A model generated the notes under the pieces. That model did not search any database, was not told the origin of the DNA, and saw only the letters and a program-made list of their open reading frames with translations. Positions 1 through 64,000 of a stretch of DNA of 64,000 nt are shown one piece after another. The translations under genes were made by a program, and so were the position numbers. This DNA comes from an uncultured Lachnospiraceae bacterium (GTDB lineage Bacteria > Bacillota > Clostridia > Lachnospirales > Lachnospiraceae), in assembly GCA_947174505.1 (NCBI GenBank), contig CAMWJF010000005.1, forward strand, positions 1-64,000, written 5' to 3'. How positions within the stretch are numbered: position 1 is the stretch's first letter; each line of letters begins with the position of its first letter.

Positions 1-2
1 GC

Positions 3-389
3 GGTGTGATTGATCCGCTTCCGGAGGATGCACCTTTCTATGTGGCAGATTATCATAATTATTATAAAACGGATCGCGGCTATCATAAGCGTTCCTTAAA
101 CTCCAACGGCGGCTGGAATGTGATCGGATGTATGTCCTTTATGAATCAGCCTGTCCTTCAGTACAGCAATGAGATTCGCAGCGCTGTACTGATCATGCAC
201 GGAGAAAAGGCACATTCCTGCTATTTCAGCCGTGACGCCTATGCCGCGATGGTGAAGGATAATCCCCATACAGACAACAAGGAACTGCTGATCATTTCCG
301 ATGCAGTCCATACGGATCTGTATGATGGCGGCGGAAAGGATGCGATACCTTTTGATAAGCTGGAGCAGTTTTTAAAGAACAGTTTATAA
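3..389 (+). CDS. alpha/beta hydrolase, C-terminal part (5' truncated by window edge)
   Basis: The reading frame is open from the first bases, so the gene starts before the window; only about 128 C-terminal residues are seen. The stretch AVLIMHGEKAHS followed by a late AVHTDLYD motif fits the last strands and the catalytic histidine loop of an alpha/beta hydrolase of the dienelactone hydrolase or YcjY-like type. The nucleophile serine would lie upstream and cannot be checked. Substrate unknown. A strong terminator follows about 70 bases downstream, so this is the last gene of its unit. Confidence 0.6.
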   Translation, partial: GVIDPLPEDAPFYVADYHNYYKTDRGYHKRSLNSNGGWNVIGCMSFMNQPVLQYSNEIRSAVLIMHGEKAHSCYFSRDAYAAMVKDNPHTDNKELLIISDAVHTDLYDGGGKDAIPFDKLEQFLKNSL

Positions 390-456
390 AAGCCGGCATA
401 ACAGACCGAAGCAGGGAATCTAAAGGCGGCGTAGAACAAGATATTATCATGCTGTA

Positions 457-490
457 GCGGGATGCCGTATGCCAGGGCATCCCGCTTTTA
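457..490 (+). terminator. intrinsic terminator after the hydrolase gene
   Basis: Perfect 10-bp stem GCGGGATGCC / GGCATCCCGC with a 9-base loop, followed by TTTTA. Confidence 0.85.
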
Positions 491-558
491 ATGAGACATT
501 GTGGTGCTGGCAGGAAACATCTCCATAACGATGAATATATATGCCAAAGCTGCGGAGG

Positions 559-584
559 AAAAGAGAAGCTGCTTACAGCTTCTC
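559..584 (-). terminator. terminator whose loop holds the cyclophilin stop codon
   Basis: On the minus strand GAGAAGCTG pairs with CAGCTTCTC and is followed by TTTT. The TAA stop of the cyclophilin gene (573-575) lies in the loop, so the stem is built partly from the last codons. Confidence 0.7.
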
Positions 585-1097
585 CGGCTCCGGATAATCC
601 ACACCAAAGGTATCGACGGTAACCGACTGCATCACCTGGTCTTCCAGCGGTCTGTCCTCATAGTCAGTAGCTGTTTCAGCGATTTTATTAACATTTTCCA
701 GTCCTTCAATTACCTTTCCAAACGCCGCGTAAGCGCCGTCCAAATGCGGGCTTGTCTTGTGCATGATAAAGAACTGGCTGCCTGCGGAGTCAGGCTGCAT
801 GCTTCTTGCCATGGAGAGAACGCCTTCGGTATGCTTTAAGTCGTTCTCAAAACCGTTCTGCTTAAATTCCCCTTTGATGGAGTAGCCGGGGCCGCCCATG
901 CCCGTGCCTTCCGGGTCGCCGCCCTGAATCATAAAGCCCTTGATTACCCGGTGGAAGATCAGGCCGTCATAGAAATTTTTTTGAATCAGGCTGATAAAGT
1001 TGTTGACGGAAACAGGCGCGATTTCGGGATACAATTCCGCCTTGATAACGTCGCCGTTTGCCATGGTGAAAGTTACGATTGGATTTTGCTGTGCCAT
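573..1097 (-). CDS. peptidyl-prolyl cis-trans isomerase, cyclophilin type
   Basis: 174 residues, the length of a single-domain bacterial cyclophilin. It would catalyse cis-trans isomerisation of proline peptide bonds. Visible family motifs are the FHRVIKGFMIQGGDP core (active-site Arg and Gln), the GSQFFIMHKTSPHLDGAYAAFGKV block and a GLENVNKIA C-terminus. There is no signal peptide, so it is cytoplasmic. The ATG at 1097 has an upstream AAGGAA. It is transcribed divergently from the GNAT gene and stands alone. Confidence 0.95.
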   Translation of the reverse strand: MAQQNPIVTFTMANGDVIKAELYPEIAPVSVNNFISLIQKNFYDGLIFHRVIKGFMIQGGDPEGTGMGGPGYSIKGEFKQNGFENDLKHTEGVLSMARSMQPDSAGSQFFIMHKTSPHLDGAYAAFGKVIEGLENVNKIAETATDYEDRPLEDQVMQSVTVDTFGVDYPEPEKL

Positions 1098-1214
1098 ATG
1101 ATAGTTCCTTTCTTTTCTCTGGATTTCACTAACTTATCTCCTATTCTATAAGAAAGAGGCAGTAAGGTAAAGGGAAAATTGTGAGAACGGAAGAATTGTG
1201 CTATAGTGATAGCT

Positions 1215-1940
1215 ATGTTGAAAAAAATATGTTATTCGTCTTGGGAACAACCTTTATATATCACGGATCAGGGGAAAATATACGCTGCCTTGCGGGAGCA
1301 GGGCTGCTATGTGCTGCCCTTTCTGCACGGGGACAACCGGGGAGAATCCTTCCCCGGCGCACTCTATGCGGTGGAAAAGCTGGAGGAGATGGATGAGGAA
1401 GCCTTCGATCTGGCGTACCGCCGTCTTGCCGGGCTGCCGTGGGAGATTCTTACAACGGAACGTTGTGCGGTGCGAGAGACGACGGTGGAAGACGTGGACT
1501 GCTTTTATCGGATATATGAGGAGCCTTCCATTACCAAATACATGGAAAATCTTTTTGCGGACAGGGATGAGGAGGTCGCTTACACAAAAGATTATATAGA
1601 GAAGGTATACGCTTTTTACGGGTACGGCATGTGGACGGTGTTGGATAAGGAGGGCGGCGGCGTGATCGGCAGGGCGGGCATAAGCTGGCGGGAAGGGTAT
1701 GACCTGCCGGAGCTGGGCTTTGTGTTCGGTGTGCCGTGGCAGGGGCGGGGGTACGCATACGAGGTGTGCAGCGCGATTCTTGCCTATGCCCGGAAGGAGC
1801 TTCTGATGGAGCGTGTGCAGGCTCTTGTGCAGCCGGGAAATGAGAGATCCCTGAGACTGTGTGAAAAGCTGGGATTTGCGGTTTCCGGGGAGGCGGAGGT
1901 GGATGGGAAAAGGCATCTTCTTCTGACGAAAGACCTGTGA
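1215..1940 (+). CDS. GNAT family N-acetyltransferase with extra N-terminal domain
   Basis: 241 residues from ATG 1215; an in-frame GTG lies 9 bases upstream. Residues from about 80 onward form a GNAT fold like those acting on protein N-termini or small molecules: a 'TERCAVRETTVEDVD' start, a PELGFVFGVPWQGRGYAYEV acetyl-CoA site (R/Q-x-x-G-x-G/A type) and a NERSLRLCEKLGF C-terminal motif. The first 75 residues (YSSWEQPLYITDQGKI...) are a separate short domain I cannot name. Substrate unknown. No strong Shine-Dalgarno sequence, so it may be leaderless or weakly translated. Confidence 0.8.
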   Translation: MLKKICYSSWEQPLYITDQGKIYAALREQGCYVLPFLHGDNRGESFPGALYAVEKLEEMDEEAFDLAYRRLAGLPWEILTTERCAVRETTVEDVDCFYRIYEEPSITKYMENLFADRDEEVAYTKDYIEKVYAFYGYGMWTVLDKEGGGVIGRAGISWREGYDLPELGFVFGVPWQGRGYAYEVCSAILAYARKELLMERVQALVQPGNERSLRLCEKLGFAVSGEAEVDGKRHLLLTKDL

Positions 1941-2069
1941 TTTTGGGCGTTTTCGAAAAGTCTGTATTGACGGATGACGCGGGGAAGGGGTAAACTGTTT
2001 TGGATGTCTGCAAGGCGGACGCACGGAGCCTTGCAGATTAAACTGGCGGCGTGTTGAATGGAGAATATC

Positions 2070-3005
2070 ATGAATAAACCAACGATAAATTTAAAAGCCC
2101 GCAATTCCATGCTCCTGCTTCTCACAGCCCTTGTCTGGGGCGTAGCCTTTGTGGCGCAGAGACAGGGCGGTGCGTCGGCGGGGCCTTATACATTTAACTG
2201 TATCCGTTCTTTTCTTGGCGGGCTGGTGCTGCTGCCGGTGATCCCGTTCCTGGACAGATACACGGCGGGCAGAAAGCCGCAGTCGGCACAGGATAAGCGC
2301 AGGCTGTCTGTGGGCGGCGCCCTTTGCGGGCTGGTGCTGTTTGTGGCAAGCACCTTTCAGCAGATGGGCATGTATTACGGCACCACGGCGGGCAAGGCCG
2401 GATTCCTGACGGCCTGCTATATTCTTCTGGTACCGGTGCTGGGGATCTTTTTTGGGAAAAAATGTGGCTGGAATGTCTGGATCAGCATTCTTGTGGCAGT
2501 TGTGGGGCTCTATTTTTTATGCCTGACCGAAGGACTGTCTTTTCAGTTCAGCGACGGACTGGTGCTTCTTTGTGCGGTCTGCTTTTCTGTGCATATTATG
2601 GTGATAGACCACTTTTCCCCGCTGGTGGACGGGGTGCGCATGGCATGTATCCAGTTTTTTGTGTGCGGGGCATGGGGGCTTATTCCGATGATCGGCGTGG
2701 AAATGCGGCAGATGGGGGCTGTGGTGTGGCTGCAGTCGCTGGGGAGCGTTGACGTGTGGATTCCTATTTTGTATGCGGGCGTAATGTCCTGCGGTGTGGG
2801 TTATACGCTGCAGATCGTCGGGCAGAACGGGATTAATCCCGCCATTGCTTCCCTGCTGATGAGTCTGGAGTCGGTTTTCTCTGTGCTGGCGGGCATGGTG
2901 CTTCTGCACGAGACGATGACCGGGCGGGAAGCCCTGGGGTGCGTGCTGGTGTTTGCGGCGGTGATTTTTGCGCAGATGAATTTGGGGAAACGGCGGATGG
3001 AATAA
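2070..3005 (+). CDS. EamA/DMT family transporter
   Basis: 311 residues from ATG 2070, chosen because GGAG lies 7 bases upstream; an ATG at 2058 is in frame but has no such site. About ten hydrophobic segments arranged as two EamA halves, an early 'LLLTALVWGVAFVAQ' helix and a C-terminal 'SLLMSLESVFSVLAGMVLL' helix are typical of drug/metabolite exporters of the RhaT/YdcZ type. Substrate cannot be inferred. It ends shortly before two very small genes. Confidence 0.88.
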   Translation: MNKPTINLKARNSMLLLLTALVWGVAFVAQRQGGASAGPYTFNCIRSFLGGLVLLPVIPFLDRYTAGRKPQSAQDKRRLSVGGALCGLVLFVASTFQQMGMYYGTTAGKAGFLTACYILLVPVLGIFFGKKCGWNVWISILVAVVGLYFLCLTEGLSFQFSDGLVLLCAVCFSVHIMVIDHFSPLVDGVRMACIQFFVCGAWGLIPMIGVEMRQMGAVVWLQSLGSVDVWIPILYAGVMSCGVGYTLQIVGQNGINPAIASLLMSLESVFSVLAGMVLLHETMTGREALGCVLVFAAVIFAQMNLGKRRME

Positions 3006-3095
3006 TGAAATGAGGCAGGCTTTACACTTTTTCAGCCATCTATTATAATAAAAATGTATCACATAAAAATCATCATGAAAAAGGGCGGTGAAAGG

Positions 3096-3275
3096 ATGGT
3101 ACAGGAGATGACAGAGAAGGAATTAATTACAGTAACTATTGATAATTATATGAATCTGCAGCGTATTAAAAAAGCAAACGGGGATACTGTCAATCAGGAA
3201 CTGGACTATCAATTGAGGGGGCTTGTAGCCAAGCTGTCCAGTCTTGGTGTCAATATTGAGGAGTTAACGCTGTAG
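3096..3275 (+). CDS. small hypothetical protein (59 aa)
   Basis: ATG 3096 has purine-rich sequence just upstream; the frame is also open further up to ATG 3054. The product starts MVQEMTEKELITVTIDNYMN and is soluble, with charged helical character and a LRGLVAKLSSLGVNIEEL tail. I do not recognise the family. A second tiny gene with its own Shine-Dalgarno follows 26 bases later, so the two are probably co-transcribed. Confidence 0.5.
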   Translation: MVQEMTEKELITVTIDNYMNLQRIKKANGDTVNQELDYQLRGLVAKLSSLGVNIEELTL

Positions 3276-3301
3276 AAAACAGAATGGAGGGTAATAAAAT
3301 T

Positions 3302-3445
3302 GTGGGAATGACGGACAGCCAGTTCAAAGCATTTGTGAGATTTCTAATTGATGCTTTAAAGGATGCGAAAGAAGAAGAGGGGGAGGAGAAAGACAGGAAA
3401 CTTGACAGGATTCTTGATAATCTGCAAAGCAGCTTAGAAGATTAA
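3302..3445 (+). CDS. small hypothetical protein (47 aa)
   Basis: GTG start at 3302 with GGAGGG ending 10 bases upstream; an alternative ATG lies at 3308. The product begins VGMTDSQFKAFVRFLIDALK and continues with a very acidic and basic helix (EEEGEEKDRKLDRILDNL). It is too short for most gene callers, but it has a good ribosome site and a predicted amphipathic helical composition. Function unknown; partner of the 59-residue gene upstream. Confidence 0.45.
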   Translation: MGMTDSQFKAFVRFLIDALKDAKEEEGEEKDRKLDRILDNLQSSLED

Positions 3446-3492
3446 GTTTACGTACGGGCATGGTATACAAAAATACAATTATACAAAAATGC

Positions 3493-3521
3493 TTGACAAG
3501 GTAATGCGACAGTGCTACAAT
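3493..3521 (+). promoter_or_regulatory. sigma-A promoter of the amt gene
   Basis: TTGACA (3493-3498), 17-base spacer, TACAAT (3516-3521). Predicted transcription start is near 3528, exactly at the first arm of the leader inverted repeat. Confidence 0.85.
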
Positions 3522-3527
3522 CCAAGA

Positions 3528-3583
3528 CATAAGAGCAAAGGCGCTTAGAGGAAACTCAAGGCGCTTTTTTTTGCGCTCTTATG
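3528..3583 (+). promoter_or_regulatory. structured amt leader with internal terminator-like hairpin
   Basis: CATAAGAGC (3528-3536) pairs with GCTCTTATG (3575-3583). Inside lies a hairpin GCGCTT-a-GAG-GAAA-CTC-AA-g-GCGC with a GAAA tetraloop (3541-3564) followed by eight T. The inner hairpin plus T-run looks like an intrinsic terminator and the outer pairing closes over it, which suggests attenuation of the ammonium channel gene. The effector is unknown. Confidence 0.55.
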
Positions 3584-3610
3584 TAGAATGATTGACGAGG
3601 AGGAAGTATT

Positions 3611-5377
3611 ATGGAAGAAATGATGGAGGTTTTAAACGGACAGATTTTCGGCGTCTGGTTTTTGATCGGCGCGGCGCTGGTGTTCTGGATGCAGGCCGGA
3701 TTTGCGATGGTCGAGACAGGATTTACCAGGGCGAAGAATGCAGGAAACATCATTATGAAGAACCTGATGGATTTTTGCATCGGCACAGTGATGTTTATCC
3801 TGATCGGCTTTGGCCTTATGCTGGGCGAGGACATGGCCGGATTGATCGGTAAGCCCGGGTTCGACATTTTTACGGCCTATGAGAGCTTTGGCTGGTCAAA
3901 CTTTGTATTTAATCTGGTGTTCTGCGCGACCACGGCAACAATCGTTTCCGGGGCAATGGCGGAGAGAACAAAGTTTTTAAGTTACTGTATTTACTCCGGT
4001 GTGATCTCGGCGCTGATTTATCCGATTGAGGCGCACTGGATCTGGGGCGGCGGCTGGCTGTCACAGATTGGGTTCCACGATTTTGCCGGTTCCTGTGCCA
4101 TCCACATGGTAGGCGGTATCTCCGCGCTGATAGGTGCCAAAATTTTGGGTCCCCGTATCGGTAAATTCAACACGGATAAGAATGGTAAGACCACAAAGGT
4201 AAACGCCTTTCCGGGACACAGTCTTCCGCTGGGCGCGCTGGGGGTATTTATTCTCTGGCTCGGCTGGTACGGCTTTAACGGCGCGGCGGCGACCAGTGTG
4301 GAACAGCTCGGCTCCATCTTTGTGACCACAACGATTGCTCCTGCGGTGGCGACGGTAGTATGTATGGTATTTACCTGGGTTAAGTATGGCAAGCCCGATG
4401 TTTCCATGTGCCTGAATGCGTCGCTTGCGGGACTGGTGGCAATCACCGCGCCCTGCGATGTGACGGATGCCTTCGGTGCGGCTGTGATCGGTGTGGTGGC
4501 AGGCCTTCTGGTGGTGTTCGGTGTCTGGCTGCTGGATTACAAACTGCGGATTGACGATCCTGTGGGCGCGGTAGCGGTACATATGATGAATGGTATCTGG
4601 GGAACGCTTGCGGTAGGCCTGTTTGCCACAAATACCGCGCCGGGCTACGCTGTTGCGGATGCTTCGGGAATGGAACTCACGGGTCTGTTTTACGGTGGCG
4701 GCTTCAAACTTTTGGGATTACAGTTCATCGGCTTTGCATCGGTGGCGGTGTGGACTGCGGTGACGATTACGATTGTATTTCTGGTGATTAAGGCAACGGT
4801 AGGGCTGCGGGCTTCCCAGGAGGAGGAGATCGTCGGTCTGGACGCTACAGAGCATGGTCTGGCATCCGCGTACTCCGGCTTCAGTATTATGGATGTGTCG
4901 GGTGCGATGGTGATGGATGTGAACGAAAATACCAGCCTTGGTGTGGAGAATTACGACGAAGCTTCCGCGGTACAGAAGGATGCGGCAGTAAAGGTGGCGC
5001 AGATGCCGGTGGCTTCTGTTACGGGTATGTATAAAGTGGCAATCATTGCGAAGCTGTCCAGATATGATAAGCTGCGCAAGGCAATGAACGATCTGGGTGT
5101 GACCGGTATGACGGTGACACAGGTGATGGGATGCGGCATCCAGAAGGGTGCGGGTGAGAAATACCGCGGTGTAGAGATGGATGCAACCTTGCTGCCGAAA
5201 GTAAAGGTTGAGGTGGTAGTCAGCAAGATCCCTGTGGACACGGTGGTAGAGGCGGCCAAAAAGGCTCTCTATACGGGGCATATCGGGGACGGCAAGATTT
5301 TTGTCTACAACGTGGATAAAGTTGTGAAAGTCCGCACGGGCGAGGAAGATTTCGACGCCCTGCAGGATGTAGAGTAA
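3611..5377 (+). CDS. amt: ammonium channel (Amt) fused to a C-terminal PII signalling domain
   Basis: 588 residues. ATG 3611 follows GAGGAGGAAG. Residues 1 to about 415 are an Amt channel with about 11 membrane helices and the family stretches AGFAMVETGFTRAKNAGNI, 'WGGGWLSQIGFHDFAGSCAIH' type motif and GAVAVHMMNGIWG. After a linker, residues 473-588 align to a complete GlnB/GlnK: MYKVAIIAK strand, T-loop GCGIQKGAGEKYRGVEM, LPKVKVEVVV strand and the GHIGDGKIFVY B-loop. With M473 as PII residue 1, Tyr46 is kept (Y518) but the uridylylation Tyr51 is Met523. The domain probably gates ammonium entry in cis by sensing 2-oxoglutarate and ATP/ADP. No separate glnK is seen in this window. Confidence 0.95.
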   Translation: MEEMMEVLNGQIFGVWFLIGAALVFWMQAGFAMVETGFTRAKNAGNIIMKNLMDFCIGTVMFILIGFGLMLGEDMAGLIGKPGFDIFTAYESFGWSNFVFNLVFCATTATIVSGAMAERTKFLSYCIYSGVISALIYPIEAHWIWGGGWLSQIGFHDFAGSCAIHMVGGISALIGAKILGPRIGKFNTDKNGKTTKVNAFPGHSLPLGALGVFILWLGWYGFNGAAATSVEQLGSIFVTTTIAPAVATVVCMVFTWVKYGKPDVSMCLNASLAGLVAITAPCDVTDAFGAAVIGVVAGLLVVFGVWLLDYKLRIDDPVGAVAVHMMNGIWGTLAVGLFATNTAPGYAVADASGMELTGLFYGGGFKLLGLQFIGFASVAVWTAVTITIVFLVIKATVGLRASQEEEIVGLDATEHGLASAYSGFSIMDVSGAMVMDVNENTSLGVENYDEASAVQKDAAVKVAQMPVASVTGMYKVAIIAKLSRYDKLRKAMNDLGVTGMTVTQVMGCGIQKGAGEKYRGVEMDATLLPKVKVEVVVSKIPVDTVVEAAKKALYTGHIGDGKIFVYNVDKVVKVRTGEEDFDALQDVE

Positions 5378-5414
5378 GCTTATATCCATATCCCTTGCTA
5401 TATATATTATCCAA

Positions 5415-5451
5415 ACGGGTCCTCCGGCGCTCCACCGCCGGGGGACTTGTT
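5415..5451 (+). terminator. terminator after amt
   Basis: GTCCTCCGGCG (5419-5429) pairs with CGCCGGGGGAC (5436-5446), one G-T pair, followed by TTGTTT. Confidence 0.65.
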
Positions 5452-5537
5452 TGTGGAAGGGAAGGACAATACATTACAATGCGCATCGTGCGCCAACTAA
5501 CCAACAGGCGCGGAACGGTTGGCGCGGTTGTTGCGAA

Positions 5538-5566
5538 TTGCAGAAAAACGAAATTTAGTGTACAAT
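5538..5566 (+). promoter_or_regulatory. promoter of the AraC regulator, with upstream inverted repeat
   Basis: TTGCAG (5538-5543), 17-base spacer, TACAAT (5561-5566). Just upstream GCGCCAAC (5490-5497) and GTTGGCGC (5518-5525) form an inverted repeat that could be an operator. Confidence 0.6.
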
Positions 5567-5623
5567 AAATGCAGTTATGGTACTGGCAATTTTTAGGCCG
5601 GAGGAAGGAAACGGGACGCAGCC

Positions 5624-6562
5624 ATGAATGTCGGAACAAAAAAGAAAAAGCAGATGCAGTTCCGTTATTATGAGATCCCACAGGGAGAGCCCTGTCTGGC
5701 ACTGCTGGGCGAGGCGTGGGTGCGCCGTTACGGAGATGGCGTGGACTGTCTGCACTTTCATAATTATATGGAGATCGGTTTCTGCTATGACGGCAGAGGA
5801 GTGATAGAACTGGACGGTGATTCCGTGCCCTATCAGGGAGACATGTTTACGATAATCCCGAAGAATTACCCGCATAATACGGACAGTGAGAATTTTTCCT
5901 ACAGTAAATGGGAGTATCTGTTTATTGATGTGGAAGAATTTCTGCGGGAGGCCTACCGGGAAAATAAAATGTTTGCCGACGAGCTGTCAACGGCGGTCAA
6001 TAACCGTGCGTGGGCGGTAGACGTCTCCCGCTATCCTGCAGTAGGAGAACTGATCCGCAATATTATGGAAGAAATGCGTTATAAGAAGGAGCTGTATACG
6101 GAGAGTGTACGGGGCATGCTTCTGTCGCTCCTGATCAATATTGCAAGGATGAACCAGAAACCCGCCGGCAAGGTAAAGAAGCAGAGTGTCGGGGTTTCCC
6201 ATATGACAGTCGCCCTGCATTATATCGGGAAGCATTATGCGGAAGACTTGACCATCGGGGATCTGGCGGCGGTCAGTCATATGTCGGAGACAAATTTCAG
6301 GCGTGTTTTTCAGAGAACGATGAACATGACGCCCTCTGATTATCTGAATCTGGTGCGTATACAGGGAGCCTGCGAATATATGAAAAAAAGTACGGACAGC
6401 ATGGAGATGGTGGCTGAAAAATGCGGCTTTCAGTCTGTCTCCACGTTTAACCGGAATTTTAAGAAGGTACTGGGAATGACGCCTTACCAGTGGAAGATCC
6501 ACCCGGAGAATTATGAGACAAAATTGCTCAACTATAATATTTCTGCCTTCAAAGGGTGGTAG
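5624..6562 (+). CDS. AraC family transcriptional regulator
   Basis: 312 residues. The N-terminal cupin sensor (about 40-110) shows LHFHNYMEIGFCYDGRGVIEL and a 'PYQGDMFTIIPKNYPHNTDS' strand set. The C-terminal AraC domain (about 205-300) carries two helix-turn-helix units: 'DLAAVSHMSETNFRRVFQR' and 'MVAEKCGFQSVSTFNRNFKK' with the closing GMTPYQW. It most likely binds a sugar or glycan breakdown product and activates the ABC transporter and beta-galactosidase genes that follow. A strong terminator separates it from them, so it is its own unit. The GGAGG before ATG 5624 is rather far (about 19 bases); ATG 5654 is an alternative start. Confidence 0.9.
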   Translation: MNVGTKKKKQMQFRYYEIPQGEPCLALLGEAWVRRYGDGVDCLHFHNYMEIGFCYDGRGVIELDGDSVPYQGDMFTIIPKNYPHNTDSENFSYSKWEYLFIDVEEFLREAYRENKMFADELSTAVNNRAWAVDVSRYPAVGELIRNIMEEMRYKKELYTESVRGMLLSLLINIARMNQKPAGKVKKQSVGVSHMTVALHYIGKHYAEDLTIGDLAAVSHMSETNFRRVFQRTMNMTPSDYLNLVRIQGACEYMKKSTDSMEMVAEKCGFQSVSTFNRNFKKVLGMTPYQWKIHPENYETKLLNYNISAFKGW

Positions 6563-6631
6563 CTGATGTTTTTATTCTATAGGAACTTGCGACAGTGTAA
6601 ACCATTCAAGGAGAATGCGGAGCATTCTCTG

Positions 6632-6661
6632 AATCGAGCGCGCGGGCGCTCGATTTTTTTT
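6632..6661 (+). terminator. terminator after the AraC gene
   Basis: ATCGAGCGC (6633-6641) pairs with GCGCTCGAT (6646-6654), loop GCGG, followed by seven T. A second hairpin, GAGAATGC-GGA-GCATTCTC, sits immediately upstream at 6611-6629. Confidence 0.9.
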
Positions 6662-6684
6662 GCGGGCAGAGAAGAGAAAAGCGT

Positions 6685-6711
6685 TATAATGTGGAAACTT
6701 AAACGTTTAAG
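6685..6711 (+). promoter_or_regulatory. -10 box with LacI-type palindrome upstream of the sugar ABC operon
   Basis: TATAAT at 6685-6690 is followed by the perfect 14-base palindrome CTTAAACGTTTAAG (6698-6711), whose AAACGTTT core resembles operators of LacI/GalR proteins or a relaxed cre site. A second TATAAT lies at 6781-6786. The -35 boxes are weak, as expected for activated promoters. The rest of the 6563-6910 gap shows no supportable gene. Confidence 0.4.
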
Positions 6712-6910
6712 AGGGAAATTCTTGGTCGAATTTGCCTCTTTTTTGATTGCTCATAACAACACATGGTAATTGCATAGAGTTATAATGTATATGTAATCAA
6801 TCAAAAATGCCCAATGTTTATACAAAATGACGAAGGGATTTTCCTGATTGAGAAAAAAGATTCAAAACAGTGCGCAAAGTGCACAAAAAAAGAAATGGGA
6901 GGAAGTAAAA

Positions 6911-8287
6911 ATGAAAAGAAAGATTTTGGCAGCTTTATTGGCATCGACCATGGTTCTTTCGCTGGTTGGATGTGGCGGCGGTTCCGCTGAGACCCCTGCG
7001 GCAGACAGTGGTGCGGCAGCTACAGAGGAGGCTCCCGCGGCAGACAGCGGCGCGGCGGAGGAAGCTCCCGCGGCAGATGCGGCGGCAGCAGGTGGTGACG
7101 AGACACTGACAGTATGGTGCTGGGATCCCGCGTTTAACATGAACGCTATGTACGAGGCGGAGAAGGTTTACCAGAAGGATCACCCGAACTTTAAGCTGAA
7201 TGTGGTTGAGACCCCTTGGGATGATGTGCAGACTAAGGTTACCACGGCGGCTACCTCCGGCGATCTGAGCACATTACCCGACATTTTCCTGATGCAGGAT
7301 AACGCGTTCCAGAAGAACGTAATCGCATTCCCGGATGTATGCATGGATCTGACCAACAGTGGAATTGACTATTCCCAGTTCGCGGCAGGTAAGACAGCCT
7401 ATTCCGTAATCGACGGCAAGAACTACGGCGTACCTTTTGATAACGGCGCGGTAGTGGCATGCTACCGTACAGACCTTCTGGAGCAGGCAGGCCTGACCAT
7501 CGACGATTTCACGGATATCACCTTTGACCAGTATCTTGAAAATGGTAAGAAGGTTCTGGAAGCAACAGGCAAGCCCCTCATCTCCATGCAGGCAGGCGAG
7601 TGCGACCTGATTATGATGATGCTGCAGTCCGCAGGATCTTCCCTCTTTAACGAGGATGGCACGGCGAATATCGTTAACAATGAAACCCTGAAGATCGTTA
7701 TGGAGACATACAAGGCCCTGAAGGACGCAGGCGTACTGACCGAGGTTAACAGCTGGGATGAGTATGTAGGTGACTTCGTAAGCGGTAACGTAGCAGGCAC
7801 CATCAACGGATGCTGGATCATGGCTTCCATCCAGACGGCAGAAGACCAGAAGGGTAATTGGGCAATCACAAATATGCCCAGCCTGGTAGGCGCATCCGGC
7901 GCGACCAACTATTCCAACAACGGCGGTTCTTCCTGGGCAGTAACCACGAAGTGCGCAAATCCGGATCTGGCATGTGACTTCCTTGCAAGCACCTTCGCAG
8001 GCAGCACGGAGCTGTATGACAACATCCTTCCCAGCGGCGCTCTTGCTACATGGGCACCCGCGGGCGATTCCAACGCATACGGCGAGCCTAACGAGTTCTT
8101 CGGCGGCGACGCAGTTTCCGCTAAGATCGTGGACTTCGCAACCAAGGTTCCGACCAACATCACAGGCGCATATTACTACGAAGCACGTAACGCGGTTGCA
8201 ACCGCTATCACGAACTACATCAACGGTTCCGACCTTGCGACAGAGCTCCAGACCGCAGAGCAGACCGTGAACTTCAACATGCAGTAA
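6911..8287 (+). CDS. sugar ABC transporter substrate-binding lipoprotein
   Basis: 458 residues from ATG 6911, which has GGGAGG 7 bases upstream; the open frame extends to 6848 without a ribosome site. The start MKRKILAALLASTMVLSLVG followed by Cys21 is a type II signal with lipobox, so the mature protein is membrane anchored. Residues 22-62 are an Ala/Glu/Pro linker with repeated APAADSGAA units, then a family 1 extracellular binding fold (LTVWCWDPAFNMNAMYEAEK, 'VPFDNGAVVACYRTDLLEQAG'). It delivers a sugar to the two permeases downstream. The adjacent beta-galactosidase suggests a galactoside. No ATPase gene is present; a shared MsmK-type ATPase elsewhere is likely. Confidence 0.93.
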   Translation: MKRKILAALLASTMVLSLVGCGGGSAETPAADSGAAATEEAPAADSGAAEEAPAADAAAAGGDETLTVWCWDPAFNMNAMYEAEKVYQKDHPNFKLNVVETPWDDVQTKVTTAATSGDLSTLPDIFLMQDNAFQKNVIAFPDVCMDLTNSGIDYSQFAAGKTAYSVIDGKNYGVPFDNGAVVACYRTDLLEQAGLTIDDFTDITFDQYLENGKKVLEATGKPLISMQAGECDLIMMMLQSAGSSLFNEDGTANIVNNETLKIVMETYKALKDAGVLTEVNSWDEYVGDFVSGNVAGTINGCWIMASIQTAEDQKGNWAITNMPSLVGASGATNYSNNGGSSWAVTTKCANPDLACDFLASTFAGSTELYDNILPSGALATWAPAGDSNAYGEPNEFFGGDAVSAKIVDFATKVPTNITGAYYYEARNAVATAITNYINGSDLATELQTAEQTVNFNMQ

Positions 8288-8391
8288 CTACGGATAAAAT
8301 TTAGTATTATAAGCAACAAGTAACACAGGGGAATAGTTTCTGTAAGCTGTTCCCCTTTTTTACTCCAACGATAGAGAAGGAGGGGGTTTTT

Positions 8392-9282
8392 TTGAGCAAG
8401 TCAAAAAAGATGACGCTTAGCAAAAAACAAAATCTTACGGGATGGGTGTTTCTGGCTCCCGGCGCTATTTTGATTTTCATCATGAGTTTTGTACCGATGT
8501 TCAGGGCCTTGGTTTTATCATTTAAATCGGGCGTCGGCGCAAATATGAAGTGGAGCGGCATCTCCAATTACGTTCGAATGTTTCAGGATACAGTGTTTGT
8601 GCAATCCATTAAAAATACATTTTTCTATCTGCTTATTCAGGTGCCGGTAATGTTGATTCTGGCGTTGATTCTGGCGTCCATACTGAATAATAAGGATTTG
8701 AAATTCAAGGGGCTTTTCCGGACGATGATTTTCCTGCCGTGCGCGACCTCGCTTGTGGCATACGCAATCATTTTCCGTTCCCTGTTTGCCAACAATGGTC
8801 TGATTAATCTGCTTCTGGTCAATCTGGGTATATTAGACCAGCCCTATGCGTTTCTGACACACACAACGAGCGCGCGTATCGTCATTATCATTGCGCTGCT
8901 CTGGCGGTGGACGGGATACAATATGGTATTCTATCTGTCGGGTCTGCAGAATATAGAGTATTCCGTATATGAGGCGGCTAAGATCGACGGCGCGTCTGCG
9001 GTACAGTCCTTCTTTAAGATTACGGTGCCGCTTCTGAAACCCACAATTCTGTTGACAGCGATAATGTCCACCAACGGCACATTACAGCTCTTTGATGAGT
9101 CGGTCAACCTGACCAACGGCGGCCCGGCAAATACATCGATCACAATGTCGCATTACATATATGATATGTCCTTTAAGTATGTGCCGAACTTCGGTTATGC
9201 GGCTGCAATGTCCTTCTTAATTTTGGTTCTGGTTGCCGTTCTGGCATTCCTGCAGATGAAAGTAGGTGATAAGCGTGATTAA
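8392..9282 (+). CDS. carbohydrate ABC transporter permease (MalF/LacF type)
   Basis: 296 residues from TTG 8392, preceded by GAAGGAGGGGG. Six membrane helices; the binding-protein-dependent permease loop EAAKIDGASAVQSFFKITVPLL is the EAA motif that docks the ATPase. It forms the heterodimeric channel with the next gene, which overlaps its end by 8 bases. Typical length and architecture for the MalF branch without the long periplasmic insertion. Confidence 0.95.
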   Translation: MSKSKKMTLSKKQNLTGWVFLAPGAILIFIMSFVPMFRALVLSFKSGVGANMKWSGISNYVRMFQDTVFVQSIKNTFFYLLIQVPVMLILALILASILNNKDLKFKGLFRTMIFLPCATSLVAYAIIFRSLFANNGLINLLLVNLGILDQPYAFLTHTTSARIVIIIALLWRWTGYNMVFYLSGLQNIEYSVYEAAKIDGASAVQSFFKITVPLLKPTILLTAIMSTNGTLQLFDESVNLTNGGPANTSITMSHYIYDMSFKYVPNFGYAAAMSFLILVLVAVLAFLQMKVGDKRD

Positions 9283-10081
9283 ATTAAGAAAATTTGGCAT
9301 GTACCTGTTTTTGTGTATCGTATCCTTTATCTCTGTCTTTCCGCTGTACTGGATGGTAAGCGCGGCGACGAACAAGAGCGCGGAGGTCATTTCCGGGCGG
9401 TTGATTCCGGGTACCTATTTTCTGGAAAACTGGAAAAACCTGATGGCGGCGCAGAATGTAGGGAGAGCGTTCGGTAACTCCTTCAAGTATGCGATTATAT
9501 TGACAATCGTGTCACTTATAGTCAGTTCTCTGGCGGGTTATGGATTTGAGATTTTCCATGATAAAGGCAAGGATATTCTGATGAGCATTATCCTGCTGGC
9601 GATGATGGTGCCTTTTGTGGCGACCATGATTCCCCTGTTTCAGATGTTCTCGAAGGCGGGATGGTTAAACACGACGATCGGATTTATTCTGCCGACGATT
9701 TCCACACCGTTTTTGATAATGATGTTCCGGCAGAGTGCGAGATCCTTCCCGCACGATATTATGGAGGCGGCGAGAATCGACGGGCTGTCCGAGATCCGCA
9801 TCTTCTTCCAGATGTTTATTCCGACCATGCGTTCCACTTATGCGGCGGCTATGACGATCACCTTTATGAACGCATGGAACAGCTACCTCTGGCCGAAGGT
9901 AATTATGACGGACAGCTTAAGCCAGACGATGCCAATGGTGGTGGCGAACCTGACCGAGGGCTATGTGACGGATTACGGTATGCTGATGCTGGCCGTACTG
10001 ATCTGTACCCTGCCCACTGCAGTTGTATTCTTCTGCTTACAGAATGCATTTGCAGAAGGTATCACCGGCGCTGTGAAATAA
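9275..10081 (+). CDS. carbohydrate ABC transporter permease (MalG/LacG type)
   Basis: 268 residues from GTG 9275, with AGGTGA a few bases upstream; an in-frame GTG at 9266 is a possible but less likely start. Six helices, EAA motif EAARIDGLSEIRIFFQMFIP, and a 'FPLYWMVSAATNKS' N-terminus typical of MalG-type permeases. Overlaps the end of the upstream permease, so translation is probably coupled. Partner of the MalF-type subunit and the binding protein at 6911. Confidence 0.95.
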   Translation: MIKLRKFGMYLFLCIVSFISVFPLYWMVSAATNKSAEVISGRLIPGTYFLENWKNLMAAQNVGRAFGNSFKYAIILTIVSLIVSSLAGYGFEIFHDKGKDILMSIILLAMMVPFVATMIPLFQMFSKAGWLNTTIGFILPTISTPFLIMMFRQSARSFPHDIMEAARIDGLSEIRIFFQMFIPTMRSTYAAAMTITFMNAWNSYLWPKVIMTDSLSQTMPMVVANLTEGYVTDYGMLMLAVLICTLPTAVVFFCLQNAFAEGITGAVK

Positions 10082-10234
10082 TAAGGCTGAAATGCTTCGG
10101 AATGGAAGAAAGCATGTATTTATAGGGCGCGGGCCCGAAGAATGGGTAAAAGGAAAGCAGCCAGGCAGAGGCGCAATCTGTACAAGGCTGCGAGGAATGA
10201 TTTTCTGAAAATAAGGTGTCAAAAACATCTGGGT

Positions 10235-10320
10235 ATTTGGGTGCTTTTGGCGCCTTTGTTATAACAAAGCAGGCGTGGCTTGCTTCCAAGCTGCGCTTGG
10301 TTGCGAGATCTGCTGCGCAG
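10235..10320 (+). repeat. intergenic hairpin cluster before beta-galactosidase
   Basis: The 275-base gap between permease and beta-galactosidase holds no supportable gene but several compact palindromes: CTTTGTTATAACAAAG (10254-10269), CCAAG-ctgcg-CTTGG near 10286-10300 and TCTGC-tgc-GCAGA near 10308-10320. No long T-run follows, so a role in transcript processing or partial termination is more likely than full termination. Confidence 0.5.
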
Positions 10321-10330
10321 ACTCAAATAA

Positions 10331-13441
<3,111 letters not shown>

Positions 13442-13446
13442 GGGAA

Positions 13447-13485
13447 AAGGGAGACAGATCTTCGGATTTGTCTCTCCTTTGTTTT
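13447..13485 (+). terminator. terminator after beta-galactosidase
   Basis: GGGAGACAGATC pairs with GATTTGTCTCTCC around a TTCG tetraloop (13461-13464), followed by TTTGTTTT. Confidence 0.9.
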
Positions 13486-13525
13486 AACGCAGAGGCAGAA
13501 CAGAATTTCTGTATGCAAAAAAGTT

Positions 13526-13555
13526 TTGTTTGGTCTTTCGGCATTATATTATACT
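13526..13555 (+). promoter_or_regulatory. probable pyk promoter
   Basis: TTGTTT (13526-13531), 18-base spacer, TATACT (13550-13555), about 130 bases before the pyk start. Confidence 0.5.
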
Positions 13556-13683
13556 GTATTATAAAAGGAATTTCCGGAATATATGTATTAAGTCAATTTC
13601 CGTGTATGAAAAAGGAGGTTTTTGGTTTAAAATCATAGAAAAGGAATCAGGATCGGCGCAGAGGCCGGAGAACGGAGGCAGGA

Positions 13684-15099
13684 ATGCGAAAAACAAAGAT
13701 TGTATGTACTCTTGGACCATCCACGGACAACGAGGATGTGCTACGGCAGATGATGTTAGAGGGAATGAACGTTGCCAGATGCAACTTTTCCCACGGCGTC
13801 CACGAGGATCATAAGAGAAGAATGGATGTGGTGAAAAAGCTTCGGAAGGAAGTTGGCAGGCCGGTGGCAATCCTGCTTGACACGAAAGGGCCGGAGGTCC
13901 GCGTGAAAAATTTTAAGGAAGGAAAGGTTGTTCTGGAGGAGGGACAGCTCTTTACCTTAACGGCCGACGAGGTGGAGGGCACAAAGGATATTGTGAGCGT
14001 AACATATAACAGGCTCTATGAGGATCTGGAAGAGGGAATGCGGGTGCTCATAGACGACGGGCTGATTGAGATGAAGGTGGAGAAGGTGGACAAAAGCAAT
14101 ATTGTCTGCCGCGTTATAAACGGCGGTACCGTCTCCAATCACAAGGGCGTCAATGTGCCGGATGTGGATTTGTCCATGCCTTACATCAGTGAAAAGGACA
14201 GGGAAGATATTCTCTTTGGCATCGAACAGGACGTGGACTTTATCGCGGCCTCCTTTGTCCAGAAAAAAGAGGATATTTTGCAGCTCCGTAAGCTCCTTGA
14301 GAAAAACGGCGGCGAGGATATCAAGATTATTTCCAAGATTGAAAATGCGCAGGGCGTAGCGAACATCGACGATATTCTGGCAGTGTCCGACGGCGTTATG
14401 GTGGCAAGAGGCGACATGGGCGTGGAAATTCCCTATGAGGATGTGCCTGTGATCCAGAAGGAGATCATCAAGAAGGTGTACCGTGCCGGGAAACAGGTGA
14501 TTACTGCTACGCAGATGCTGGAGTCCATGATTAAGAATCCAAGGCCCACCCGGGCGGAGACCACGGACGTGGCCAATGCGGTTTATGACGGCACCAGCGC
14601 GATCATGCTTTCCGGGGAGACGGCGGCAGGCGCTTATCCCGTGGAGGCGGTTAAGACGATGGTAAAAATTGCGGAGCGCACGGAACAGGATGTGGATTAC
14701 CGCAAGCGGTTTTTCCTGCTGGAACGCGGGGCGAATCCCGATGTGACGGACGCGATCTGCCACGCGACCTGCACGACGGCCCTCGACCTGAATGCGAAGG
14801 CCATCGTGACGGTTACAAAATCCGGCAGATCCGCCAGAATGATATCCCGCTACCGCCCCAAGAGCGATATTATAAGCTGCGCCACGACCGAGAAGGTGTG
14901 CAGACAGCTTTCCCTGACATGGGGTGTGACGCCTCTTCTGATAAAGGAGGAGAAGGATGCCTATGTGCTGTTTGACAAGGCAATTGCGGCAGCGGAGAAA
15001 AAAGGGCTTCTGGAGAAGGGCGACCTGACGGTTATCACCTCCGGGGTGCCGATCGGTATTTCCGGCACTACAAATATGATCAAGGTGCAGATTGTATAG
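13684..15099 (+). CDS. pyk: pyruvate kinase
   Basis: 471 residues. ATG 13684 has GGAGG 5 bases upstream. Catalyses phosphoenolpyruvate + ADP to pyruvate + ATP. Family features: RKTKIVCTLGPSTDNE start, NVARCNFSHG, DTKGPEVR, the signature IISKIENAQGVANIDDIL with the catalytic Lys, VARGDMGVEIP and MLSGETAAGAYPVEAV. It has the short architecture (A, B and C domains) without the extra PEP-utiliser-like C-terminal domain seen in Bacillus. Its 3' end overlaps the convergent phosphoesterase gene by 20 bases. Confidence 0.97.
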   Translation: MRKTKIVCTLGPSTDNEDVLRQMMLEGMNVARCNFSHGVHEDHKRRMDVVKKLRKEVGRPVAILLDTKGPEVRVKNFKEGKVVLEEGQLFTLTADEVEGTKDIVSVTYNRLYEDLEEGMRVLIDDGLIEMKVEKVDKSNIVCRVINGGTVSNHKGVNVPDVDLSMPYISEKDREDILFGIEQDVDFIAASFVQKKEDILQLRKLLEKNGGEDIKIISKIENAQGVANIDDILAVSDGVMVARGDMGVEIPYEDVPVIQKEIIKKVYRAGKQVITATQMLESMIKNPRPTRAETTDVANAVYDGTSAIMLSGETAAGAYPVEAVKTMVKIAERTEQDVDYRKRFFLLERGANPDVTDAICHATCTTALDLNAKAIVTVTKSGRSARMISRYRPKSDIISCATTEKVCRQLSLTWGVTPLLIKEEKDAYVLFDKAIAAAEKKGLLEKGDLTVITSGVPIGISGTTNMIKVQIV

Positions 15100-15985
15100 G
15101 TGTGTGGGAAGAAAGCGGGTTCGCTTTCCAAACGGTTTCCGAATCGTACAAAGAAACCGGTCCCGAAATAATTTCCCGCGCCACATAGAGCGTGCTGTCT
15201 GTCCGGGTGGCCATGCTCCATTTGACCAGGGTCATGGTCATCCGCTCGATTTCGATGCATGTGATACAGCGGGGATGGACGCAGCTCCCGGTGTTATAGT
15301 AATGGGCCGGGTTATCAGGCAGCGTCGGGCGGTGTGTGTGTCCGGCAATCAGGATGCGTCGGTTTTCTTCTGCCCATCGGTTCAGTCGGCTTTCACATTT
15401 GTTTTTGGTATGGTAATTTTTTGCAGCGCTTGTAGGGTCGAGCACACCCAGATTTTCCAGCGGGTTCCAGACATACCGCACAAGGAAACGGGATAGGGGC
15501 CAGAGGGTAGAATTAAGCAGACTGGCCTGATGCCCGTGTGTCAGGTAAAGGGATATGCGGGGTGTGTGATCAGGCGGTGTGCCTGTGGTAAGGATGATGC
15601 CTTCATAAAAACATAGGGGAGAAAAGAGGGGCTGTAGCCTCTTTTTTCGTTTTACGATGTCGTGGTTACCGTAGAGGAGATACAGTCTGTTTTGCCGGTG
15701 GAACTGCTCAAATATGCGGAACACATCACTGTGGATATCCATGATATTTTGTATGCGTCTGTTCTCCCAAAGCTCATCCCCGTCGCCAAGCTCGATATAG
15801 GTAAAGCCCTGCCGGTAATAATGCTCCATGGCGGCGAAATACAGATGCTGGTTTTTCAGAAAATTGTCGGAGGAAGTGCCGATGCCACGGTGGCAGTCGC
15901 TCATTAGGATATAGCGGGAGCGTTGAGAGAGGGGCAGCAGCGGCGCATGCAGGAAAGCGCGGTTAAGCCGCGTGGACGTACTCAT
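15080..15985 (-). CDS. calcineurin-like metallophosphoesterase
   Basis: 301 residues with all metal motifs in order: SDCHRG near residue 29, GDGDE, YGNHDIV, THGH and GHTHRP. The layout recalls UDP-diacylglucosamine hydrolase-like and related phosphoesterases, but the substrate cannot be assigned in a Gram-positive genome. It starts 2 bases after the DUF4474 gene ends, so the two form an operon on the minus strand. It converges on pyk with a 20-base overlap of coding ends. Confidence 0.88.
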   Translation of the reverse strand: MSTSTRLNRAFLHAPLLPLSQRSRYILMSDCHRGIGTSSDNFLKNQHLYFAAMEHYYRQGFTYIELGDGDELWENRRIQNIMDIHSDVFRIFEQFHRQNRLYLLYGNHDIVKRKKRLQPLFSPLCFYEGIILTTGTPPDHTPRISLYLTHGHQASLLNSTLWPLSRFLVRYVWNPLENLGVLDPTSAAKNYHTKNKCESRLNRWAEENRRILIAGHTHRPTLPDNPAHYYNTGSCVHPRCITCIEIERMTMTLVKWSMATRTDSTLYVAREIISGPVSLYDSETVWKANPLSSHTPIQSAP

Positions 15986-15987
15986 AT

Positions 15988-16893
15988 TCAGCGCCCTCTG
16001 CCGTAACGCCTGTGGCAGCGTTTATGACATCTGCGCAGTCTGAGGAGTTTTCGGAAAGCAGGAGGAAGATAGTAGTACAGATATAAGATCCGATCCTCAG
16101 TGCAGAGAAAGGGTCTGGTCACCCACAGATAGAGCCTACAGAAGAGTTTGTTTTTCCACTGGGAAAAACATCTCCAGAAACGTGTGATGAGGTTGTATTT
16201 TGTGGGAGCTTTGTGGAAGAAAAGACAGACGGTGAGTCCCCGGACAGACAGGCAGTCTTCCGTGTATCCGGCCCGTTTTAAACCGTTCAGGAAGGCTGAG
16301 AGCATTTCCCTGTTGGGAAAGCTGATACAGGACTCCATGGTTAGGGCGGAGGGTCTGGAAAAGCATCCTACGAGAAAGGCAGTCAGCCACCAGTGCCGTT
16401 CGGAATTGCAAATACACTCGTTCTCACACTTGCAGAGCCGGAAGGAACAGTCCAGCATTTCGTCATCTTCCACACAGGAAAACCAGGCGGTTTTATAATC
16501 CGCTTCGGGAATTATGCCGTCTGCATGGTATATGCCGATTTCCGCTCCGGTATTGATGCCGTACTGCCCTTTCCAGAATTCTATCAGCCATGTACGGCCC
16601 CGGTAATCAAAATAAACGGGAAGAGCGTCGAAAACCATCTGGAAACGGGGCGCCATATAATCGTAGAGCCGGGTGTATCCGGCCTGCCTCTGCGGGGCGT
16701 CCGTTGTGGAAGAAAAAAAGCCGCAGTTACAGTGGAAACGATAGCCGAAGGGATAAACCAGCTCGTCTAAGAGGGTACATTTGGCACAGCAGTCCATGCC
16801 TTTTATCTTACAGATAATTTTTTTCCTGCGGCATTGAAAAAAGATGCAGCCGAGAAGGGCAATGAGAAGTAAAGCAAAGAATAAATAATACAT
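15988..16893 (-). CDS. DUF4474-like membrane-anchored protein
   Basis: 301 residues. An N-terminal membrane helix (about 2-20) is followed by a Cys-rich stretch (CRRKKIICKIKGMDCCAKC) and a conserved-looking core with YDYMAPRFQMVFD, PVYFDYRGRTWLIEFWKGQYG and GAEIGIY, which I recognise as the DUF4474 type. Function unknown. The C-terminus is Arg/His/Cys rich and basic. Upstream partner of the phosphoesterase; spacing suggests co-translation. Confidence 0.65.
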   Translation of the reverse strand: MYYLFFALLLIALLGCIFFQCRRKKIICKIKGMDCCAKCTLLDELVYPFGYRFHCNCGFFSSTTDAPQRQAGYTRLYDYMAPRFQMVFDALPVYFDYRGRTWLIEFWKGQYGINTGAEIGIYHADGIIPEADYKTAWFSCVEDDEMLDCSFRLCKCENECICNSERHWWLTAFLVGCFSRPSALTMESCISFPNREMLSAFLNGLKRAGYTEDCLSVRGLTVCLFFHKAPTKYNLITRFWRCFSQWKNKLFCRLYLWVTRPFLCTEDRILYLYYYLPPAFRKLLRLRRCHKRCHRRYGRGR

Positions 16894-17012
16894 AACTTCA
16901 TATCCTGTGTCGTTTTACTCTATTTTATGTCGAAAGAAGAAAAAATGTGAGGCGGTGTTATGATAGCATCAGGAAATTCTGACGGCGGAAACCATGAAAG
17001 TGGAGTGCGCCA

Positions 17013-18029
17013 TTAGGGAACGAGGAACAGGCAGGCCAGAGGAACCGTCACAAGGCTTAAAACGGTAGTCAGGATGATGCCCTGCGAGATAGCTTCGGTT
17101 TCCATGTCCATCTGTTTGGCGAGCATAAGGGGCATGTTGGCGGCGGGAACGGCAACCATCAGGAGCATGGTATTTAAAATCAGTTTGTTATCCACCACTC
17201 CGCGCATCAAAAGCATACAGCCGATGGGCACGAGAATCTGCCGGAGCAGCGTGAAGGCGTAGAGCTTCGGATGGGAAAAGATGTCCTTTGGAGCCATCTG
17301 CGCTACGGAAACGCCCAGCACCAGCATGGATAAAAGGGTGGTGGCGCGCCCGGTGTAGGAGAGGGCTGAGGACAGGATCACGGGTACAGGGAAGTTTCCC
17401 AAATAAAAAATAATCGTAACCGCGGCGGATATGGTTCCCGCGTTGACCAGCTTCTGGAGACGGTTTGGGGCGGGAAGAACCGCTTCCTTTGGGGCGTGTT
17501 CTGCGGAAAGCACAGCGCCGTCTTTTGCCTGTCCGGCAGACGAAGAAGCGCTGTCATGCGCCTGCCCGGCGGCAGCTCTCTGTAGAAGGGAGATACCGAA
17601 GGTGTATATCAGCAGATTAAAGAGCAGATTAAAGATGGATACAAAAATCAGCGATTCACTGCCGATTACCGCGGAGGCCAGGGGGATGCCGATAAATCCC
17701 ACATTGCCGAAAACGGTCAGCATCTGGTAGGCATAGTGGAGATTTTTCGGCGCGCGCAGAACGTAGGGAAGCAGGAAGCCGACAGCGATTAAAACCGCAA
17801 AAACGGCAGCGTAAGCGATGAGGGCAATGCCCAGCTCGCGCAGGGAAGCCTTGGGGCCGTCGTCAAGGGCAGAACAGATTAAGAGCGCCGGGTTGGTGAC
17901 GTTGATGATCAGGCCGGAAATCTGCTTGGAGCCTTCCTCCGAAATTATTTTGCGCCGGTAAAGAATCATACCGATGCCGATTAGAATGAAGATGATGACC
18001 ATTTGCTGTAATACGATTGTGATGCTCAT
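17013..18029 (-). CDS. AEC family transporter (auxin efflux carrier type)
   Basis: 338 residues with about ten membrane helices in the two-half AEC layout (early GMILYRRKIISEEG and 'LLICSALDDGP', late 'MLLMVAVPAANMPLMLAKQMD'). Family members export or import small organic acids such as malate; substrate not deducible. The central loop, about residues 155-200, is replaced by an Ala/Ser/Glu low-complexity insertion with repeated 'AGQA' units (17440-17590). Divergent from glpK across a 280-base gap. Confidence 0.88.
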   Translation of the reverse strand: MSITIVLQQMVIIFILIGIGMILYRRKIISEEGSKQISGLIINVTNPALLICSALDDGPKASLRELGIALIAYAAVFAVLIAVGFLLPYVLRAPKNLHYAYQMLTVFGNVGFIGIPLASAVIGSESLIFVSIFNLLFNLLIYTFGISLLQRAAAGQAHDSASSSAGQAKDGAVLSAEHAPKEAVLPAPNRLQKLVNAGTISAAVTIIFYLGNFPVPVILSSALSYTGRATTLLSMLVLGVSVAQMAPKDIFSHPKLYAFTLLRQILVPIGCMLLMRGVVDNKLILNTMLLMVAVPAANMPLMLAKQMDMETEAISQGIILTTVLSLVTVPLACLFLVP

Positions 18030-18181
18030 GTATAATTTCCTCTTTTTTCGGATGCCCTGTGGCAGCGCCTATGGTGTTTTGACTGTTATTATTGCCGGAT
18101 GAGCCCCCAAATTTGCAAAGCAGTGTCCGCATACAGAACTCATCTCGAATTATTATAGTACTTTTTATGGAAAATGGAAGA

Positions 18182-18210
18182 TTGTTTTTCTACCGCACTC
18201 GTTATATACT
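18182..18210 (+). promoter_or_regulatory. glpK promoter
   Basis: TTGTTT (18182-18187), 17-base spacer, TATACT (18205-18210). Confidence 0.65.
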
Positions 18211-18230
18211 AATTTAGATAAAACGACATG

Positions 18231-18275
18231 GGGCCGTAAACCCGAAATGGCAGTGGCAAATCCGGGGTTTGGCCC
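18231..18275 (+). promoter_or_regulatory. hairpin in the glpK leader
   Basis: GGGCC-gt-AAACCC (18231-18243) pairs with GGGTTT-GGCCC (18265-18275), 11 pairs around a two-base bulge. No T-run follows, so it is not a plain terminator. It could be a regulatory or stabilising 5' leader structure. Confidence 0.45.
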
Positions 18276-18309
18276 GCATCGCGGCAAACTGCTCTGACAG
18301 GGGGTAATT

Positions 18310-19806
18310 ATGCAGAAATATATCATGGCTCTGGATCAGGGGACGACCAGCTCCCGCTGTATTCTGTTTGATAAAACGGGCGGGATCTGTAGCATGGCCC
18401 AGAAAGAATTTACCCAGATTTACCCGCAGGCCGGGTGGGTAGAGCACAACCCCCGCGAGTTATGGGCTTCCCAGCTTGCGGTGGCCATAGAGGCGATGGC
18501 GAACATCGGCGCGGACGTATCGCAGCTTGCGGGCATCGGTATCACAAACCAGCGGGAGACGACGATTGTGTGGGACAGGGAGACAGGGGAGCCGGTGTAT
18601 AACGCGATCGTGTGGCAGTGCCGGAGGACGGCGGAGTTTATCGACGGATTGAAGGCGCAGGGCTGTACGGAAATGATACGGGCGAAGACGGGGCTGGTGC
18701 CGGACGCTTATTTTTCGGGGAGCAAGATCGCCTGGATATTGGACCACGTGGAGGGCGTGCGGGAGAGGGCGGAACGCGGGGAACTGCTGTTTGGCACGGT
18801 GGATACCTGGCTGATCTGGAAACTGACGAAGGGGAAGGTACATGCTACAGATTATACCAATGCCTCTCGCACGATGCTTTATAATATTCACACGCTGGAA
18901 TGGGATGAGGCGCTTCTTTCCATGCTGCGGATTCCCCGGCAGATGCTGCCGGAGGTGAAGCCTTCCGGCACGGTGTTCGGTGAGAGCGACAGGAGTATTT
19001 TTGGTGCGCCTGTTCCCATTGCGGGTGCGGCGGGCGACCAGCAGGCGGCGCTTTTCGGACAGTGCTGTTTTGCGCCGGGACAGGTGAAAAACACGTATGG
19101 GACAGGCTGCTTCCTTCTGATGAATACGGGAAAGGACGCGATTGTCTCGGAGAGCGGCCTTCTCACCACAATTGCGGCGGGAGACGATGTCCGGCCGGAT
19201 TATGCTTTAGAAGGAAGCGTGTTTGTGGCGGGTGCGGCGGTGCAGTGGATGCGGGATGAGATGCGGATGATGAAGATTTCCCGGCATTCGGAAAAGTACG
19301 CCATGCGTGTGCCTGACACCAACGGCGTTTATGTGGTGCCCGCCTTTGTCGGCATAGGAACGCCTTACTGGAATCCTTACGCGCGGGGCACTGTGGTGGG
19401 CATCACGAGGGGCTGCCAGAAGGAGCACTTTGTGCGGGCGGTGCTGGAGTCCATTGCCTATCAGTCGATGGATGTGCTCAAGGCGATGGAGGAAGATGCC
19501 GGGATTATGCTTAGTGAGTTGAAGGTGGACGGCGGCGCCAGCGCCAACGATTTCCTGATGCAGTTTCAGGCGGATATCACGGGACAGGCGGTACACCGCC
19601 CAAGCTGTATTGAGACGACGGCTCTGGGCGCGGCCTATCTGGCAGGACTTTCGGTGGGGTATTGGAGGGATAGAGAGGAAATCTGTGAAAACTGGCAGCT
19701 TGGAAAGCGGTTTGATGTGACGATGGAGGAAAAGACAAGAGCGCAGCTTGTGAAAGGATGGAAACGCGCCGTCAGATGTGCGCTTGCATGGGCGGAGGAT
19801 GCGTGA
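18310..19806 (+). CDS. glpK: glycerol kinase
   Basis: 498 residues, standard length. Phosphorylates glycerol to glycerol 3-phosphate. Family motifs: [29 protein letters not shown], '[12 protein letters not shown]', [24 protein letters not shown] and [24 protein letters not shown] precedes the ATG. No glpF or glpD lies beside it, unlike many glycerol operons; it is followed immediately by a dispersed repeat and the GH36 gene. Confidence 0.97.
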
Positions 19807-19808
19807 TA

Positions 19809-19900
19809 GCAATGAGCAGTGCGCAGACAGAGGAGTGAGCGGGGATGCACAGGGCCAATGCCCTCGGGCGGGGAAACCGAAAGTGTTCGGGCTGCACTGC
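19809..19900 (+). repeat. dispersed repeat family 2, copy 1
   Basis: Begins 3 bases after the glpK stop. It shares CAATGAGCAGTGCGCAGACA (19810-19829) and a GATGCA-AGGGC block with 48904-49034. Terminal inverted repeats GCAGTGC (19816-19822) / GCACTGC (19894-19900); internal hairpin AGGGC-caat-GCCCT. Confidence 0.7.
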
Positions 19901-19925
19901 AAAAACAACAGAAAGGAATCAGAAC

Positions 19926-22148
19926 ATGAACATCATCTACAATGAAAAAAATAGGGTTTTCAAACTGGACACGCCCCACACAAGCTACTGCATCGGTGTG
20001 GTGGATGAGGAAAACTTTCTGGGGCATGTGTATTACGGCAGAAAACTTGGGTCGGACGATCTGGCATATCTGATGCGTACCGGAGAGCCGCCCTTTGTCC
20101 CCTCGGAAAATAACAGGGACAGAACTTCTTTTTTAGATACGTTTCCCATGGAATATACGGGACACAATCTGGGCGATTACCGGGAAGGGACGCTTTCGGT
20201 GCGCACGCTTTCGGGTCATACGGGGGTATCGCTCTCCTATGTATCGCACAGTATTTATGACGGAAAGAAAGCGCTGGAAGGGCTTCCGGCAACCTTCGGC
20301 GGAAAAGACGAGTGTAAGACGCTGGAGATTATCTGCGAAGACCCGGTATTAAAATTACAGGTGGTTTTATCCTACAGCATTTTTGCGGACACGGACGCCG
20401 TTGCCAGAAGTGTGCGCATCGTCAATCAGGGCGGCGAGGCGGTTTACCTGACGAAGGTATTGTCCGCCTGCATTGATATGGACAATGACAATTATGAGAT
20501 GATTACCCTGCACGGCTCTTGGGCGCGCGAGCGTGCGATTCAGACCTATCCGGTCAGGAAGGGTAAGCAGAGCGTCGGCTCGGTGCGCGGGGAGTCCAGC
20601 CATCAGGAGCATCCTTTTATGGCATGGAAGAGCAGGACAGCGACGGAGGAGACAGGCGACGTTTACGCCATGAACTTTGTTTATTCGGGCAACTTTCTTG
20701 CACAGATTGAGGAGAGCCAGTTTGGCAGCATCCGCGCCATGATGGGGATTCACCCGGAGGATTTCTGTTGGAAGCTGGAGCCGGGCGGGAGTTTTCAGGC
20801 GCCGGAGGTGATCTGTATGTACTCGGCCGGGGGTCTGGGCGGCATGACCAGAAATTTCCATGAGCTTTACCGCAATCATCTGATCCGGGGCATGTATAAG
20901 GATAAAAAGAGGCCGATCCTGATCAATAACTGGGAGGCGACTTACTTTGATTTTGATACGGACAAGCTTCTGGATATCGCCAGACAGGCTTCGGCGCTAG
21001 GCATTGAGATGTTAGTCATGGACGACGGGTGGTTCGGCCACAGAGACGACGATAACTCCAGTCTGGGCGACTGGTTTGTGAACGAGTCCAAAATTAAGGG
21101 CGGACTGAAATATCTGGTGGACGAGGTGAACAGGCTGGGGATGAAATTCGGTATCTGGGTGGAGCCGGAGATGATTTCCCCCGATTCCGATTTGTATAAA
21201 GAGCATCCCGACTGGGCGATTCAGATTCCCGGCAGGGTGGGGAGTCTGGGCAGAAACCAGTATGTGCTTGACCTGACCCGCAAGGAAGTGCGCGACTGCA
21301 TCTATGAAAGGATTGCGGCAGTGCTCCGAAGCGCCAATATCGAGTATGTCAAATGGGATATGAACAGACAGCTTTCCGATTTCGGCAGCTTCGGCCTCCC
21401 GGCGGACAGGCAGGGCGAGCTGGTACACAGACAGACGCTGGCCCTCTATGAGATGCAGGAGAGACTGATTACGGATTTCCCCAATCTTCTTCTGGAGAAC
21501 TGTTCCGGCGGCGGGGCAAGATTCGATCCGGGAATGCTCTATTACAGCCCGCAGATCTGGTGCTCCGATGACGCGGATGCCGTAGAGCGGCTGTCGATTC
21601 AGGCGGGAACGGCTTTGATTTATCCGCTTTCCACCATGGGCGCGCATGTGTCCGACTGCCCGAACCACACGGTAGGCAGAACGACGCCTTTTGAGACGAG
21701 GGGCTATGTGGCGCTGGCGGGTACGTTCGGCTATGAGCTGGATGTGACGAAGATTCCCGAAGCGGACCGGGAAATGATTCCGGATCAGGTCGCTATGTAC
21801 CATAAATATAATGATCTGGTGCGGCAGGGCGATTATTACCGGATCGCACGGTACGCGGACAATCATTTTTATGACTGCTATGCGGTAGTAGCGAAGGATA
21901 AGAGCGAGGCGCTTGTCACCTATGTACAGGTGCTGGGGCGGCCCAACTTCCACAGCAGAAGAATCCGCATTCCGGGGCTTGACCCGGAGAAGACCTATGT
22001 GATTGAGAATGCGGCGGACTGGCCGGAGATCAGGCAGACCGAGTACCGGGGCGATACGCTGCACTATGCGGGTATCAATATCCCGCCGATCAGCGGGGAC
22101 TTTAAAGGAAGACTGTTGCATTTTGTTTTGCGCAGTCATCAATTTTAG
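19926..22148 (+). CDS. alpha-galactosidase, GH36
   Basis: 740 residues from ATG 19926, preceded by AAAGGA; the open frame extends to 19845 but that part lies in a dispersed repeat. It hydrolyses terminal alpha-galactosides such as melibiose and raffinose. The N-terminal supersandwich domain is followed by a TIM barrel with the nucleophile Asp478 in VKWDMNR and the acid/base Asp548 in CSDDAD, the same numbering as the characterised Geobacillus AgaA type. No signal peptide, so cytoplasmic. Complements the beta-galactosidase cluster upstream. Confidence 0.96.
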   Translation: MNIIYNEKNRVFKLDTPHTSYCIGVVDEENFLGHVYYGRKLGSDDLAYLMRTGEPPFVPSENNRDRTSFLDTFPMEYTGHNLGDYREGTLSVRTLSGHTGVSLSYVSHSIYDGKKALEGLPATFGGKDECKTLEIICEDPVLKLQVVLSYSIFADTDAVARSVRIVNQGGEAVYLTKVLSACIDMDNDNYEMITLHGSWARERAIQTYPVRKGKQSVGSVRGESSHQEHPFMAWKSRTATEETGDVYAMNFVYSGNFLAQIEESQFGSIRAMMGIHPEDFCWKLEPGGSFQAPEVICMYSAGGLGGMTRNFHELYRNHLIRGMYKDKKRPILINNWEATYFDFDTDKLLDIARQASALGIEMLVMDDGWFGHRDDDNSSLGDWFVNESKIKGGLKYLVDEVNRLGMKFGIWVEPEMISPDSDLYKEHPDWAIQIPGRVGSLGRNQYVLDLTRKEVRDCIYERIAAVLRSANIEYVKWDMNRQLSDFGSFGLPADRQGELVHRQTLALYEMQERLITDFPNLLLENCSGGGARFDPGMLYYSPQIWCSDDADAVERLSIQAGTALIYPLSTMGAHVSDCPNHTVGRTTPFETRGYVALAGTFGYELDVTKIPEADREMIPDQVAMYHKYNDLVRQGDYYRIARYADNHFYDCYAVVAKDKSEALVTYVQVLGRPNFHSRRIRIPGLDPEKTYVIENAADWPEIRQTEYRGDTLHYAGINIPPISGDFKGRLLHFVLRSHQF

Positions 22149-22200
22149 AGGTTAAAGATTTGCGGTGCAAATAAATACACATAGAAATGGAGAATCGGAT

Positions 22201-23385
22201 ATGATCGTACAAAAATACAAGGACATGCTGCAGGGGAAATCGGTGATACGGCAGCTTTCGGAGTTCGCGGTGGCAAGGGGACAGGAAATCGGGTATGAGA
22301 ATGTGTTTGATTTCAGTCTCGGAAACCCTTCGGTGCCGGTGCCGCAGGAGTTTACGGATGTGATGATAAAGATGCTGCAGGAGAAGAATCCCATGGAGCT
22401 GCACGGTTACAGCCAGAGTCTGGGCATTCCGTCCGTCAGGGATAAGGTGGCGGCTTCCCTCAATAAGAGATTCGGGATGAACTATACAGGGAACCATATT
22501 TTTATGACCACCGGGGCGGCGGGCGCGATTGCCCATGCAGTGCGGTGCGTGGCGGAGCCGGGGGATGAGGTGCTCACCTTTGCGCCTTATTTTCCTGAGT
22601 ATGCGCCTTATATCAATCTGACGGGGGCGGTTCTCAAGGTGGTGCCTGCGGACACCGAGAATTTCCAGATTAATTTTGAGGCCTTTGAGGAGATGCTGAC
22701 GGAGAAGGTTGCGGCTGTTTTAATCAATACGCCGAATAATCCTTCGGGAATGGTTTACTCTTTGGAGACGGTAAAAGAACTTGCGCGGATCATGGAGGAG
22801 AAACAGAAGCAGTACGGACATGATATTTTCCTGATTTCCGACGAGCCTTACCGGGAGATTGTGTTTGCCGGTGTGGATGCGCCTTATCCTTCCGCGTTTT
22901 ATGACAATTCTCTTTCCTGTTACTCCTTTTCCAAATCCCTTTCCCTGCCGGGAGAGCGGATCGGTTATGTGGCGGTGAACCCGAAGTGCACGGATGCGGA
23001 AATCATCAGCGTGATGTGCAGCCAGATTTCCAGAGGAACCGGGCACAATTGTCCGCCGTCCATCATTCAGCTCGCGGTGGCGGAGGTGCTTGACCTGACC
23101 TCGGATCTCTCGGTCTATGAGACGAATATGAACATATTATACAGGGAACTTACAGAACTTGGTTTTGAATGCGTGCGTCCGGGCGGCACTTTCTATATGT
23201 TCCCGAAATCGCCGGAGCCGGATGCGGTTGCCTTTGCTGAGAAGGCGAAGAAGTATGACCTGATTCTGGTGCCCAGCGACAGCTTTGGTGTGAAGGGATA
23301 TTTCAGGATTGCCTACTGTATCGACACGGAGAAGGTGGAGCGGTCGCTGGAGGCGTTCCGAAGGCTTGTGAAGGAAAATTACTAA
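22201..23385 (+). CDS. PLP-dependent aminotransferase, class I/II
   Basis: 394 residues from ATG 22201 with GGAG 8 bases upstream; the frame is open from 22165. Fold type I motifs: 'FSLGNPSVPVP', TTGAAGAIAHAVR, NTPNNPSGMVYS, SDEPYREIVF and the PLP lysine Lys245 in SFSKSLSLPGERIGY. The C-terminus resembles aspartate/alanine-type transaminases; amino acid specificity is not visible. The gene follows GH36 by about 50 bases and precedes a patatin-like gene with no metabolic link obvious. Confidence 0.92.
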   Translation: MIVQKYKDMLQGKSVIRQLSEFAVARGQEIGYENVFDFSLGNPSVPVPQEFTDVMIKMLQEKNPMELHGYSQSLGIPSVRDKVAASLNKRFGMNYTGNHIFMTTGAAGAIAHAVRCVAEPGDEVLTFAPYFPEYAPYINLTGAVLKVVPADTENFQINFEAFEEMLTEKVAAVLINTPNNPSGMVYSLETVKELARIMEEKQKQYGHDIFLISDEPYREIVFAGVDAPYPSAFYDNSLSCYSFSKSLSLPGERIGYVAVNPKCTDAEIISVMCSQISRGTGHNCPPSIIQLAVAEVLDLTSDLSVYETNMNILYRELTELGFECVRPGGTFYMFPKSPEPDAVAFAEKAKKYDLILVPSDSFGVKGYFRIAYCIDTEKVERSLEAFRRLVKENY

Positions 23386-23409
23386 GTTCCGGGGAAAGGA
23401 AGTTTGGTT

Positions 23410-24261
23410 ATGATGTATCAGGCAGGACTGATTCTGGAGGGCGGCGGTATGAAAGGGATTTATACCGCAGGCGTTTTGGATTTTTTTATGGACAGGGAGA
23501 TCTCGTTTTCCGACAATTACGGTGTGTCGGCGGGGGCGTGCCACCTTTGCAATTATATGTCGGGGCAGAGGGGGCGGTCTTACCGCATCAGCGTGAACTA
23601 TCTGGATATGAAGCAGTATTGCGGCAAATGGAGTCTTCTCACGACTGGGGATCTTTTCGGCGTGGATATGAATTACAGCCTGATTCCGAATTATCTTGAC
23701 CCGTTTGATTATGACGCCGCGATGAGATTTGCGGGCAGGGCTTTTGCAGTGGCTACGGATATTGGGACGGGAAAGCCGGCTTATCTGCCGCTTAAGGACT
23801 TGCGGGAGGACATCATTGCAGTGAGGGCTTCCAGCTCCTTGCCGCTGGTGTCCCGGAATGTAAAAATCGACGGCAGATATTATCTGGACGGTGGTATCAG
23901 CGATTCGATTCCAATCAGGAGATCGTTACAGGACGGCAACGGAAAAAATGTGGTGATTATGACCAAGGAGGAGGGCTTTGTCAGACAGCCCGCCGGAGCG
24001 GAGCTTGCGCTGGTGAAGGCGCGTTATCTCCGTTACCCGAAGGTGTATGAGCTGATGCGCGAGAGGCATCTTTCCTATAACGCTACCGTACAATATATTG
24101 AGGAAAAGAAACGGAAGGGCGAGCTGTTTGTGATCCGTCCGAAGAAGAAAAGCGAAGTCGGCAGGATCGAAAAGGATAAGGAAAAGATGAAGGCGCTCTA
24201 CGAGGAAGGCTACCGTGACGCGCAGGAATGTTATTTGGAGCTTTTAGAATATTTAGATTAG
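23410..24261 (+). CDS. patatin-like phospholipase family protein (YjjU type)
   Basis: 283 residues. Catalytic dyad motifs are visible: oxyanion-hole GGGMKGIY (11-18), nucleophile Ser40 in GVSAG and Asp160 in DGGIS. The C-terminal helix-rich part (YNATVQYIEEKKRKGELFVI) matches the YjjU-like bacterial patatins. It is a cytoplasmic serine hydrolase, probably acting on lipids. AAGGAAG precedes the start codon; ATG 23410 and 23413 are both possible. Confidence 0.9.
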   Translation: MMYQAGLILEGGGMKGIYTAGVLDFFMDREISFSDNYGVSAGACHLCNYMSGQRGRSYRISVNYLDMKQYCGKWSLLTTGDLFGVDMNYSLIPNYLDPFDYDAAMRFAGRAFAVATDIGTGKPAYLPLKDLREDIIAVRASSSLPLVSRNVKIDGRYYLDGGISDSIPIRRSLQDGNGKNVVIMTKEEGFVRQPAGAELALVKARYLRYPKVYELMRERHLSYNATVQYIEEKKRKGELFVIRPKKKSEVGRIEKDKEKMKALYEEGYRDAQECYLELLEYLD

Positions 24262-24307
24262 GCAGAGCAGAATCAGGCGTGCACTGCCGTATGGGAAAGG
24301 AAACGAT

Positions 24308-25132
24308 ATGGATATGATTGAAATTTTAAAGGCGGTGCTTTTCGGCATCGTGGAGGGCATCACGGAATGGCTCCCCATCAGCAGCACCGGACACATGATT
24401 CTTCTGAATGAGTTTGTGACTCTGAATGTGAGCGAGGACTTCTGGGAGATGTTTCTGGTGGTGATTCAGCTCGGGGCGATTCTGGCGGTGGTGCTTCTTT
24501 TCTGGAATAAGATATTTCCCTTCCGTTTTAAGGGGAAGCCGGTGGTACAGAAGGATATTTTTGTGCTCTGGTTTAAAATTCTTGTGGCCTGCGTCCCGGC
24601 GGCAATCGTGGGCCTGGCTTTTGACGATGTGCTGGATGCGCTTTTTTATAATCCCTGGTGCGTGGCCATTGCGCTGATCGTGTTCGGTATCGCTTTTATT
24701 CTGATTGAGAACAGAAATAGGGAAATGACGCCGAAGATTACGGAGCTTGGTGACATCACCTACCGTACCGCACTGATGATCGGTATTTTCCAGCTTTTGG
24801 CGGCGGTGTTCCCGGGAACCTCCCGCTCCGGCGCAACCATAGTGGGGGCGCTTCTGATCGGCGTTTCAAGAACTGTGGCGGCAGAGTTTACTTTCTTTCT
24901 GGCGATCCCCGTTATGCTGGGAGCAAGCCTTTTAAAACTCCTTAAGTTCGGGTTTTCCTTTACAGGGGAGGAATTTGTTATTCTGGTGGTCGGAATGGCG
25001 GTGGCTTTTGTGGTATCCGTGGCGGTAATCCGTTTCCTGATGGGCTATATCAAAAAGCATGATTTTAAAGTTTTCGGCTGGTATAGGATTGCGCTCGGCG
25101 CATTGGTGCTTTTATATTTTGCTGTGGCATAA
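24308..25132 (+). CDS. uppP: undecaprenyl-diphosphatase
   Basis: 274 residues, eight membrane helices. Dephosphorylates undecaprenyl pyrophosphate to recycle the peptidoglycan lipid carrier and gives bacitracin tolerance. Signature motifs: EGITEWLPISSTGHM near residue 17 and PGTSRSGATIVG near residue 165. AAAGGA lies before ATG. It follows the patatin gene by 46 bases and may be co-transcribed. Confidence 0.96.
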   Translation: MDMIEILKAVLFGIVEGITEWLPISSTGHMILLNEFVTLNVSEDFWEMFLVVIQLGAILAVVLLFWNKIFPFRFKGKPVVQKDIFVLWFKILVACVPAAIVGLAFDDVLDALFYNPWCVAIALIVFGIAFILIENRNREMTPKITELGDITYRTALMIGIFQLLAAVFPGTSRSGATIVGALLIGVSRTVAAEFTFFLAIPVMLGASLLKLLKFGFSFTGEEFVILVVGMAVAFVVSVAVIRFLMGYIKKHDFKVFGWYRIALGALVLLYFAVA

Positions 25133-25223
25133 AGGCGTAAATAGGGGGCGTTTTTGGGGACTGGTTCGGTCAATTCGTATAAGAATTTAGTACAGAAATT
25201 AACTATTTCTTACAGATTGTTAG

Positions 25224-25252
25224 TTGACAGTCCTGTTTTATTGAGATAAACT
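25224..25252 (+). promoter_or_regulatory. promoter of the DUF6465 gene
   Basis: TTGACA (25224-25229), 17-base spacer, TAAACT (25247-25252). Confidence 0.75.
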
Positions 25253-25361
25253 ACATCTAGCAGGGTCATGTAGCAGGTTCAGCGGGGATGCATGGCGGTA
25301 CAGCAAATAGATCGGTATTATGAAAAAGTAGTTTTAGTGAATGTGGGGAAGGAGATTACTC

Positions 25362-25823
25362 ATGGCAGAAAACAAAAACCCGGTTGTTAAATCGGAAGCT
25401 ACCAAAGCGGCAGATACAAAGACAGCGACAGCGGCGACATCAGAGGCAGCACCTGCGGCAAAGACAGAGCCTGTAGCAGAGAAGGCGGAAACAGAAAATA
25501 AGAAAACTACGACAGAGAAGAAGAAACCCGGCAGAAAGCCTGGGGCGAAGAAGCCTGGCAGAAAGCCCGGGGCAGCGAAGAAAGAGACGGCTGATAAGAC
25601 TACTACAACAAGAAAAACGTCAGTGAAAGAGACCGTACATGTACAGTTTTCCGGCAAGACTTACACTACGGAAGATCTTGTAAAGATTGCCAAGGATGTC
25701 TGGAAGTATGACCTGAAAAAGAAGGTTGGCGATTTCAAGGCTGTAGAGCTTTATGTGAAGCCGGAGGAGAGCGTAGTGTACTATGTGATCAACGGCGAGG
25801 AGAAAGGCCAGTTTAATATCTGA
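25362..25823 (+). CDS. DUF6465-like protein with histone H1-like basic tail
   Basis: 153 residues from ATG 25362, with GGAG 9 bases upstream. The first 85 residues are Ala/Lys/Glu/Thr rich and contain two copies of KKPGRKPGA, an AT-hook or histone H1-like arrangement. The C-terminal 65 residues (VHVQFSGKTYTTEDLVKIAK onward) form a compact domain I associate with the Lachnospiraceae DUF6465 family. A nucleoid-binding role is inferred only from the basic repeats. It has its own strong promoter and terminator, so it is monocistronic and probably well expressed. Confidence 0.65.
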   Translation: MAENKNPVVKSEATKAADTKTATAATSEAAPAAKTEPVAEKAETENKKTTTEKKKPGRKPGAKKPGRKPGAAKKETADKTTTTRKTSVKETVHVQFSGKTYTTEDLVKIAKDVWKYDLKKKVGDFKAVELYVKPEESVVYYVINGEEKGQFNI

Positions 25824-25846
25824 TCATTCCTGTCAGAAAGAATGCA

Positions 25847-25887
25847 GGCGGTTAGTTTAGGGTATGCTAAACTGACCGCCTTCTTTT
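25847..25887 (+). terminator. terminator after the DUF6465 gene
   Basis: GGCGGTTAGTTTAG (25847-25860) pairs with CTAAACTGACCGCC (25867-25880), followed by TTCTTTT. Confidence 0.92.
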
Positions 25888-25964
25888 GTGTGCCCGGCGG
25901 ACACGAGCGTATGAGTATCCAACATGATTTCATACATTTTTTATAAATTTTTTCCATTCAGATG

Positions 25965-25993
25965 TTGACAATAAAAATCTTAAGTGATAACTT
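25965..25993 (+). promoter_or_regulatory. sigma-A promoter of the hrcA operon
   Basis: TTGACA (25965-25970), 17-base spacer, TAACTT (25988-25993), placed directly upstream of the CIRCE element. Confidence 0.8.
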
Positions 25994-26007
25994 ACTACTA
26001 GAAGGTG

Positions 26008-26034
26008 TTAGCACTCTAATGGATTGAGTGCTAA
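26008..26034 (+). promoter_or_regulatory. CIRCE operator (HrcA binding site)
   Basis: Perfect consensus: TTAGCACTC (26008-26016), 9-base spacer, GAGTGCTAA (26026-26034). It is bound by HrcA to repress the heat-shock operon at normal temperature, giving autoregulation. Confidence 0.98.
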
Positions 26035-26102
26035 CAATTCAACTGGCAGGAGGGAAGTAACTATTCAGCGCAGGTTACTGAACAGTTACTGAAGGAAATG
26101 GT

Positions 26103-27128
26103 ATGCAGCTGGACGAAAGAAAATATATCATATTGCAAGCCATCATCCGAAACTATCTGGAGACGGGGGAGCCGGTAGGCAGCCGTACGATCTCCAAGTA
26201 CACCGATTTGAACTTAAGCTCCGCAACCATTCGGAACGAGATGGCGGATCTGGAAGAGCTTGGATACATCTTACAGCCCCACACCTCCGCAGGCAGGATT
26301 CCCTCCGACAAGGGCTACCGCCTCTATGTAGACAAGATGATGGAAGAGAAGGAGCGGGAAGTTGAGGAGATGAAGGAGATGCTTCTGGAGAAGGAGGATA
26401 AGATGGACCACCTTCTCAAGCAGGCCGCCAAGGTGCTTGCCAACAATACCGAGTACGCGGCGATGATCTCCGCGCCCCAGTACCACCGCAATAAGCTGAA
26501 ATTTATACAGCTTTCCCGGGTGGATGCCGGGCAGATTCTGGCGGTGATCGTGGTGGAGGGAAATGTAATTAAGAACTCCATGCTTACGGTATCTGAGGAA
26601 TTGAGCGACGAGACGCTTTTGAAGCTGAACATTCTTCTGAACACCCACTTAAACGGACTCTCTCTGGAAGAGATCAATCTGAGTATGATTGCAGCCATGA
26701 AGCAGCAGGCGGGCATCCACAGCGAAATTGTGGCGAATGTCATAGACGCGGTGGCGGAGGCGATCAAGGCGGATGAAGATCTGGAAATTTATACAAGCGG
26801 CACAAAAAACTTTTTCAAGTATCCGGAGCTTGCGGATCATGAGAGAGCCAGCGAACTGATTACCACCTTTGAGGAAAAACAGCTTTTAAGCGAACTGGTG
26901 CAGGAAAATCTTTCGGGAGACAATAACACGGGCATACAGGTTTATATCGGTGACGAGACGCCAGTGGCGGGTATGAAGGACTGCAGTATTGTGACGGCGA
27001 CTTACGAGCTGGATGCGGGCATGAAAGGGACTATCGGCATCATCGGCCCCAAGAGGATGGATTATGAGAAGGTTGTGAGCAGTCTCAGGCTGTTAAAGCA
27101 TCAGCTTGATGATTTGTATAAGAAATAG
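26103..27128 (+). CDS. hrcA: heat-inducible transcription repressor HrcA
   Basis: 341 residues, typical length. The N-terminal winged helix (1-75: LDERKYIILQAIIRNYLETG, 'PVGSRTISK', 'LSSATIRNEMADLEELGYI') binds CIRCE. The GAF-like and dimerisation regions follow, ending in GPKRMDYEKVVSSLRLL. It needs GroEL for activity in known systems. First gene of hrcA-grpE-dnaK-dnaJ and controlled by the CIRCE element 70 bases upstream. Confidence 0.97.
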   Translation: MQLDERKYIILQAIIRNYLETGEPVGSRTISKYTDLNLSSATIRNEMADLEELGYILQPHTSAGRIPSDKGYRLYVDKMMEEKEREVEEMKEMLLEKEDKMDHLLKQAAKVLANNTEYAAMISAPQYHRNKLKFIQLSRVDAGQILAVIVVEGNVIKNSMLTVSEELSDETLLKLNILLNTHLNGLSLEEINLSMIAAMKQQAGIHSEIVANVIDAVAEAIKADEDLEIYTSGTKNFFKYPELADHERASELITTFEEKQLLSELVQENLSGDNNTGIQVYIGDETPVAGMKDCSIVTATYELDAGMKGTIGIIGPKRMDYEKVVSSLRLLKHQLDDLYKK

Positions 27129-27158
27129 CAGGATGGGAACAGCAGATTTTGCCTGGCT

Positions 27159-27839
27159 ATGGATAGAGAAAGCAGAGTTGACAATAACAGTCAGCATATG
27201 GAATCAAAGAAAGGGATGAGCACAGTGGCAGCAGAGGAAAAGGATAAGCAGGAAAAAGAGCTGGAAGAACAGGATATGGCACAGCAGGAAGCGGAGGCAG
27301 AGACGCCGCAGGCGGAAATGGCCGGTGAGCCTTCTACAGGAGACGAAGAGAAGGCCGCTAAGAGCGAAAAGAAAGAAAAGAAGAAAAGGGACAAAAAGCA
27401 GGACGCCCTGAAGGAGAAAGTGGAAGAACTGGAAGACCGGGTAAAACGCCAGATGGCGGAGTTTGACAATTTCCGCAAACGTACCGAGAAAGAAAAGACA
27501 GCGATGTTTGAGACGGGCGCAAAGAGCGTGATTGAAAAGATCCTGCCCGTGGTGGATAACTTTGAGAGAGGGCTGGCCAGCGTACCTGAGGAAGAGAAAG
27601 ACGGCGCCATCGCGCAGGGGATGCAGATGATTTATAAGCAGCTCATGACAGAGCTGGAGAATCTGGACGTGAAGCCGATCCCGGCAGTTGGGGAGGAATT
27701 TAACCCCGAGTTCCACAATGCGGTGATGCAGACGGAGAGCGAGGAGTTCGAGTCAGGCGTGATTGCCCAGGAATTGCAGAAGGGTTATACGTACAGGGAC
27801 AGCGTGGTCAGACACAGTATGGTAGCGGTCGTAGAGTGA
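27159..27839 (+). CDS. grpE: nucleotide exchange factor GrpE
   Basis: Up to 226 residues. The N-terminal half is a highly charged Glu/Lys coiled coil; the C-terminal GrpE domain shows 'EFDNFRKRTEKEK', ILPVVDNFERGL, 'LDVKPIPAVGEEFNPEFHNAV' and GYTYRDSVVRHSMV. It releases ADP from DnaK. The start is uncertain: ATG 27159 lacks a clear ribosome site, and 27198 or 27216 are alternatives. The last codons already form one arm of the dispersed element that follows. Confidence 0.93.
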   Translation: MDRESRVDNNSQHMESKKGMSTVAAEEKDKQEKELEEQDMAQQEAEAETPQAEMAGEPSTGDEEKAAKSEKKEKKKRDKKQDALKEKVEELEDRVKRQMAEFDNFRKRTEKEKTAMFETGAKSVIEKILPVVDNFERGLASVPEEEKDGAIAQGMQMIYKQLMTELENLDVKPIPAVGEEFNPEFHNAVMQTESEEFESGVIAQELQKGYTYRDSVVRHSMVAVVE

Positions 27840-27929
27840 GAAGTACTTCTAAAGACGTCCCGCCATAGGACGGGACGCCAAGAAGTACTAAGTCTCACTC
27901 AGGAGAATGCCTGAAAAGAGGCATTCTCC
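27835..27929 (+). repeat. structured dispersed element, family 1, copy A
   Basis: Starts in the last codons of grpE. Stems: GAGTGAGA/TCTCACTC (27835-27842, 27893-27900), AGTACTT/AAGTACT, GTCCCG/CGGGAC around loop CCATAGGA, then a second hairpin GGAGAATGCC-8 nt-GGCATTCTCC (27902-27929). Copy B after trmR keeps the same stems with different bases and the same loop. No T-run; lies between grpE and dnaK, where it could affect RNA stability or partial termination. Confidence 0.8.
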
Positions 27930-27965
27930 GTATATAGCAAAGAACAGTTTCAAAATCATGTATAG

Positions 27966-29858
<1,893 letters not shown>

Positions 29859-29890
29859 GATATTAAAAGAATCCAGGGAAGGATAAAGTT

Positions 29891-31075
29891 ATGGCAGAAC
29901 AAAAACGGGATTATTATGAGGTGCTCGGCGTAGAGAAAAGCGCCGACGACGCCGCCATAAAAAAAGCATACAGAGTTCTGGCTAAGAAATATCACCCCGA
30001 TATGAATCCCGGGGACGCGGAGGCGGAGAAAAAATTTAAGGAAGCCTCGGAGGCCTATGCTGTTTTGAGTGACCCCGAGAAGAGGAGACAGTATGACCAG
30101 TATGGTCATGCTGCCTTCGACGGTGCGGGCGGCGCAGGCGGTTTTGGCGGCTTCGACTTTAACGGCGCGGATTTCGGCGATATCTTTGGCGATATTTTCG
30201 GGGATCTTTTCGGCGGCGGCAGCAGGCGCGGCGGCGGAAGAGGAAACGGCCCTATGAAAGGCGCGAATATCAGAACCAGCGTCCGCATTACATTTGAGGA
30301 AGCGGTCTTTGGCGTGGAGAAGGAGATCGAGCTGACCCTTAAGGATGAGTGTACTTCCTGCCACGGCACGGGAGCGAAGCCGGGAACCAGTCCCGAGACC
30401 TGCAGCAAGTGCGGCGGCAAGGGACAGGTGGTATTCACTTCCCAGTCTTTCTTTGGCACGGTGCGCAATGTGCAGACCTGTCCCGACTGTCACGGCACGG
30501 GTAAGGTGATTAAGGATAAATGTCCTGACTGCCGCGGCACAGGCTATATTGCAAATAAAAAGAAGATACAGGTTTCCATCCCCGCGGGTATCGACAACGG
30601 ACAGTGCGTCCGCATCCGCGATAAGGGCGAGCCCGGCTCAAACGGCGGCCCCAGAGGAGATCTTCTGGTTGAGGTGGTAGTGGGAAGGCATCCTATCTTC
30701 CAGAGACAGGATGAGAATATTTACTCTACCGTACCCATGTCCTTCGCCATTGCGGCGCTGGGCGGGGAGATCGTGATCGACACCGTGGACGGCAGGGTGA
30801 TCTATGAAGTGAAGGCCGGAACACAGACTGACACTAAAGTTCGCTTAAAGGGCAAAGGCGTGCCTTCTCTCAGGAATAAGGATGTGCGCGGCGACCATTA
30901 TGTGACGCTGGTGGTTCAGGTGCCCGACAAGCTATCCCATGAGGCTAAGGATCTTTTGAAGCAGTTTGACGAGTGCACGGGCGACAGCCTGAATGCGGCT
31001 AAGAATATAACCTCCGAGGCATCCGGGGAACCGGCGGGCGGCAGCGGGAAAAAGAAGAAAAAGTTTAAGTTTTAA
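29891..31075 (+). CDS. dnaJ: chaperone DnaJ (Hsp40)
   Basis: 394 residues. J domain with His35-Pro-Asp37, a Gly/Phe-rich linker (about 75-120), four CxxCxGxG zinc repeats ([32 protein letters not shown]) and the C-terminal substrate-binding domains; the end is Lys rich. Type I (class A) DnaJ that stimulates DnaK ATPase. 32 bases after dnaK, last gene of the operon, followed by a terminator. Confidence 0.98.
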
Positions 31076-31093
31076 ACAAATATGATGAGCAGA

Positions 31094-31131
31094 GACGGTT
31101 ACGGGAGCGGTTCCTGTAATCGTTTTTGTTT
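31094..31131 (+). terminator. terminator of the heat-shock operon
   Basis: CGGTTACGGGA pairs with TTCCTGTAATCG (31096-31122), followed by TTTTTGTTT. Confidence 0.85.
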
Positions 31132-31203
31132 ATATTTAAAAAATATACTATTTTTACTACTGGAATTTTAAGAATTTTAAGGGTTTTTTAGGGGAAAGGG
31201 GTG

Positions 31204-31212
31204 TGATATAAT
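31204..31212 (+). promoter_or_regulatory. extended -10 promoter of the lipoprotein/subtilase unit
   Basis: TGATATAAT is an extended -10 box (TG-n-TATAAT). There is no good -35 box. It lies about 130 bases before the lipoprotein start. Confidence 0.45.
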
Positions 31213-31341
31213 AGGATCGATATGTAAGATGTCTGTGACATGCAGGGGGAAGAAGTGGGTAAGGAAAGCGAAAAGCCCAGAAAATATGAGTATTAGAGTG
31301 ATACAGAAACATGATCCGGACATCAAAGAGGAGGTGAAAGA

Positions 31342-31737
31342 TTGAAGATGAAAATGGTCGTCCTTGTGTCGGGACTTGTCCTGCTTTCAGCGGTGGGATT
31401 ATGGGGCTGTGGCGGTAATAGACAAATAACAGGAGTGATAACCGACGACAGTATACCGAAGTTTCAAAAATCAGAACCGGCAGTTGTGGGCGACTTGCCC
31501 AGCGATTCCGTAGAAACTGACGCTCCGGCGACTACAGAACTGGTTGCCTTGGCAGACACGCGTGAGGAGGCGGAAAAAATTGCCGAGTTATATGGTATTG
31601 AGTTAAGTTCTTATTCCAGTGGTGTAGCTACTTATACGACCGACAAAAATGCGCAGGAGCTCATTGAGTTTGGTGCTGAAAATGACTACCCCGAATTAAC
31701 TCCTAATTATGAAAATAAACTCTATACGGAACAATAA
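31342..31737 (+). CDS. small lipoprotein homologous to the subtilase prodomain region
   Basis: 131 residues from TTG 31342 (GAGGAGG 6 bases upstream; ATG 31348 possible). Signal sequence with lipobox LWGC, Cys23. Residues 67-131 (LVALADTREEAEKIAELYGI...) align with residues about 224-292 of the neighbouring protease (VVYLAETREEAEMVAEAFGG...) and share the closing 'PNY-N-LYT' motif. This looks like a stand-alone copy of the protease propeptide-like segment, anchored on the membrane. A role as inhibitor or folding helper is inference. 45 bases before the protease, so probably one operon. Confidence 0.7.
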   Translation: MKMKMVVLVSGLVLLSAVGLWGCGGNRQITGVITDDSIPKFQKSEPAVVGDLPSDSVETDAPATTELVALADTREEAEKIAELYGIELSSYSSGVATYTTDKNAQELIEFGAENDYPELTPNYENKLYTEQ

Positions 31738-31782
31738 ACCAAGAAATATCTTTTGATTAAATAAAGAAAGAGAAGGAGAAAA

Positions 31783-34700
31783 ATGAAAAGAGCAAAATTG
31801 TTATCCCTGTTTTTGGCAGGTTCCCTGCTGTTCCAGACGGCAGGAATCGATGCAATGGCGACTGCACCGTCTGAGCCTGCTCCGATCAGTGAAACCGTTG
31901 AAGATGTTGGCAGTGATCTTTCTGGACAGCCGGCTGAAGAAGAAAGTGGATTAGATGAATCCACGGAAGAAAGCAATCCTGAACAGCCCTCCGAGGGTGA
32001 GGAGAGTAAGGATCCTGCCGGGGAAGAAGAAACTCCTGAACAGCCCTCTGAGAGTGAAGAGGACAAAGATCCTGCCGGGGAAGAGGAAATTCCCGAGCAG
32101 CCCTCTGAGGATGAAGAGGACAAAGATCCTGCCGGGGAAGAAGAAACTCCCGAGCAGCCCTCCGAAGGAGAAGAGAGTAAGGAGCCTGTTGAAGAGGACG
32201 ACGAAAGCCAGGATTCTGTGTCTGAGAACACTGTCTCAGAGAATACTATATCCGAAAATACGCTTCCCGAGAATGAGACGAGTATTTTCTCTATTTTCCC
32301 GGGTTTGGGTGACAACTATAAATTTTCTTCACAGCAGTTGTCGGATAAACGCGTATTGGCTTCCCATGTAGAAGATGTCGTACAAATCCAATCGGCGGAA
32401 ACCGCCACGATTGAAGACTATCAGGATGCTGAGGGCGAGTATGAGCCTGGTGAGGTCGTGTATCTGGCGGAAACCAGGGAAGAAGCCGAAATGGTTGCTG
32501 AGGCTTTCGGAGGTACGCTGGGCAGTTATGTTTCTGAGGTAGCCGTAATCCGTCTGCCTAAAAAGGCAACTGTAGCGCTGGCGATTGCCGCAGCGTCGGA
32601 ACCGGAGATCAAGCTGCCCGCCGTGTGGCCCAATTATTACAACTACCTGTACACTGACACAAACGCGACGGTTAATCCTGTGCTTCCGGCTGGTTATGAC
32701 GAGCAATGGCATCACGATTATATTGGCACCCGTTACGCTTGGGCTGCCGGATATAAGGGGCAGGGAATCGAAGTCGCTGTCATTGACACGGGTCTTACCA
32801 AGAATCATGAAGATTTAGCGGCGAATGCTCTCAACGGAAAAACTTATGTTGATGGTGCAAACGGAACTGAATTTAATGCAGATAATGATACGCATGGCAC
32901 TCATGTGGCGGGTATCATTGCTGCAGATGATAATAACGTAGGTGTTGTCGGCATCGCGCCAGACGCGCAAGTACGCGGATACAGTGTATTTGCGGCAGAC
33001 GGTAGGTGTACAACCGCTTGGATAATGAGCGCTATTAGGGCTGCCGTTAAAGACGGAAATGATATCATTAACATGAGTCTGGGAAGTCCGAATTATAATA
33101 AGCTCTACGAGGATACCGTTAAAGAGGCATATGAAAAGGGTGTAGCTATTTTTGCTGCTTCTGGTAACGATGATTCAAATGGCAATAATTTCCCTGCTGC
33201 CTACGCCAGTACTATTTCTGTAGGCGCAGTAGACGAGAACAGCACAAGGGCATCTTTTTCGTGCTATGGCAGTACGGTGACACTGTCTTTCCCTGGCGTG
33301 AATATATACTCTACAGTCCCCGACGGTTATGGCAATATGAGTGGTACCAGCATGGCCTGTCCGGCAGCGGCCGGTACGGCGGCGGTTATCCTTTCTGCTA
33401 GAGAAGATATCAAGAGCAAGGAAGGTAAGGGAAGAGTGGATGCACTTGTCTCCGCTATGAAATCTTCCACAACCAAGTGTGCCAACTCCGGCATGGGTGC
33501 AGGCACAACCTACCTGCCTGGTGTGTTGAAGCTTGCTACGGATATGACTGCACCGGATGCGCCAGTCATTGATGTGGTTGATGAAAACACCTATAAGAGA
33601 GGTGCAAATAAGAAGGATTACATAGCAGAGAGCGTCGGTGTGACACTTTCCTCTGCAACTGCCGTGGGTATTGATATTTATTACTCAACAAGCGGTAAGA
33701 CACCGGCTTATAAAAATGGTGTCATCACAAATGCTGACAATGAGGAACCATATCAAATCGGCAGCGAAATAGAATTGGGCGGCGCTAAGAGCATTACCAT
33801 TAAAGCTATCGCTGTCAATCCGATTACTGGTATGGCAAGTAAGGCAGCGTCTAAAACCGTTACACTGACACCGATTCCAAGTGGGGTATCTGTAGAGTCT
33901 GCCAGCAATGTAAAGAGAGTGGTTGCCGGGAAGAGCCTGAAATTCACTGCCACTGTCACTCCTTCTTATGCGATCTCCAACAAGGTTGAATGGTCTGTGG
34001 ATGATAAGGCAAAGGCGGCAGGTATCACAGTATCAAACGGCACGGTTAAAACAAAAAGTGGCACTGCTCCAGGAGAATATACGGTTACTGCTAGGGCTGT
34101 CGGAAATGATGGGATAAAATATGATGGTGCAAAGGATGATTTCAAATTTACTGTAATCGAGACATCTGCCGTAACGAAGGTTGCATTTATTGATCCTACA
34201 ACCTCAAAAGCGCCTAAGGCAAAGAGCATAAAGACAAGCGACAACAAAACAGCGGATGACGACAATGCGGTCATTGATTTAGGGAAATATCTTACAGTAA
34301 CTACGACAGACACAAATAAAGTGAAGAAGGATATCACTGGCGAGTCTGCCCTTGCAGAAGTGGTCTGGTCCAGCAGTAACGTTAAGATTGCCACAGTCTC
34401 TGACGCTGGTGTTATCTCTGCCGTTGCACCCGGTAAAGCGACCATCAAGGCGACTTCCAACGACGGCGGTAACAAGAGTGCATCCTACAGTGTGACAGTC
34501 GTACAGCCCGTTACAGAGATTATCATAGCCGGTTCTCCCAAAGTGGCTGCCGGAAAAGGAATTGCGCTTACGGCAAAGGTATTACCTGCAAATGCCAGCA
34601 ACAAGAAAGTGGAGTGGAGTGTAGCTGGCGACGGGAAAGTAAAGATCGGCAAGGGCAACGGTAAGATAACCACGACAAAGGACGCCAAAGGAACATACAC

Positions 34701-35799
34701 GGTAACAGCTATTGCGGCAGATAAGCTTGGTGTTGCCAAAGCAGCCACGTATGAGATCACGATTACGGATGAGGAGATCACTAAAATTATCCTCAACGAG
34801 AGTAAGCTGACCCTGTTCCCACCTAAGACAAGCGCAACAAAAAATACAACAGCTACCCTAACTGCCACTGTGACGGGGAAAAAGGGTGGCGCAACGCAAA
34901 CCCTGACTGATCCTTTGATCACTTGGACCAGTAGCGCACCTTCCATAGCCTCCGTGGATAAAGACGGTAATATTACTGCAAAATCGTCCGGCAAAGCGAC
35001 CATCACCTGTGCCGCTACTGACGGCAGTAATAAAAAGGCAACCTGTGCGGTTACTGTCAGCGCACCTATGTCCAGACTGGTGATCGGTCCTACAGACGGA
35101 AGCGCGGGCTGTATTGCCGTCGGCAAAAAGACTAAAATGGTAGCCAAATACTATAGTAATTATGGAAAGCCAACAAGCAATAAAATCAATTGGGAAATAG
35201 TGCCAGGCTCATGCAAGAATGTAGCTGCAGATAAGGTATCTATTGACAAAAATGGTACAGTTTCCGTAGCAAAGGATGCTACTTATGGCTCCTTCGCTGT
35301 TCGCGCAACAGCACAAGATGGCAGTGGGGTAACTTCAAACCAGTATACGCTGGCTATCTGGCCCAGCTTTGTTGCGGCAAGGCTTAAAAAAGTTGTTACT
35401 ACAGATGATAATGGTAATATAAATGGATATCATTTTATAGTGGAGGCAACTGACGAAAAGGATAATAAAGGAAAACCTGATTGGGACGAGGCAATGATGC
35501 TTCCCAGCTTTTATTGCACAGCTACAGTGTCAGGCCCCAAAAACATAGGACTGTATAAGGACTACCTTGTGATTGATGGTGCGTCTTACGCATTATATGA
35601 TCCGCAGCCCCTTAAAGCAACCGATAAACAGTTAGATTATCTTCCGCCTAGAGGGAATGTACAACTATATACAAACGAATGTGATAAAATAACCTTGACT
35701 GTAGCGCTTAAGGATGGTTCTAATCTTAAGGCAACGGCAAGTATGTATGCTATTCAATATCAAAATACCGCTGGATATTATGTAATTGGATATTATTAA
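31783..35799 (+). CDS. secreted S8 (subtilisin) serine protease with Ig-like repeats
   Basis: 1338 residues. Signal peptide (1-26, ending IDAMA). Residues 67-142 are four 19-residue acidic repeats, then four VSENT-like pentapeptides. A prodomain-like segment (about 224-292) is followed by the peptidase S8 domain with catalytic Asp335 (AVIDTGL), His371 (THGTHVAG), Asn462 and Ser523 (SGTSMACPAAAG). From about 600 to the end come Ig-like/BIG2 domains, a chitobiase-like segment (YYSTSGKTPAYKNG) and Lys-rich beta strands. No LPxTG or anchor is visible, so it may be released or held by the acidic stalk. Substrate unknown. Confidence 0.92.
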   Translation: MKRAKLLSLFLAGSLLFQTAGIDAMATAPSEPAPISETVEDVGSDLSGQPAEEESGLDESTEESNPEQPSEGEESKDPAGEEETPEQPSESEEDKDPAGEEEIPEQPSEDEEDKDPAGEEETPEQPSEGEESKEPVEEDDESQDSVSENTVSENTISENTLPENETSIFSIFPGLGDNYKFSSQQLSDKRVLASHVEDVVQIQSAETATIEDYQDAEGEYEPGEVVYLAETREEAEMVAEAFGGTLGSYVSEVAVIRLPKKATVALAIAAASEPEIKLPAVWPNYYNYLYTDTNATVNPVLPAGYDEQWHHDYIGTRYAWAAGYKGQGIEVAVIDTGLTKNHEDLAANALNGKTYVDGANGTEFNADNDTHGTHVAGIIAADDNNVGVVGIAPDAQVRGYSVFAADGRCTTAWIMSAIRAAVKDGNDIINMSLGSPNYNKLYEDTVKEAYEKGVAIFAASGNDDSNGNNFPAAYASTISVGAVDENSTRASFSCYGSTVTLSFPGVNIYSTVPDGYGNMSGTSMACPAAAGTAAVILSAREDIKSKEGKGRVDALVSAMKSSTTKCANSGMGAGTTYLPGVLKLATDMTAPDAPVIDVVDENTYKRGANKKDYIAESVGVTLSSATAVGIDIYYSTSGKTPAYKNGVITNADNEEPYQIGSEIELGGAKSITIKAIAVNPITGMASKAASKTVTLTPIPSGVSVESASNVKRVVAGKSLKFTATVTPSYAISNKVEWSVDDKAKAAGITVSNGTVKTKSGTAPGEYTVTARAVGNDGIKYDGAKDDFKFTVIETSAVTKVAFIDPTTSKAPKAKSIKTSDNKTADDDNAVIDLGKYLTVTTTDTNKVKKDITGESALAEVVWSSSNVKIATVSDAGVISAVAPGKATIKATSNDGGNKSASYSVTVVQPVTEIIIAGSPKVAAGKGIALTAKVLPANASNKKVEWSVAGDGKVKIGKGNGKITTTKDAKGTYTVTAIAADKLGVAKAATYEITITDEEITKIILNESKLTLFPPKTSATKNTTATLTATVTGKKGGATQTLTDPLITWTSSAPSIASVDKDGNITAKSSGKATITCAATDGSNKKATCAVTVSAPMSRLVIGPTDGSAGCIAVGKKTKMVAKYYSNYGKPTSNKINWEIVPGSCKNVAADKVSIDKNGTVSVAKDATYGSFAVRATAQDGSGVTSNQYTLAIWPSFVAARLKKVVTTDDNGNINGYHFIVEATDEKDNKGKPDWDEAMMLPSFYCTATVSGPKNIGLYKDYLVIDGASYALYDPQPLKATDKQLDYLPPRGNVQLYTNECDKITLTVALKDGSNLKATASMYAIQYQNTAGYYVIGYY
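31981..32208 (+). repeat. 57-bp tandem repeat inside the protease gene (4 copies)
   Basis: Four units of 57 bases encode EQPSEGEESKDPAGEEETP and variants. Differences are mostly conservative (S/D, T/I), and the fourth unit is the most diverged. Such a repeat can expand or contract by slippage and change stalk length. Confidence 0.85.
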
Positions 35800-35814
35800 T
35801 AATATTTTGCTATC

Positions 35815-35855
35815 GACCAGCCGAATCCTATGATTCGGCTGGTCTTCTCTTTTTT
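35815..35855 (+). terminator. terminator after the subtilase
   Basis: GACCAGCCGAATC (35815-35827) pairs perfectly with GATTCGGCTGGTC (35832-35844), followed by TTCTCTTTTTT. Confidence 0.95.
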
Positions 35856-35911
35856 GACGGTTTAAGGCTGTCTTGTAGAATCAGCTTTAAATGGAATAGT
35901 CAAGAAGCCGG

Positions 35912-35940
35912 TTGACTTTATGCTTCCAAAATAATATGCT
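35912..35940 (+). promoter_or_regulatory. promoter of the 2163-residue surface protein gene
   Basis: TTGACT (35912-35917), 17-base spacer, TATGCT (35935-35940). Confidence 0.6.
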
Positions 35941-36005
35941 GATTATAGGCTTTCAATAATTATATCAAGTGATATTTTTATTGTGGAAATGAGGGAGAGA
36001 GAAGC

Positions 36006-39000
36006 ATGAAATCAGTAAAAAGAGTTTTAGCAGGTATTCTGGCAACCATTTTGGTGCTTTCCTCCGCGCAACTTCCGGGAGGCATTTCCTATGCGGAAGA
36101 ACTGACACCCGTGCAGGAAGGCATATCGGATGAAGAACCGGCTGTGCAGGAGGATGCGTTGCAACAGGAGCCGGGGCAGGAAGATGCGGACGAGAAGGCA
36201 GGAGAAGAAAAGACGGAGCCACCTGGGGCGGAAGCGTCGGAAGGCACTTCCGGCGACAGCGGGACGCCGGAGGAAGATCCTGCGCAGACAGAGAAGCCTG
36301 TGGGTGACGAGGAACCGTCTGATCAGGACGCAGAAGACCCCGCAGACCAGCTTGCGCCGGATGCACAGTTACCTGATGACGAGGTGTCAGTTTCCGAAAA
36401 TGACCTGCAGATTTCCGCAAATGATTTAATGTCTGTCGGGGCAGTGGAGGTTTGGGTGGATGCGGAGATGGAAGGTGTGTATCAGTTTGGCGATGCGCCT
36501 TCCGCGGATGAGGGAATTGCACTTTATTCGGAGTCTGCCTATACAGACGATCAGATCATGGACTATCTGTATATACAGATGAAAGAGCGCATTACGCCAA
36601 TTGATGTCTCCCAATATGAGATACCCTTCGAAAAACGGGAAACGGAAGAAGAAAAAAAGATTCCAACAAAAATACAGCTTTTGGTCAGCGGCGCATTAAA
36701 TGAGCACCCGGATCTCTACTATGTGAGCGGACGGTATAGCTATAGTTATAGCCCGGCCACAGAGAAAATAACGGAGCTTAATATTACCTACGATGCCACG
36801 CTGAATGCTTCCGTATGGCAGCAGGGTGTGGACGCGGCGCTGGCTTCAGTGGATCAGGATATGACCGATTTGCAGAAAGCAATTGTTCTGCACGACTATC
36901 TGACGGTCAACTGTGAGTATGACAAAGAAAATCTGGATAAAAATACCGTCCCAAGTGTATCCCATTCCACCTACGGTGTTTTTGCTAACCGCACTGCAGT
37001 CTGTGACGGGTATGCGCTTTCCTATAAATACCTTTTACAGCAGGTGGGAATTGACTGCTATATGGTCACCAGTGAAGAGATCAACCATGCATGGAACCTG
37101 ATTAAACTGGACGGAGAATATTATCAGGTGGATGTCACATGGGATGATCCGACGTGGGATTTGGTTGGCAGGTCGGTGCATACTTATATGTTCCGCAGCG
37201 ATGAAAGCTTTGATCCTGCTGGTGCTCCACAAAAGCATAGCGGCGGACGGGTAACGTACGGCAGTCAGACGGTGGATTATCAGGCGACGGATACCCGCTA
37301 TGACGATGCTTTCTGGACGGACTGTACATCGCCGATGGTGCTTTCGGGCAGCGAATGCTATTACATATCGTCCGATGGCGGAGCAGGCGGGAACCCCGCC
37401 TTGATGAAAGCCAGCCTTGGCGCAGTCACGTCAGACGGCGCGCCTCTGCAGCAGATTGACAAATGGCCGGTTTGGCTGAACAGCGGGGGGATTTGGCCGG
37501 GCGTATATTCCGGGCTGTTCCGCATCGATGACCGCCTGTATTTCAATGATAAGGCAAATATCTACAGTACCGCCATGGACGGGACAGACAAAAAGACGGA
37601 GTTTGTCGCCAATACGGAAAACGGTTACATTTATGGCAGCGCCTACTACGGCGGTGCGGTGCGTTACAGCATTCACCAGTCCCCGAATCTGACGGAGAAG
37701 GAGAAGGTGCTGACGGCGGATCTCGGTGAGGGAGGCACAGAGCCGGCTCCTTTGCCGGAAAGCGGCGTGGCGCTGGAACTCGAGAATCTTTACTGCCAAT
37801 ATACGGCTCTTGATGGAACACAGATCAGTTCTACCGCAGAGGGAAAGCCGAAGCTTTTGGTCTTCTACAGCAATTCCTGTGCAAATTGTCAGAACACGAT
37901 TCTTGATATCAGCAGTGAAATTGACAAATTTTCGGGTATTGACATCTATGCGCTGGAGTCGGATGGAGGAACAGAGGAAGCCGTTGCCCGGATGAAGGAC
38001 CAGTACGGCTGTGAAGAGATTACTTTTTCCTATGATACCACGACAAAGAATATGAACAGTATGTGGGCGTATCTGCGGGTAGCCGGGATTGAGGATGCTA
38101 CGGTTGCTATGCCTGTGCTGTGCTATATTGACGGAAATAACCGCTTACAGTATATCACGCGGGGATTGAAGACCGCAGATGAGGTGCGTGCCAACCTGGA
38201 AAAATATTGCAACTACTCGCAGGCGTATACGATTACTTATATTTTAGGCGGCGGGACAAACAACAGCGAAAACCCGTCTGTCTATACGGAGAAAGATACG
38301 GTCATCATACTAAGGGATCCTGTCAGAGAAGGATTTCAGTTTGAAGGCTGGTATGCTGATGCGGCATATTCTATCAGGGTGATCGAGATATACGGAGAGA
38401 ACAGGAGTGATATTACACTTTATGCAAAATGGAAGCCGCTAACTGAGACGGAAACGCCTACGATTGACCTGACTCCGGCTGAAGGCAATGTGCTCATGGG
38501 CTTTTCGGGTGCATATTATACGGAAACTGCGGATAAGATACTGAACCGCCTGAATGAGATTCGTTTGGAGGCGTGCCGGGAGGGGGTGCGTAAACCTGGA
38601 ACAGATGTGCCGCTGACGATAGAAGATTATGTGCCGCTTCAGTGGTCTTCGGATCTTGAGGCGATCGCTAGGCTGCGGGCGGCGGAAGCGACTGTCAAAC
38701 AGGCGCACGAGAGGCCGAACGGACAGCGGTGTTTTACGGTGGTTACCAAGAACGGGGAGCAGTCCTGGGCGGAAAACCTGGCATGGAATTATAACGGTCT
38801 GATGAAGGGAATCGAGCAATGGTACGGAGAGAAAAATGACTGGGTAAACCAGACAGGTGCGGTGACCGGGCATTATACAAGTATTATTAATCCGGGTTAT
38901 TGTGCTGTCGGTGTGGGAGCTTTCCGGCTGTCCAGCGGCGGCTGGTATGCCGTGGCACAGGAGTTCAGTTACAAAGACGGTATGGATGCGAAGAAGGATG

Positions 39001-42000
39001 CAAGCTCCGGGGAGTGCGTGCAGTATATGGAAGTACAGGGAGAAAATGTTTCCAACCTGTCATTTTCCGGGACGCAGACCGCTTTTTTACAGGAGGGTGA
39101 TACCTGCCGGTTTTCGGTCAATGTGACAGTGCAGTATAATGATTATTATAATAATGCCAAAAGCTTTACTGGGCCGTATCAGGCAGGGGGAAAATGGACC
39201 ACTTCCGATGAAAAGGTTGCGGTAGTGGATTCCACAGGCGAGGTGCGTGCCGTGGGGAAAGGAACGGCGCAGATCAGTGTGAGCGCTGGTTCGCAGTCAG
39301 CCTCTGCGCCGATCACGGTTTACGGAGACGACGAAAGCCCGGTCGCGGTGAAAGCGCCCGATAGCACGACTTATAAGGTTGGGGGGAAGATCAACCTTAA
39401 GGGTGGGACTGTCACCTATCCGTCCGGCGATACGCTAAAAACGGATGCACTGACAGAGAATATGATCAACGGCTTTGATTCCTCCAAGCCTGGGATCTGC
39501 GAGATACGTGTCAGTGTCGGCGGCTATACGGCGGGTTTTGATACGCTGATTGTGGAAGAACCAAAGCTGACGGCTTCGGTCGGACAGAGACTCAGTGAGA
39601 TTGCTTTGCCGCAGAACGAGCACGGAACATATACATGGCAGGATGATACGCAGACTGTTGAGAAGGCGGGGATTTATACTTTTGTGGCGGTATTTACCCC
39701 GAAGGATGAAACGAAGTTTCAAAAGCTTTCGGATATTCAGGTGCAGGTGACAGCGCAGGAGATGCTCGGAGACGGAACGGACGTCACTTTTAAGACAAAT
39801 CGGTTTACCTACAACGGCGTGGATCAGGAGCCGAAGGTGGTGGTGCGGTCAGCGGATGTTGTCCTGAAAGAAGGACAGGATTATGAGCTGTCCTATGAAA
39901 ATAACAGGAATGCAGGTACAGCGACTGTGACCATAGAGGGAACAGGCTGCTACCTTGGCACTATCCGCAGAACCTTTGAGATCCAGCCTGCTCCGCTCCG
40001 AATCAGTGCCAAGGATAAGACGATTCTGGTCGGGGCGGCCATTCCGGCAGGCGGTGCATATGAATACGGGATAAGCGGTCTGGTGGGAACGGATGTGCTG
40101 CTGACTGAACCTGTATTTTCTTGTGCGGTTGCGGACACGACGGCTACAGGGCAGTATGAAATTGTTCCTTCCGGGGCGGACGCGGGAGCGAACTATACAA
40201 TTACCTATGAGAACGGCAGACTGACCGTAGCCTATGAATATGTTTCCTGTACGGTGACCTTTGATGTACAGGGACATGGAACGGCGCCTGCGGCACAGTT
40301 TGGTTTGAGAGCAGGGAGTACGGCGGAGAAACCGGAGGATCCGAATGCCGCCGGATACCGTTTTGACGGCTGGTATCGGGACGCCGCATGCACAAAAGCA
40401 TGGAATTTTGAGACTGATATTGTGCAGGCGGATATGACGCTGTATGCGAAGTGGCTTGAAGAAAGCAAGGAGGACGGCGGCTTCGCTTTTCAGGAAATAG
40501 CTGACGTATATTATACAGGCAAGGCATGTAAGCCGGTGGTAAGCGTGTATGACGGGAATGTGCTCTTAAAATCCGGCAGGGATTACCAGATCAAGTATTT
40601 CAATAATACAAATGCGAATAAAGGCGGCGTGCTGAAAAGCGGAAATGGGGAAGGCGTCAACTTCAATTCGGAGCTCCCATATGTGGAGATCATCGGCAAA
40701 GGCAATTATACGGACAGAATTAAGGACGGGAACAAGGATACCGTTAAGGTAAATTTCAATATTCTACGGGCGTCAATCGGAGACGGTACAGCGGAACCGG
40801 CGGCCGGAGTCACGCTGAAAGTATCGGATCAGCTTGTCACGGCGAACAAAGTGCAGAAGCCTTTCTCCTCCATTAAGTATGCGAAGGGCATGAAACGGGA
40901 CGTGGATTTCCGGCTGCGGCTGACGCCGGAAAATGCCCGTGACGGGTTGGGAAAGAGTCTGGAGAAGGATATGGAGCTGCCCAACGCGGAAATTCCGGCT
41001 AATTCTGAAGGGGAGTTTCTGCTGACGCTTGAGGGAATCGGCAATTATGCGGGAAGCATCTGCAGGACAGTCTATGTGACGGACAAAGCACATTTGATGA
41101 AAAATGCCACGGTCACTCTTGGCAGGAATCAGAAAAATGTCGTGTTTACGGGACAGGCGGTAAAACTGACTGCGGCGGAGGAGGATTCGCCGGATACCTT
41201 TACCGTGAAGTATGGGAAAATCTTTCTTAAACCGGGACGCGATTATGTGGTGAGCTATCGCAATCATGAAAAAGTCGGCAAGGCGGAACTTGTCATCACC
41301 GGGAACGGGGAGTATGTTGGGACGAAGACAGCAGCTTTCAATATTACTGGAAAGTCATTTTCGGCGAAGACGGTCCAGGTGAGCGGCGTAGAGGATAAGC
41401 AGTATACGGGAAGGGCGCTGACACAGAATGACGCTGTTTTGACCTACCTGACGCAGGACGGAGCGGAGATGCCGCTGCAGTACGGCACGGATTATACCAT
41501 AAGTTACTCGAAAAATGTCAACAGGGGCAATGCCACAATGACCTTTAGGGGTGTGGATAAGGCGGGTTACAGCGGCAGCTTTAAGAAGACCTTTAAGATT
41601 GAGGCAGTGGATATTGCGGATCAGGATCAGGTGAGTCGTGCGGGCACGATGGAAAGCATGAGTTTCCAGTACTGCAAGGCGGGTGTGAAGCCTGTGGATG
41701 AGATTGTTCTCACAAATAAGGCGGGATTTATACTGCGCAATGGAAAAGACTACACGCTCGCCTATAAGAACAATAAGGCAGTAGCGAATGCTTCCTCAGA
41801 AAATCCGCCTACGGTAACGGTGAAAGGAAAGGGCAATTACAACGGCAAATTTGATATTACTTTCCAAATCACGAAGAGCGGACTGAATCAGGCTGTGGCT
41901 GAGGGCAGCATCCGGATTACGCCAACGGCTGTCGCCTACAATCCGGACAAGGCGGAGGACTATGAGTATAAGCCTGCGATAAAGCTGATGGACGGAAAGA

Positions 42001-42497
42001 GCGCGCTTCGCGTGAATACGGATTATGAATTGGAATACCTGTGCAATACGCAGGCGGATTACAGCGCGTATCTGCGGTTATATGAGGAGACCGTCAAAAA
42101 GGCTGAAAGTGGGGAGACTGATCCTGATTCTGATGAAAAGCTGCAGGAGCTGATGCCCAGAGCTGTTATTACGGCAAAGGCAGACGGCTATTATGAGGCT
42201 GACGGGGAAATCATTGTGCCGCTGCCGGTCTATCGGACGAAGCTGGTAAAGAAGAATCTGCAGATAGAGATAGCGGAGGCGGTTTACACCGGAAACCAGG
42301 TGACGCCAGCGGCGACTGTCCGTGATGCCGCCAGCGGAAAAACGCTTACGGAGGGAAAAGACTATACGGTTTCCTACGGCGCAAACAATAAATCGGGAAA
42401 GAACAAGGGCAGTGTTACAATTACAGGAATTGCGCCGGAATACGGCGGGAGCGTGACGGTAAAATTTGAGATTGTGAGGAAAGCGATTATTTATTAA
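36006..42497 (+). CDS. giant secreted multidomain protein: transglutaminase-like, thioredoxin-like, CAP and Ig-like domains
   Basis: 2163 residues. GGGAGAGAG precedes ATG. Signal peptide to about residue 34; acidic stalk 35-135; transglutaminase-like domain (about 175-400) with Cys333 (AVCDGYA), His361 (NHAWN) and Asp376 (VDVTWDD); thioredoxin-like fold (about 590-735) with CANC at 625-628; an InlB-type beta repeat (about 742-811, ending LYAKW); a CAP/SCP domain (about 831-988, 'SWAENLAWN', 'GHYTSIINPGYCAVGVG'); a BIG2-like domain; an MBG-like domain; a second InlB-type repeat; then several 'YTG...G-DY-vsY-NN' beta modules to the end. No sorting signal is seen. Probably a cell-surface or secreted factor that modifies or binds proteins or wall; exact role unknown. 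Confidence 0.88.
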   Translation: MKSVKRVLAGILATILVLSSAQLPGGISYAEELTPVQEGISDEEPAVQEDALQQEPGQEDADEKAGEEKTEPPGAEASEGTSGDSGTPEEDPAQTEKPVGDEEPSDQDAEDPADQLAPDAQLPDDEVSVSENDLQISANDLMSVGAVEVWVDAEMEGVYQFGDAPSADEGIALYSESAYTDDQIMDYLYIQMKERITPIDVSQYEIPFEKRETEEEKKIPTKIQLLVSGALNEHPDLYYVSGRYSYSYSPATEKITELNITYDATLNASVWQQGVDAALASVDQDMTDLQKAIVLHDYLTVNCEYDKENLDKNTVPSVSHSTYGVFANRTAVCDGYALSYKYLLQQVGIDCYMVTSEEINHAWNLIKLDGEYYQVDVTWDDPTWDLVGRSVHTYMFRSDESFDPAGAPQKHSGGRVTYGSQTVDYQATDTRYDDAFWTDCTSPMVLSGSECYYISSDGGAGGNPALMKASLGAVTSDGAPLQQIDKWPVWLNSGGIWPGVYSGLFRIDDRLYFNDKANIYSTAMDGTDKKTEFVANTENGYIYGSAYYGGAVRYSIHQSPNLTEKEKVLTADLGEGGTEPAPLPESGVALELENLYCQYTALDGTQISSTAEGKPKLLVFYSNSCANCQNTILDISSEIDKFSGIDIYALESDGGTEEAVARMKDQYGCEEITFSYDTTTKNMNSMWAYLRVAGIEDATVAMPVLCYIDGNNRLQYITRGLKTADEVRANLEKYCNYSQAYTITYILGGGTNNSENPSVYTEKDTVIILRDPVREGFQFEGWYADAAYSIRVIEIYGENRSDITLYAKWKPLTETETPTIDLTPAEGNVLMGFSGAYYTETADKILNRLNEIRLEACREGVRKPGTDVPLTIEDYVPLQWSSDLEAIARLRAAEATVKQAHERPNGQRCFTVVTKNGEQSWAENLAWNYNGLMKGIEQWYGEKNDWVNQTGAVTGHYTSIINPGYCAVGVGAFRLSSGGWYAVAQEFSYKDGMDAKKDASSGECVQYMEVQGENVSNLSFSGTQTAFLQEGDTCRFSVNVTVQYNDYYNNAKSFTGPYQAGGKWTTSDEKVAVVDSTGEVRAVGKGTAQISVSAGSQSASAPITVYGDDESPVAVKAPDSTTYKVGGKINLKGGTVTYPSGDTLKTDALTENMINGFDSSKPGICEIRVSVGGYTAGFDTLIVEEPKLTASVGQRLSEIALPQNEHGTYTWQDDTQTVEKAGIYTFVAVFTPKDETKFQKLSDIQVQVTAQEMLGDGTDVTFKTNRFTYNGVDQEPKVVVRSADVVLKEGQDYELSYENNRNAGTATVTIEGTGCYLGTIRRTFEIQPAPLRISAKDKTILVGAAIPAGGAYEYGISGLVGTDVLLTEPVFSCAVADTTATGQYEIVPSGADAGANYTITYENGRLTVAYEYVSCTVTFDVQGHGTAPAAQFGLRAGSTAEKPEDPNAAGYRFDGWYRDAACTKAWNFETDIVQADMTLYAKWLEESKEDGGFAFQEIADVYYTGKACKPVVSVYDGNVLLKSGRDYQIKYFNNTNANKGGVLKSGNGEGVNFNSELPYVEIIGKGNYTDRIKDGNKDTVKVNFNILRASIGDGTAEPAAGVTLKVSDQLVTANKVQKPFSSIKYAKGMKRDVDFRLRLTPENARDGLGKSLEKDMELPNAEIPANSEGEFLLTLEGIGNYAGSICRTVYVTDKAHLMKNATVTLGRNQKNVVFTGQAVKLTAAEEDSPDTFTVKYGKIFLKPGRDYVVSYRNHEKVGKAELVITGNGEYVGTKTAAFNITGKSFSAKTVQVSGVEDKQYTGRALTQNDAVLTYLTQDGAEMPLQYGTDYTISYSKNVNRGNATMTFRGVDKAGYSGSFKKTFKIEAVDIADQDQVSRAGTMESMSFQYCKAGVKPVDEIVLTNKAGFILRNGKDYTLAYKNNKAVANASSENPPTVTVKGKGNYNGKFDITFQITKSGLNQAVAEGSIRITPTAVAYNPDKAEDYEYKPAIKLMDGKSALRVNTDYELEYLCNTQADYSAYLRLYEETVKKAESGETDPDSDEKLQELMPRAVITAKADGYYEADGEIIVPLPVYRTKLVKKNLQIEIAEAVYTGNQVTPAATVRDAASGKTLTEGKDYTVSYGANNKSGKNKGSVTITGIAPEYGGSVTVKFEIVRKAIIY

Positions 42498-42502
42498 GTT
42501 TC

Positions 42503-42538
42503 CAGCGGGGCGCCGTGAGGTGTCCCGCTGTTATCTTT
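42503..42538 (+). terminator. terminator after the giant gene
   Basis: CAGCGGGGCGCC (42503-42514) pairs with GGTGTCCCGCTG (42519-42530) around GTGA, followed by TTATCTTT. Confidence 0.75.
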
Positions 42539-42595
42539 CAACTGTTATTTTCTTTGACTTTTCTTAGTCATTTCTTAGTCTTCCAATTTTTTGAG

Positions 42596-42624
42596 TGTAC
42601 AGCCTTCCATTTTTCGGTTATAAT
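42596..42624 (+). promoter_or_regulatory. promoter of the DUF3048-xpaC-telA unit
   Basis: TGTACA (42596-42601), 17-base spacer, TATAAT (42619-42624). Two direct copies of TTCTTAGTC lie about 20-40 bases upstream and may be a regulator site. Confidence 0.55.
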
Positions 42625-42749
42625 AAAAGTGTTTATGCGCCATATACTAATTTGTGCATATGCCTGTGTATGTGCATAAGCATGATGTGTGATTCATCAG
42701 GACAACCAGAGAACGTGTAATGTAAGAAAAACGTAGGAAAGAGGGAAAG

Positions 42750-43943
42750 ATGATTCAAAAGAAAATAACTTTACTGAGTACGATGGTTTTATGTATGATA
42801 CTCTGTCTGGCAGGCTGTGCCAAGGCAAAGGAAGAAGCGGAGGAACCGCCGAAACTGGAGATTGAACCGATCGAGCCGGAGGAGCCGGAAGAACCTGTTG
42901 TGGAGGAAGAGCCGGAAGAGGAGGAGCCTGAGTCCCTCGTGATTGCGGAGCGGGTGGAAAAGGATGGTAAAATACAGAGCTACCTGACCGGTAAGTGGAC
43001 GGATGTTAGTCAGGCAAAGAGAAGACCCATTGCGGTGATGATACCGAACAATGCGCCCGCCCTGCCGCAGTACGGGCTTTCGCGGGCAGGGATTATCTAC
43101 GAGGCGCCAGTGGAGGGACGTATCACCCGTCTGATGGGTGTGTTTGAGGATTTTGACGATCTGGACCGGATCGGGCCTGTTCGGTCGAGCCGGGATTATT
43201 ATGTTTATCAGGCTATGGGATACGAGGCTATTTACTGCAACTGGGGACTGGCGGTGCCCTATGTGGAGGAACTGATCAACCGCCCGAACTATTACAATGT
43301 CAGCGCGGCGGTGGTAGGTATCCACAATCCGGCGGACGAGGCGTACGGCAGACATAAGCGCCCGGGCTATGCGACGGAGTTTACGGGGTATCTCTTTATT
43401 GACGGTCTTTTCAAAGCGGTGGAAAGACTTGGCTATGACTGGAATTATGATGATGCGTATGTGCCGCCCTTCCTTTTTGCGGCGGATGATGTGAGGGCGG
43501 ATTATGCAGACAATGAGGATGCAGCTTATGTTTATCCGGGAGGAAAGTCCTCAAATAATTCTGGCGGGTATGGCGCGTACCATCCTTACTTTGAGTACCA
43601 TGAGGGCGACCAGCTCTATTACCGCTATCAGGACGGCAAAAAGCAGATTGACGAGCTTACGGGCGAGCAGCTCACCGTCAGCAATGTGGTGTTCCAGTAC
43701 TGCCATGGGGAAGTGAGGGACGCTCACGACTATCTTGCCTTCGGCGTGCACGGAGAGGGCGACGCTATTGTCTTTACAAACGGCAAGGTGATAAAGGGCA
43801 CGTGGAAACGTTTGGACGGGGATTTTACGCCTGCGAAGTTCTATGACGAGGCAGGCGAGGAGATTGTCTTTAATCAGGGAAGTACCTGGATATGTAATAT
43901 CTGGGACGAGTATGGGGAATTCGTGGAATATGGACAGGAATGA
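42750..43943 (+). CDS. DUF3048 domain lipoprotein (YerB-like)
   Basis: 397 residues. Type II signal with lipobox CLAGC (Cys near 23) and a Glu/Pro-rich linker to about residue 65. Two DUF3048 parts follow: N-terminal RPIAVMIPNNAPALPQYGLS and 'RLMGVFEDFDDLDRIGPVRSSRDYYV', C-terminal 'VSNVVFQYCHGEVRDAHDYLAF' and 'KGTWKRLDGDFTPAKFYDEAG'. An exported, membrane-anchored protein of unknown biochemistry. The stop overlaps the start of xpaC by 14 bases, so the pair is translationally coupled. Confidence 0.9.
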   Translation: MIQKKITLLSTMVLCMILCLAGCAKAKEEAEEPPKLEIEPIEPEEPEEPVVEEEPEEEEPESLVIAERVEKDGKIQSYLTGKWTDVSQAKRRPIAVMIPNNAPALPQYGLSRAGIIYEAPVEGRITRLMGVFEDFDDLDRIGPVRSSRDYYVYQAMGYEAIYCNWGLAVPYVEELINRPNYYNVSAAVVGIHNPADEAYGRHKRPGYATEFTGYLFIDGLFKAVERLGYDWNYDDAYVPPFLFAADDVRADYADNEDAAYVYPGGKSSNNSGGYGAYHPYFEYHEGDQLYYRYQDGKKQIDELTGEQLTVSNVVFQYCHGEVRDAHDYLAFGVHGEGDAIVFTNGKVIKGTWKRLDGDFTPAKFYDEAGEEIVFNQGSTWICNIWDEYGEFVEYGQE

Positions 43944-45237
43944 GTGGTATCGGGCCGGAGAGGATATCCGGGATCAGGTACAGCAGGCGGTTGAGTCGGG
44001 TAATTTTACGAATCTGGGAAAGAACATTGGCGACACGGTGAATGAAACCATAAACCGCACCATGCGGGAAGTGAACCGCACCGTTGGGACGGTGGGAGAG
44101 AGCGTAAACCGTGCGGTCAATGATGTGGGAAACGGCATAGGACATACCGTGGAAACGGTGAGTGAAAATATAAGCCGTGCGGCGGGCGGTATGGGCGGAA
44201 ATGGAGGCCGTGGCGCAGCAGGAGGCATGGGCGGGAGTGCAGGACACGCACAGATAAGCCCTTATGCGTCCAGTCCCCGATACAAACGGCCCAATGCCCG
44301 ACCGGATACCAGGCTGTTTCAGAATACGCCGAAGGGAACCGTGTCCGGCGTATTATGCATGGGAGCAGGATACGGCGTGATGGGCATTTCGGCGCTGGTC
44401 CTGATTGGTTCGGTGGGAGAGCTTGTTCTCTATTCGCGCTCTGTGGTTCCCGTGGTTATATCGGGCATTTTTACCGCAGCAGGGCTGTGGCTCGGCTGTC
44501 ACGGGTCACGGCTTGCAGGGCGGGCGAAGCGCTATAAGAGATATGTGGGTATGGTAAAGGATAAGCTGTACTGTTCCATTCAGGAGATGGCACAGCGGAC
44601 GGGAAAAAGTGAACGGTTCATTATAAAGGATCTGCGCCGGATGATTCAGCTCGGCATGTTCAAGCAGGCGCATCTGGACCAGAAACAGACATGCCTGATT
44701 GCCAGCGATGAAATGTACGACCAGTATATGCTCACACAGAAAAATTATGAGGAAGAGCAAAAAAAGCTGGAGATGGAAAAGCTGGCCGAAGAGCACAGGC
44801 AGCAGGAAAAGGAGCGTCTGGGAGAGGCAGCGGAAGTGATCGAGGAGGGAAAGGGTTATGTGCGTCTGATCAGACAGTGCAACGACGAGATCCCCGGCGA
44901 GGAAATGTCAGATAAGCTGGACCGGCTGGAGCTTCTGGTCACGAGGATTTTCGATCAGGTGGAGAAGGAGCCGGAACTTGCGCCTGAGCTTAGAAAGATG
45001 TTAAGCTTTTATCTGCCCACCACGAAAAAGCTGCTGGAGGCATACCGCGATCTGGACAGCCAGCAGTTGGACCTGTCCAATATAGAGCAGACCAAGCGGG
45101 AGATCGAGACGGCAGTGGACAATATAAACGAGGCATTTGAAAAGTTTTTGGACGAGCTGTTCCGGGAAAAGGCGTGGGATATCCAGTCGGATATCTCTGC
45201 GCTACATACGATATTGAAGCAGGACGGATACCTATAG
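43930..45237 (+). CDS. XpaC-like 5-bromo-4-chloroindolyl phosphate hydrolysis family protein
   Basis: 435 residues from ATG 43930, with GGGGAA about 9 bases upstream inside the previous gene. The N-terminus has an amphipathic repeat stretch (NLGKNIGDTVNETINRTMRE, repeated 'vn-rTVgtV') and a Gly-rich segment; two membrane helices (about 160-215) follow, then the XpaC helical domain with AKRYKRYVGMVKDKLYCSIQEM and a long coiled coil to the end. The family is named from a Bacillus phenotype; its real role is unclear but it is regularly paired with telA, as here. Confidence 0.8.
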   Translation: MDRNEWYRAGEDIRDQVQQAVESGNFTNLGKNIGDTVNETINRTMREVNRTVGTVGESVNRAVNDVGNGIGHTVETVSENISRAAGGMGGNGGRGAAGGMGGSAGHAQISPYASSPRYKRPNARPDTRLFQNTPKGTVSGVLCMGAGYGVMGISALVLIGSVGELVLYSRSVVPVVISGIFTAAGLWLGCHGSRLAGRAKRYKRYVGMVKDKLYCSIQEMAQRTGKSERFIIKDLRRMIQLGMFKQAHLDQKQTCLIASDEMYDQYMLTQKNYEEEQKKLEMEKLAEEHRQQEKERLGEAAEVIEEGKGYVRLIRQCNDEIPGEEMSDKLDRLELLVTRIFDQVEKEPELAPELRKMLSFYLPTTKKLLEAYRDLDSQQLDLSNIEQTKREIETAVDNINEAFEKFLDELFREKAWDIQSDISALHTILKQDGYL

Positions 45238-45300
45238 TAACAGTTCAGCCGGAGCGCGATTTTGCGAAAGGACGTGCGCTGAACCGAAATGGAGGAAACT

Positions 45301-46458
45301 ATGAACGAGATTGATGTGATGGAACAGAAGGCACCCGCGCTGCTGTTCGGGGAAGTGGAGGATACGGAGAAGGACAGGCATCCTCTGGCGGAGATCCCGC
45401 AGACACAGGAAGTAAAAAAAGATGAGTTAGATGACTCGGTTTTGAGTGATGAGGAAAGACGACAGGTGGATGAGTTTGCGAGTCAGATTGACCTGCACAA
45501 TTCAACGGCGATTTTGCAGTATGGCGTAGGAACCCAGAAAAAGATTGCAGATTTTTCGGCTAATGCGTTAGGGAATGTCAGGGCGAAAGATCTGGGCGAA
45601 GTTGGTGAGATGCTTTCCGATGTAGTGACCCAGCTGAAAGATTTTGACGAGGACGAAAAAGGGCTCTTCGGTATTTTTAAGAAACCGTCGCATAAGCTGC
45701 AGACCATGAAGGCGAAATATTCTAAAGTAGAGACAAATATTAACAAAATCTGTGAAGCGTTAGAAAGAAATCAGGTCAAGCTTCTTAAAGATATTGATAT
45801 ACTGGATAAGATGTACGATCTGAATCTGGTTTATTTTAAAGAACTTTCTATGTATATACTGGCTGGCAGGAAGAAACTTGCGGAGACAAGGGAGAAGGAA
45901 CTGCCGCAGCTTCTGGAGAAGGCGAAGGCAAGCGGCCTGCCGGAGGACGCGCAGGCTGCAAGGGATATGGAAACTCTTTGTGACCGTTTTGAGAAAAAGC
46001 TTTATGATCTGGAGCTGACCAGAGTGGTGTCGATCCAGACTGCGCCCCAGATCAGACTGGTGCAGAACAGCGATACGATGATGGTAGAGAAAATCCAGTC
46101 CACGATCGTGAATACCATTCCCCTCTGGAAGAGCCAGATGGTGCTTGCGTTGGGTGTGACGCACGCGGAGCAGGCGGCGAGGGCGCAGAGGGAAGTGTCC
46201 GACATGACTAACGAGCTTCTGAAGAAAAACGCGGAGGTGCTTAAGGTATCAGCCATTGAGAGCGCGAAAGAGTCAGAGCGCGGCATCATTGATATGGAGA
46301 CGCTGAAAACCACCAACGCGAATCTGATTTCTACCTTGGATGAGGTGATGAAGATTCAGGCCGACGGCAGGGAGAAGAGACGTGCCGCCGAGGAAGAAAT
46401 GCGGGTAATGGAGAACGACTTAAAGAGGAAGCTGCTGGAGCTTAGCGAAAGGAAGTAA
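45301..46458 (+). CDS. telA: toxic anion resistance protein TelA
   Basis: 385 residues from ATG 45301 with GGAGG 6 bases upstream (45289 is in frame but lies before the ribosome site). Soluble, almost fully helical; family stretches 'RQVDEFASQIDLHNSTAILQYGVGTQKKIADFS', EKELPQLLEKAKASG and 'IQSTIVNTIPLWKSQMVLALG' are visible. Associated with tellurite and envelope-stress resistance in other Firmicutes. Downstream of its usual partner XpaC; prmA begins 9 bases after it. Confidence 0.92.
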   Translation: MNEIDVMEQKAPALLFGEVEDTEKDRHPLAEIPQTQEVKKDELDDSVLSDEERRQVDEFASQIDLHNSTAILQYGVGTQKKIADFSANALGNVRAKDLGEVGEMLSDVVTQLKDFDEDEKGLFGIFKKPSHKLQTMKAKYSKVETNINKICEALERNQVKLLKDIDILDKMYDLNLVYFKELSMYILAGRKKLAETREKELPQLLEKAKASGLPEDAQAARDMETLCDRFEKKLYDLELTRVVSIQTAPQIRLVQNSDTMMVEKIQSTIVNTIPLWKSQMVLALGVTHAEQAARAQREVSDMTNELLKKNAEVLKVSAIESAKESERGIIDMETLKTTNANLISTLDEVMKIQADGREKRRAAEEEMRVMENDLKRKLLELSERK

Positions 46459-46466
46459 AGCGATCC

Positions 46467-47453
46467 ATGAAGTGGATGAAATTCAGGATAAAGACGGTCG
46501 TGGAGGCGGAGGATATCATTATCAGCGAGCTTTACGACAGGGGGCTTGAGGGGGCGCAGATTGAGGACAGGGTGCCCCTTTCACCGTTGGAAAAAGAGCA
46601 GATGTTTGTGGACATTTTGCCGGAAAACGAAGCGGATGACGGCGTGGCGTATCTCAGCTTTTTTGTGGAGGAAAAGGAAGACGGAGTCTTGGATCTTGGC
46701 GGGGAAGAGACGGACAAAGCAGGCGTGCTTGCGAGAATCGAGGAGGCGCTGGCGGAGGTCCGTCTGTTTATGGAGATCGGGGAAGGAACTGTCACGGTGT
46801 CTGAGACCGAGGATATAGACTGGATCAATAACTGGAAGCAGTATTTTCACCAATTTTACATAGACGACCTTCTGGTGATCCCTTCATGGGAGGAAGTAAA
46901 GGAGGAAGACCGGGATAAGAAGATTCTGCACATTGACCCGGGCACGGCTTTCGGTACGGGTATGCATGAGACAACGAGGCTGTGCATCGGACAGATCAAA
47001 AAGTATGTAACGCCTGAGACCAAGCTTTTGGATGTGGGGACGGGCAGCGGTATTTTGTCCATTATCGCGCTTATGTATGGCGCAAAGCACGCCGTAGGTA
47101 CGGATTTAGATCCCTGCGCGGTGGAGGCCGTTGCGCAGAATAAGGAAGATAACGGCATCCGCGAGCAGGACTTTGAGCTGCTGATCGGCAATATTATTAC
47201 CGAAAAGGAAGTGCAGGACAGGGTCGGTTACGGGTGTTATGATATTGTGGCGGCGAATATTCTGGCGGATGTGCTTGTGCCGCTGACGCCGGTTATCGTG
47301 TCCTGTCTGAAACCGGGCGGCGTTTACGTCACTTCGGGTATTATCGAGGGTAAAGAGGCGCTGGTGACGCAGGCCTGCGAGGCGGCGGGGCTTACGGTTC
47401 TGGAAGTGAATGCCCTTGGAGAGTGGCGGTCCGTGACGGCGAAGAAAAAGTGA
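46467..47453 (+). CDS. prmA: ribosomal protein L11 methyltransferase
   Basis: 328 residues. An N-terminal L11-recognition domain (1-150) and a class I SAM methyltransferase: DPGTAFGTGMHETTRLC, the SAM loop LLDVGTGSGILSIIAL and 'VAANILADVLVPL'. Trimethylates L11 lysines and N-terminus. AAGGAAG precedes ATG 46467. In many Firmicutes prmA sits beside rsmE; here a VanZ gene lies between them. Confidence 0.96.
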   Translation: MKWMKFRIKTVVEAEDIIISELYDRGLEGAQIEDRVPLSPLEKEQMFVDILPENEADDGVAYLSFFVEEKEDGVLDLGGEETDKAGVLARIEEALAEVRLFMEIGEGTVTVSETEDIDWINNWKQYFHQFYIDDLLVIPSWEEVKEEDRDKKILHIDPGTAFGTGMHETTRLCIGQIKKYVTPETKLLDVGTGSGILSIIALMYGAKHAVGTDLDPCAVEAVAQNKEDNGIREQDFELLIGNIITEKEVQDRVGYGCYDIVAANILADVLVPLTPVIVSCLKPGGVYVTSGIIEGKEALVTQACEAAGLTVLEVNALGEWRSVTAKKK

Positions 47454-47530
47454 ACGCGCTGACTGAGGAGACGATGCGTGGCGTAGCAGGGATACAGATA
47501 AAATAGCGTATGTTATTAATGGGGCGGAAT

Positions 47531-48076
47531 ATGAGGAAAGCGGAAGAAAAATTTGGTATGGTGTTATTTAGAAATCTGGCGGGCGCGCTTGCAATTGTGT
47601 GGATGTGCATTATCTTTGCTTTCTCTGCCCAGCAAAAGGAGGAGTCTGGCGCGGTGAGCGCGAGCTTCACTTTTCATATGGTAAGCTCCACAAGAACCTT
47701 TTTCCATCTGGATTTAAGCGATGCACGGGTGAAGGAAATTTCGGACGCCATAGAGGGATTCATCCGAAAGGTAGCCCATATGGCGGAGTTTGGTATTATG
47801 TCTGTCCTGCTTTACATATGGGTCGGGCAGTGGGAGATGAGTTTCCTGCGGAGGGGAGGAACCGCCGCAGGTGCGACAGCCATCTATGCCGCCACGGATG
47901 AAATTCATCAGCTTTTTGTGCCGGGGCGTGCGGGACGGTTTTCGGATGTGTGCATTGACAGCGCGGGCGCTCTTGCGGGGGTGATTGTATTCGCCCTGCT
48001 TGTGCGGATTGTGCGCCGTATGCGTGCGCGGAGACTGGAGCGGAAACTGCGTGCGCAGCAGGAACAGAATGCGTAA
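47531..48076 (+). CDS. VanZ family protein
   Basis: 181 residues from ATG 47531, preceded by GGGGCGG; ATG 47510 is also in frame. Four membrane helices; VanZ motifs 'CIIFAFSAQQKEES', IRKVAHMAEFGIMSVLL and 'AATDEIHQLFVPGRAGRFSDVCIDSAGALAG' are clear. The family includes teicoplanin-resistance VanZ, but the general function is unknown. Basic C-terminal tail. Sits between prmA and rsmE. Confidence 0.92.
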   Translation: MRKAEEKFGMVLFRNLAGALAIVWMCIIFAFSAQQKEESGAVSASFTFHMVSSTRTFFHLDLSDARVKEISDAIEGFIRKVAHMAEFGIMSVLLYIWVGQWEMSFLRRGGTAAGATAIYAATDEIHQLFVPGRAGRFSDVCIDSAGALAGVIVFALLVRIVRRMRARRLERKLRAQQEQNA

Positions 48077-48165
48077 GGACTGCCGCGCAGACACTGGGCC
48101 GGGGAGCTTAGCGTTCCATATTGGAGAATGCCCTGCGGGTGTGTTTGGGGAATGGAGATCGGGCA

Positions 48166-48903
48166 ATGTATCAGTTTTTCGTGGAACCTTCACAGATTCA
48201 GGATAAAAAGGTGATTATTACGGGCAGCGACGTCAATCATATGAAAAACGTCCTGCGGATGAAGACCGGCGAGGAGATCGCGGTCAAAAACGGCGTTGAC
48301 GGAAAAGAATACCGCTGCGGCATTGAGGAATTTGCGCAGGATCAGGTCATCTGTTCCCTGCGCTTTATCAGGGAAGAGGGCGTGGAGCTGCCCTCAAAAA
48401 TTTATCTTTTTCAGGGAATCCCCAAGGCGGATAAGATGGAGCTGATTGTCCAGAAGGGCGTGGAGCTTGGCGTGTTCGAGGTCATTCCAGTGGCGGTGAA
48501 ACGCTGTGTGGTGAAGCTGGATGAGAAGAAAGCGCAGGCGAAAGTGAACCGCTGGCAGGGCATTGCGCAGGCAGCGGCCAAACAGTGCAAAAGAGGGATC
48601 GTGCCTGTGGTGAAGGAGCCGATGACCATGAAGGAGGCAGTGACTTACGCGCGGGGGATGGACGTAAAGCTGATTCCCTACGAGCTGGCGGAGGACATGG
48701 CCCATACGAAAAAAATAATTGAGGCGATACGTCCCGGCGAGAGCGTGGCGGTCTTTATCGGACCGGAAGGCGGCTTCGAGGAGAGCGAGGTGGCGGAGGC
48801 GCTTGCGGCGGGCATAGAGCCAGTCACCTTAGGGAAAAGAATCCTGCGTACCGAAACGGCGGGACTTGCGGTGCTGTCATGGCTGATGTACCATTTGGAG
48901 TAG
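48166..48903 (+). CDS. rsmE: 16S rRNA (uracil1498-N3)-methyltransferase
   Basis: 245 residues from ATG 48166 with ATGGAG upstream. SPOUT-class methyltransferase with an N-terminal PUA-like domain (MYQFFVEPSQIQDKKVIITG, 'HMKNVLRMKTGEEI') and the C-terminal knot: 'PEGGFEESEVAEA', VTLGKRILRTETAGLAVLS. Methylates U1498 in the ribosomal decoding region. Followed at once by the second family-2 repeat. Confidence 0.96.
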   Translation: MYQFFVEPSQIQDKKVIITGSDVNHMKNVLRMKTGEEIAVKNGVDGKEYRCGIEEFAQDQVICSLRFIREEGVELPSKIYLFQGIPKADKMELIVQKGVELGVFEVIPVAVKRCVVKLDEKKAQAKVNRWQGIAQAAAKQCKRGIVPVVKEPMTMKEAVTYARGMDVKLIPYELAEDMAHTKKIIEAIRPGESVAVFIGPEGGFEESEVAEALAAGIEPVTLGKRILRTETAGLAVLSWLMYHLE

Positions 48904-49034
48904 GCAATGAGCAGTGCGCAGACATAGAAAGCTGCGGAGTGGGGAGCTTGCTCACCGAAACGCATCTTTCTATGGATGCATAGGGCGAAGCTCGTCAGCG
49001 AGATGAAGCGAAGTGGAATCGAGCTGGCACTGCC
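48904..49034 (+). repeat. dispersed repeat family 2, copy 2
   Basis: Starts right after the rsmE stop. It shares CAATGAGCAGTGCGCAGACA (48905-48924) with copy 1 at 19809. Ends GCAGTGC (48911-48917) / GCACTGC (49027-49033). Inside, ATAGAAAG pairs with CTTTCTAT and GGGGAGC-tt-GCTCACC and CTCG-tcag-CGAG form further hairpins, giving a branched fold of about 130 bases. Confidence 0.7.
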
Positions 49035-49087
49035 GAAGATAAAAAACATATATTAAAGATATAGGGTTTAGGAAGGAAACAGCAAAA

Positions 49088-50242
49088 ATGGAAGTATATC
49101 TGGATAATTCCGCGACGACCGCCTGCTTTGAGGAGGCCGCGCAGCTGATGCACAGGATTTTGTGCGTGGATTATGGAAATCCTTCCAGCCTGCACCATAA
49201 GGGAGTGGAGGCGGAAGCCTACTTAAGATACGCGAATGAGACATTTGCAAAGATTTTAAAAGTGAATGAAAAAGAAATTTTCTTTACCTCTGGCGGGACA
49301 GAATCAGATAATATTGCGCTGGTCGGTGCGGCGATGGCAAACCATAGAACGGGACGTCATCTGATTACTACGGGAATTGAGCATCCTGCGGTGCTGCAGC
49401 CCATGTCTTATTTGGAGAAGCAGGGTTTTGAGGTGACGTATCTTTCTGTTGACAGGCAGGGAAAAATATCTCTGGAAGAGCTGGAACAGGCAATCAGGGC
49501 GGACACGATACTGGTCTCCATTATGCATACGAACAATGAGATCGGAAGCATACAGCCTATTGCGGAGGCGGGTGCGCTCATTAAAAGGAAAAACCCGAAA
49601 ACGCTTTTCCATGTGGATGCGGTGCAGGGCTTCGGCAAGGCACGCATTTATCCCGGGAAAATGCATATCGACATGCTGAGCGTAAGCGGCCACAAAATTC
49701 ATGGGCCGAAAGGCATAGGCCTTCTTTATATGAGGGATGGCGCGAAGGTCAGCCCCATCATGTACGGCGGCGGCCAGCAGCGCGGACTGCGCTCCGGGAC
49801 GGAAAACCTGCCTGGTATTGCCGGTTTTGCCAAGGCGGCGGAACTGGTGCATCAGGATCTGGAACAGGATGTGGACAGAATGTATGCTTTGCGGGAGGAA
49901 CTGACCAAAGGAGTCAAGAATATTCCTGACATAGTAATAAACGGCTGTCCCGGCAGAGAGGGAGCGCCCCACATCGTGAGCGTTTCTTTCAGGGGCGTCC
50001 GCAGCGAAGTGCTTTTACACGCCTTGGAGGAGCGCGGGATTTATGTTTCCGCCGGGAGCGCCTGCGCGGCGCGTAAACCGCAGCCTTCGGCAACTTTGCG
50101 GGCGATAGGCGTGGAGAAGGAACTTCTGGAGTCTACGATCCGATTCAGTCTCTCGGGATTCACGACGGAAGAAGAGATTGCGTATACCTGTCAGAATCTG
50201 GAGGAGACCGTGCCGTACCTGAGAAGATATACGAGACACTGA
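49088..50242 (+). CDS. cysteine desulfurase (NifS/IscS family, likely ThiI partner)
   Basis: 384 residues. PLP lysine Lys203 in SGHKIHGPKG and persulfide-carrying Cys326 in AGSACAARKPQPS; N-terminal VYLDNSATTACF and 'EIFFTSGGTESDNIAL'. Converts cysteine to alanine and passes the sulfur on as persulfide. Placement directly upstream of thiI matches the Bacillus NifZ-ThiI pair dedicated to 4-thiouridine in tRNA. No iscU or suf gene nearby. GGAAGGAAA precedes ATG. Confidence 0.95.
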   Translation: MEVYLDNSATTACFEEAAQLMHRILCVDYGNPSSLHHKGVEAEAYLRYANETFAKILKVNEKEIFFTSGGTESDNIALVGAAMANHRTGRHLITTGIEHPAVLQPMSYLEKQGFEVTYLSVDRQGKISLEELEQAIRADTILVSIMHTNNEIGSIQPIAEAGALIKRKNPKTLFHVDAVQGFGKARIYPGKMHIDMLSVSGHKIHGPKGIGLLYMRDGAKVSPIMYGGGQQRGLRSGTENLPGIAGFAKAAELVHQDLEQDVDRMYALREELTKGVKNIPDIVINGCPGREGAPHIVSVSFRGVRSEVLLHALEERGIYVSAGSACAARKPQPSATLRAIGVEKELLESTIRFSLSGFTTEEEIAYTCQNLEETVPYLRRYTRH

Positions 50243-50272
50243 ATGAAGTGATACGGGCTTTGTAAGGGAGCG

Positions 50273-50331
50273 GTGCAAAGTTCACGGGCGCGGGACAGAA
50301 TGGGGTATTTCCCATGCTGCCCGCGCTGCAC
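50273..50331 (+). promoter_or_regulatory. long hairpin in the thiI leader
   Basis: GTGCA (50273-50277) pairs with TGCAC (50327-50331); inside, GCGCGGG-a-CAG (50288-50298) pairs with CTGCCCGCGC (50317-50326), with GGG/CCC near the tip. Direct repeats GTGATACG (50247-50254 and 50333-50340) bracket it. No T-run follows. Confidence 0.6.
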
Positions 50332-50358
50332 GGTGATACGCTTCGGAATGGAGAAAAT

Positions 50359-51540
50359 ATGTACAAGTCATTTCTAATCAAATATGCCGAAATCGGCGTG
50401 AAGGGCAAAAACCGCTACCTGTTTGAGGAGGCTTTGGTCAAACAGATCAAGTACGCGCTGAAAAAAGCGGAGGGCGAGTTCGCGGTGCGCAGGACGGACG
50501 GGCGTATCTATGTGGACGCGCAGTCTGATTTTGACTTTGATGAAGTGGTGGGGAGCCTGAAAAAGGTTTTCGGCATTTCCGGCATCTGCCCTGTGGTTTA
50601 TGTGGAGGATGAAGGCTTTGAAAAGCTGGGACAGGATGTGGTGCGTTATATCGGCGACGTGTACCCAGACCGGAATAAAAGTTTTAAGGTGGCGGCAAGA
50701 CGTGCACGCAAAAATTATGCCCTTAATTCCATGCAGATCAATGAGGAGCTTGGAGGCGTGATTCTGGACGCTTACCCGGAAATGCATGTGGATGTGCACA
50801 ACCCGGATATCCTTCTGCATGTGGAAATCAGGGACAAGATTTATCTCTATTCCGAGATCATACCCGGCCCCGGCGGTATGCCCGTGGGAACGGGAGGAAA
50901 GGCTATGCTTCTGCTTTCCGGCGGCATCGATTCCCCGGTGGCGGGATGGATGATCGCCAAGCGCGGCGTGAAGATTGACGCGGTGTATTTTCATGCGCCG
51001 CCGTATACCAGCGAGCGGGCGAAGCAGAAGGTGGTGGATCTGGCGAAAAAGGTGGCGGCCTATGCAGGGCCTGTCTGGCTGCATGTGATTAATTTTACAG
51101 ATATCCAGCTTTATATCTATGACAAGTGCCCCCACGACGAGCTGACCATAATTATGCGCCGCTATATGATGCGCATTGCGGAGCACATTGCGAAGGAGAC
51201 GGAGTGCCTGGGGCTGATTACGGGTGAGAGTATCGGCCAGGTGGCTTCACAGACCATGGCGAGTCTGGCGGCGACAAACGAAGTGTGTACCATGCCCGTT
51301 TACAGGCCGCTGATCGGTTTTGATAAGATGGAGATAGTGGATATTGCAGAGAAAATTGACAGTTACGAGACGTCTATTCTGCCTTACGAGGACTGCTGCA
51401 CCATTTTTGTGGCCAAGCACCCCGTGACGAAACCGAATCTGAATATCATAAAAAGACATGAGCAGAATTTACAGGAGGGGATTGAGGAACTGGTGCAGAA
51501 GGCGCTGGAGACAGATGAGGTGATTGTGGTGCAAAGCTAG
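50359..51540 (+). CDS. thiI: tRNA 4-thiouridine synthetase ThiI
   Basis: 393 residues from ATG 50359 with GGAG 6 bases upstream; the open frame runs from 50314. An N-terminal NFLD/THUMP domain (to about 165, VKGKNRYLFEEALVKQIK, RRARKNYALNS) is followed by the PP-loop ATPase (LLSGGIDSPVAGWMIAKRG) and 'GESIGQVASQTMASLA'. It lacks the C-terminal rhodanese domain of E. coli ThiI, as in Bacillus, where the cysteine desulfurase donates sulfur directly. Paired with the desulfurase upstream. Confidence 0.96.
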   Translation: MYKSFLIKYAEIGVKGKNRYLFEEALVKQIKYALKKAEGEFAVRRTDGRIYVDAQSDFDFDEVVGSLKKVFGISGICPVVYVEDEGFEKLGQDVVRYIGDVYPDRNKSFKVAARRARKNYALNSMQINEELGGVILDAYPEMHVDVHNPDILLHVEIRDKIYLYSEIIPGPGGMPVGTGGKAMLLLSGGIDSPVAGWMIAKRGVKIDAVYFHAPPYTSERAKQKVVDLAKKVAAYAGPVWLHVINFTDIQLYIYDKCPHDELTIIMRRYMMRIAEHIAKETECLGLITGESIGQVASQTMASLAATNEVCTMPVYRPLIGFDKMEIVDIAEKIDSYETSILPYEDCCTIFVAKHPVTKPNLNIIKRHEQNLQEGIEELVQKALETDEVIVVQS

Positions 51541-51583
51541 ACAGGTCCAAGAAGCGTTTCACGCGGGAGTGCCGCCGCAATAT

Positions 51584-51613
51584 GAAAAACAGCCCGGAGA
51601 ACTCCCGAGCTGT
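51584..51613 (-). terminator. terminator of the HPr-like gene
   Basis: On the minus strand ACAGCTCGGGAG pairs with CTCCGGGCTGT, followed by TTTTTC. Confidence 0.8.
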
Positions 51614-51650
51614 CCTTAATTTTCGTATGGATTTGAAGGTGAAGCCGCGA

Positions 51651-51881
51651 TTACATGATGTAGGGCTTCAGTGTCTCCATAACCTCGTCCGTGCCGTCTT
51701 CTGCATGGATGTTCAGGTCGATGGGCTTGGACAGATCCAGGCTGAAGATGCCCATGATGGATTTCGCATCGATAACGTATCTGCCGGATACCAAGTCAAA
51801 ATCATAATCAAACTTTGTGATATCGTTTACGAAAGACTTAACCTTATCGATAGAATTTAAAGAAATCTGTACTGTTTTCAT
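51651..51881 (-). CDS. HPr-like protein lacking the catalytic histidine (Crh-like)
   Basis: 76 residues, slightly shorter than HPr. The regulatory phosphorylation motif is clear: DAKSIMGIFSLDLSKPI, with Ser41 in the place of HPr Ser46. The N-terminal stretch (MKTVQISLNSIDKVKSFVND) has no GLHARPA, so His15, the phosphate carrier residue, is missing. This is the pattern of Bacillus Crh, a regulatory HPr that works with CcpA rather than in PTS transport. GGAGG precedes the start. Divergent from mtaB. Confidence 0.82.
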   Translation of the reverse strand: MKTVQISLNSIDKVKSFVNDITKFDYDFDLVSGRYVIDAKSIMGIFSLDLSKPIDLNIHAEDGTDEVMETLKPYIM

Positions 51882-51985
51882 TGCGGAAATTACCTCCTTT
51901 GATTTTTATACCTTCTGGGTATTATACTATATGTTGGAAGAGCAAAAGTCAATGATAAAACAATACAAAAAATGCGGGGATTACT

Positions 51986-53419
51986 ATGAAAAGTGTAGCA
52001 TTACATAATCTGGGCTGCAAGGTAAATGCCTATGAAATGGATTATATGCAACAAATGTTACAAGAAAAGGGATATAAAATTGTATCATTTGATGAAGCGG
52101 CCGATATTTATATCGTGAACACCTGTACGGTTACAAATATTGCGGACAGGAAGAGCCGGCAGATGCTCCACCGGGCAAAGAAGAGAAATCCAAACGCTGT
52201 GGTGGTGGCGGCCGGGTGCTATGTGCAGACCGGACAGGAGACGCTTGAGAGAGACGGCACGGTGGATCTGGCCATAGGAAATAACCGGAAGAAGGATCTG
52301 GTGGAGATTCTGGAGGCATATCTGGAGAGCCGGGGCGGAGCGGCTATGGGGCAGGGAGAAGCGGCAGAAGGGATGCCCGGGCAGGAGAAAGAAGAACAGC
52401 AGGAAGAGGCAGGAGGGATGCGGGGAACGGCGGTGCCGGAGCCGAAAGCGGCACAGCCTAAGCCCATGACAGACAGGATCGACATAGACCATGCGCCTTA
52501 CGAGGAGATGACGCTCAGGACGACGGCGGAGCATACCCGCGCCTACATTAAGATTCAGGACGGATGCAACCAGTTTTGCTCCTACTGCGTGATTCCCTAT
52601 GCAAGAGGCCGGGTCAGAAGCCGTCTGGAAGAAGACGTTCTGAAAGAAGCGGGGGGTATGGCGGAGGCGGGGTACCGGGAGATCGTGCTGACGGGTATTC
52701 ACATCAGCTCCTACGGGCTTGACCGGGGCGCCAGCGGGCTTGGCCGTCTGCTGGAAAAACTTTCAGAAGTGGAAGGGATCGGGAGAATCCGCCTTGGCTC
52801 CCTGGAACCGGGGATTGTGACGGAGGAATTTGCGGCTCTTATCAGCGCATTGCCGAAGGTCTGCCCCCACTTTCACCTTTCCCTGCAGAGCGGCAGTGAC
52901 ACGGTGCTTCGCAGGATGAACAGACGGTATGATACGGCGGGTTATCTCGGTGCGGTGGAGAGACTGAGAAAGTATTATGAAAACCCGGCTATCACCACGG
53001 ATGTGATCGTGGGATTCCCCGGGGAGACAGAGGCAGAGTTTGCACAGACAGAGACCTTCCTTCAGCGGGTGGGGTTTTATGAGATGCATATTTTCAAGTA
53101 TTCCAGACGGCAGGGCACCCGTGCGGCCGCCATGGAGGGACAGCTTACGGAGGCCGAAAAGGCGGTGAGGAGCGAACGGCTGATGAAGCTGGAAAGGGAA
53201 ATGTCCCGCGCGTACCGGGAGGAATTTCTGGGAAAAACGGAGGAGGTTCTCTTTGAGGAGCTTGTGGAAAAAAGTGGGAGGAGATATTGGACTGGACATA
53301 CCACCCGTTATTTAAAGGTGGCAAGAGAGGCAGAGACGGAGGAAAATCTGCAAAACCGCATATCCAGCGGCAGGCTGGTCTCCTTTTTGGCGGAGGATAT
53401 TTTGCTGGCCGTGGACTGA
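51986..53419 (+). CDS. mtaB: tRNA (t6A37) methylthiotransferase MtaB
   Basis: 477 residues. MiaB-type radical SAM enzyme: UPF0004 domain with the first cluster (LGCKVNAYEMDYM, 'VNTCTVTNIADRKSRQML', 'AAGCYVQ'), radical SAM cluster DGCNQFCSYCVIPYARG and a C-terminal TRAM-like region. Converts t6A to ms2t6A at position 37 of ANN-decoding tRNAs. Between the two domains sits a Gly/Glu/Gln-rich insertion of about 45 residues (near 113-158) not usual for the family. The TRAM end is followed by a 180-base gap before ireB. Confidence 0.94.
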   Translation: MKSVALHNLGCKVNAYEMDYMQQMLQEKGYKIVSFDEAADIYIVNTCTVTNIADRKSRQMLHRAKKRNPNAVVVAAGCYVQTGQETLERDGTVDLAIGNNRKKDLVEILEAYLESRGGAAMGQGEAAEGMPGQEKEEQQEEAGGMRGTAVPEPKAAQPKPMTDRIDIDHAPYEEMTLRTTAEHTRAYIKIQDGCNQFCSYCVIPYARGRVRSRLEEDVLKEAGGMAEAGYREIVLTGIHISSYGLDRGASGLGRLLEKLSEVEGIGRIRLGSLEPGIVTEEFAALISALPKVCPHFHLSLQSGSDTVLRRMNRRYDTAGYLGAVERLRKYYENPAITTDVIVGFPGETEAEFAQTETFLQRVGFYEMHIFKYSRRQGTRAAAMEGQLTEAEKAVRSERLMKLEREMSRAYREEFLGKTEEVLFEELVEKSGRRYWTGHTTRYLKVAREAETEENLQNRISSGRLVSFLAEDILLAVD

Positions 53420-53600
53420 CCGGGATGTAAGCCGGGCGGATCTGATTTGCCGGAGTGCGCGGCAATGCGCCTGACAGGCTGGAAATAGGCGTTGCTGTGA
53501 CATTTTATTTGTGGTAAAATATACCATGGACTAACAGCATGGTCTGAAATTTTCTGCAAATAATGGTAAGACTATAACATATAGATAAGGGCGTGAGAAT

Positions 53601-53882
53601 ATGCGGGATCAGGATTTGGAAAATACACAATTTTTTACTGTGGGGACGGAGCCGGAGACAGGCGTGAAGCTTGTGCTGTCCACGGTATATGAGGCGTTGA
53701 CGGAGAAGGGGTACAATCCGGTCAATCAGATCGTCGGCTATATCATGTCAGGCGATCCCACTTACATTACCAGCCATAAGAGCGCGCGGAGCCTTATTAT
53801 GAAGGTGGAGAGGGACGAGCTTGTGGAGGAAATGCTGGTGGAATATATCAAAAACTCTATAGAGAGTGTGAAGAAAGGTTGA
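53601..53882 (+). CDS. ireB: IreB family regulatory phosphoprotein
   Basis: 93 residues, the usual size for DUF965/IreB. Conserved [18 protein letters not shown] start, '[32 protein letters not shown]' core. In Enterococcus IreB is a substrate of the PASTA kinase IreK and controls cephalosporin resistance. Its position before ruvX and the DUF1292 gene is the conserved Firmicutes order (alaS is not upstream here). Confidence 0.95.
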
Positions 53883-53913
53883 CCATATGGGTCGATAACG
53901 GTGAAAAGAACAT

Positions 53914-54342
53914 ATGAGAATTATGGGTCTGGATCTCGGTTCCAAAACGGTGGGGGTGGCCATCAGCGACCCCTTGCTTATTACGGCGCAGGGGATCGAA
54001 ATTATCAGGCGGAAGGAAGAGAACAAGCTGAGACAAACGCTTGCGCGTATTGAGGTATTGATTGAAGAGTACGAGGTGGACAGGATCGTGCTGGGTCTGC
54101 CGAAGAATATGAACGACACATTGGGGGAGCGGGCGGAGTTCTCACTTGCATTTAAAGACAAGCTGGAGCGGCGCACAGGACTTCCTGTCGTGATGTGGGA
54201 TGAGAGACTGACGACGGTGGCGGCGGATAAGGCGATGATGGAAGCCGGAATCCGCAGGGAAAACCGTAAGGACTATGTGGATAAGGTCGCAGCGTGTCTG
54301 ATTTTGCAGGGGTACTTGGATTCGCGCGAAACTTCTTCATAG
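53914..54342 (+). CDS. ruvX: Holliday junction resolvase-like RuvX (YqgF)
   Basis: 142 residues. RNase H-like fold: [20 protein letters not shown] with the first acidic residue, '[19 protein letters not shown]', '[14 protein letters not shown]' and [14 protein letters not shown]. Implicated in pre-16S rRNA processing and recombination. 31 bases after ireB, 41 before the DUF1292 gene; part of the same operon. Confidence 0.95.
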
Positions 54343-54383
54343 CTGCTGAAATTGCGCAGACAGCACAGAAATTTGGAGGACAA

Positions 54384-54641
54384 ATGGAGAAAATTACATT
54401 TACGCCGCAGGAGGGCGGCGCTGTCGAGTTTTATATTCTGGAACAGACGATGATTGGCGGCGTGAATTACCTTCTGGTGACAGATTCTGCGGAGGGGGAC
54501 GGAGAGGCGCTTATTTTGTGCGATGTTTCCGCGGCGGAAGACGCAGAGGCGGTATATGAGATCGTGGAGGACGATGAAACATTAAACGCAGTGGCGGCTG
54601 TGTTTGAAAAGATTATGGACGACGTAGACATTATTCAGTAG
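54384..54641 (+). CDS. DUF1292 domain protein (YrzB-like)
   Basis: 85 residues from ATG 54384 with GGAGG 6 bases upstream; the frame is open from 54294 but overlaps ruvX. Acidic protein with ITFTPQEGGAVEFYILEQTM, 'YLLVTDSAEGDGEALIL' and a Glu/Asp-rich end. Function unknown; conserved neighbour of ireB and ruvX across Firmicutes. Confidence 0.9.
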   Translation: MEKITFTPQEGGAVEFYILEQTMIGGVNYLLVTDSAEGDGEALILCDVSAAEDAEAVYEIVEDDETLNAVAAVFEKIMDDVDIIQ

Positions 54642-54659
54642 AAAGTGGAGGTAAATTTT

Positions 54660-56336
54660 TTGAAAAAAAATGAAGAAGGAAGGTCAGCGAGTAAGCTGAA
54701 GGCTATCCCATTAGGCGGACTTGAGCAGATTGGGCTTAATATTACTGCCTTTGAATATGAGGATAGCATTGTTGTTGTGGACTGCGGCCTGTCATTCCCG
54801 GAAGACGAGATGCTGGGAATTGATCTGGTGATACCGGACATTACTTATTTGAAGGAAAACGCAGAGAAGGTGAAGGGGTTTGTGATCACCCACGGACATG
54901 AGGATCACATCGGGGCGCTGCCCTATGTATTAAAGGAGCTGAACATACCGATTTATGCGACGAAGCTGACTATGGGCATCATAGAGAATAAGCTGGACGA
55001 GCATGGGCTGATGAAGACCACCAAGAGAAAGGTGGTTAAGTTCGGACAATCCATTAATCTGGGGCAGTTTCGGATTGAGTTTATCAAGACGAACCACAGT
55101 ATTGTGGACGCGGCGGCGCTGGCGATTTATTCCCCGGCGGGCGTGGTGGTGCATACGGGAGACTTTAAGGTGGACTATACGCCGGTATTCGGTGACGCCA
55201 TCGATTTACAGAGATTTGCGGAGATCGGGAAAAAGGGCGTGCTGGCGCTTATGTGTGACTCTACCAATGCAGAGCGGGCAGGCTTTACGCCCTCCGAAAA
55301 GACGGTGGGAAAGACGCTTGATTCCCTGTTTCTGGAGCACAAGGATACCCGTATTCTGATCGCAACCTTTGCTTCCAATGTGGACAGGGTGCGCCAGATC
55401 ATTAATACGGCGGAAAGATTCGGCAGAAAGGTTGTGGTGGAAGGCCGCAGCATGGTAAACATTATTGATACGGCTTCCAAGCTGGGCTATCTGCAGATTG
55501 CCGACAGAACGCTCATCGATGTGGAGGAGCTTAAAAATTACCCGCCGGAGAAGACGGTTATCATTACGACCGGCAGTCAGGGCGAAAGCATGGCGGCCTT
55601 AAGCCGCATGGCAGGCAATAACCATAAAAAGATATCTATTATGCCGGGAGATACCGTTATTTTTTCCGCCCACCCGATACCGGGCAATGAGAAGGCGGTG
55701 ACTAACGTCATTAACGAGCTGCAGATGAAGGGCGCGGATGTAATTTTCCAGGACGTGCATGTGTCCGGACACGCCTGCCAGGAGGAAATTAAACTCATTT
55801 ATTCTCTGGTCAGGCCCAGATATGCAGTTCCCGTCCACGGAGAGTACAAGCACCGCAAGGCGCAGGCGAAGATTGCGGCCCAGCTTGGCATCCCGAAGGA
55901 AAATATCTTTATGCTGCAGTCCGGCGATGTGCTGGAGATGGACGACCAGAAAGCTGTCGTCAACGGCAAAGTGCCCGTGGGAGCGATTCTGGTGGACGGA
56001 CTCGGCGTGGGCGACGTGGGCAATGTGGTGCTTCGCGACAGACAGCATCTGGCGGAGGACGGCATAATGATCGTGGTAATGGCGCTGGAATCCCACAGCG
56101 ACCAGCTCATTTCCGGCCCGGATATCGTATCGAGAGGTTTTGTCTATGTGAGAGAGTCCGACGAGCTCCTTGACGAGGCCAGGCTTCTCGTGGAGGAGGC
56201 CGTACAGGACTGCCTTGACAGAGGCAAGACAGACTGGGGCAAACTCAAGAGTACCGTCAAGGATGTGCTGAGTGACTTTGTCTGGAAGAAGACAAAGAGA
56301 AGACCGATGATACTGCCGATCATAATGGAAGTTTAA
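54660..56336 (+). CDS. rnj: ribonuclease J
   Basis: 558 residues from TTG 54660, which has GGAGGT 7 bases upstream (GTG 54645 lies before it). Metallo-beta-lactamase/beta-CASP nuclease: metal motif THGHEDHIGALPY, 'TNHSIVDAAALAI', 'HTGDFKVDYTP', CDSTNAERAGF, 'ITTGSQGESMAALSRM', 'VPVHGEYKHRKAQA' and a C-terminal dimerisation domain. Degrades RNA 5' to 3' and endonucleolytically. It sits 18 bases after the DUF1292 gene, an insertion relative to the Bacillus order. Confidence 0.97.
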   Translation: MKKNEEGRSASKLKAIPLGGLEQIGLNITAFEYEDSIVVVDCGLSFPEDEMLGIDLVIPDITYLKENAEKVKGFVITHGHEDHIGALPYVLKELNIPIYATKLTMGIIENKLDEHGLMKTTKRKVVKFGQSINLGQFRIEFIKTNHSIVDAAALAIYSPAGVVVHTGDFKVDYTPVFGDAIDLQRFAEIGKKGVLALMCDSTNAERAGFTPSEKTVGKTLDSLFLEHKDTRILIATFASNVDRVRQIINTAERFGRKVVVEGRSMVNIIDTASKLGYLQIADRTLIDVEELKNYPPEKTVIITTGSQGESMAALSRMAGNNHKKISIMPGDTVIFSAHPIPGNEKAVTNVINELQMKGADVIFQDVHVSGHACQEEIKLIYSLVRPRYAVPVHGEYKHRKAQAKIAAQLGIPKENIFMLQSGDVLEMDDQKAVVNGKVPVGAILVDGLGVGDVGNVVLRDRQHLAEDGIMIVVMALESHSDQLISGPDIVSRGFVYVRESDELLDEARLLVEEAVQDCLDRGKTDWGKLKSTVKDVLSDFVWKKTKRRPMILPIIMEV

Positions 56337-56388
56337 CGGTTTTGCGAATGAGAGCGCGTCAAGCTGTATGAGATAAGGAGAAAACATC

Positions 56389-56724
56389 ATGTCAGATAAG
56401 GAGATCATAGAGGCAGCCAGAGCGTTTGCGGATCAGATTATGACTTCGGATACGTATAAGGAATACCTGTACCAGAGAGAAAAAATCAAGAAGCAGCCGG
56501 AGCTTTATGAGAAGGTGAACGAGTTCAGGCAGCGCAATTTTGATTTACAGAATGATACGGACGACGGGGATATGCTGGACCGCATGGAGGCTTTCGAGAG
56601 GGAATATGAGCAGTTCAGGGAAGATCCCCTCGTGGACGATTTTCTCCGGGCGGAGCTGGCATTCTGCCGCATGATGCAGGAGGTGTACGTGCTGCTGGCG
56701 GATGAGATAGATTTCGAGGTATAA
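56389..56724 (+). CDS. YlbF family protein
   Basis: 111 residues, all-helical. 'ARAFADQIMTSDTYKEYLYQREKIKKQPELYEKVNEFRQRNFDLQ' and a late ELAFCRMMQEVYVLLADEI match YlbF/YmcA. In Bacillus such proteins form the Y-complex that directs RNase Y; here the gene follows RNase J. AAGGAG precedes ATG. Confidence 0.88.
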   Translation: MSDKEIIEAARAFADQIMTSDTYKEYLYQREKIKKQPELYEKVNEFRQRNFDLQNDTDDGDMLDRMEAFEREYEQFREDPLVDDFLRAELAFCRMMQEVYVLLADEIDFEV

Positions 56725-56726
56725 AG

Positions 56727-56853
56727 GTGAATAAATTCTCTGAAAGAGCAATTTATTCACCCGGGAATTTGTGCAGAGGCGTCACAAATTCCCTTGATCG
56801 CAGAACCAAATTTGAGATTTGGTTCGCGTTCCTAAGCATTGCATGCTTCGGAA
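56727..56853 (+). repeat. array of four tandem hairpins before the MltG-like gene
   Basis: GTGAATAAATT/AATTTATTCAC (56727-56760); GGGAATTTGTG/CACAAATTCCC (56763-56793); GAACCAAAT/ATTTGGTTC (56803-56825); TTCC-t-AAGCAT-tgc-ATGCTT-c-GGAA (56829-56853). The last one ends one base before the GGAGG of the next gene. The first starts 3 bases after the ylbF stop. Confidence 0.8.
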
Positions 56854-56864
56854 TGGAGGAAAAC

Positions 56865-57269
56865 ATGAGTATAAAAGAAGTCATCGGTTCCACGGCGGAA
56901 CTGATTATCAAAATAGCGCTTTTGCTTTTTGCCGCCACCTATATTATCAAGGCATCCACGGCAGCCTATGATTACGGTTACCGCATATTCACCGAGGAGC
57001 CGGTGGCCATCGGGGAGGGCAGGACGATCAGCGTCAGCGTGGAAGATCCGGTTTCCGTCATGGAGGTAGGCGAAATGCTGGAGGAGCGGGGACTGATCCG
57101 CGATGCGAAGCTCTTTCTGTTACAGGAGCTTTTGTCGGAAAATCACGGTAAGCTGCAGCCCGGGATCTATGACCTGAGCACCGCCATGACGGCTGAGGAG
57201 ATGATGGACGTGATGGCGGCGGATGCCCCGGAGGAGGGCGAAGAGGATGCGGAAGGAGAGTCAAAGTGA
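56865..57269 (+). CDS. MltG-like N-terminal protein (short, no catalytic domain)
   Basis: 134 residues from ATG 56865, preceded by GGAGG. The open frame extends to 56727 only through the hairpin array. One membrane helix (about 13-30), then a small domain resembling the LysM-like N-terminal part of endolytic transglycosylase MltG/YceG ('ISVSVEDPVSVMEVGEMLEERGLIRDAKLF', 'LQPGIYDLSTAMTAEEMMDVM') and an acidic tail. The MltG catalytic domain is absent. Position before trmR and U32 equals that of mltG in Bacillus, so it is probably a reduced version. Stop overlaps the trmR start. Confidence 0.8.
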   Translation: MSIKEVIGSTAELIIKIALLLFAATYIIKASTAAYDYGYRIFTEEPVAIGEGRTISVSVEDPVSVMEVGEMLEERGLIRDAKLFLLQELLSENHGKLQPGIYDLSTAMTAEEMMDVMAADAPEEGEEDAEGESK

Positions 57270-57931
57270 TTTTGGGCGAGCGTATGGACACCTTTCTCGC
57301 TTCTCTTGACGCGGGCAACACCCCATTTCTGGATCAGATAGAACGTGAAGCTTTAAAAACCAATGTGCCGGTTATACGCACGCAGACGCAGGGACTGCTA
57401 CGGTTCCTGCTTGCGGTGCGAAGGCCCATGTCCATTTTGGAGGTGGGATGTGCCATTGGTTTTTCTGCGCTTCTGATGAGCGAGTATGCCCCGGAGGGGT
57501 GCAAAATTACCACCATAGAAAAATATGAGAAGCGAATCCCCGTGGCGAGGGAAAATTTCGCGCGGGCCGGCAAGGAAGACGTTATCACGCTTCTGGAAGG
57601 CGACGCGGCGAATATTCTGAAAGAACTTGCGGGACCTTATGACTTTATTTTTATGGACGCGGCAAAGGGGCAGTATATCCACTTTCTGCCGGAAATTCTG
57701 CGGCTCCTTGCGCCCGGCGGACTTCTGGTGTCCGACAACGTGCTGCAGGACGGCGATATTCTGGAATCCCGGTTTGCCGTGGAGAGAAGAAACCGTACGA
57801 TTCACAGCAGAATGCGGGAGTACCTTTACGAACTGACACATCATGAGGCGCTGCGGACGGTGGTGCTGCCTGTGGGGGATGGCGTAACGGTCAGCTGTGT
57901 GACAAAAAGTTCTAAAGACATCGAGCCATAG
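57266..57931 (+). CDS. trmR: O-methyltransferase (TrmR-like, tRNA 5-hydroxyuridine)
   Basis: 221 residues from GTG 57266, with GGAG 7 bases upstream, overlapping the previous stop by 4 bases. Class I SAM fold: ILEVGCAIGFSALLM, 'ITTIEKYEKRIPVARENF', DFIFMDAAKGQYIHFLP and GGLLVSDNVLQDG. Gene order with the U32 gene matches the Bacillus trmR-trhP set that makes 5-methoxyuridine in tRNA. The natural end seems to be near VSCVTK: the last eight residues and the stop codon are encoded by dispersed element B. Confidence 0.88.
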   Translation: MILGERMDTFLASLDAGNTPFLDQIEREALKTNVPVIRTQTQGLLRFLLAVRRPMSILEVGCAIGFSALLMSEYAPEGCKITTIEKYEKRIPVARENFARAGKEDVITLLEGDAANILKELAGPYDFIFMDAAKGQYIHFLPEILRLLAPGGLLVSDNVLQDGDILESRFAVERRNRTIHSRMREYLYELTHHEALRTVVLPVGDGVTVSCVTKSSKDIEP

Positions 57932-57992
57932 GACGCGGTGCCGGGAACTTCTAAATGTCACACTGGAGAATGCCGTACAACAGGTATTCTCC
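57897..57992 (+). repeat. structured dispersed element, family 1, copy B
   Basis: Overlaps the end of trmR. Stems: GTGTGACA/TGTCACAC (57897-57904, 57956-57963), AAGTTC/GAACTT, ATCGAG/CGCGGT around loop CCATAGGA, then GGAGAATGCC-8 nt-GGTATTCTCC (57965-57992). The trmR stop TAG lies in the conserved loop. Many stem bases differ from copy A yet pairing is kept. Confidence 0.8.
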
Positions 57993-58012
57993 GAAGGTGG
58001 AGGGATGATAGG

Positions 58013-59380
58013 ATGAAAAAACCTGAACTGCTGGTGCCCGCCGCCAGTCTGGAGGTATTAAAAACAGCTGTTATTTTTGGGGCGGACGCGGTATATATTG
58101 GCGGGGAAGCCTTCGGCCTGCGGGCAAAAGCGAAAAATTTTTCGGCACAGGAGATGGCGGAGGGCATTGCCTTTGCCCATGAGAGAGGCGTTAGGGTGTA
58201 TGTGACGGCCAATATTCTGGCGCACAATTATGATCTGGAAGGGGCGGAAGCGTATTTCCACGAGCTGAAGGGACTGCAGCCGGATGCGCTGATTATAGCG
58301 GATCCCGGCATGTTTGCGCTGGCGCGGGAAATCTGCCCGGAAATCGACGTCCACATTTCCACGCAGGCCAACAATACGAACTATATGACCTACCGTTTCT
58401 GGCATGGGCAGGGGGCGAAGCGGGTTGTTTCGGCAAGGGAGCTTTCCCTGAAGGAGATAAAGGAGATCAGGGAAAATATTCCGCAAGATATGGAGATCGA
58501 GAGCTTTGTGCACGGTGCGATGTGTATTTCTTACTCGGGACGGTGCCTGTTAAGCAATTATTTTACCGGGCGGGACGCGAACCACGGGGCATGCACCCAT
58601 CCCTGCCGGTGGAAGTACGCGCTGGTGGAGGAGACAAGGCCGGGAGAATATCTGCCCGTTTATGAGAACGACCGCGGTACCTTTATCTTTAATTCCAAGG
58701 ATCTGAATATGATTGAGCATATCCCAGAGCTGGTCGAAGCGGGGATTGACAGCTTTAAGATCGAGGGCAGGATGAAGACCGCGCTCTATGTGGCTACCGT
58801 GGCGCGTACCTACAGGCGGGCCATCGACGATTATTTTGTCTCTGAGGAGCAGTACCGCGCCAACATGGACTGGTACCGGGCGGAGATCGCCAAGTGCACC
58901 TACCGGAAATTTACTACGGGCTTTTATTTTGGTAAAGCCGATGAAAATACCCAGATTTATGACGAGAGCACTTATGTGAGCGAGTATGTTTATCTCGGCA
59001 CTGTGGGCGCGGTGGTGGAAGCCGGGGCAGCGCAGGCGGGCGGGGCAGCGGCGGACACGGCGACAGGCGGAACATCTGCTGCGGGCGGAGCAACGGCGGA
59101 CGCGGCGACAGATGGGGGATCGGCTGCAGCAGAGGACGTGGCCGTGGGCGGAAATAAGCGGGGACAGCTTTGCGCCCGCATCGAGCAGCGCAATAAATTC
59201 AGCGTGGGGGACCGGATCGAGATTATGAAGCCCTGCGGGGAGAACATTCCCGTGAAAGTGCTGGCCATGTATGACGGAGAGGGAAATCCCGTGGAGTCCT
59301 GTCCGCACCCGAAGCAGACGATCGACGTGAAGCTGTCGGAAACGCCCGAGGCGGGGGATATTCTGCGGGTGGAGAAATAG
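58013..59380 (+). CDS. U32 family peptidase-like protein (tRNA hydroxylation TrhP-like)
   Basis: 455 residues from ATG 58013, with GGAGG upstream; the frame is open from 57938. The U32 signature is complete: ESFVHGAMCISYSGRCLLSN with 'GACTHPCRWKY'. N-terminal 'PELLVPAASLEVLKTAVIFGADAVYIGGE' is typical. Bacterial relatives next to trmR (YrrN/YrrO, TrhP) make 5-hydroxyuridine in tRNA, so this is the likely role. Between the core and the C-terminal beta domain lies an Ala/Gly/Thr insertion of about 45 residues with a 15-residue tandem repeat. Confidence 0.88.
   Translation: MKKPELLVPAASLEVLKTAVIFGADAVYIGGEAFGLRAKAKNFSAQEMAEGIAFAHERGVRVYVTANILAHNYDLEGAEAYFHELKGLQPDALIIADPGMFALAREICPEIDVHISTQANNTNYMTYRFWHGQGAKRVVSARELSLKEIKEIRENIPQDMEIESFVHGAMCISYSGRCLLSNYFTGRDANHGACTHPCRWKYALVEETRPGEYLPVYENDRGTFIFNSKDLNMIEHIPELVEAGIDSFKIEGRMKTALYVATVARTYRRAIDDYFVSEEQYRANMDWYRAEIAKCTYRKFTTGFYFGKADENTQIYDESTYVSEYVYLGTVGAVVEAGAAQAGGAAADTATGGTSAAGGATADAATDGGSAAAEDVAVGGNKRGQLCARIEQRNKFSVGDRIEIMKPCGENIPVKVLAMYDGEGNPVESCPHPKQTIDVKLSETPEAGDILRVEK
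59036..59125 (+). repeat. 45-bp tandem repeat in the U32 gene (2 copies)
   Basis: Two imperfect 45-base units starting at 59036 and 59081 (GCGGGCGG-GCA-CGGCGGAC pattern) encode AGGAAADTATGGTSA and AGGATADAATDGGSA. In-frame low-complexity insertion between domains. Confidence 0.8.
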
Positions 59381-59439
59381 ATACGAATTTTCGGTGTAAA
59401 AAATGTAATGATATCACGAATTTTCATTGTAATTTTTGT

Positions 59440-59770
59440 ATGTCCGTGCAAGACAGGTTGGAAAAACCTGGCTGATGAAAGAATTTGGCAGTCGGGCTTA
59501 TGAGGATGTCGTTTACATTAACTTTGACGCCAATGTTGGAATGGCGGAGTTGTTTGCCGCCGATTTGAATGTTGACCGTCTGCTGATGGGGATAGAGCTG
59601 TATGCCGGAAGAAAGATCGATGCGGAAAGCACGGGCTGCACCAGCGCATATTACTGGAGGGGGTGCGTGGAGCTATTATCTGCCGCCCCTGCATTTTTAT
59701 CTGGGAGAGCAGGAGGAGGGGGCTGGGCCGCACGACATGGGCGGGGGAACGGCTTTATATGAGGTTTATC
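59440..59770 (+). pseudogene. remnant of an AAA ATPase gene (DUF4143-associated type)
   Basis: A frame from about 59440 encodes RQVGKTWLMKEFGSRAYEDV and continues with VVYINFDANVGMAELFAADL and 'DRLLMGIELYAGRKID', the Walker A region of the ATP-binding proteins that carry DUF4143. The first residues are missing, the frame decays after about residue 65, and no Walker B or C-terminal domain is found. Upstream, two copies of ACGAATTTTC (59385-59425) flank the break. It lies in the 560-base gap between U32 and glnN and is most likely a decayed gene. Confidence 0.65.
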
Positions 59771-59820
59771 CAGGGGCTGTTAAAAAGTTTACAAAAAAAT
59801 TCGCAATTTCTGCTTGCATT

Positions 59821-59848
59821 TTGAGAAAAAGTAGGGTATTCTTATAAA
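59821..59848 (+). promoter_or_regulatory. glnN promoter
   Basis: TTGAGA (59821-59826), 16-base spacer, TATAAA (59843-59848); TTGCAT at 59814 is an alternative -35. Confidence 0.55.
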
Positions 59849-59878
59849 CGTAAATTGTATACAGGTATTCAGAACGAT

Positions 59879-59918
59879 GGCGTTCCAAAAAAGGAGTTTT
59901 TTTGGAACGCATTTTTTT
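59879..59918 (+). terminator. terminator-like hairpin in the glnN leader
   Basis: GCGTTCC-AAAAAA (59880-59892) pairs with TTTTTTT-GGAACGC (59897-59910) around GGAG, followed by ATTTTTTT. It lies between the promoter and the glnN start, as expected for an attenuator. Confidence 0.7.
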
Positions 59919-59941
59919 GAAGCCGGGTGAGGAGGATGATT

Positions 59942-62053
59942 ATGAGAGAAGTATTCAATGTGGAAGAAATATTTGCGAAAAATGTGTTCACCCTCGGCAA
60001 GATGCAGGAGCGTCTGACGAGAAATGCTTACAAGGAAGTAGTCAAGGTTATGAATGAGGGCGGAGAGTTGTCAATGAGCACCGCGAATATCGTTGCCAAG
60101 GCAATGAAGGACTGGGCGGTAGAGAACGGCGCGACACATTATACACACTGGTTCCAGCCGCTTACCGGCATCACCGCGGAGAAGCATGACGCTTTCGTAT
60201 CCCATCCCGATGAGTTGGGCAAGATGCTGACGGAGTTTTCCGGTAAGGAGCTGATTAAGGGCGAGCCGGACGCGTCCTCCTTCCCTTCGGGAGGACTACG
60301 GGCGACCTTCGAGGCAAGAGGCTATACCGCATGGGATATTACATCCCCTGCGTTTTTGAAAGAATCCGGCTGCGGCACGGTTCTCTGTATACCGACCGCA
60401 TTCTGCTCCTACACGGGTGAGGCGCTGGATAAGAAGACGCCGCTCCTTCGTTCCATGGAGGCGCTGAGCGAGCAGGCGCTGCGGATCGTGCGGCTGTTTG
60501 GTAATACGGAGGCAACCAAGGTGACTGCCTCTGTCGGCCCCGAGCAGGAATATTTTCTGGTGGATAAAGATTTGTATATGAAGAGGACGGATCTGATGTT
60601 TGCGGGCCGCACCCTTTTCGGCGCACCGGCGCCTAAGGGTCAGGAGATGGAGGATCACTACTTTGGCGTGATCAGGGAGCGCGTGGGCACGTACATGAAG
60701 GATCTCAACGAGGAGCTGTGGAAGCTTGGCGTGACGGCCAAGACCCAGCACAACGAGGTGGCTCCCGCCCAGCATGAGCTTGCGCCGATTTACGAGACGG
60801 CCAATATCGCGGTTGACCACAACCAGATCGTTATGGAGACCATGAAGCGGGTGGCTGTTAAACATAACATGCGTTGTTTATTGCATGAAAAACCGTATGC
60901 GGGCGTAAACGGTTCCGGCAAGCATGACAACTGGTCGATCACCACGGACAACGGTGTGAATCTGCTAGACCCCGGCGAGACACCCAATGAGAATGTGCAG
61001 TTCCTGCTGGTGCTGGCCTGCGTTATGAGAGCGGTGGATGTGCATGCGGATCTGCTGCGCCAGTCTGCCTCGGATGTGGGCAACGATCACAGACTGGGTG
61101 CGAACGAGGCGCCCCCGGCGATCATTTCCATTTTCCTCGGCGAGCAGCTTGAGGATGTGGTGACACAGTTGATTGAGACGGGTGAGGCAACTACCGTTAA
61201 GGAGGGCGGAAAGCTCCTCACGGGCGTGAGCACCCTGCCCGATTTCCAGAAGGATGCGACGGACAGAAACAGAACATCGCCCTTTGCTTTCACGGGTAAC
61301 AAATTTGAGTTCCGTATGGTGGGGAGCGCGGATTCCATCGCAAGCCCGAACACCACACTGAACGCCATCGTGGCGGAGGCCTTCTGCGAGGCGGCTGACA
61401 TTCTGGAGAAAGCGGAGAACAAGGAGCTGGCGATCCACGATCTGATTAAGAAATATATGACCGAGCACCAGAGAATCATCTTCAACGGCAACGGCTACTC
61501 CGACGAGTGGGTGGCGGAGGCTGCAAGGCGCGGCCTGCCAAACATTAAGTCCATGATTGAGGCTGCGGGCACGCTGACTACCGACAAGGCGGTGAAACTG
61601 TTTGAGAAGTTTGGCATCTTTACGAAAGTGGAACTGGAGTCCCGCGAGGAGATTATTTACGAGACATACGCGAAATCCATCAATATAGAAGCACTCACCA
61701 TGATTGACATGGCGGGCAAGCAGATTATTCCCGCAGTCATCCGCTACACGAAGACCCTTGCGGACACTGTGAATGCGGTGAAGATGGCGGGCGCGGATGC
61801 GACTACGCAGGACGAACTTCTGCAGATCGTCGGCGAAAAGCTGACGGCTATGCAGACGGCTCTTGAGAAACTGAAAAAGACGGAGAAAGAGGCTTCTGCG
61901 ATGGAGGACGCGAAGGCACAGGCGTTCTTTTATAAGGACACGGTCAGGGCGGCCATGGATGAGCTGCGCGCCCCGGCGGATGAGCTGGAAATGATCGTGG
62001 ATAAGGAATATTGGCCCATTCCGACCTACGGGGAGCTGATGTTTGAGATTTAA
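59942..62053 (+). CDS. glnN: glutamine synthetase type III
   Basis: 703 residues from ATG 59942 with GAGGAGG upstream. GSIII-specific N-terminal domain ('[21 protein letters not shown]'), then the catalytic core: '[19 protein letters not shown]', '[18 protein letters not shown]', '[22 protein letters not shown]' and '[19 protein letters not shown]'; a helical C-terminal tail. Makes glutamine from glutamate, ammonium and ATP; forms dodecamers in studied cases. The leader contains a terminator-like hairpin, suggesting attenuation. Functionally linked to the Amt-PII gene at 3.6 kb. Confidence 0.97.
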
Positions 62054-62085
62054 TAAAAAATTTTTAAAATTTTTTTAAAAAAAGT

Positions 62086-62117
62086 GGAAAAAGGGCTTGC
62101 CAAACGGCCCTTTTTCC
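62086..62117 (+). terminator. terminator after glnN
   Basis: GGAAAAAGGGC (62086-62096) pairs perfectly with GCCCTTTTTCC (62107-62117). The T-run is inside the 3' arm; the hairpin also overlaps the tRNA promoter. Confidence 0.7.
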
Positions 62118-62125
62118 GCTATAAT
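62097..62125 (+). promoter_or_regulatory. tRNA-Gln promoter
   Basis: TTGCCA (62097-62102), 17-base spacer, TATAAT (62120-62125), 13 bases before the tRNA. The -35 box is the loop of the glnN terminator. Confidence 0.75.
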
Positions 62126-62138
62126 CGTTAATTGTTGA

Positions 62139-62210
62139 TGGGCTATCGCCAAACGGTAAGGCAACGGACTCTGACTCCGTCATTTCAAGGTTCGAATCCT
62201 TGTAGCCCAG
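62139..62210 (+). tRNA. tRNA-Gln(CUG)
   Basis: 72 bases, full cloverleaf: acceptor TGGGCTA/TAGCCCA with the U1-A72 pair typical of tRNA-Gln, anticodon stem ACGGA/TCCGT with loop CTCTGAC giving anticodon CTG, T arm with GGTTCGAATCC, discriminator G. CCA is not encoded. Directly downstream of the glutamine synthetase gene. Confidence 0.97.
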
Positions 62211-62216
62211 CTAATA

Positions 62217-62252
62217 AAACCCTGATGAAAGCGTTTCATCGGGGTTTCTTTG
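62217..62252 (+). terminator. tRNA-Gln terminator
   Basis: AAACCCTGATGAAA (62217-62230) pairs with TTTCATCGGGGTTT (62234-62247) around GCG, one G-T pair, followed by CTTTG. Confidence 0.85.
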
Positions 62253-62279
62253 ACTTTATCGTATTTGTGCAGAGGGAAA

Positions 62280-63002
62280 ATGATAAAGATTGCTATTATC
62301 GAGGACGAACAAATTCATACGCAGCTTCTGGCAGATTATTTGCGGACATGGGGAGCGGCGCATGGACAGGAAGTTTCAATACAGGAATTTCCCAGTGCGG
62401 AAAGCTTCCTGTTTGTCTGGGAGGAAACGAATGATTTTGATATTCTCTTTGTAGATATTCAGATGCGGGAAATGAACGGGGTCGAGATGGCAAGGAAAGT
62501 CAGGGAGAGGGACAGGGAAACGGCTATCGTATTTACGACAGGCGTCACGGACTATATAGGAACCGGCTACGATGTGGAGGCGCTCCATTATCTGCTGAAA
62601 CCGATCAGGATGGAAAAGATCGGGCAATGTATGGATAAAGTGATGCGGAGCAGACGCAGGGAGGCGTATGTGATTGTGCATGGGAAGGAGGAAACCGTCA
62701 GAGTTTCCGTCGGGAGCATTTCCTATGTTGAGGCGAGGGGGCATGGCTGTGTTATGGAAACATACACAAGGGCGGATGACTGCAGGCAGACAGAAATTAC
62801 AGAGAGCATTTCTGAGATGGAACAGCGGTTGCAGACATACGGCTTTATCAGATGCCACCGCTCTTATTTGTGCCGCATTGAAGGTATCTGCCGGATTGGA
62901 AGAACGGATATTACACTTGACAGCGGGAGTGTGATTCCGGTCAGCAGGCGGATGTACGCAGATATAAACCGTGCGTTTATTGCACATTTCCGCAGGGGTT
63001 AA
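62280..63002 (+). CDS. LytTR family response regulator (AgrA/LytR type)
   Basis: 240 residues from ATG 62280 with AGAGGGA upstream. Receiver domain with phospho-acceptor Asp59 (ILFVDIQM), acidic pair Glu8-Asp9 and Lys in 'LLKPIRME'. The C-terminal LytTR DNA-binding domain ('[17 protein letters not shown]', '[17 protein letters not shown]', '[15 protein letters not shown]') is complete. Paired with the GHKL kinase that follows. Such systems in Clostridia respond to peptides or envelope signals; no peptide gene is visible here. Confidence 0.94.
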
Positions 63003-63043
63003 AGCGGATTGCGTGCAAACGTTTTGGAATGGAGATGAATGGG

Positions 63044-63787
63044 ATGCAGGAAATGCCTGTGATATGGATATTGATTGCCGCAGCGATATGCTTACTTGCG
63101 GCGCTTGTGGTTTTTCTCCGCTATGCGGTCGGTTTTCTTGTGGACAGGCGCACACTGCGCTACCAGAGCGACCTGCTGCAAAAACACTGTGAGGAAGTGC
63201 AGAATATGTACCGTCAGACGAGAGGGTGGCGGCATGACTATCACAACCATATACAGACCATGAAAGCGCATCTTGCAATGGGTAATCTGGAAGAATTGGA
63301 AGCTTATCTGAATGAACTGGATAAGGATCTGACTACGGTGGATACGGTTATAAAGACGGGAAATGTAATGGTAGACGCCATCCTTAACAGTAAGATTTCC
63401 GTGGCTGCGTCCAAAGGAATTACGGTAGAAGCAAAGGCAGTGGTACCGAAGGAGCTGGACACTTCCCTGTCAGAGGTGGATATCTGTCTGATTGTCGGGA
63501 ATCTGATGGATAATGCCATAGAGGCATGTATGAAGATACGGCAGGAGGGACAGCGCTTTATCCGCGTCTATATGGATATTTTGAAGGGGCAGCTCTATAT
63601 TTATATGATAAACGCGGTCGGTGAAAACCCGAAAAAGGCAGGCGGCGTTTATATATCTGCCAAGAATACAGGCAGTCACGGGTTTGGCCTTATGCGCGTT
63701 GACAAGGTGGTAGACAAGTACCACGGCTATTTGGAAAGACAGCATGAGGAGGGGGTGTTTGCCACAGAGATTATGCTGCCTTTGTGA
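63044..63787 (+). CDS. GHKL sensor histidine kinase, single N-terminal membrane helix
   Basis: 247 residues from ATG 63044 (GGAG 9 bases upstream; ATG 63029 and 63035 are in frame). One membrane helix (6-30), then a coiled coil and the phospho-acceptor His64 in RGWRHDYHNHIQ, and a GHKL ATPase domain with NLMDNAIEAC (N box) and 'GSHGFGLMRVDKVVDKYHG' (G box). It lacks the six-helix sensor part of AgrC, so it may sense through a partner or in the cytoplasm. Downstream of its response regulator. Confidence 0.9.
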   Translation: MQEMPVIWILIAAAICLLAALVVFLRYAVGFLVDRRTLRYQSDLLQKHCEEVQNMYRQTRGWRHDYHNHIQTMKAHLAMGNLEELEAYLNELDKDLTTVDTVIKTGNVMVDAILNSKISVAASKGITVEAKAVVPKELDTSLSEVDICLIVGNLMDNAIEACMKIRQEGQRFIRVYMDILKGQLYIYMINAVGENPKKAGGVYISAKNTGSHGFGLMRVDKVVDKYHGYLERQHEEGVFATEIMLPL

Positions 63788-63804
63788 TTTTAATGATACC
63801 ATTC

Positions 63805-63838
63805 GTGCACGAGTATGACCGCTCGTGCACATTTTTTT
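63805..63838 (+). terminator. terminator after the histidine kinase
   Basis: GTGCACGAG (63805-63813) pairs with CTCGTGCAC (63822-63830), followed by ATTTTTTT. Confidence 0.9.
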
Positions 63839-63879
63839 ACAGGGAAGCCGGCTGTGTTATGGTACTGACAGACCATACG

Positions 63880-63937
63880 ATAAGGCGTCGGTTCCGGACA
63901 GTCTGCAGCGCATGGAACAGATGAAGGCATGCCTTAT
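63880..63937 (+). promoter_or_regulatory. possible structured leader of the last gene
   Basis: ATAAGGC (63880-63886) pairs with GCCTTAT (63931-63937); inside, GTTCC (63891-63895) pairs with GGAAC (63913-63917). It lies in the gap between the kinase terminator and the gene starting at 63974; no clear promoter hexamers were found. Confidence 0.3.
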
Positions 63938-63973
63938 CCTATTAGGAAAAAATGTCGGACATGGGGAGGAAGA

Positions 63974-64000
63974 ATGGAATCACAGGACAGGAGACAGGAA
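63974..64000 (+). CDS. start of a gene cut by the window edge
   Basis: ATG 63974 follows GGGGAGGAAG with good spacing; only nine codons (MESQDRRQE) are present. The product cannot be identified. The strong ribosome site and an open frame to the edge support a real start. Confidence 0.55.

Follow-up and report, generated by a model that had tools for sequence, protein, structure and literature searches.

The window analysed here, that is, the whole 64,000-nucleotide stretch of Lachnospiraceae DNA, contains two copies of a structured repeat, each following a gene on the forward strand. Copy A (27834..27931, +), identified by the alignment and a covariance model match of 119.2 bits, lies in the gap between an upstream open reading frame of 226 aa (27159..27839, +), whose C-terminus is in register with that of its congeners, and a downstream one (27984..29858, +); from their sequences, we take these to be grpE and dnaK. 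Copy B (57897..57994, +; 89.8 bits) follows an O-methyltransferase gene (57266..57931, +; PF01596 at residues 18-209 of 221). These are the only convincing model matches within the window. Both copies had been proposed in the original prediction, and their presence was confirmed, including the arms, CCATAGGA loop and second hairpin described there. The prediction also placed them at the 3' edge of a coding sequence; they do lie at a coding end, but the upstream coding sequence actually stops inside the element in both cases. The TGA of grpE (27837..27839, +) falls within the 5' arm of the outermost stem of copy A, and the TAG of the methyltransferase gene (57929..57931, +) falls in the apical loop CCATAGGA of copy B. 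Elsewhere in the window, a 1338-aa ORF (31783-35799) resembles, by eye, a subtilisin-type protease with Ig-like repeats.

From 5' to 3', the element consists of stem P1 (8 bp), stem P2 (8 bp in copy A), an asymmetric internal loop (UAAAGA/CCAA) and P3, whose loop of three bases, with a bulged A, is closed by CC/GG. One base after the P1 3' arm, a separate 10-bp hairpin (GGAGAATGCC/GGCATTCTCC) begins. In copy A, folding and covariation assign P1 to GAGTGAGA (27834..27841, +) and TCTCACTC (27893..27900, +), and folding assigns P2 to AGTACTTC (27842..27849, +) and GAAGTACT (27882..27889, +). Between the P2 arms lies the apical module (27850..27881, +; fold and alignment), a type 1 apex with the internal loop TAAAGA/CCAA, P3 (CGTCCCG/CGGGACG), the CC/GG pairs, the loop ATA and the bulged A, while the 3' hairpin (27902..27929, +; sequence and fold) has no U-tract on its 3' side. 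In copy B, P1 is formed, according to the fold, by GTGTGACA (57897..57904, +) and TGTCACAC (57956..57963, +), and the 3' hairpin by GGAGAATGCC and GGTATTCTCC (57965..57992, +; sequence and fold). The differences between A and B preserve pairing, as had been claimed, with the qualification that the count of five out of six pairs for ATCGAG/CGCGGT includes one G-U. The folding z-scores are -10.3 for copy A and -5.7 for copy B, and two occurrences of the pattern TTCTAAAGACN6CCATAGGA were found in the window, where 0.08 would be expected.

The element is far from being confined to these two sites: the source genome (4.26 Mb, 94% complete) contains approx. 125 copies. A pattern search allowing up to three mismatches gave 49 matches in the genome vs. 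six for the backward control. The covariance model was built from 27 copies chosen for their resemblance to A and B; with it, 146 matches were obtained at E <= 1, of which 125 were at E <= 2.2e-4 (150 candidates scored). This search returned further copies with conserved pairing; neither of the outcomes named beforehand as contrary to the prediction, a lack of further copies and a loss of pairing in them, appeared. The best identity between copies within the genome is 95.9% and the median 86.6%; therefore, there has been no burst of recent copies. With the same model, matches were found in 31 of 36 congeners; those that gave none are G004, G014, G019, G021 and G029, some of which are incomplete, and the highest abundance is at least 67 copies. 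None of 24 genomes of the same order that belong to other families matched, which serves as the negative control for a model built from preselected copies. A sample of 200 genomes from the family contained 11 with matches at E <= 0.001, namely the own genome, one congener and nine members of other genera. All these copy counts (own genome, congeners and the 200-genome set) are minimum values, as few candidates were scored in each genome. Of 21 distant matches inspected, from eight genomes, most share the arrangement of the element but have other apices; a frame of 80 codons or more ends between 31 bases inside and 5 bases before the match start in 17 of the 21. Among the matches listed, the carriers are Lachnospiraceae isolates and metagenome bins. 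As had been anticipated, no named family was recognised: no Rfam 15 family other than tRNA reached its gathering score on the window, and five loci examined at E <= 5 gave no sensible match. Neither viral contigs (exact pattern) nor plasmids and phages (blastn with copy A) yielded a match, and a literature search, for which subscription papers were mostly beyond reach, found no such repeat family.

The family is also modular. In the alignments and end profiles, the letters of P1, the outermost stem, vary while its pairing is kept. Most of the 33 lower-scoring copies inspected combine the same P1/P2 and 3' hairpin with a different apex (e.g., UAAAG-CUCAGCAGCAGAGGCUGCUUCGCU-AAG), and extra hairpins are inserted in some copies between P2 and P1 or beside P3. 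Such modularity varies between related genomes, as seen from the inserted hairpin modules and from one pair of loci (L076 and L068), whose flanks are 98.5/99.8% identical and whose apices differ by a whole hairpin. Several individual arrangements were also observed. At one locus (L117:4138-4535), three elements lie in tandem approx. 145 bases apart; the first two are nearly identical and possess an additional 3' hairpin (GTCACAGC-AGA-GCTGTGAC). Each of the units has its own TAG, an indication that the stop at the left end is part of the element. At another (L147), a degenerate array of 3'-hairpin arms (GAGAGGYATTCTCYGCRYGGGTTGAGAGAGGTT...) follows a single element downstream of the match at 1186-1283 (-). 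In several of the own copies (L193, L175 and L223 among them), the last hairpin is followed by a common 3' extension, GATTTGAGATTCCGC, which is probably another optional module. In five copies (L021, L002, L195, L023 and L007), the P1 5' arm is duplicated just upstream (e.g., GCGTGAGAAA followed by CGCGAAAAG), so that the 3' arm of P1 could pair with either. Five further copies (L009, L028, L207, L196 and L184) lie after genes with similar, GTCAAAGG-like ends, such as those of sugar ABC permeases; it seems that insertions recur in paralogous operons.

The most distinctive property of the family is its position relative to stop codons. For this analysis, 105 of the 146 matches were used, the lowest ones and seven of 45-48 bits being left out, and 104 were located. 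The longest upstream frame (at least 100 codons) ends, in sense, between 34 bases inside (-34) and 5 bases before (+5) the match start in 90 of these 104 copies; several of the others close a shorter frame. In the antisense control, seven of the 104 fall in this range and 24 in the wider range of -60 to +5, the latter because convergent genes also extend into the element. Of 116 copies testable in other genomes, 81 lie within the narrower range, with seven in antisense, where some copies lay too close to an edge to count. The sense ends occupy discrete positions: +3 (25 copies, 18 of them reading TAACAR), 0 (22 copies; 15 TAG and 7 TAA), -5 (18 copies, with TGA in P1), -18 (five copies, with TAA after P2) and -34 (six copies, with TAG in the loop), and ends at +4, +12 and +21 belong mostly, by eye, to copies with a repeated P1 arm. 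All three stop codons are used (TAA 45, TAG 32 and TGA 24). Frame closure is incomplete in some copies, GTGA being found in P1 of 68 and CCATAGG in 19 of the 104. A simple YAR target was rejected for the +3 class, since its 25 copies compare with only 21 of 687 YAR sites at that offset among element-free gene ends, whereas the 22 copies of class 0 are approximately as frequent as YAR sites there predict (209/687). At element-free gene ends, the stop is followed by CAR in 10 of 301 cases.

Limited room was considered as a cause of docking but gained no support: docking persists in 15 of the 17 copies that are followed by more than 80 free bases, and crowding is therefore not what mainly drives it. 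With all convergent neighbours counted, the figure is 29 of 32, though most of these are close. Among convergent neighbours, 14 of 17 end from 60 bases inside to 28 beyond the right end of the element, as if it were docked from both sides. The next gene is co-directional for 86 of 103 copies, often within 45 bases, compared with a background of 120/148.

Random truncation of genes by a stop-carrying element might be thought to generate such discrete positions; however, the stops of orthologues speak against it. The orthologue set comprised 60 queries, including ten in which the same place had been fetched twice, the removal of which left 41 rows. In 31 of these rows, the orthologue, in which no element was recognised, has its stop 0-1 codon away from the corresponding position, where some rows repeat one locus and at least seven comparison sequences show an element or a remnant (L028 twice, L061, L104, L130 twice and L067). 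In the seven rows of the -34 class, the native stop lies 6-13 codons further on, which is approximately what the 11 codons of the element replace. Moreover, the last Pfam domain ends no more than 15 residues from the protein end in 11 of 20 upstream proteins. The gene pairs flanking copies include rpoB/rpoC, dnaN/S4 protein, cytidylate kinase/LytB and grpE/dnaK. Judging from such comparisons, the checked upstream proteins look full length or nearly so.

Occupancy differs between congeners, as is best seen at grpE. Of the 41 genomes of the genus, the own one among them, 38 yielded a GrpE, and 30 grpE-dnaK gaps could be compared. A model match is present only in the own genome and at two other loci (L234 and L238), whose elements have another apex and another 3' hairpin than copy A. 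Remnants can be discerned by eye at L228 and L242, and perhaps at L248 and L256, whereas 20 of the 30 loci have a gap of 21-91 bases with nothing recognised. Three loci (L235, L245 and L252) have longer gaps with other sequence; at the first of these (genome G002), a copy detected by the model sits one gene earlier, just before grpE. The 320-base grpE-dnaK gap of L235 itself contains a long imperfect inverted repeat (GAGCGAAAATGATTTCTA...TAGAAATCATTTCCACTC), a P1/P2-like stem with a very large apex and no model match. In total, 52 empty-like locus pairs were found, some of which still hold remnants. No target-site duplication was seen by eye in empty-site pairs, most of which are only 75-90% identical.

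Covariation within the family is strong. In the 27 model copies, 95.9% of pair cells are standard pairs, and changes on both sides occur in 21 of 35 pairs (85 cells, compared with a shuffled mean of 23.7; none of 500 shuffles reached this value); it should be noted that these copies fit the model by construction, having been picked by their similarity to A and B. Together with the excess of pattern matches over expectation and over the backward control, the excess over shuffles upholds the earlier view that the repeat does not arise by chance. The manner in which pairs are broken is informative. Among broken helix pairs with Watson-Crick neighbours in 235 aligned copies, 100 are G-U and 112 A-C (binomial p 0.45), where the own-copy set includes a few places twice and identical rows were counted once. 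The tRNAs of the own genome gave G-U:A-C ratios of 26:0 in bracketed stems and 19:1 in fixed stems; these controls are small, the fixed stems include noisy T-arm registers and the bracketed ones may omit mismatches by design. In 60 orthologous pairs, 157 double Watson-Crick changes were counted vs. single changes of 39 G-U, 41 A-C and 13 other, and orthologous copies keep their pairing, with a helix identity of 0.857 against 0.794 for random copies. Because A-C is as common as G-U, in contrast to the tRNAs of this genome, conservation probably does not act on pairing in the sense RNA. We read the pairing as maintained by turnover, copy replacement or a DNA-level fold, with an additional RNA effect possible. 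Thus, of the two options in the original prediction, that of a selected RNA structure is weakened by this parity, and that of a mobile palindromic unit is supported by the approx. 125 copies, the presence and absence of the element between grpE and dnaK, the empty sites and the exchange of modules. Both the parity and the docking at stop codons go beyond that first reading, in which the docking was not visible.

Computation has established the family, its fold, its docking, the near-intact upstream proteins and the polymorphism among congeners. To account for them, we lean, with some reserve, towards a new Lachnospiraceae family of non-autonomous, modular, palindromic mobile elements of the BOX/REP kind, which dock at stop codons. 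Such copies would spread as DNA, in the form of a hairpin or cruciform, by means of some factor. As the sequences show, a frame entering the element is soon closed at one of several fixed points within or beside the left arm (TAR or TAACAR shortly before P1, TGA in P1, TAA after P2 or TAG in some type 1 loops), so that the upstream protein remains near full length, and the start region of the next gene comes after the element. Once in place, the element would be transcribed through as a folded spacer between cistrons; this transparency, suggested by the sites inside core operons and the lack of a U-tract, might explain why it is tolerated even between rpoB and rpoC, as it would not be a terminator. 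What keeps the arms paired would be mobility, copy replacement or templated repair, with selection on the sense RNA playing a smaller part. Against this mobile reading, no copy was caught moving, neither a target-site duplication nor an autonomous partner was found, the identities within the genome show no recent burst, and the own genome has neither Y1 transposase nor reverse transcriptase. Docking is also not easily explained by ordinary DNA targeting. In addition, orthologous copies are somewhat more alike than random ones and remain paired, which selection after insertion would equally produce, and frames on the other strand also enter the element, 24 of 104 ending from 60 bases inside to 5 before its right edge.

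A cis-acting mRNA element, in which structure after the stop slows the terminating ribosome, blocks 3' exonucleases or sets operon stoichiometry in a REP- or SRPS-like manner and which was duplicated and selected, appears a less likely but serious alternative. The sense orientation and the contact with the terminating ribosome in nearly all copies, the covariation, the pairing retained in orthologous copies and the frequent, close co-directional next gene all agree with it, and precedents exist in the available parts of reports on REPs less than 16 nt from a stop (PMC12306157) and on Clostridium 3' stem-loops (PMC4423207, PMC8219983). However, G-U is not favoured over A-C either among the aligned copies or among single orthologous changes, the co-directional share is approximately that of the background, the copy number among congeners varies from none to dozens and, where frames stop at -34, the ribosome would unfold much of the structure. 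An intrinsic terminator or attenuator family, suggested by two strong hairpins after coding sequences, is barely plausible: in the ten bases after the last hairpin, the mean T fraction of own copies is 0.27, a T-run of at least four occurs in three of 98 copies and in none of 16 with a convergent neighbour, and copies sit between rpoB and rpoC and between grpE and dnaK. Ideas of a kink-turn, a riboswitch, a CsrA site or a selenocysteine element were dropped by eye.

Other alternatives concern the way in which the element would move. A classical MITE, belonging to a DD(E/D) insertion sequence and concentrated at gene ends by selection, would share with the repeat its short, palindromic, non-coding, dispersed and polymorphic nature, but it is very improbable given that P1 keeps its pairing rather than its sequence, unlike conserved terminal repeats, that no duplication is seen by eye at empty sites, that mainly one orientation occurs and that, in the own stretches searched, only one of 40 half motifs is solitary; the last result also led to the rejection of an autonomous element with split halves. 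The Y1 transposase (PF01797) has no match in the own genome. Among 12 genomes, it is present in three of seven carriers (G003, G025 and G015) and in none of five genomes without copies; it is missing in carriers G000, G034, G002 and G016, and therefore it is not required for abundance. This distribution is worth a second look, yet it cannot explain the own genome. No reverse transcriptase was found in the copy-rich genomes, namely the own genome (94% complete), G002, G003 and G025 (the last two 84-85% complete), and across the 12 genomes, this enzyme occurs in three of seven carriers and three of five genomes without copies. Both enzymes were thus rejected as mobilisers in the own genome. This bears on an insertion guided by translation termination, in which the element would enter or be copied where ribosomes stop (e.g., via an mRNA or cDNA intermediate) and docking would be a property of the insertion step. 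The use of all three stops, the sense orientation, the persistence of docking where there is room, the different versions at the grpE end in several congeners and the size of the +3 class relative to CAR after the stop at element-free ends fit such a mechanism. Nonetheless, we regard it as unlikely, since the four genomes just named yielded no reverse transcriptase, no intermediate was seen and docking may come from selection against other sites. The bolder form of this idea, that the element is directed to sites of ribosome stopping and not to a DNA motif, inserts in sense, closes the frame by means of its own stops and so spreads harmlessly through essential operons, is speculative and only slightly easier to credit.

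Small interspersed repeats of bacteria have long been debated as junk or regulators. Within this context, the present family occupies the coding ends of approx. ninety genes in one genome, rpoB and grpE included, and alters core-operon spacers in one of the major families of the gut. It also separates covariation from RNA function, and thus covariation alone is no proof of a functional RNA. Furthermore, it makes testable whether insertion guided by translation or selection alone can place a repeat so precisely; if insertion is indeed steered by termination, the element could spread through essential operons without damage.

Among known systems, BOX of Streptococcus pneumoniae appears the nearest in kind, as both are dispersed, modular, foldable and non-coding, with internal modules gained or lost; in the part of its description available to us, 58 coding sequences overlap a BOX, 36 of them at their extreme 3' end with a stop supplied by BOX and without strong evidence of truncation, and BOX occurs in several contexts, with an excess between convergent genes (PMC3049150). 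The present copies are set apart, by description, in that nearly all lie in sense at a coding end, their co-directional share equals the background and the pairing of P1, not its letters, is kept. REP/BIME sequences likewise are high-copy extragenic palindromes, some of them near stops. According to the accessible portions of two reports, REPs measure 20-40 bp, most with a GTAG or CGTC tag (PMC3733652), and, in E. coli, 446 of 4,072 lie within 15 nt of a stop, where those closer than 16 nt can lower translation (PMC12306157, citing an earlier study). By contrast, the present unit is approx. 98 nt long with two hairpins, no GTAG/CGTC tag was seen in the alignments and end profiles, and the own genome lacks the Y1 transposase of RAYT-mobilised REPs. 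In addition, REPs occur in both orientations relative to genes, unlike the sense docking of the present copies (90/104 vs. 7/104 in antisense in the same range and 24 in the wider one). The SRPS of Clostridium operons, 3' stem-loops that set operon stoichiometry, resemble the element in lying at intercistronic 3' ends, but the available parts of their descriptions present them as stem-loops of single operons and not as one recurrent repeat family (PMC4423207, PMC8219983). The repeat is also reminiscent of another system in its conservation of structure over sequence, variable apex and location at the gene 3' end. These are features of integron attC sites, in which structure is conserved more than sequence and the apical part is variable; however, no cassette arrays were seen, chromosomal orthologues without the element exist, and the R-box letters are not evident by eye. 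The family thus differs from its known relatives in its near-universal, mainly one-way docking at stop codons, combined with pairing that shows no preference for G-U.
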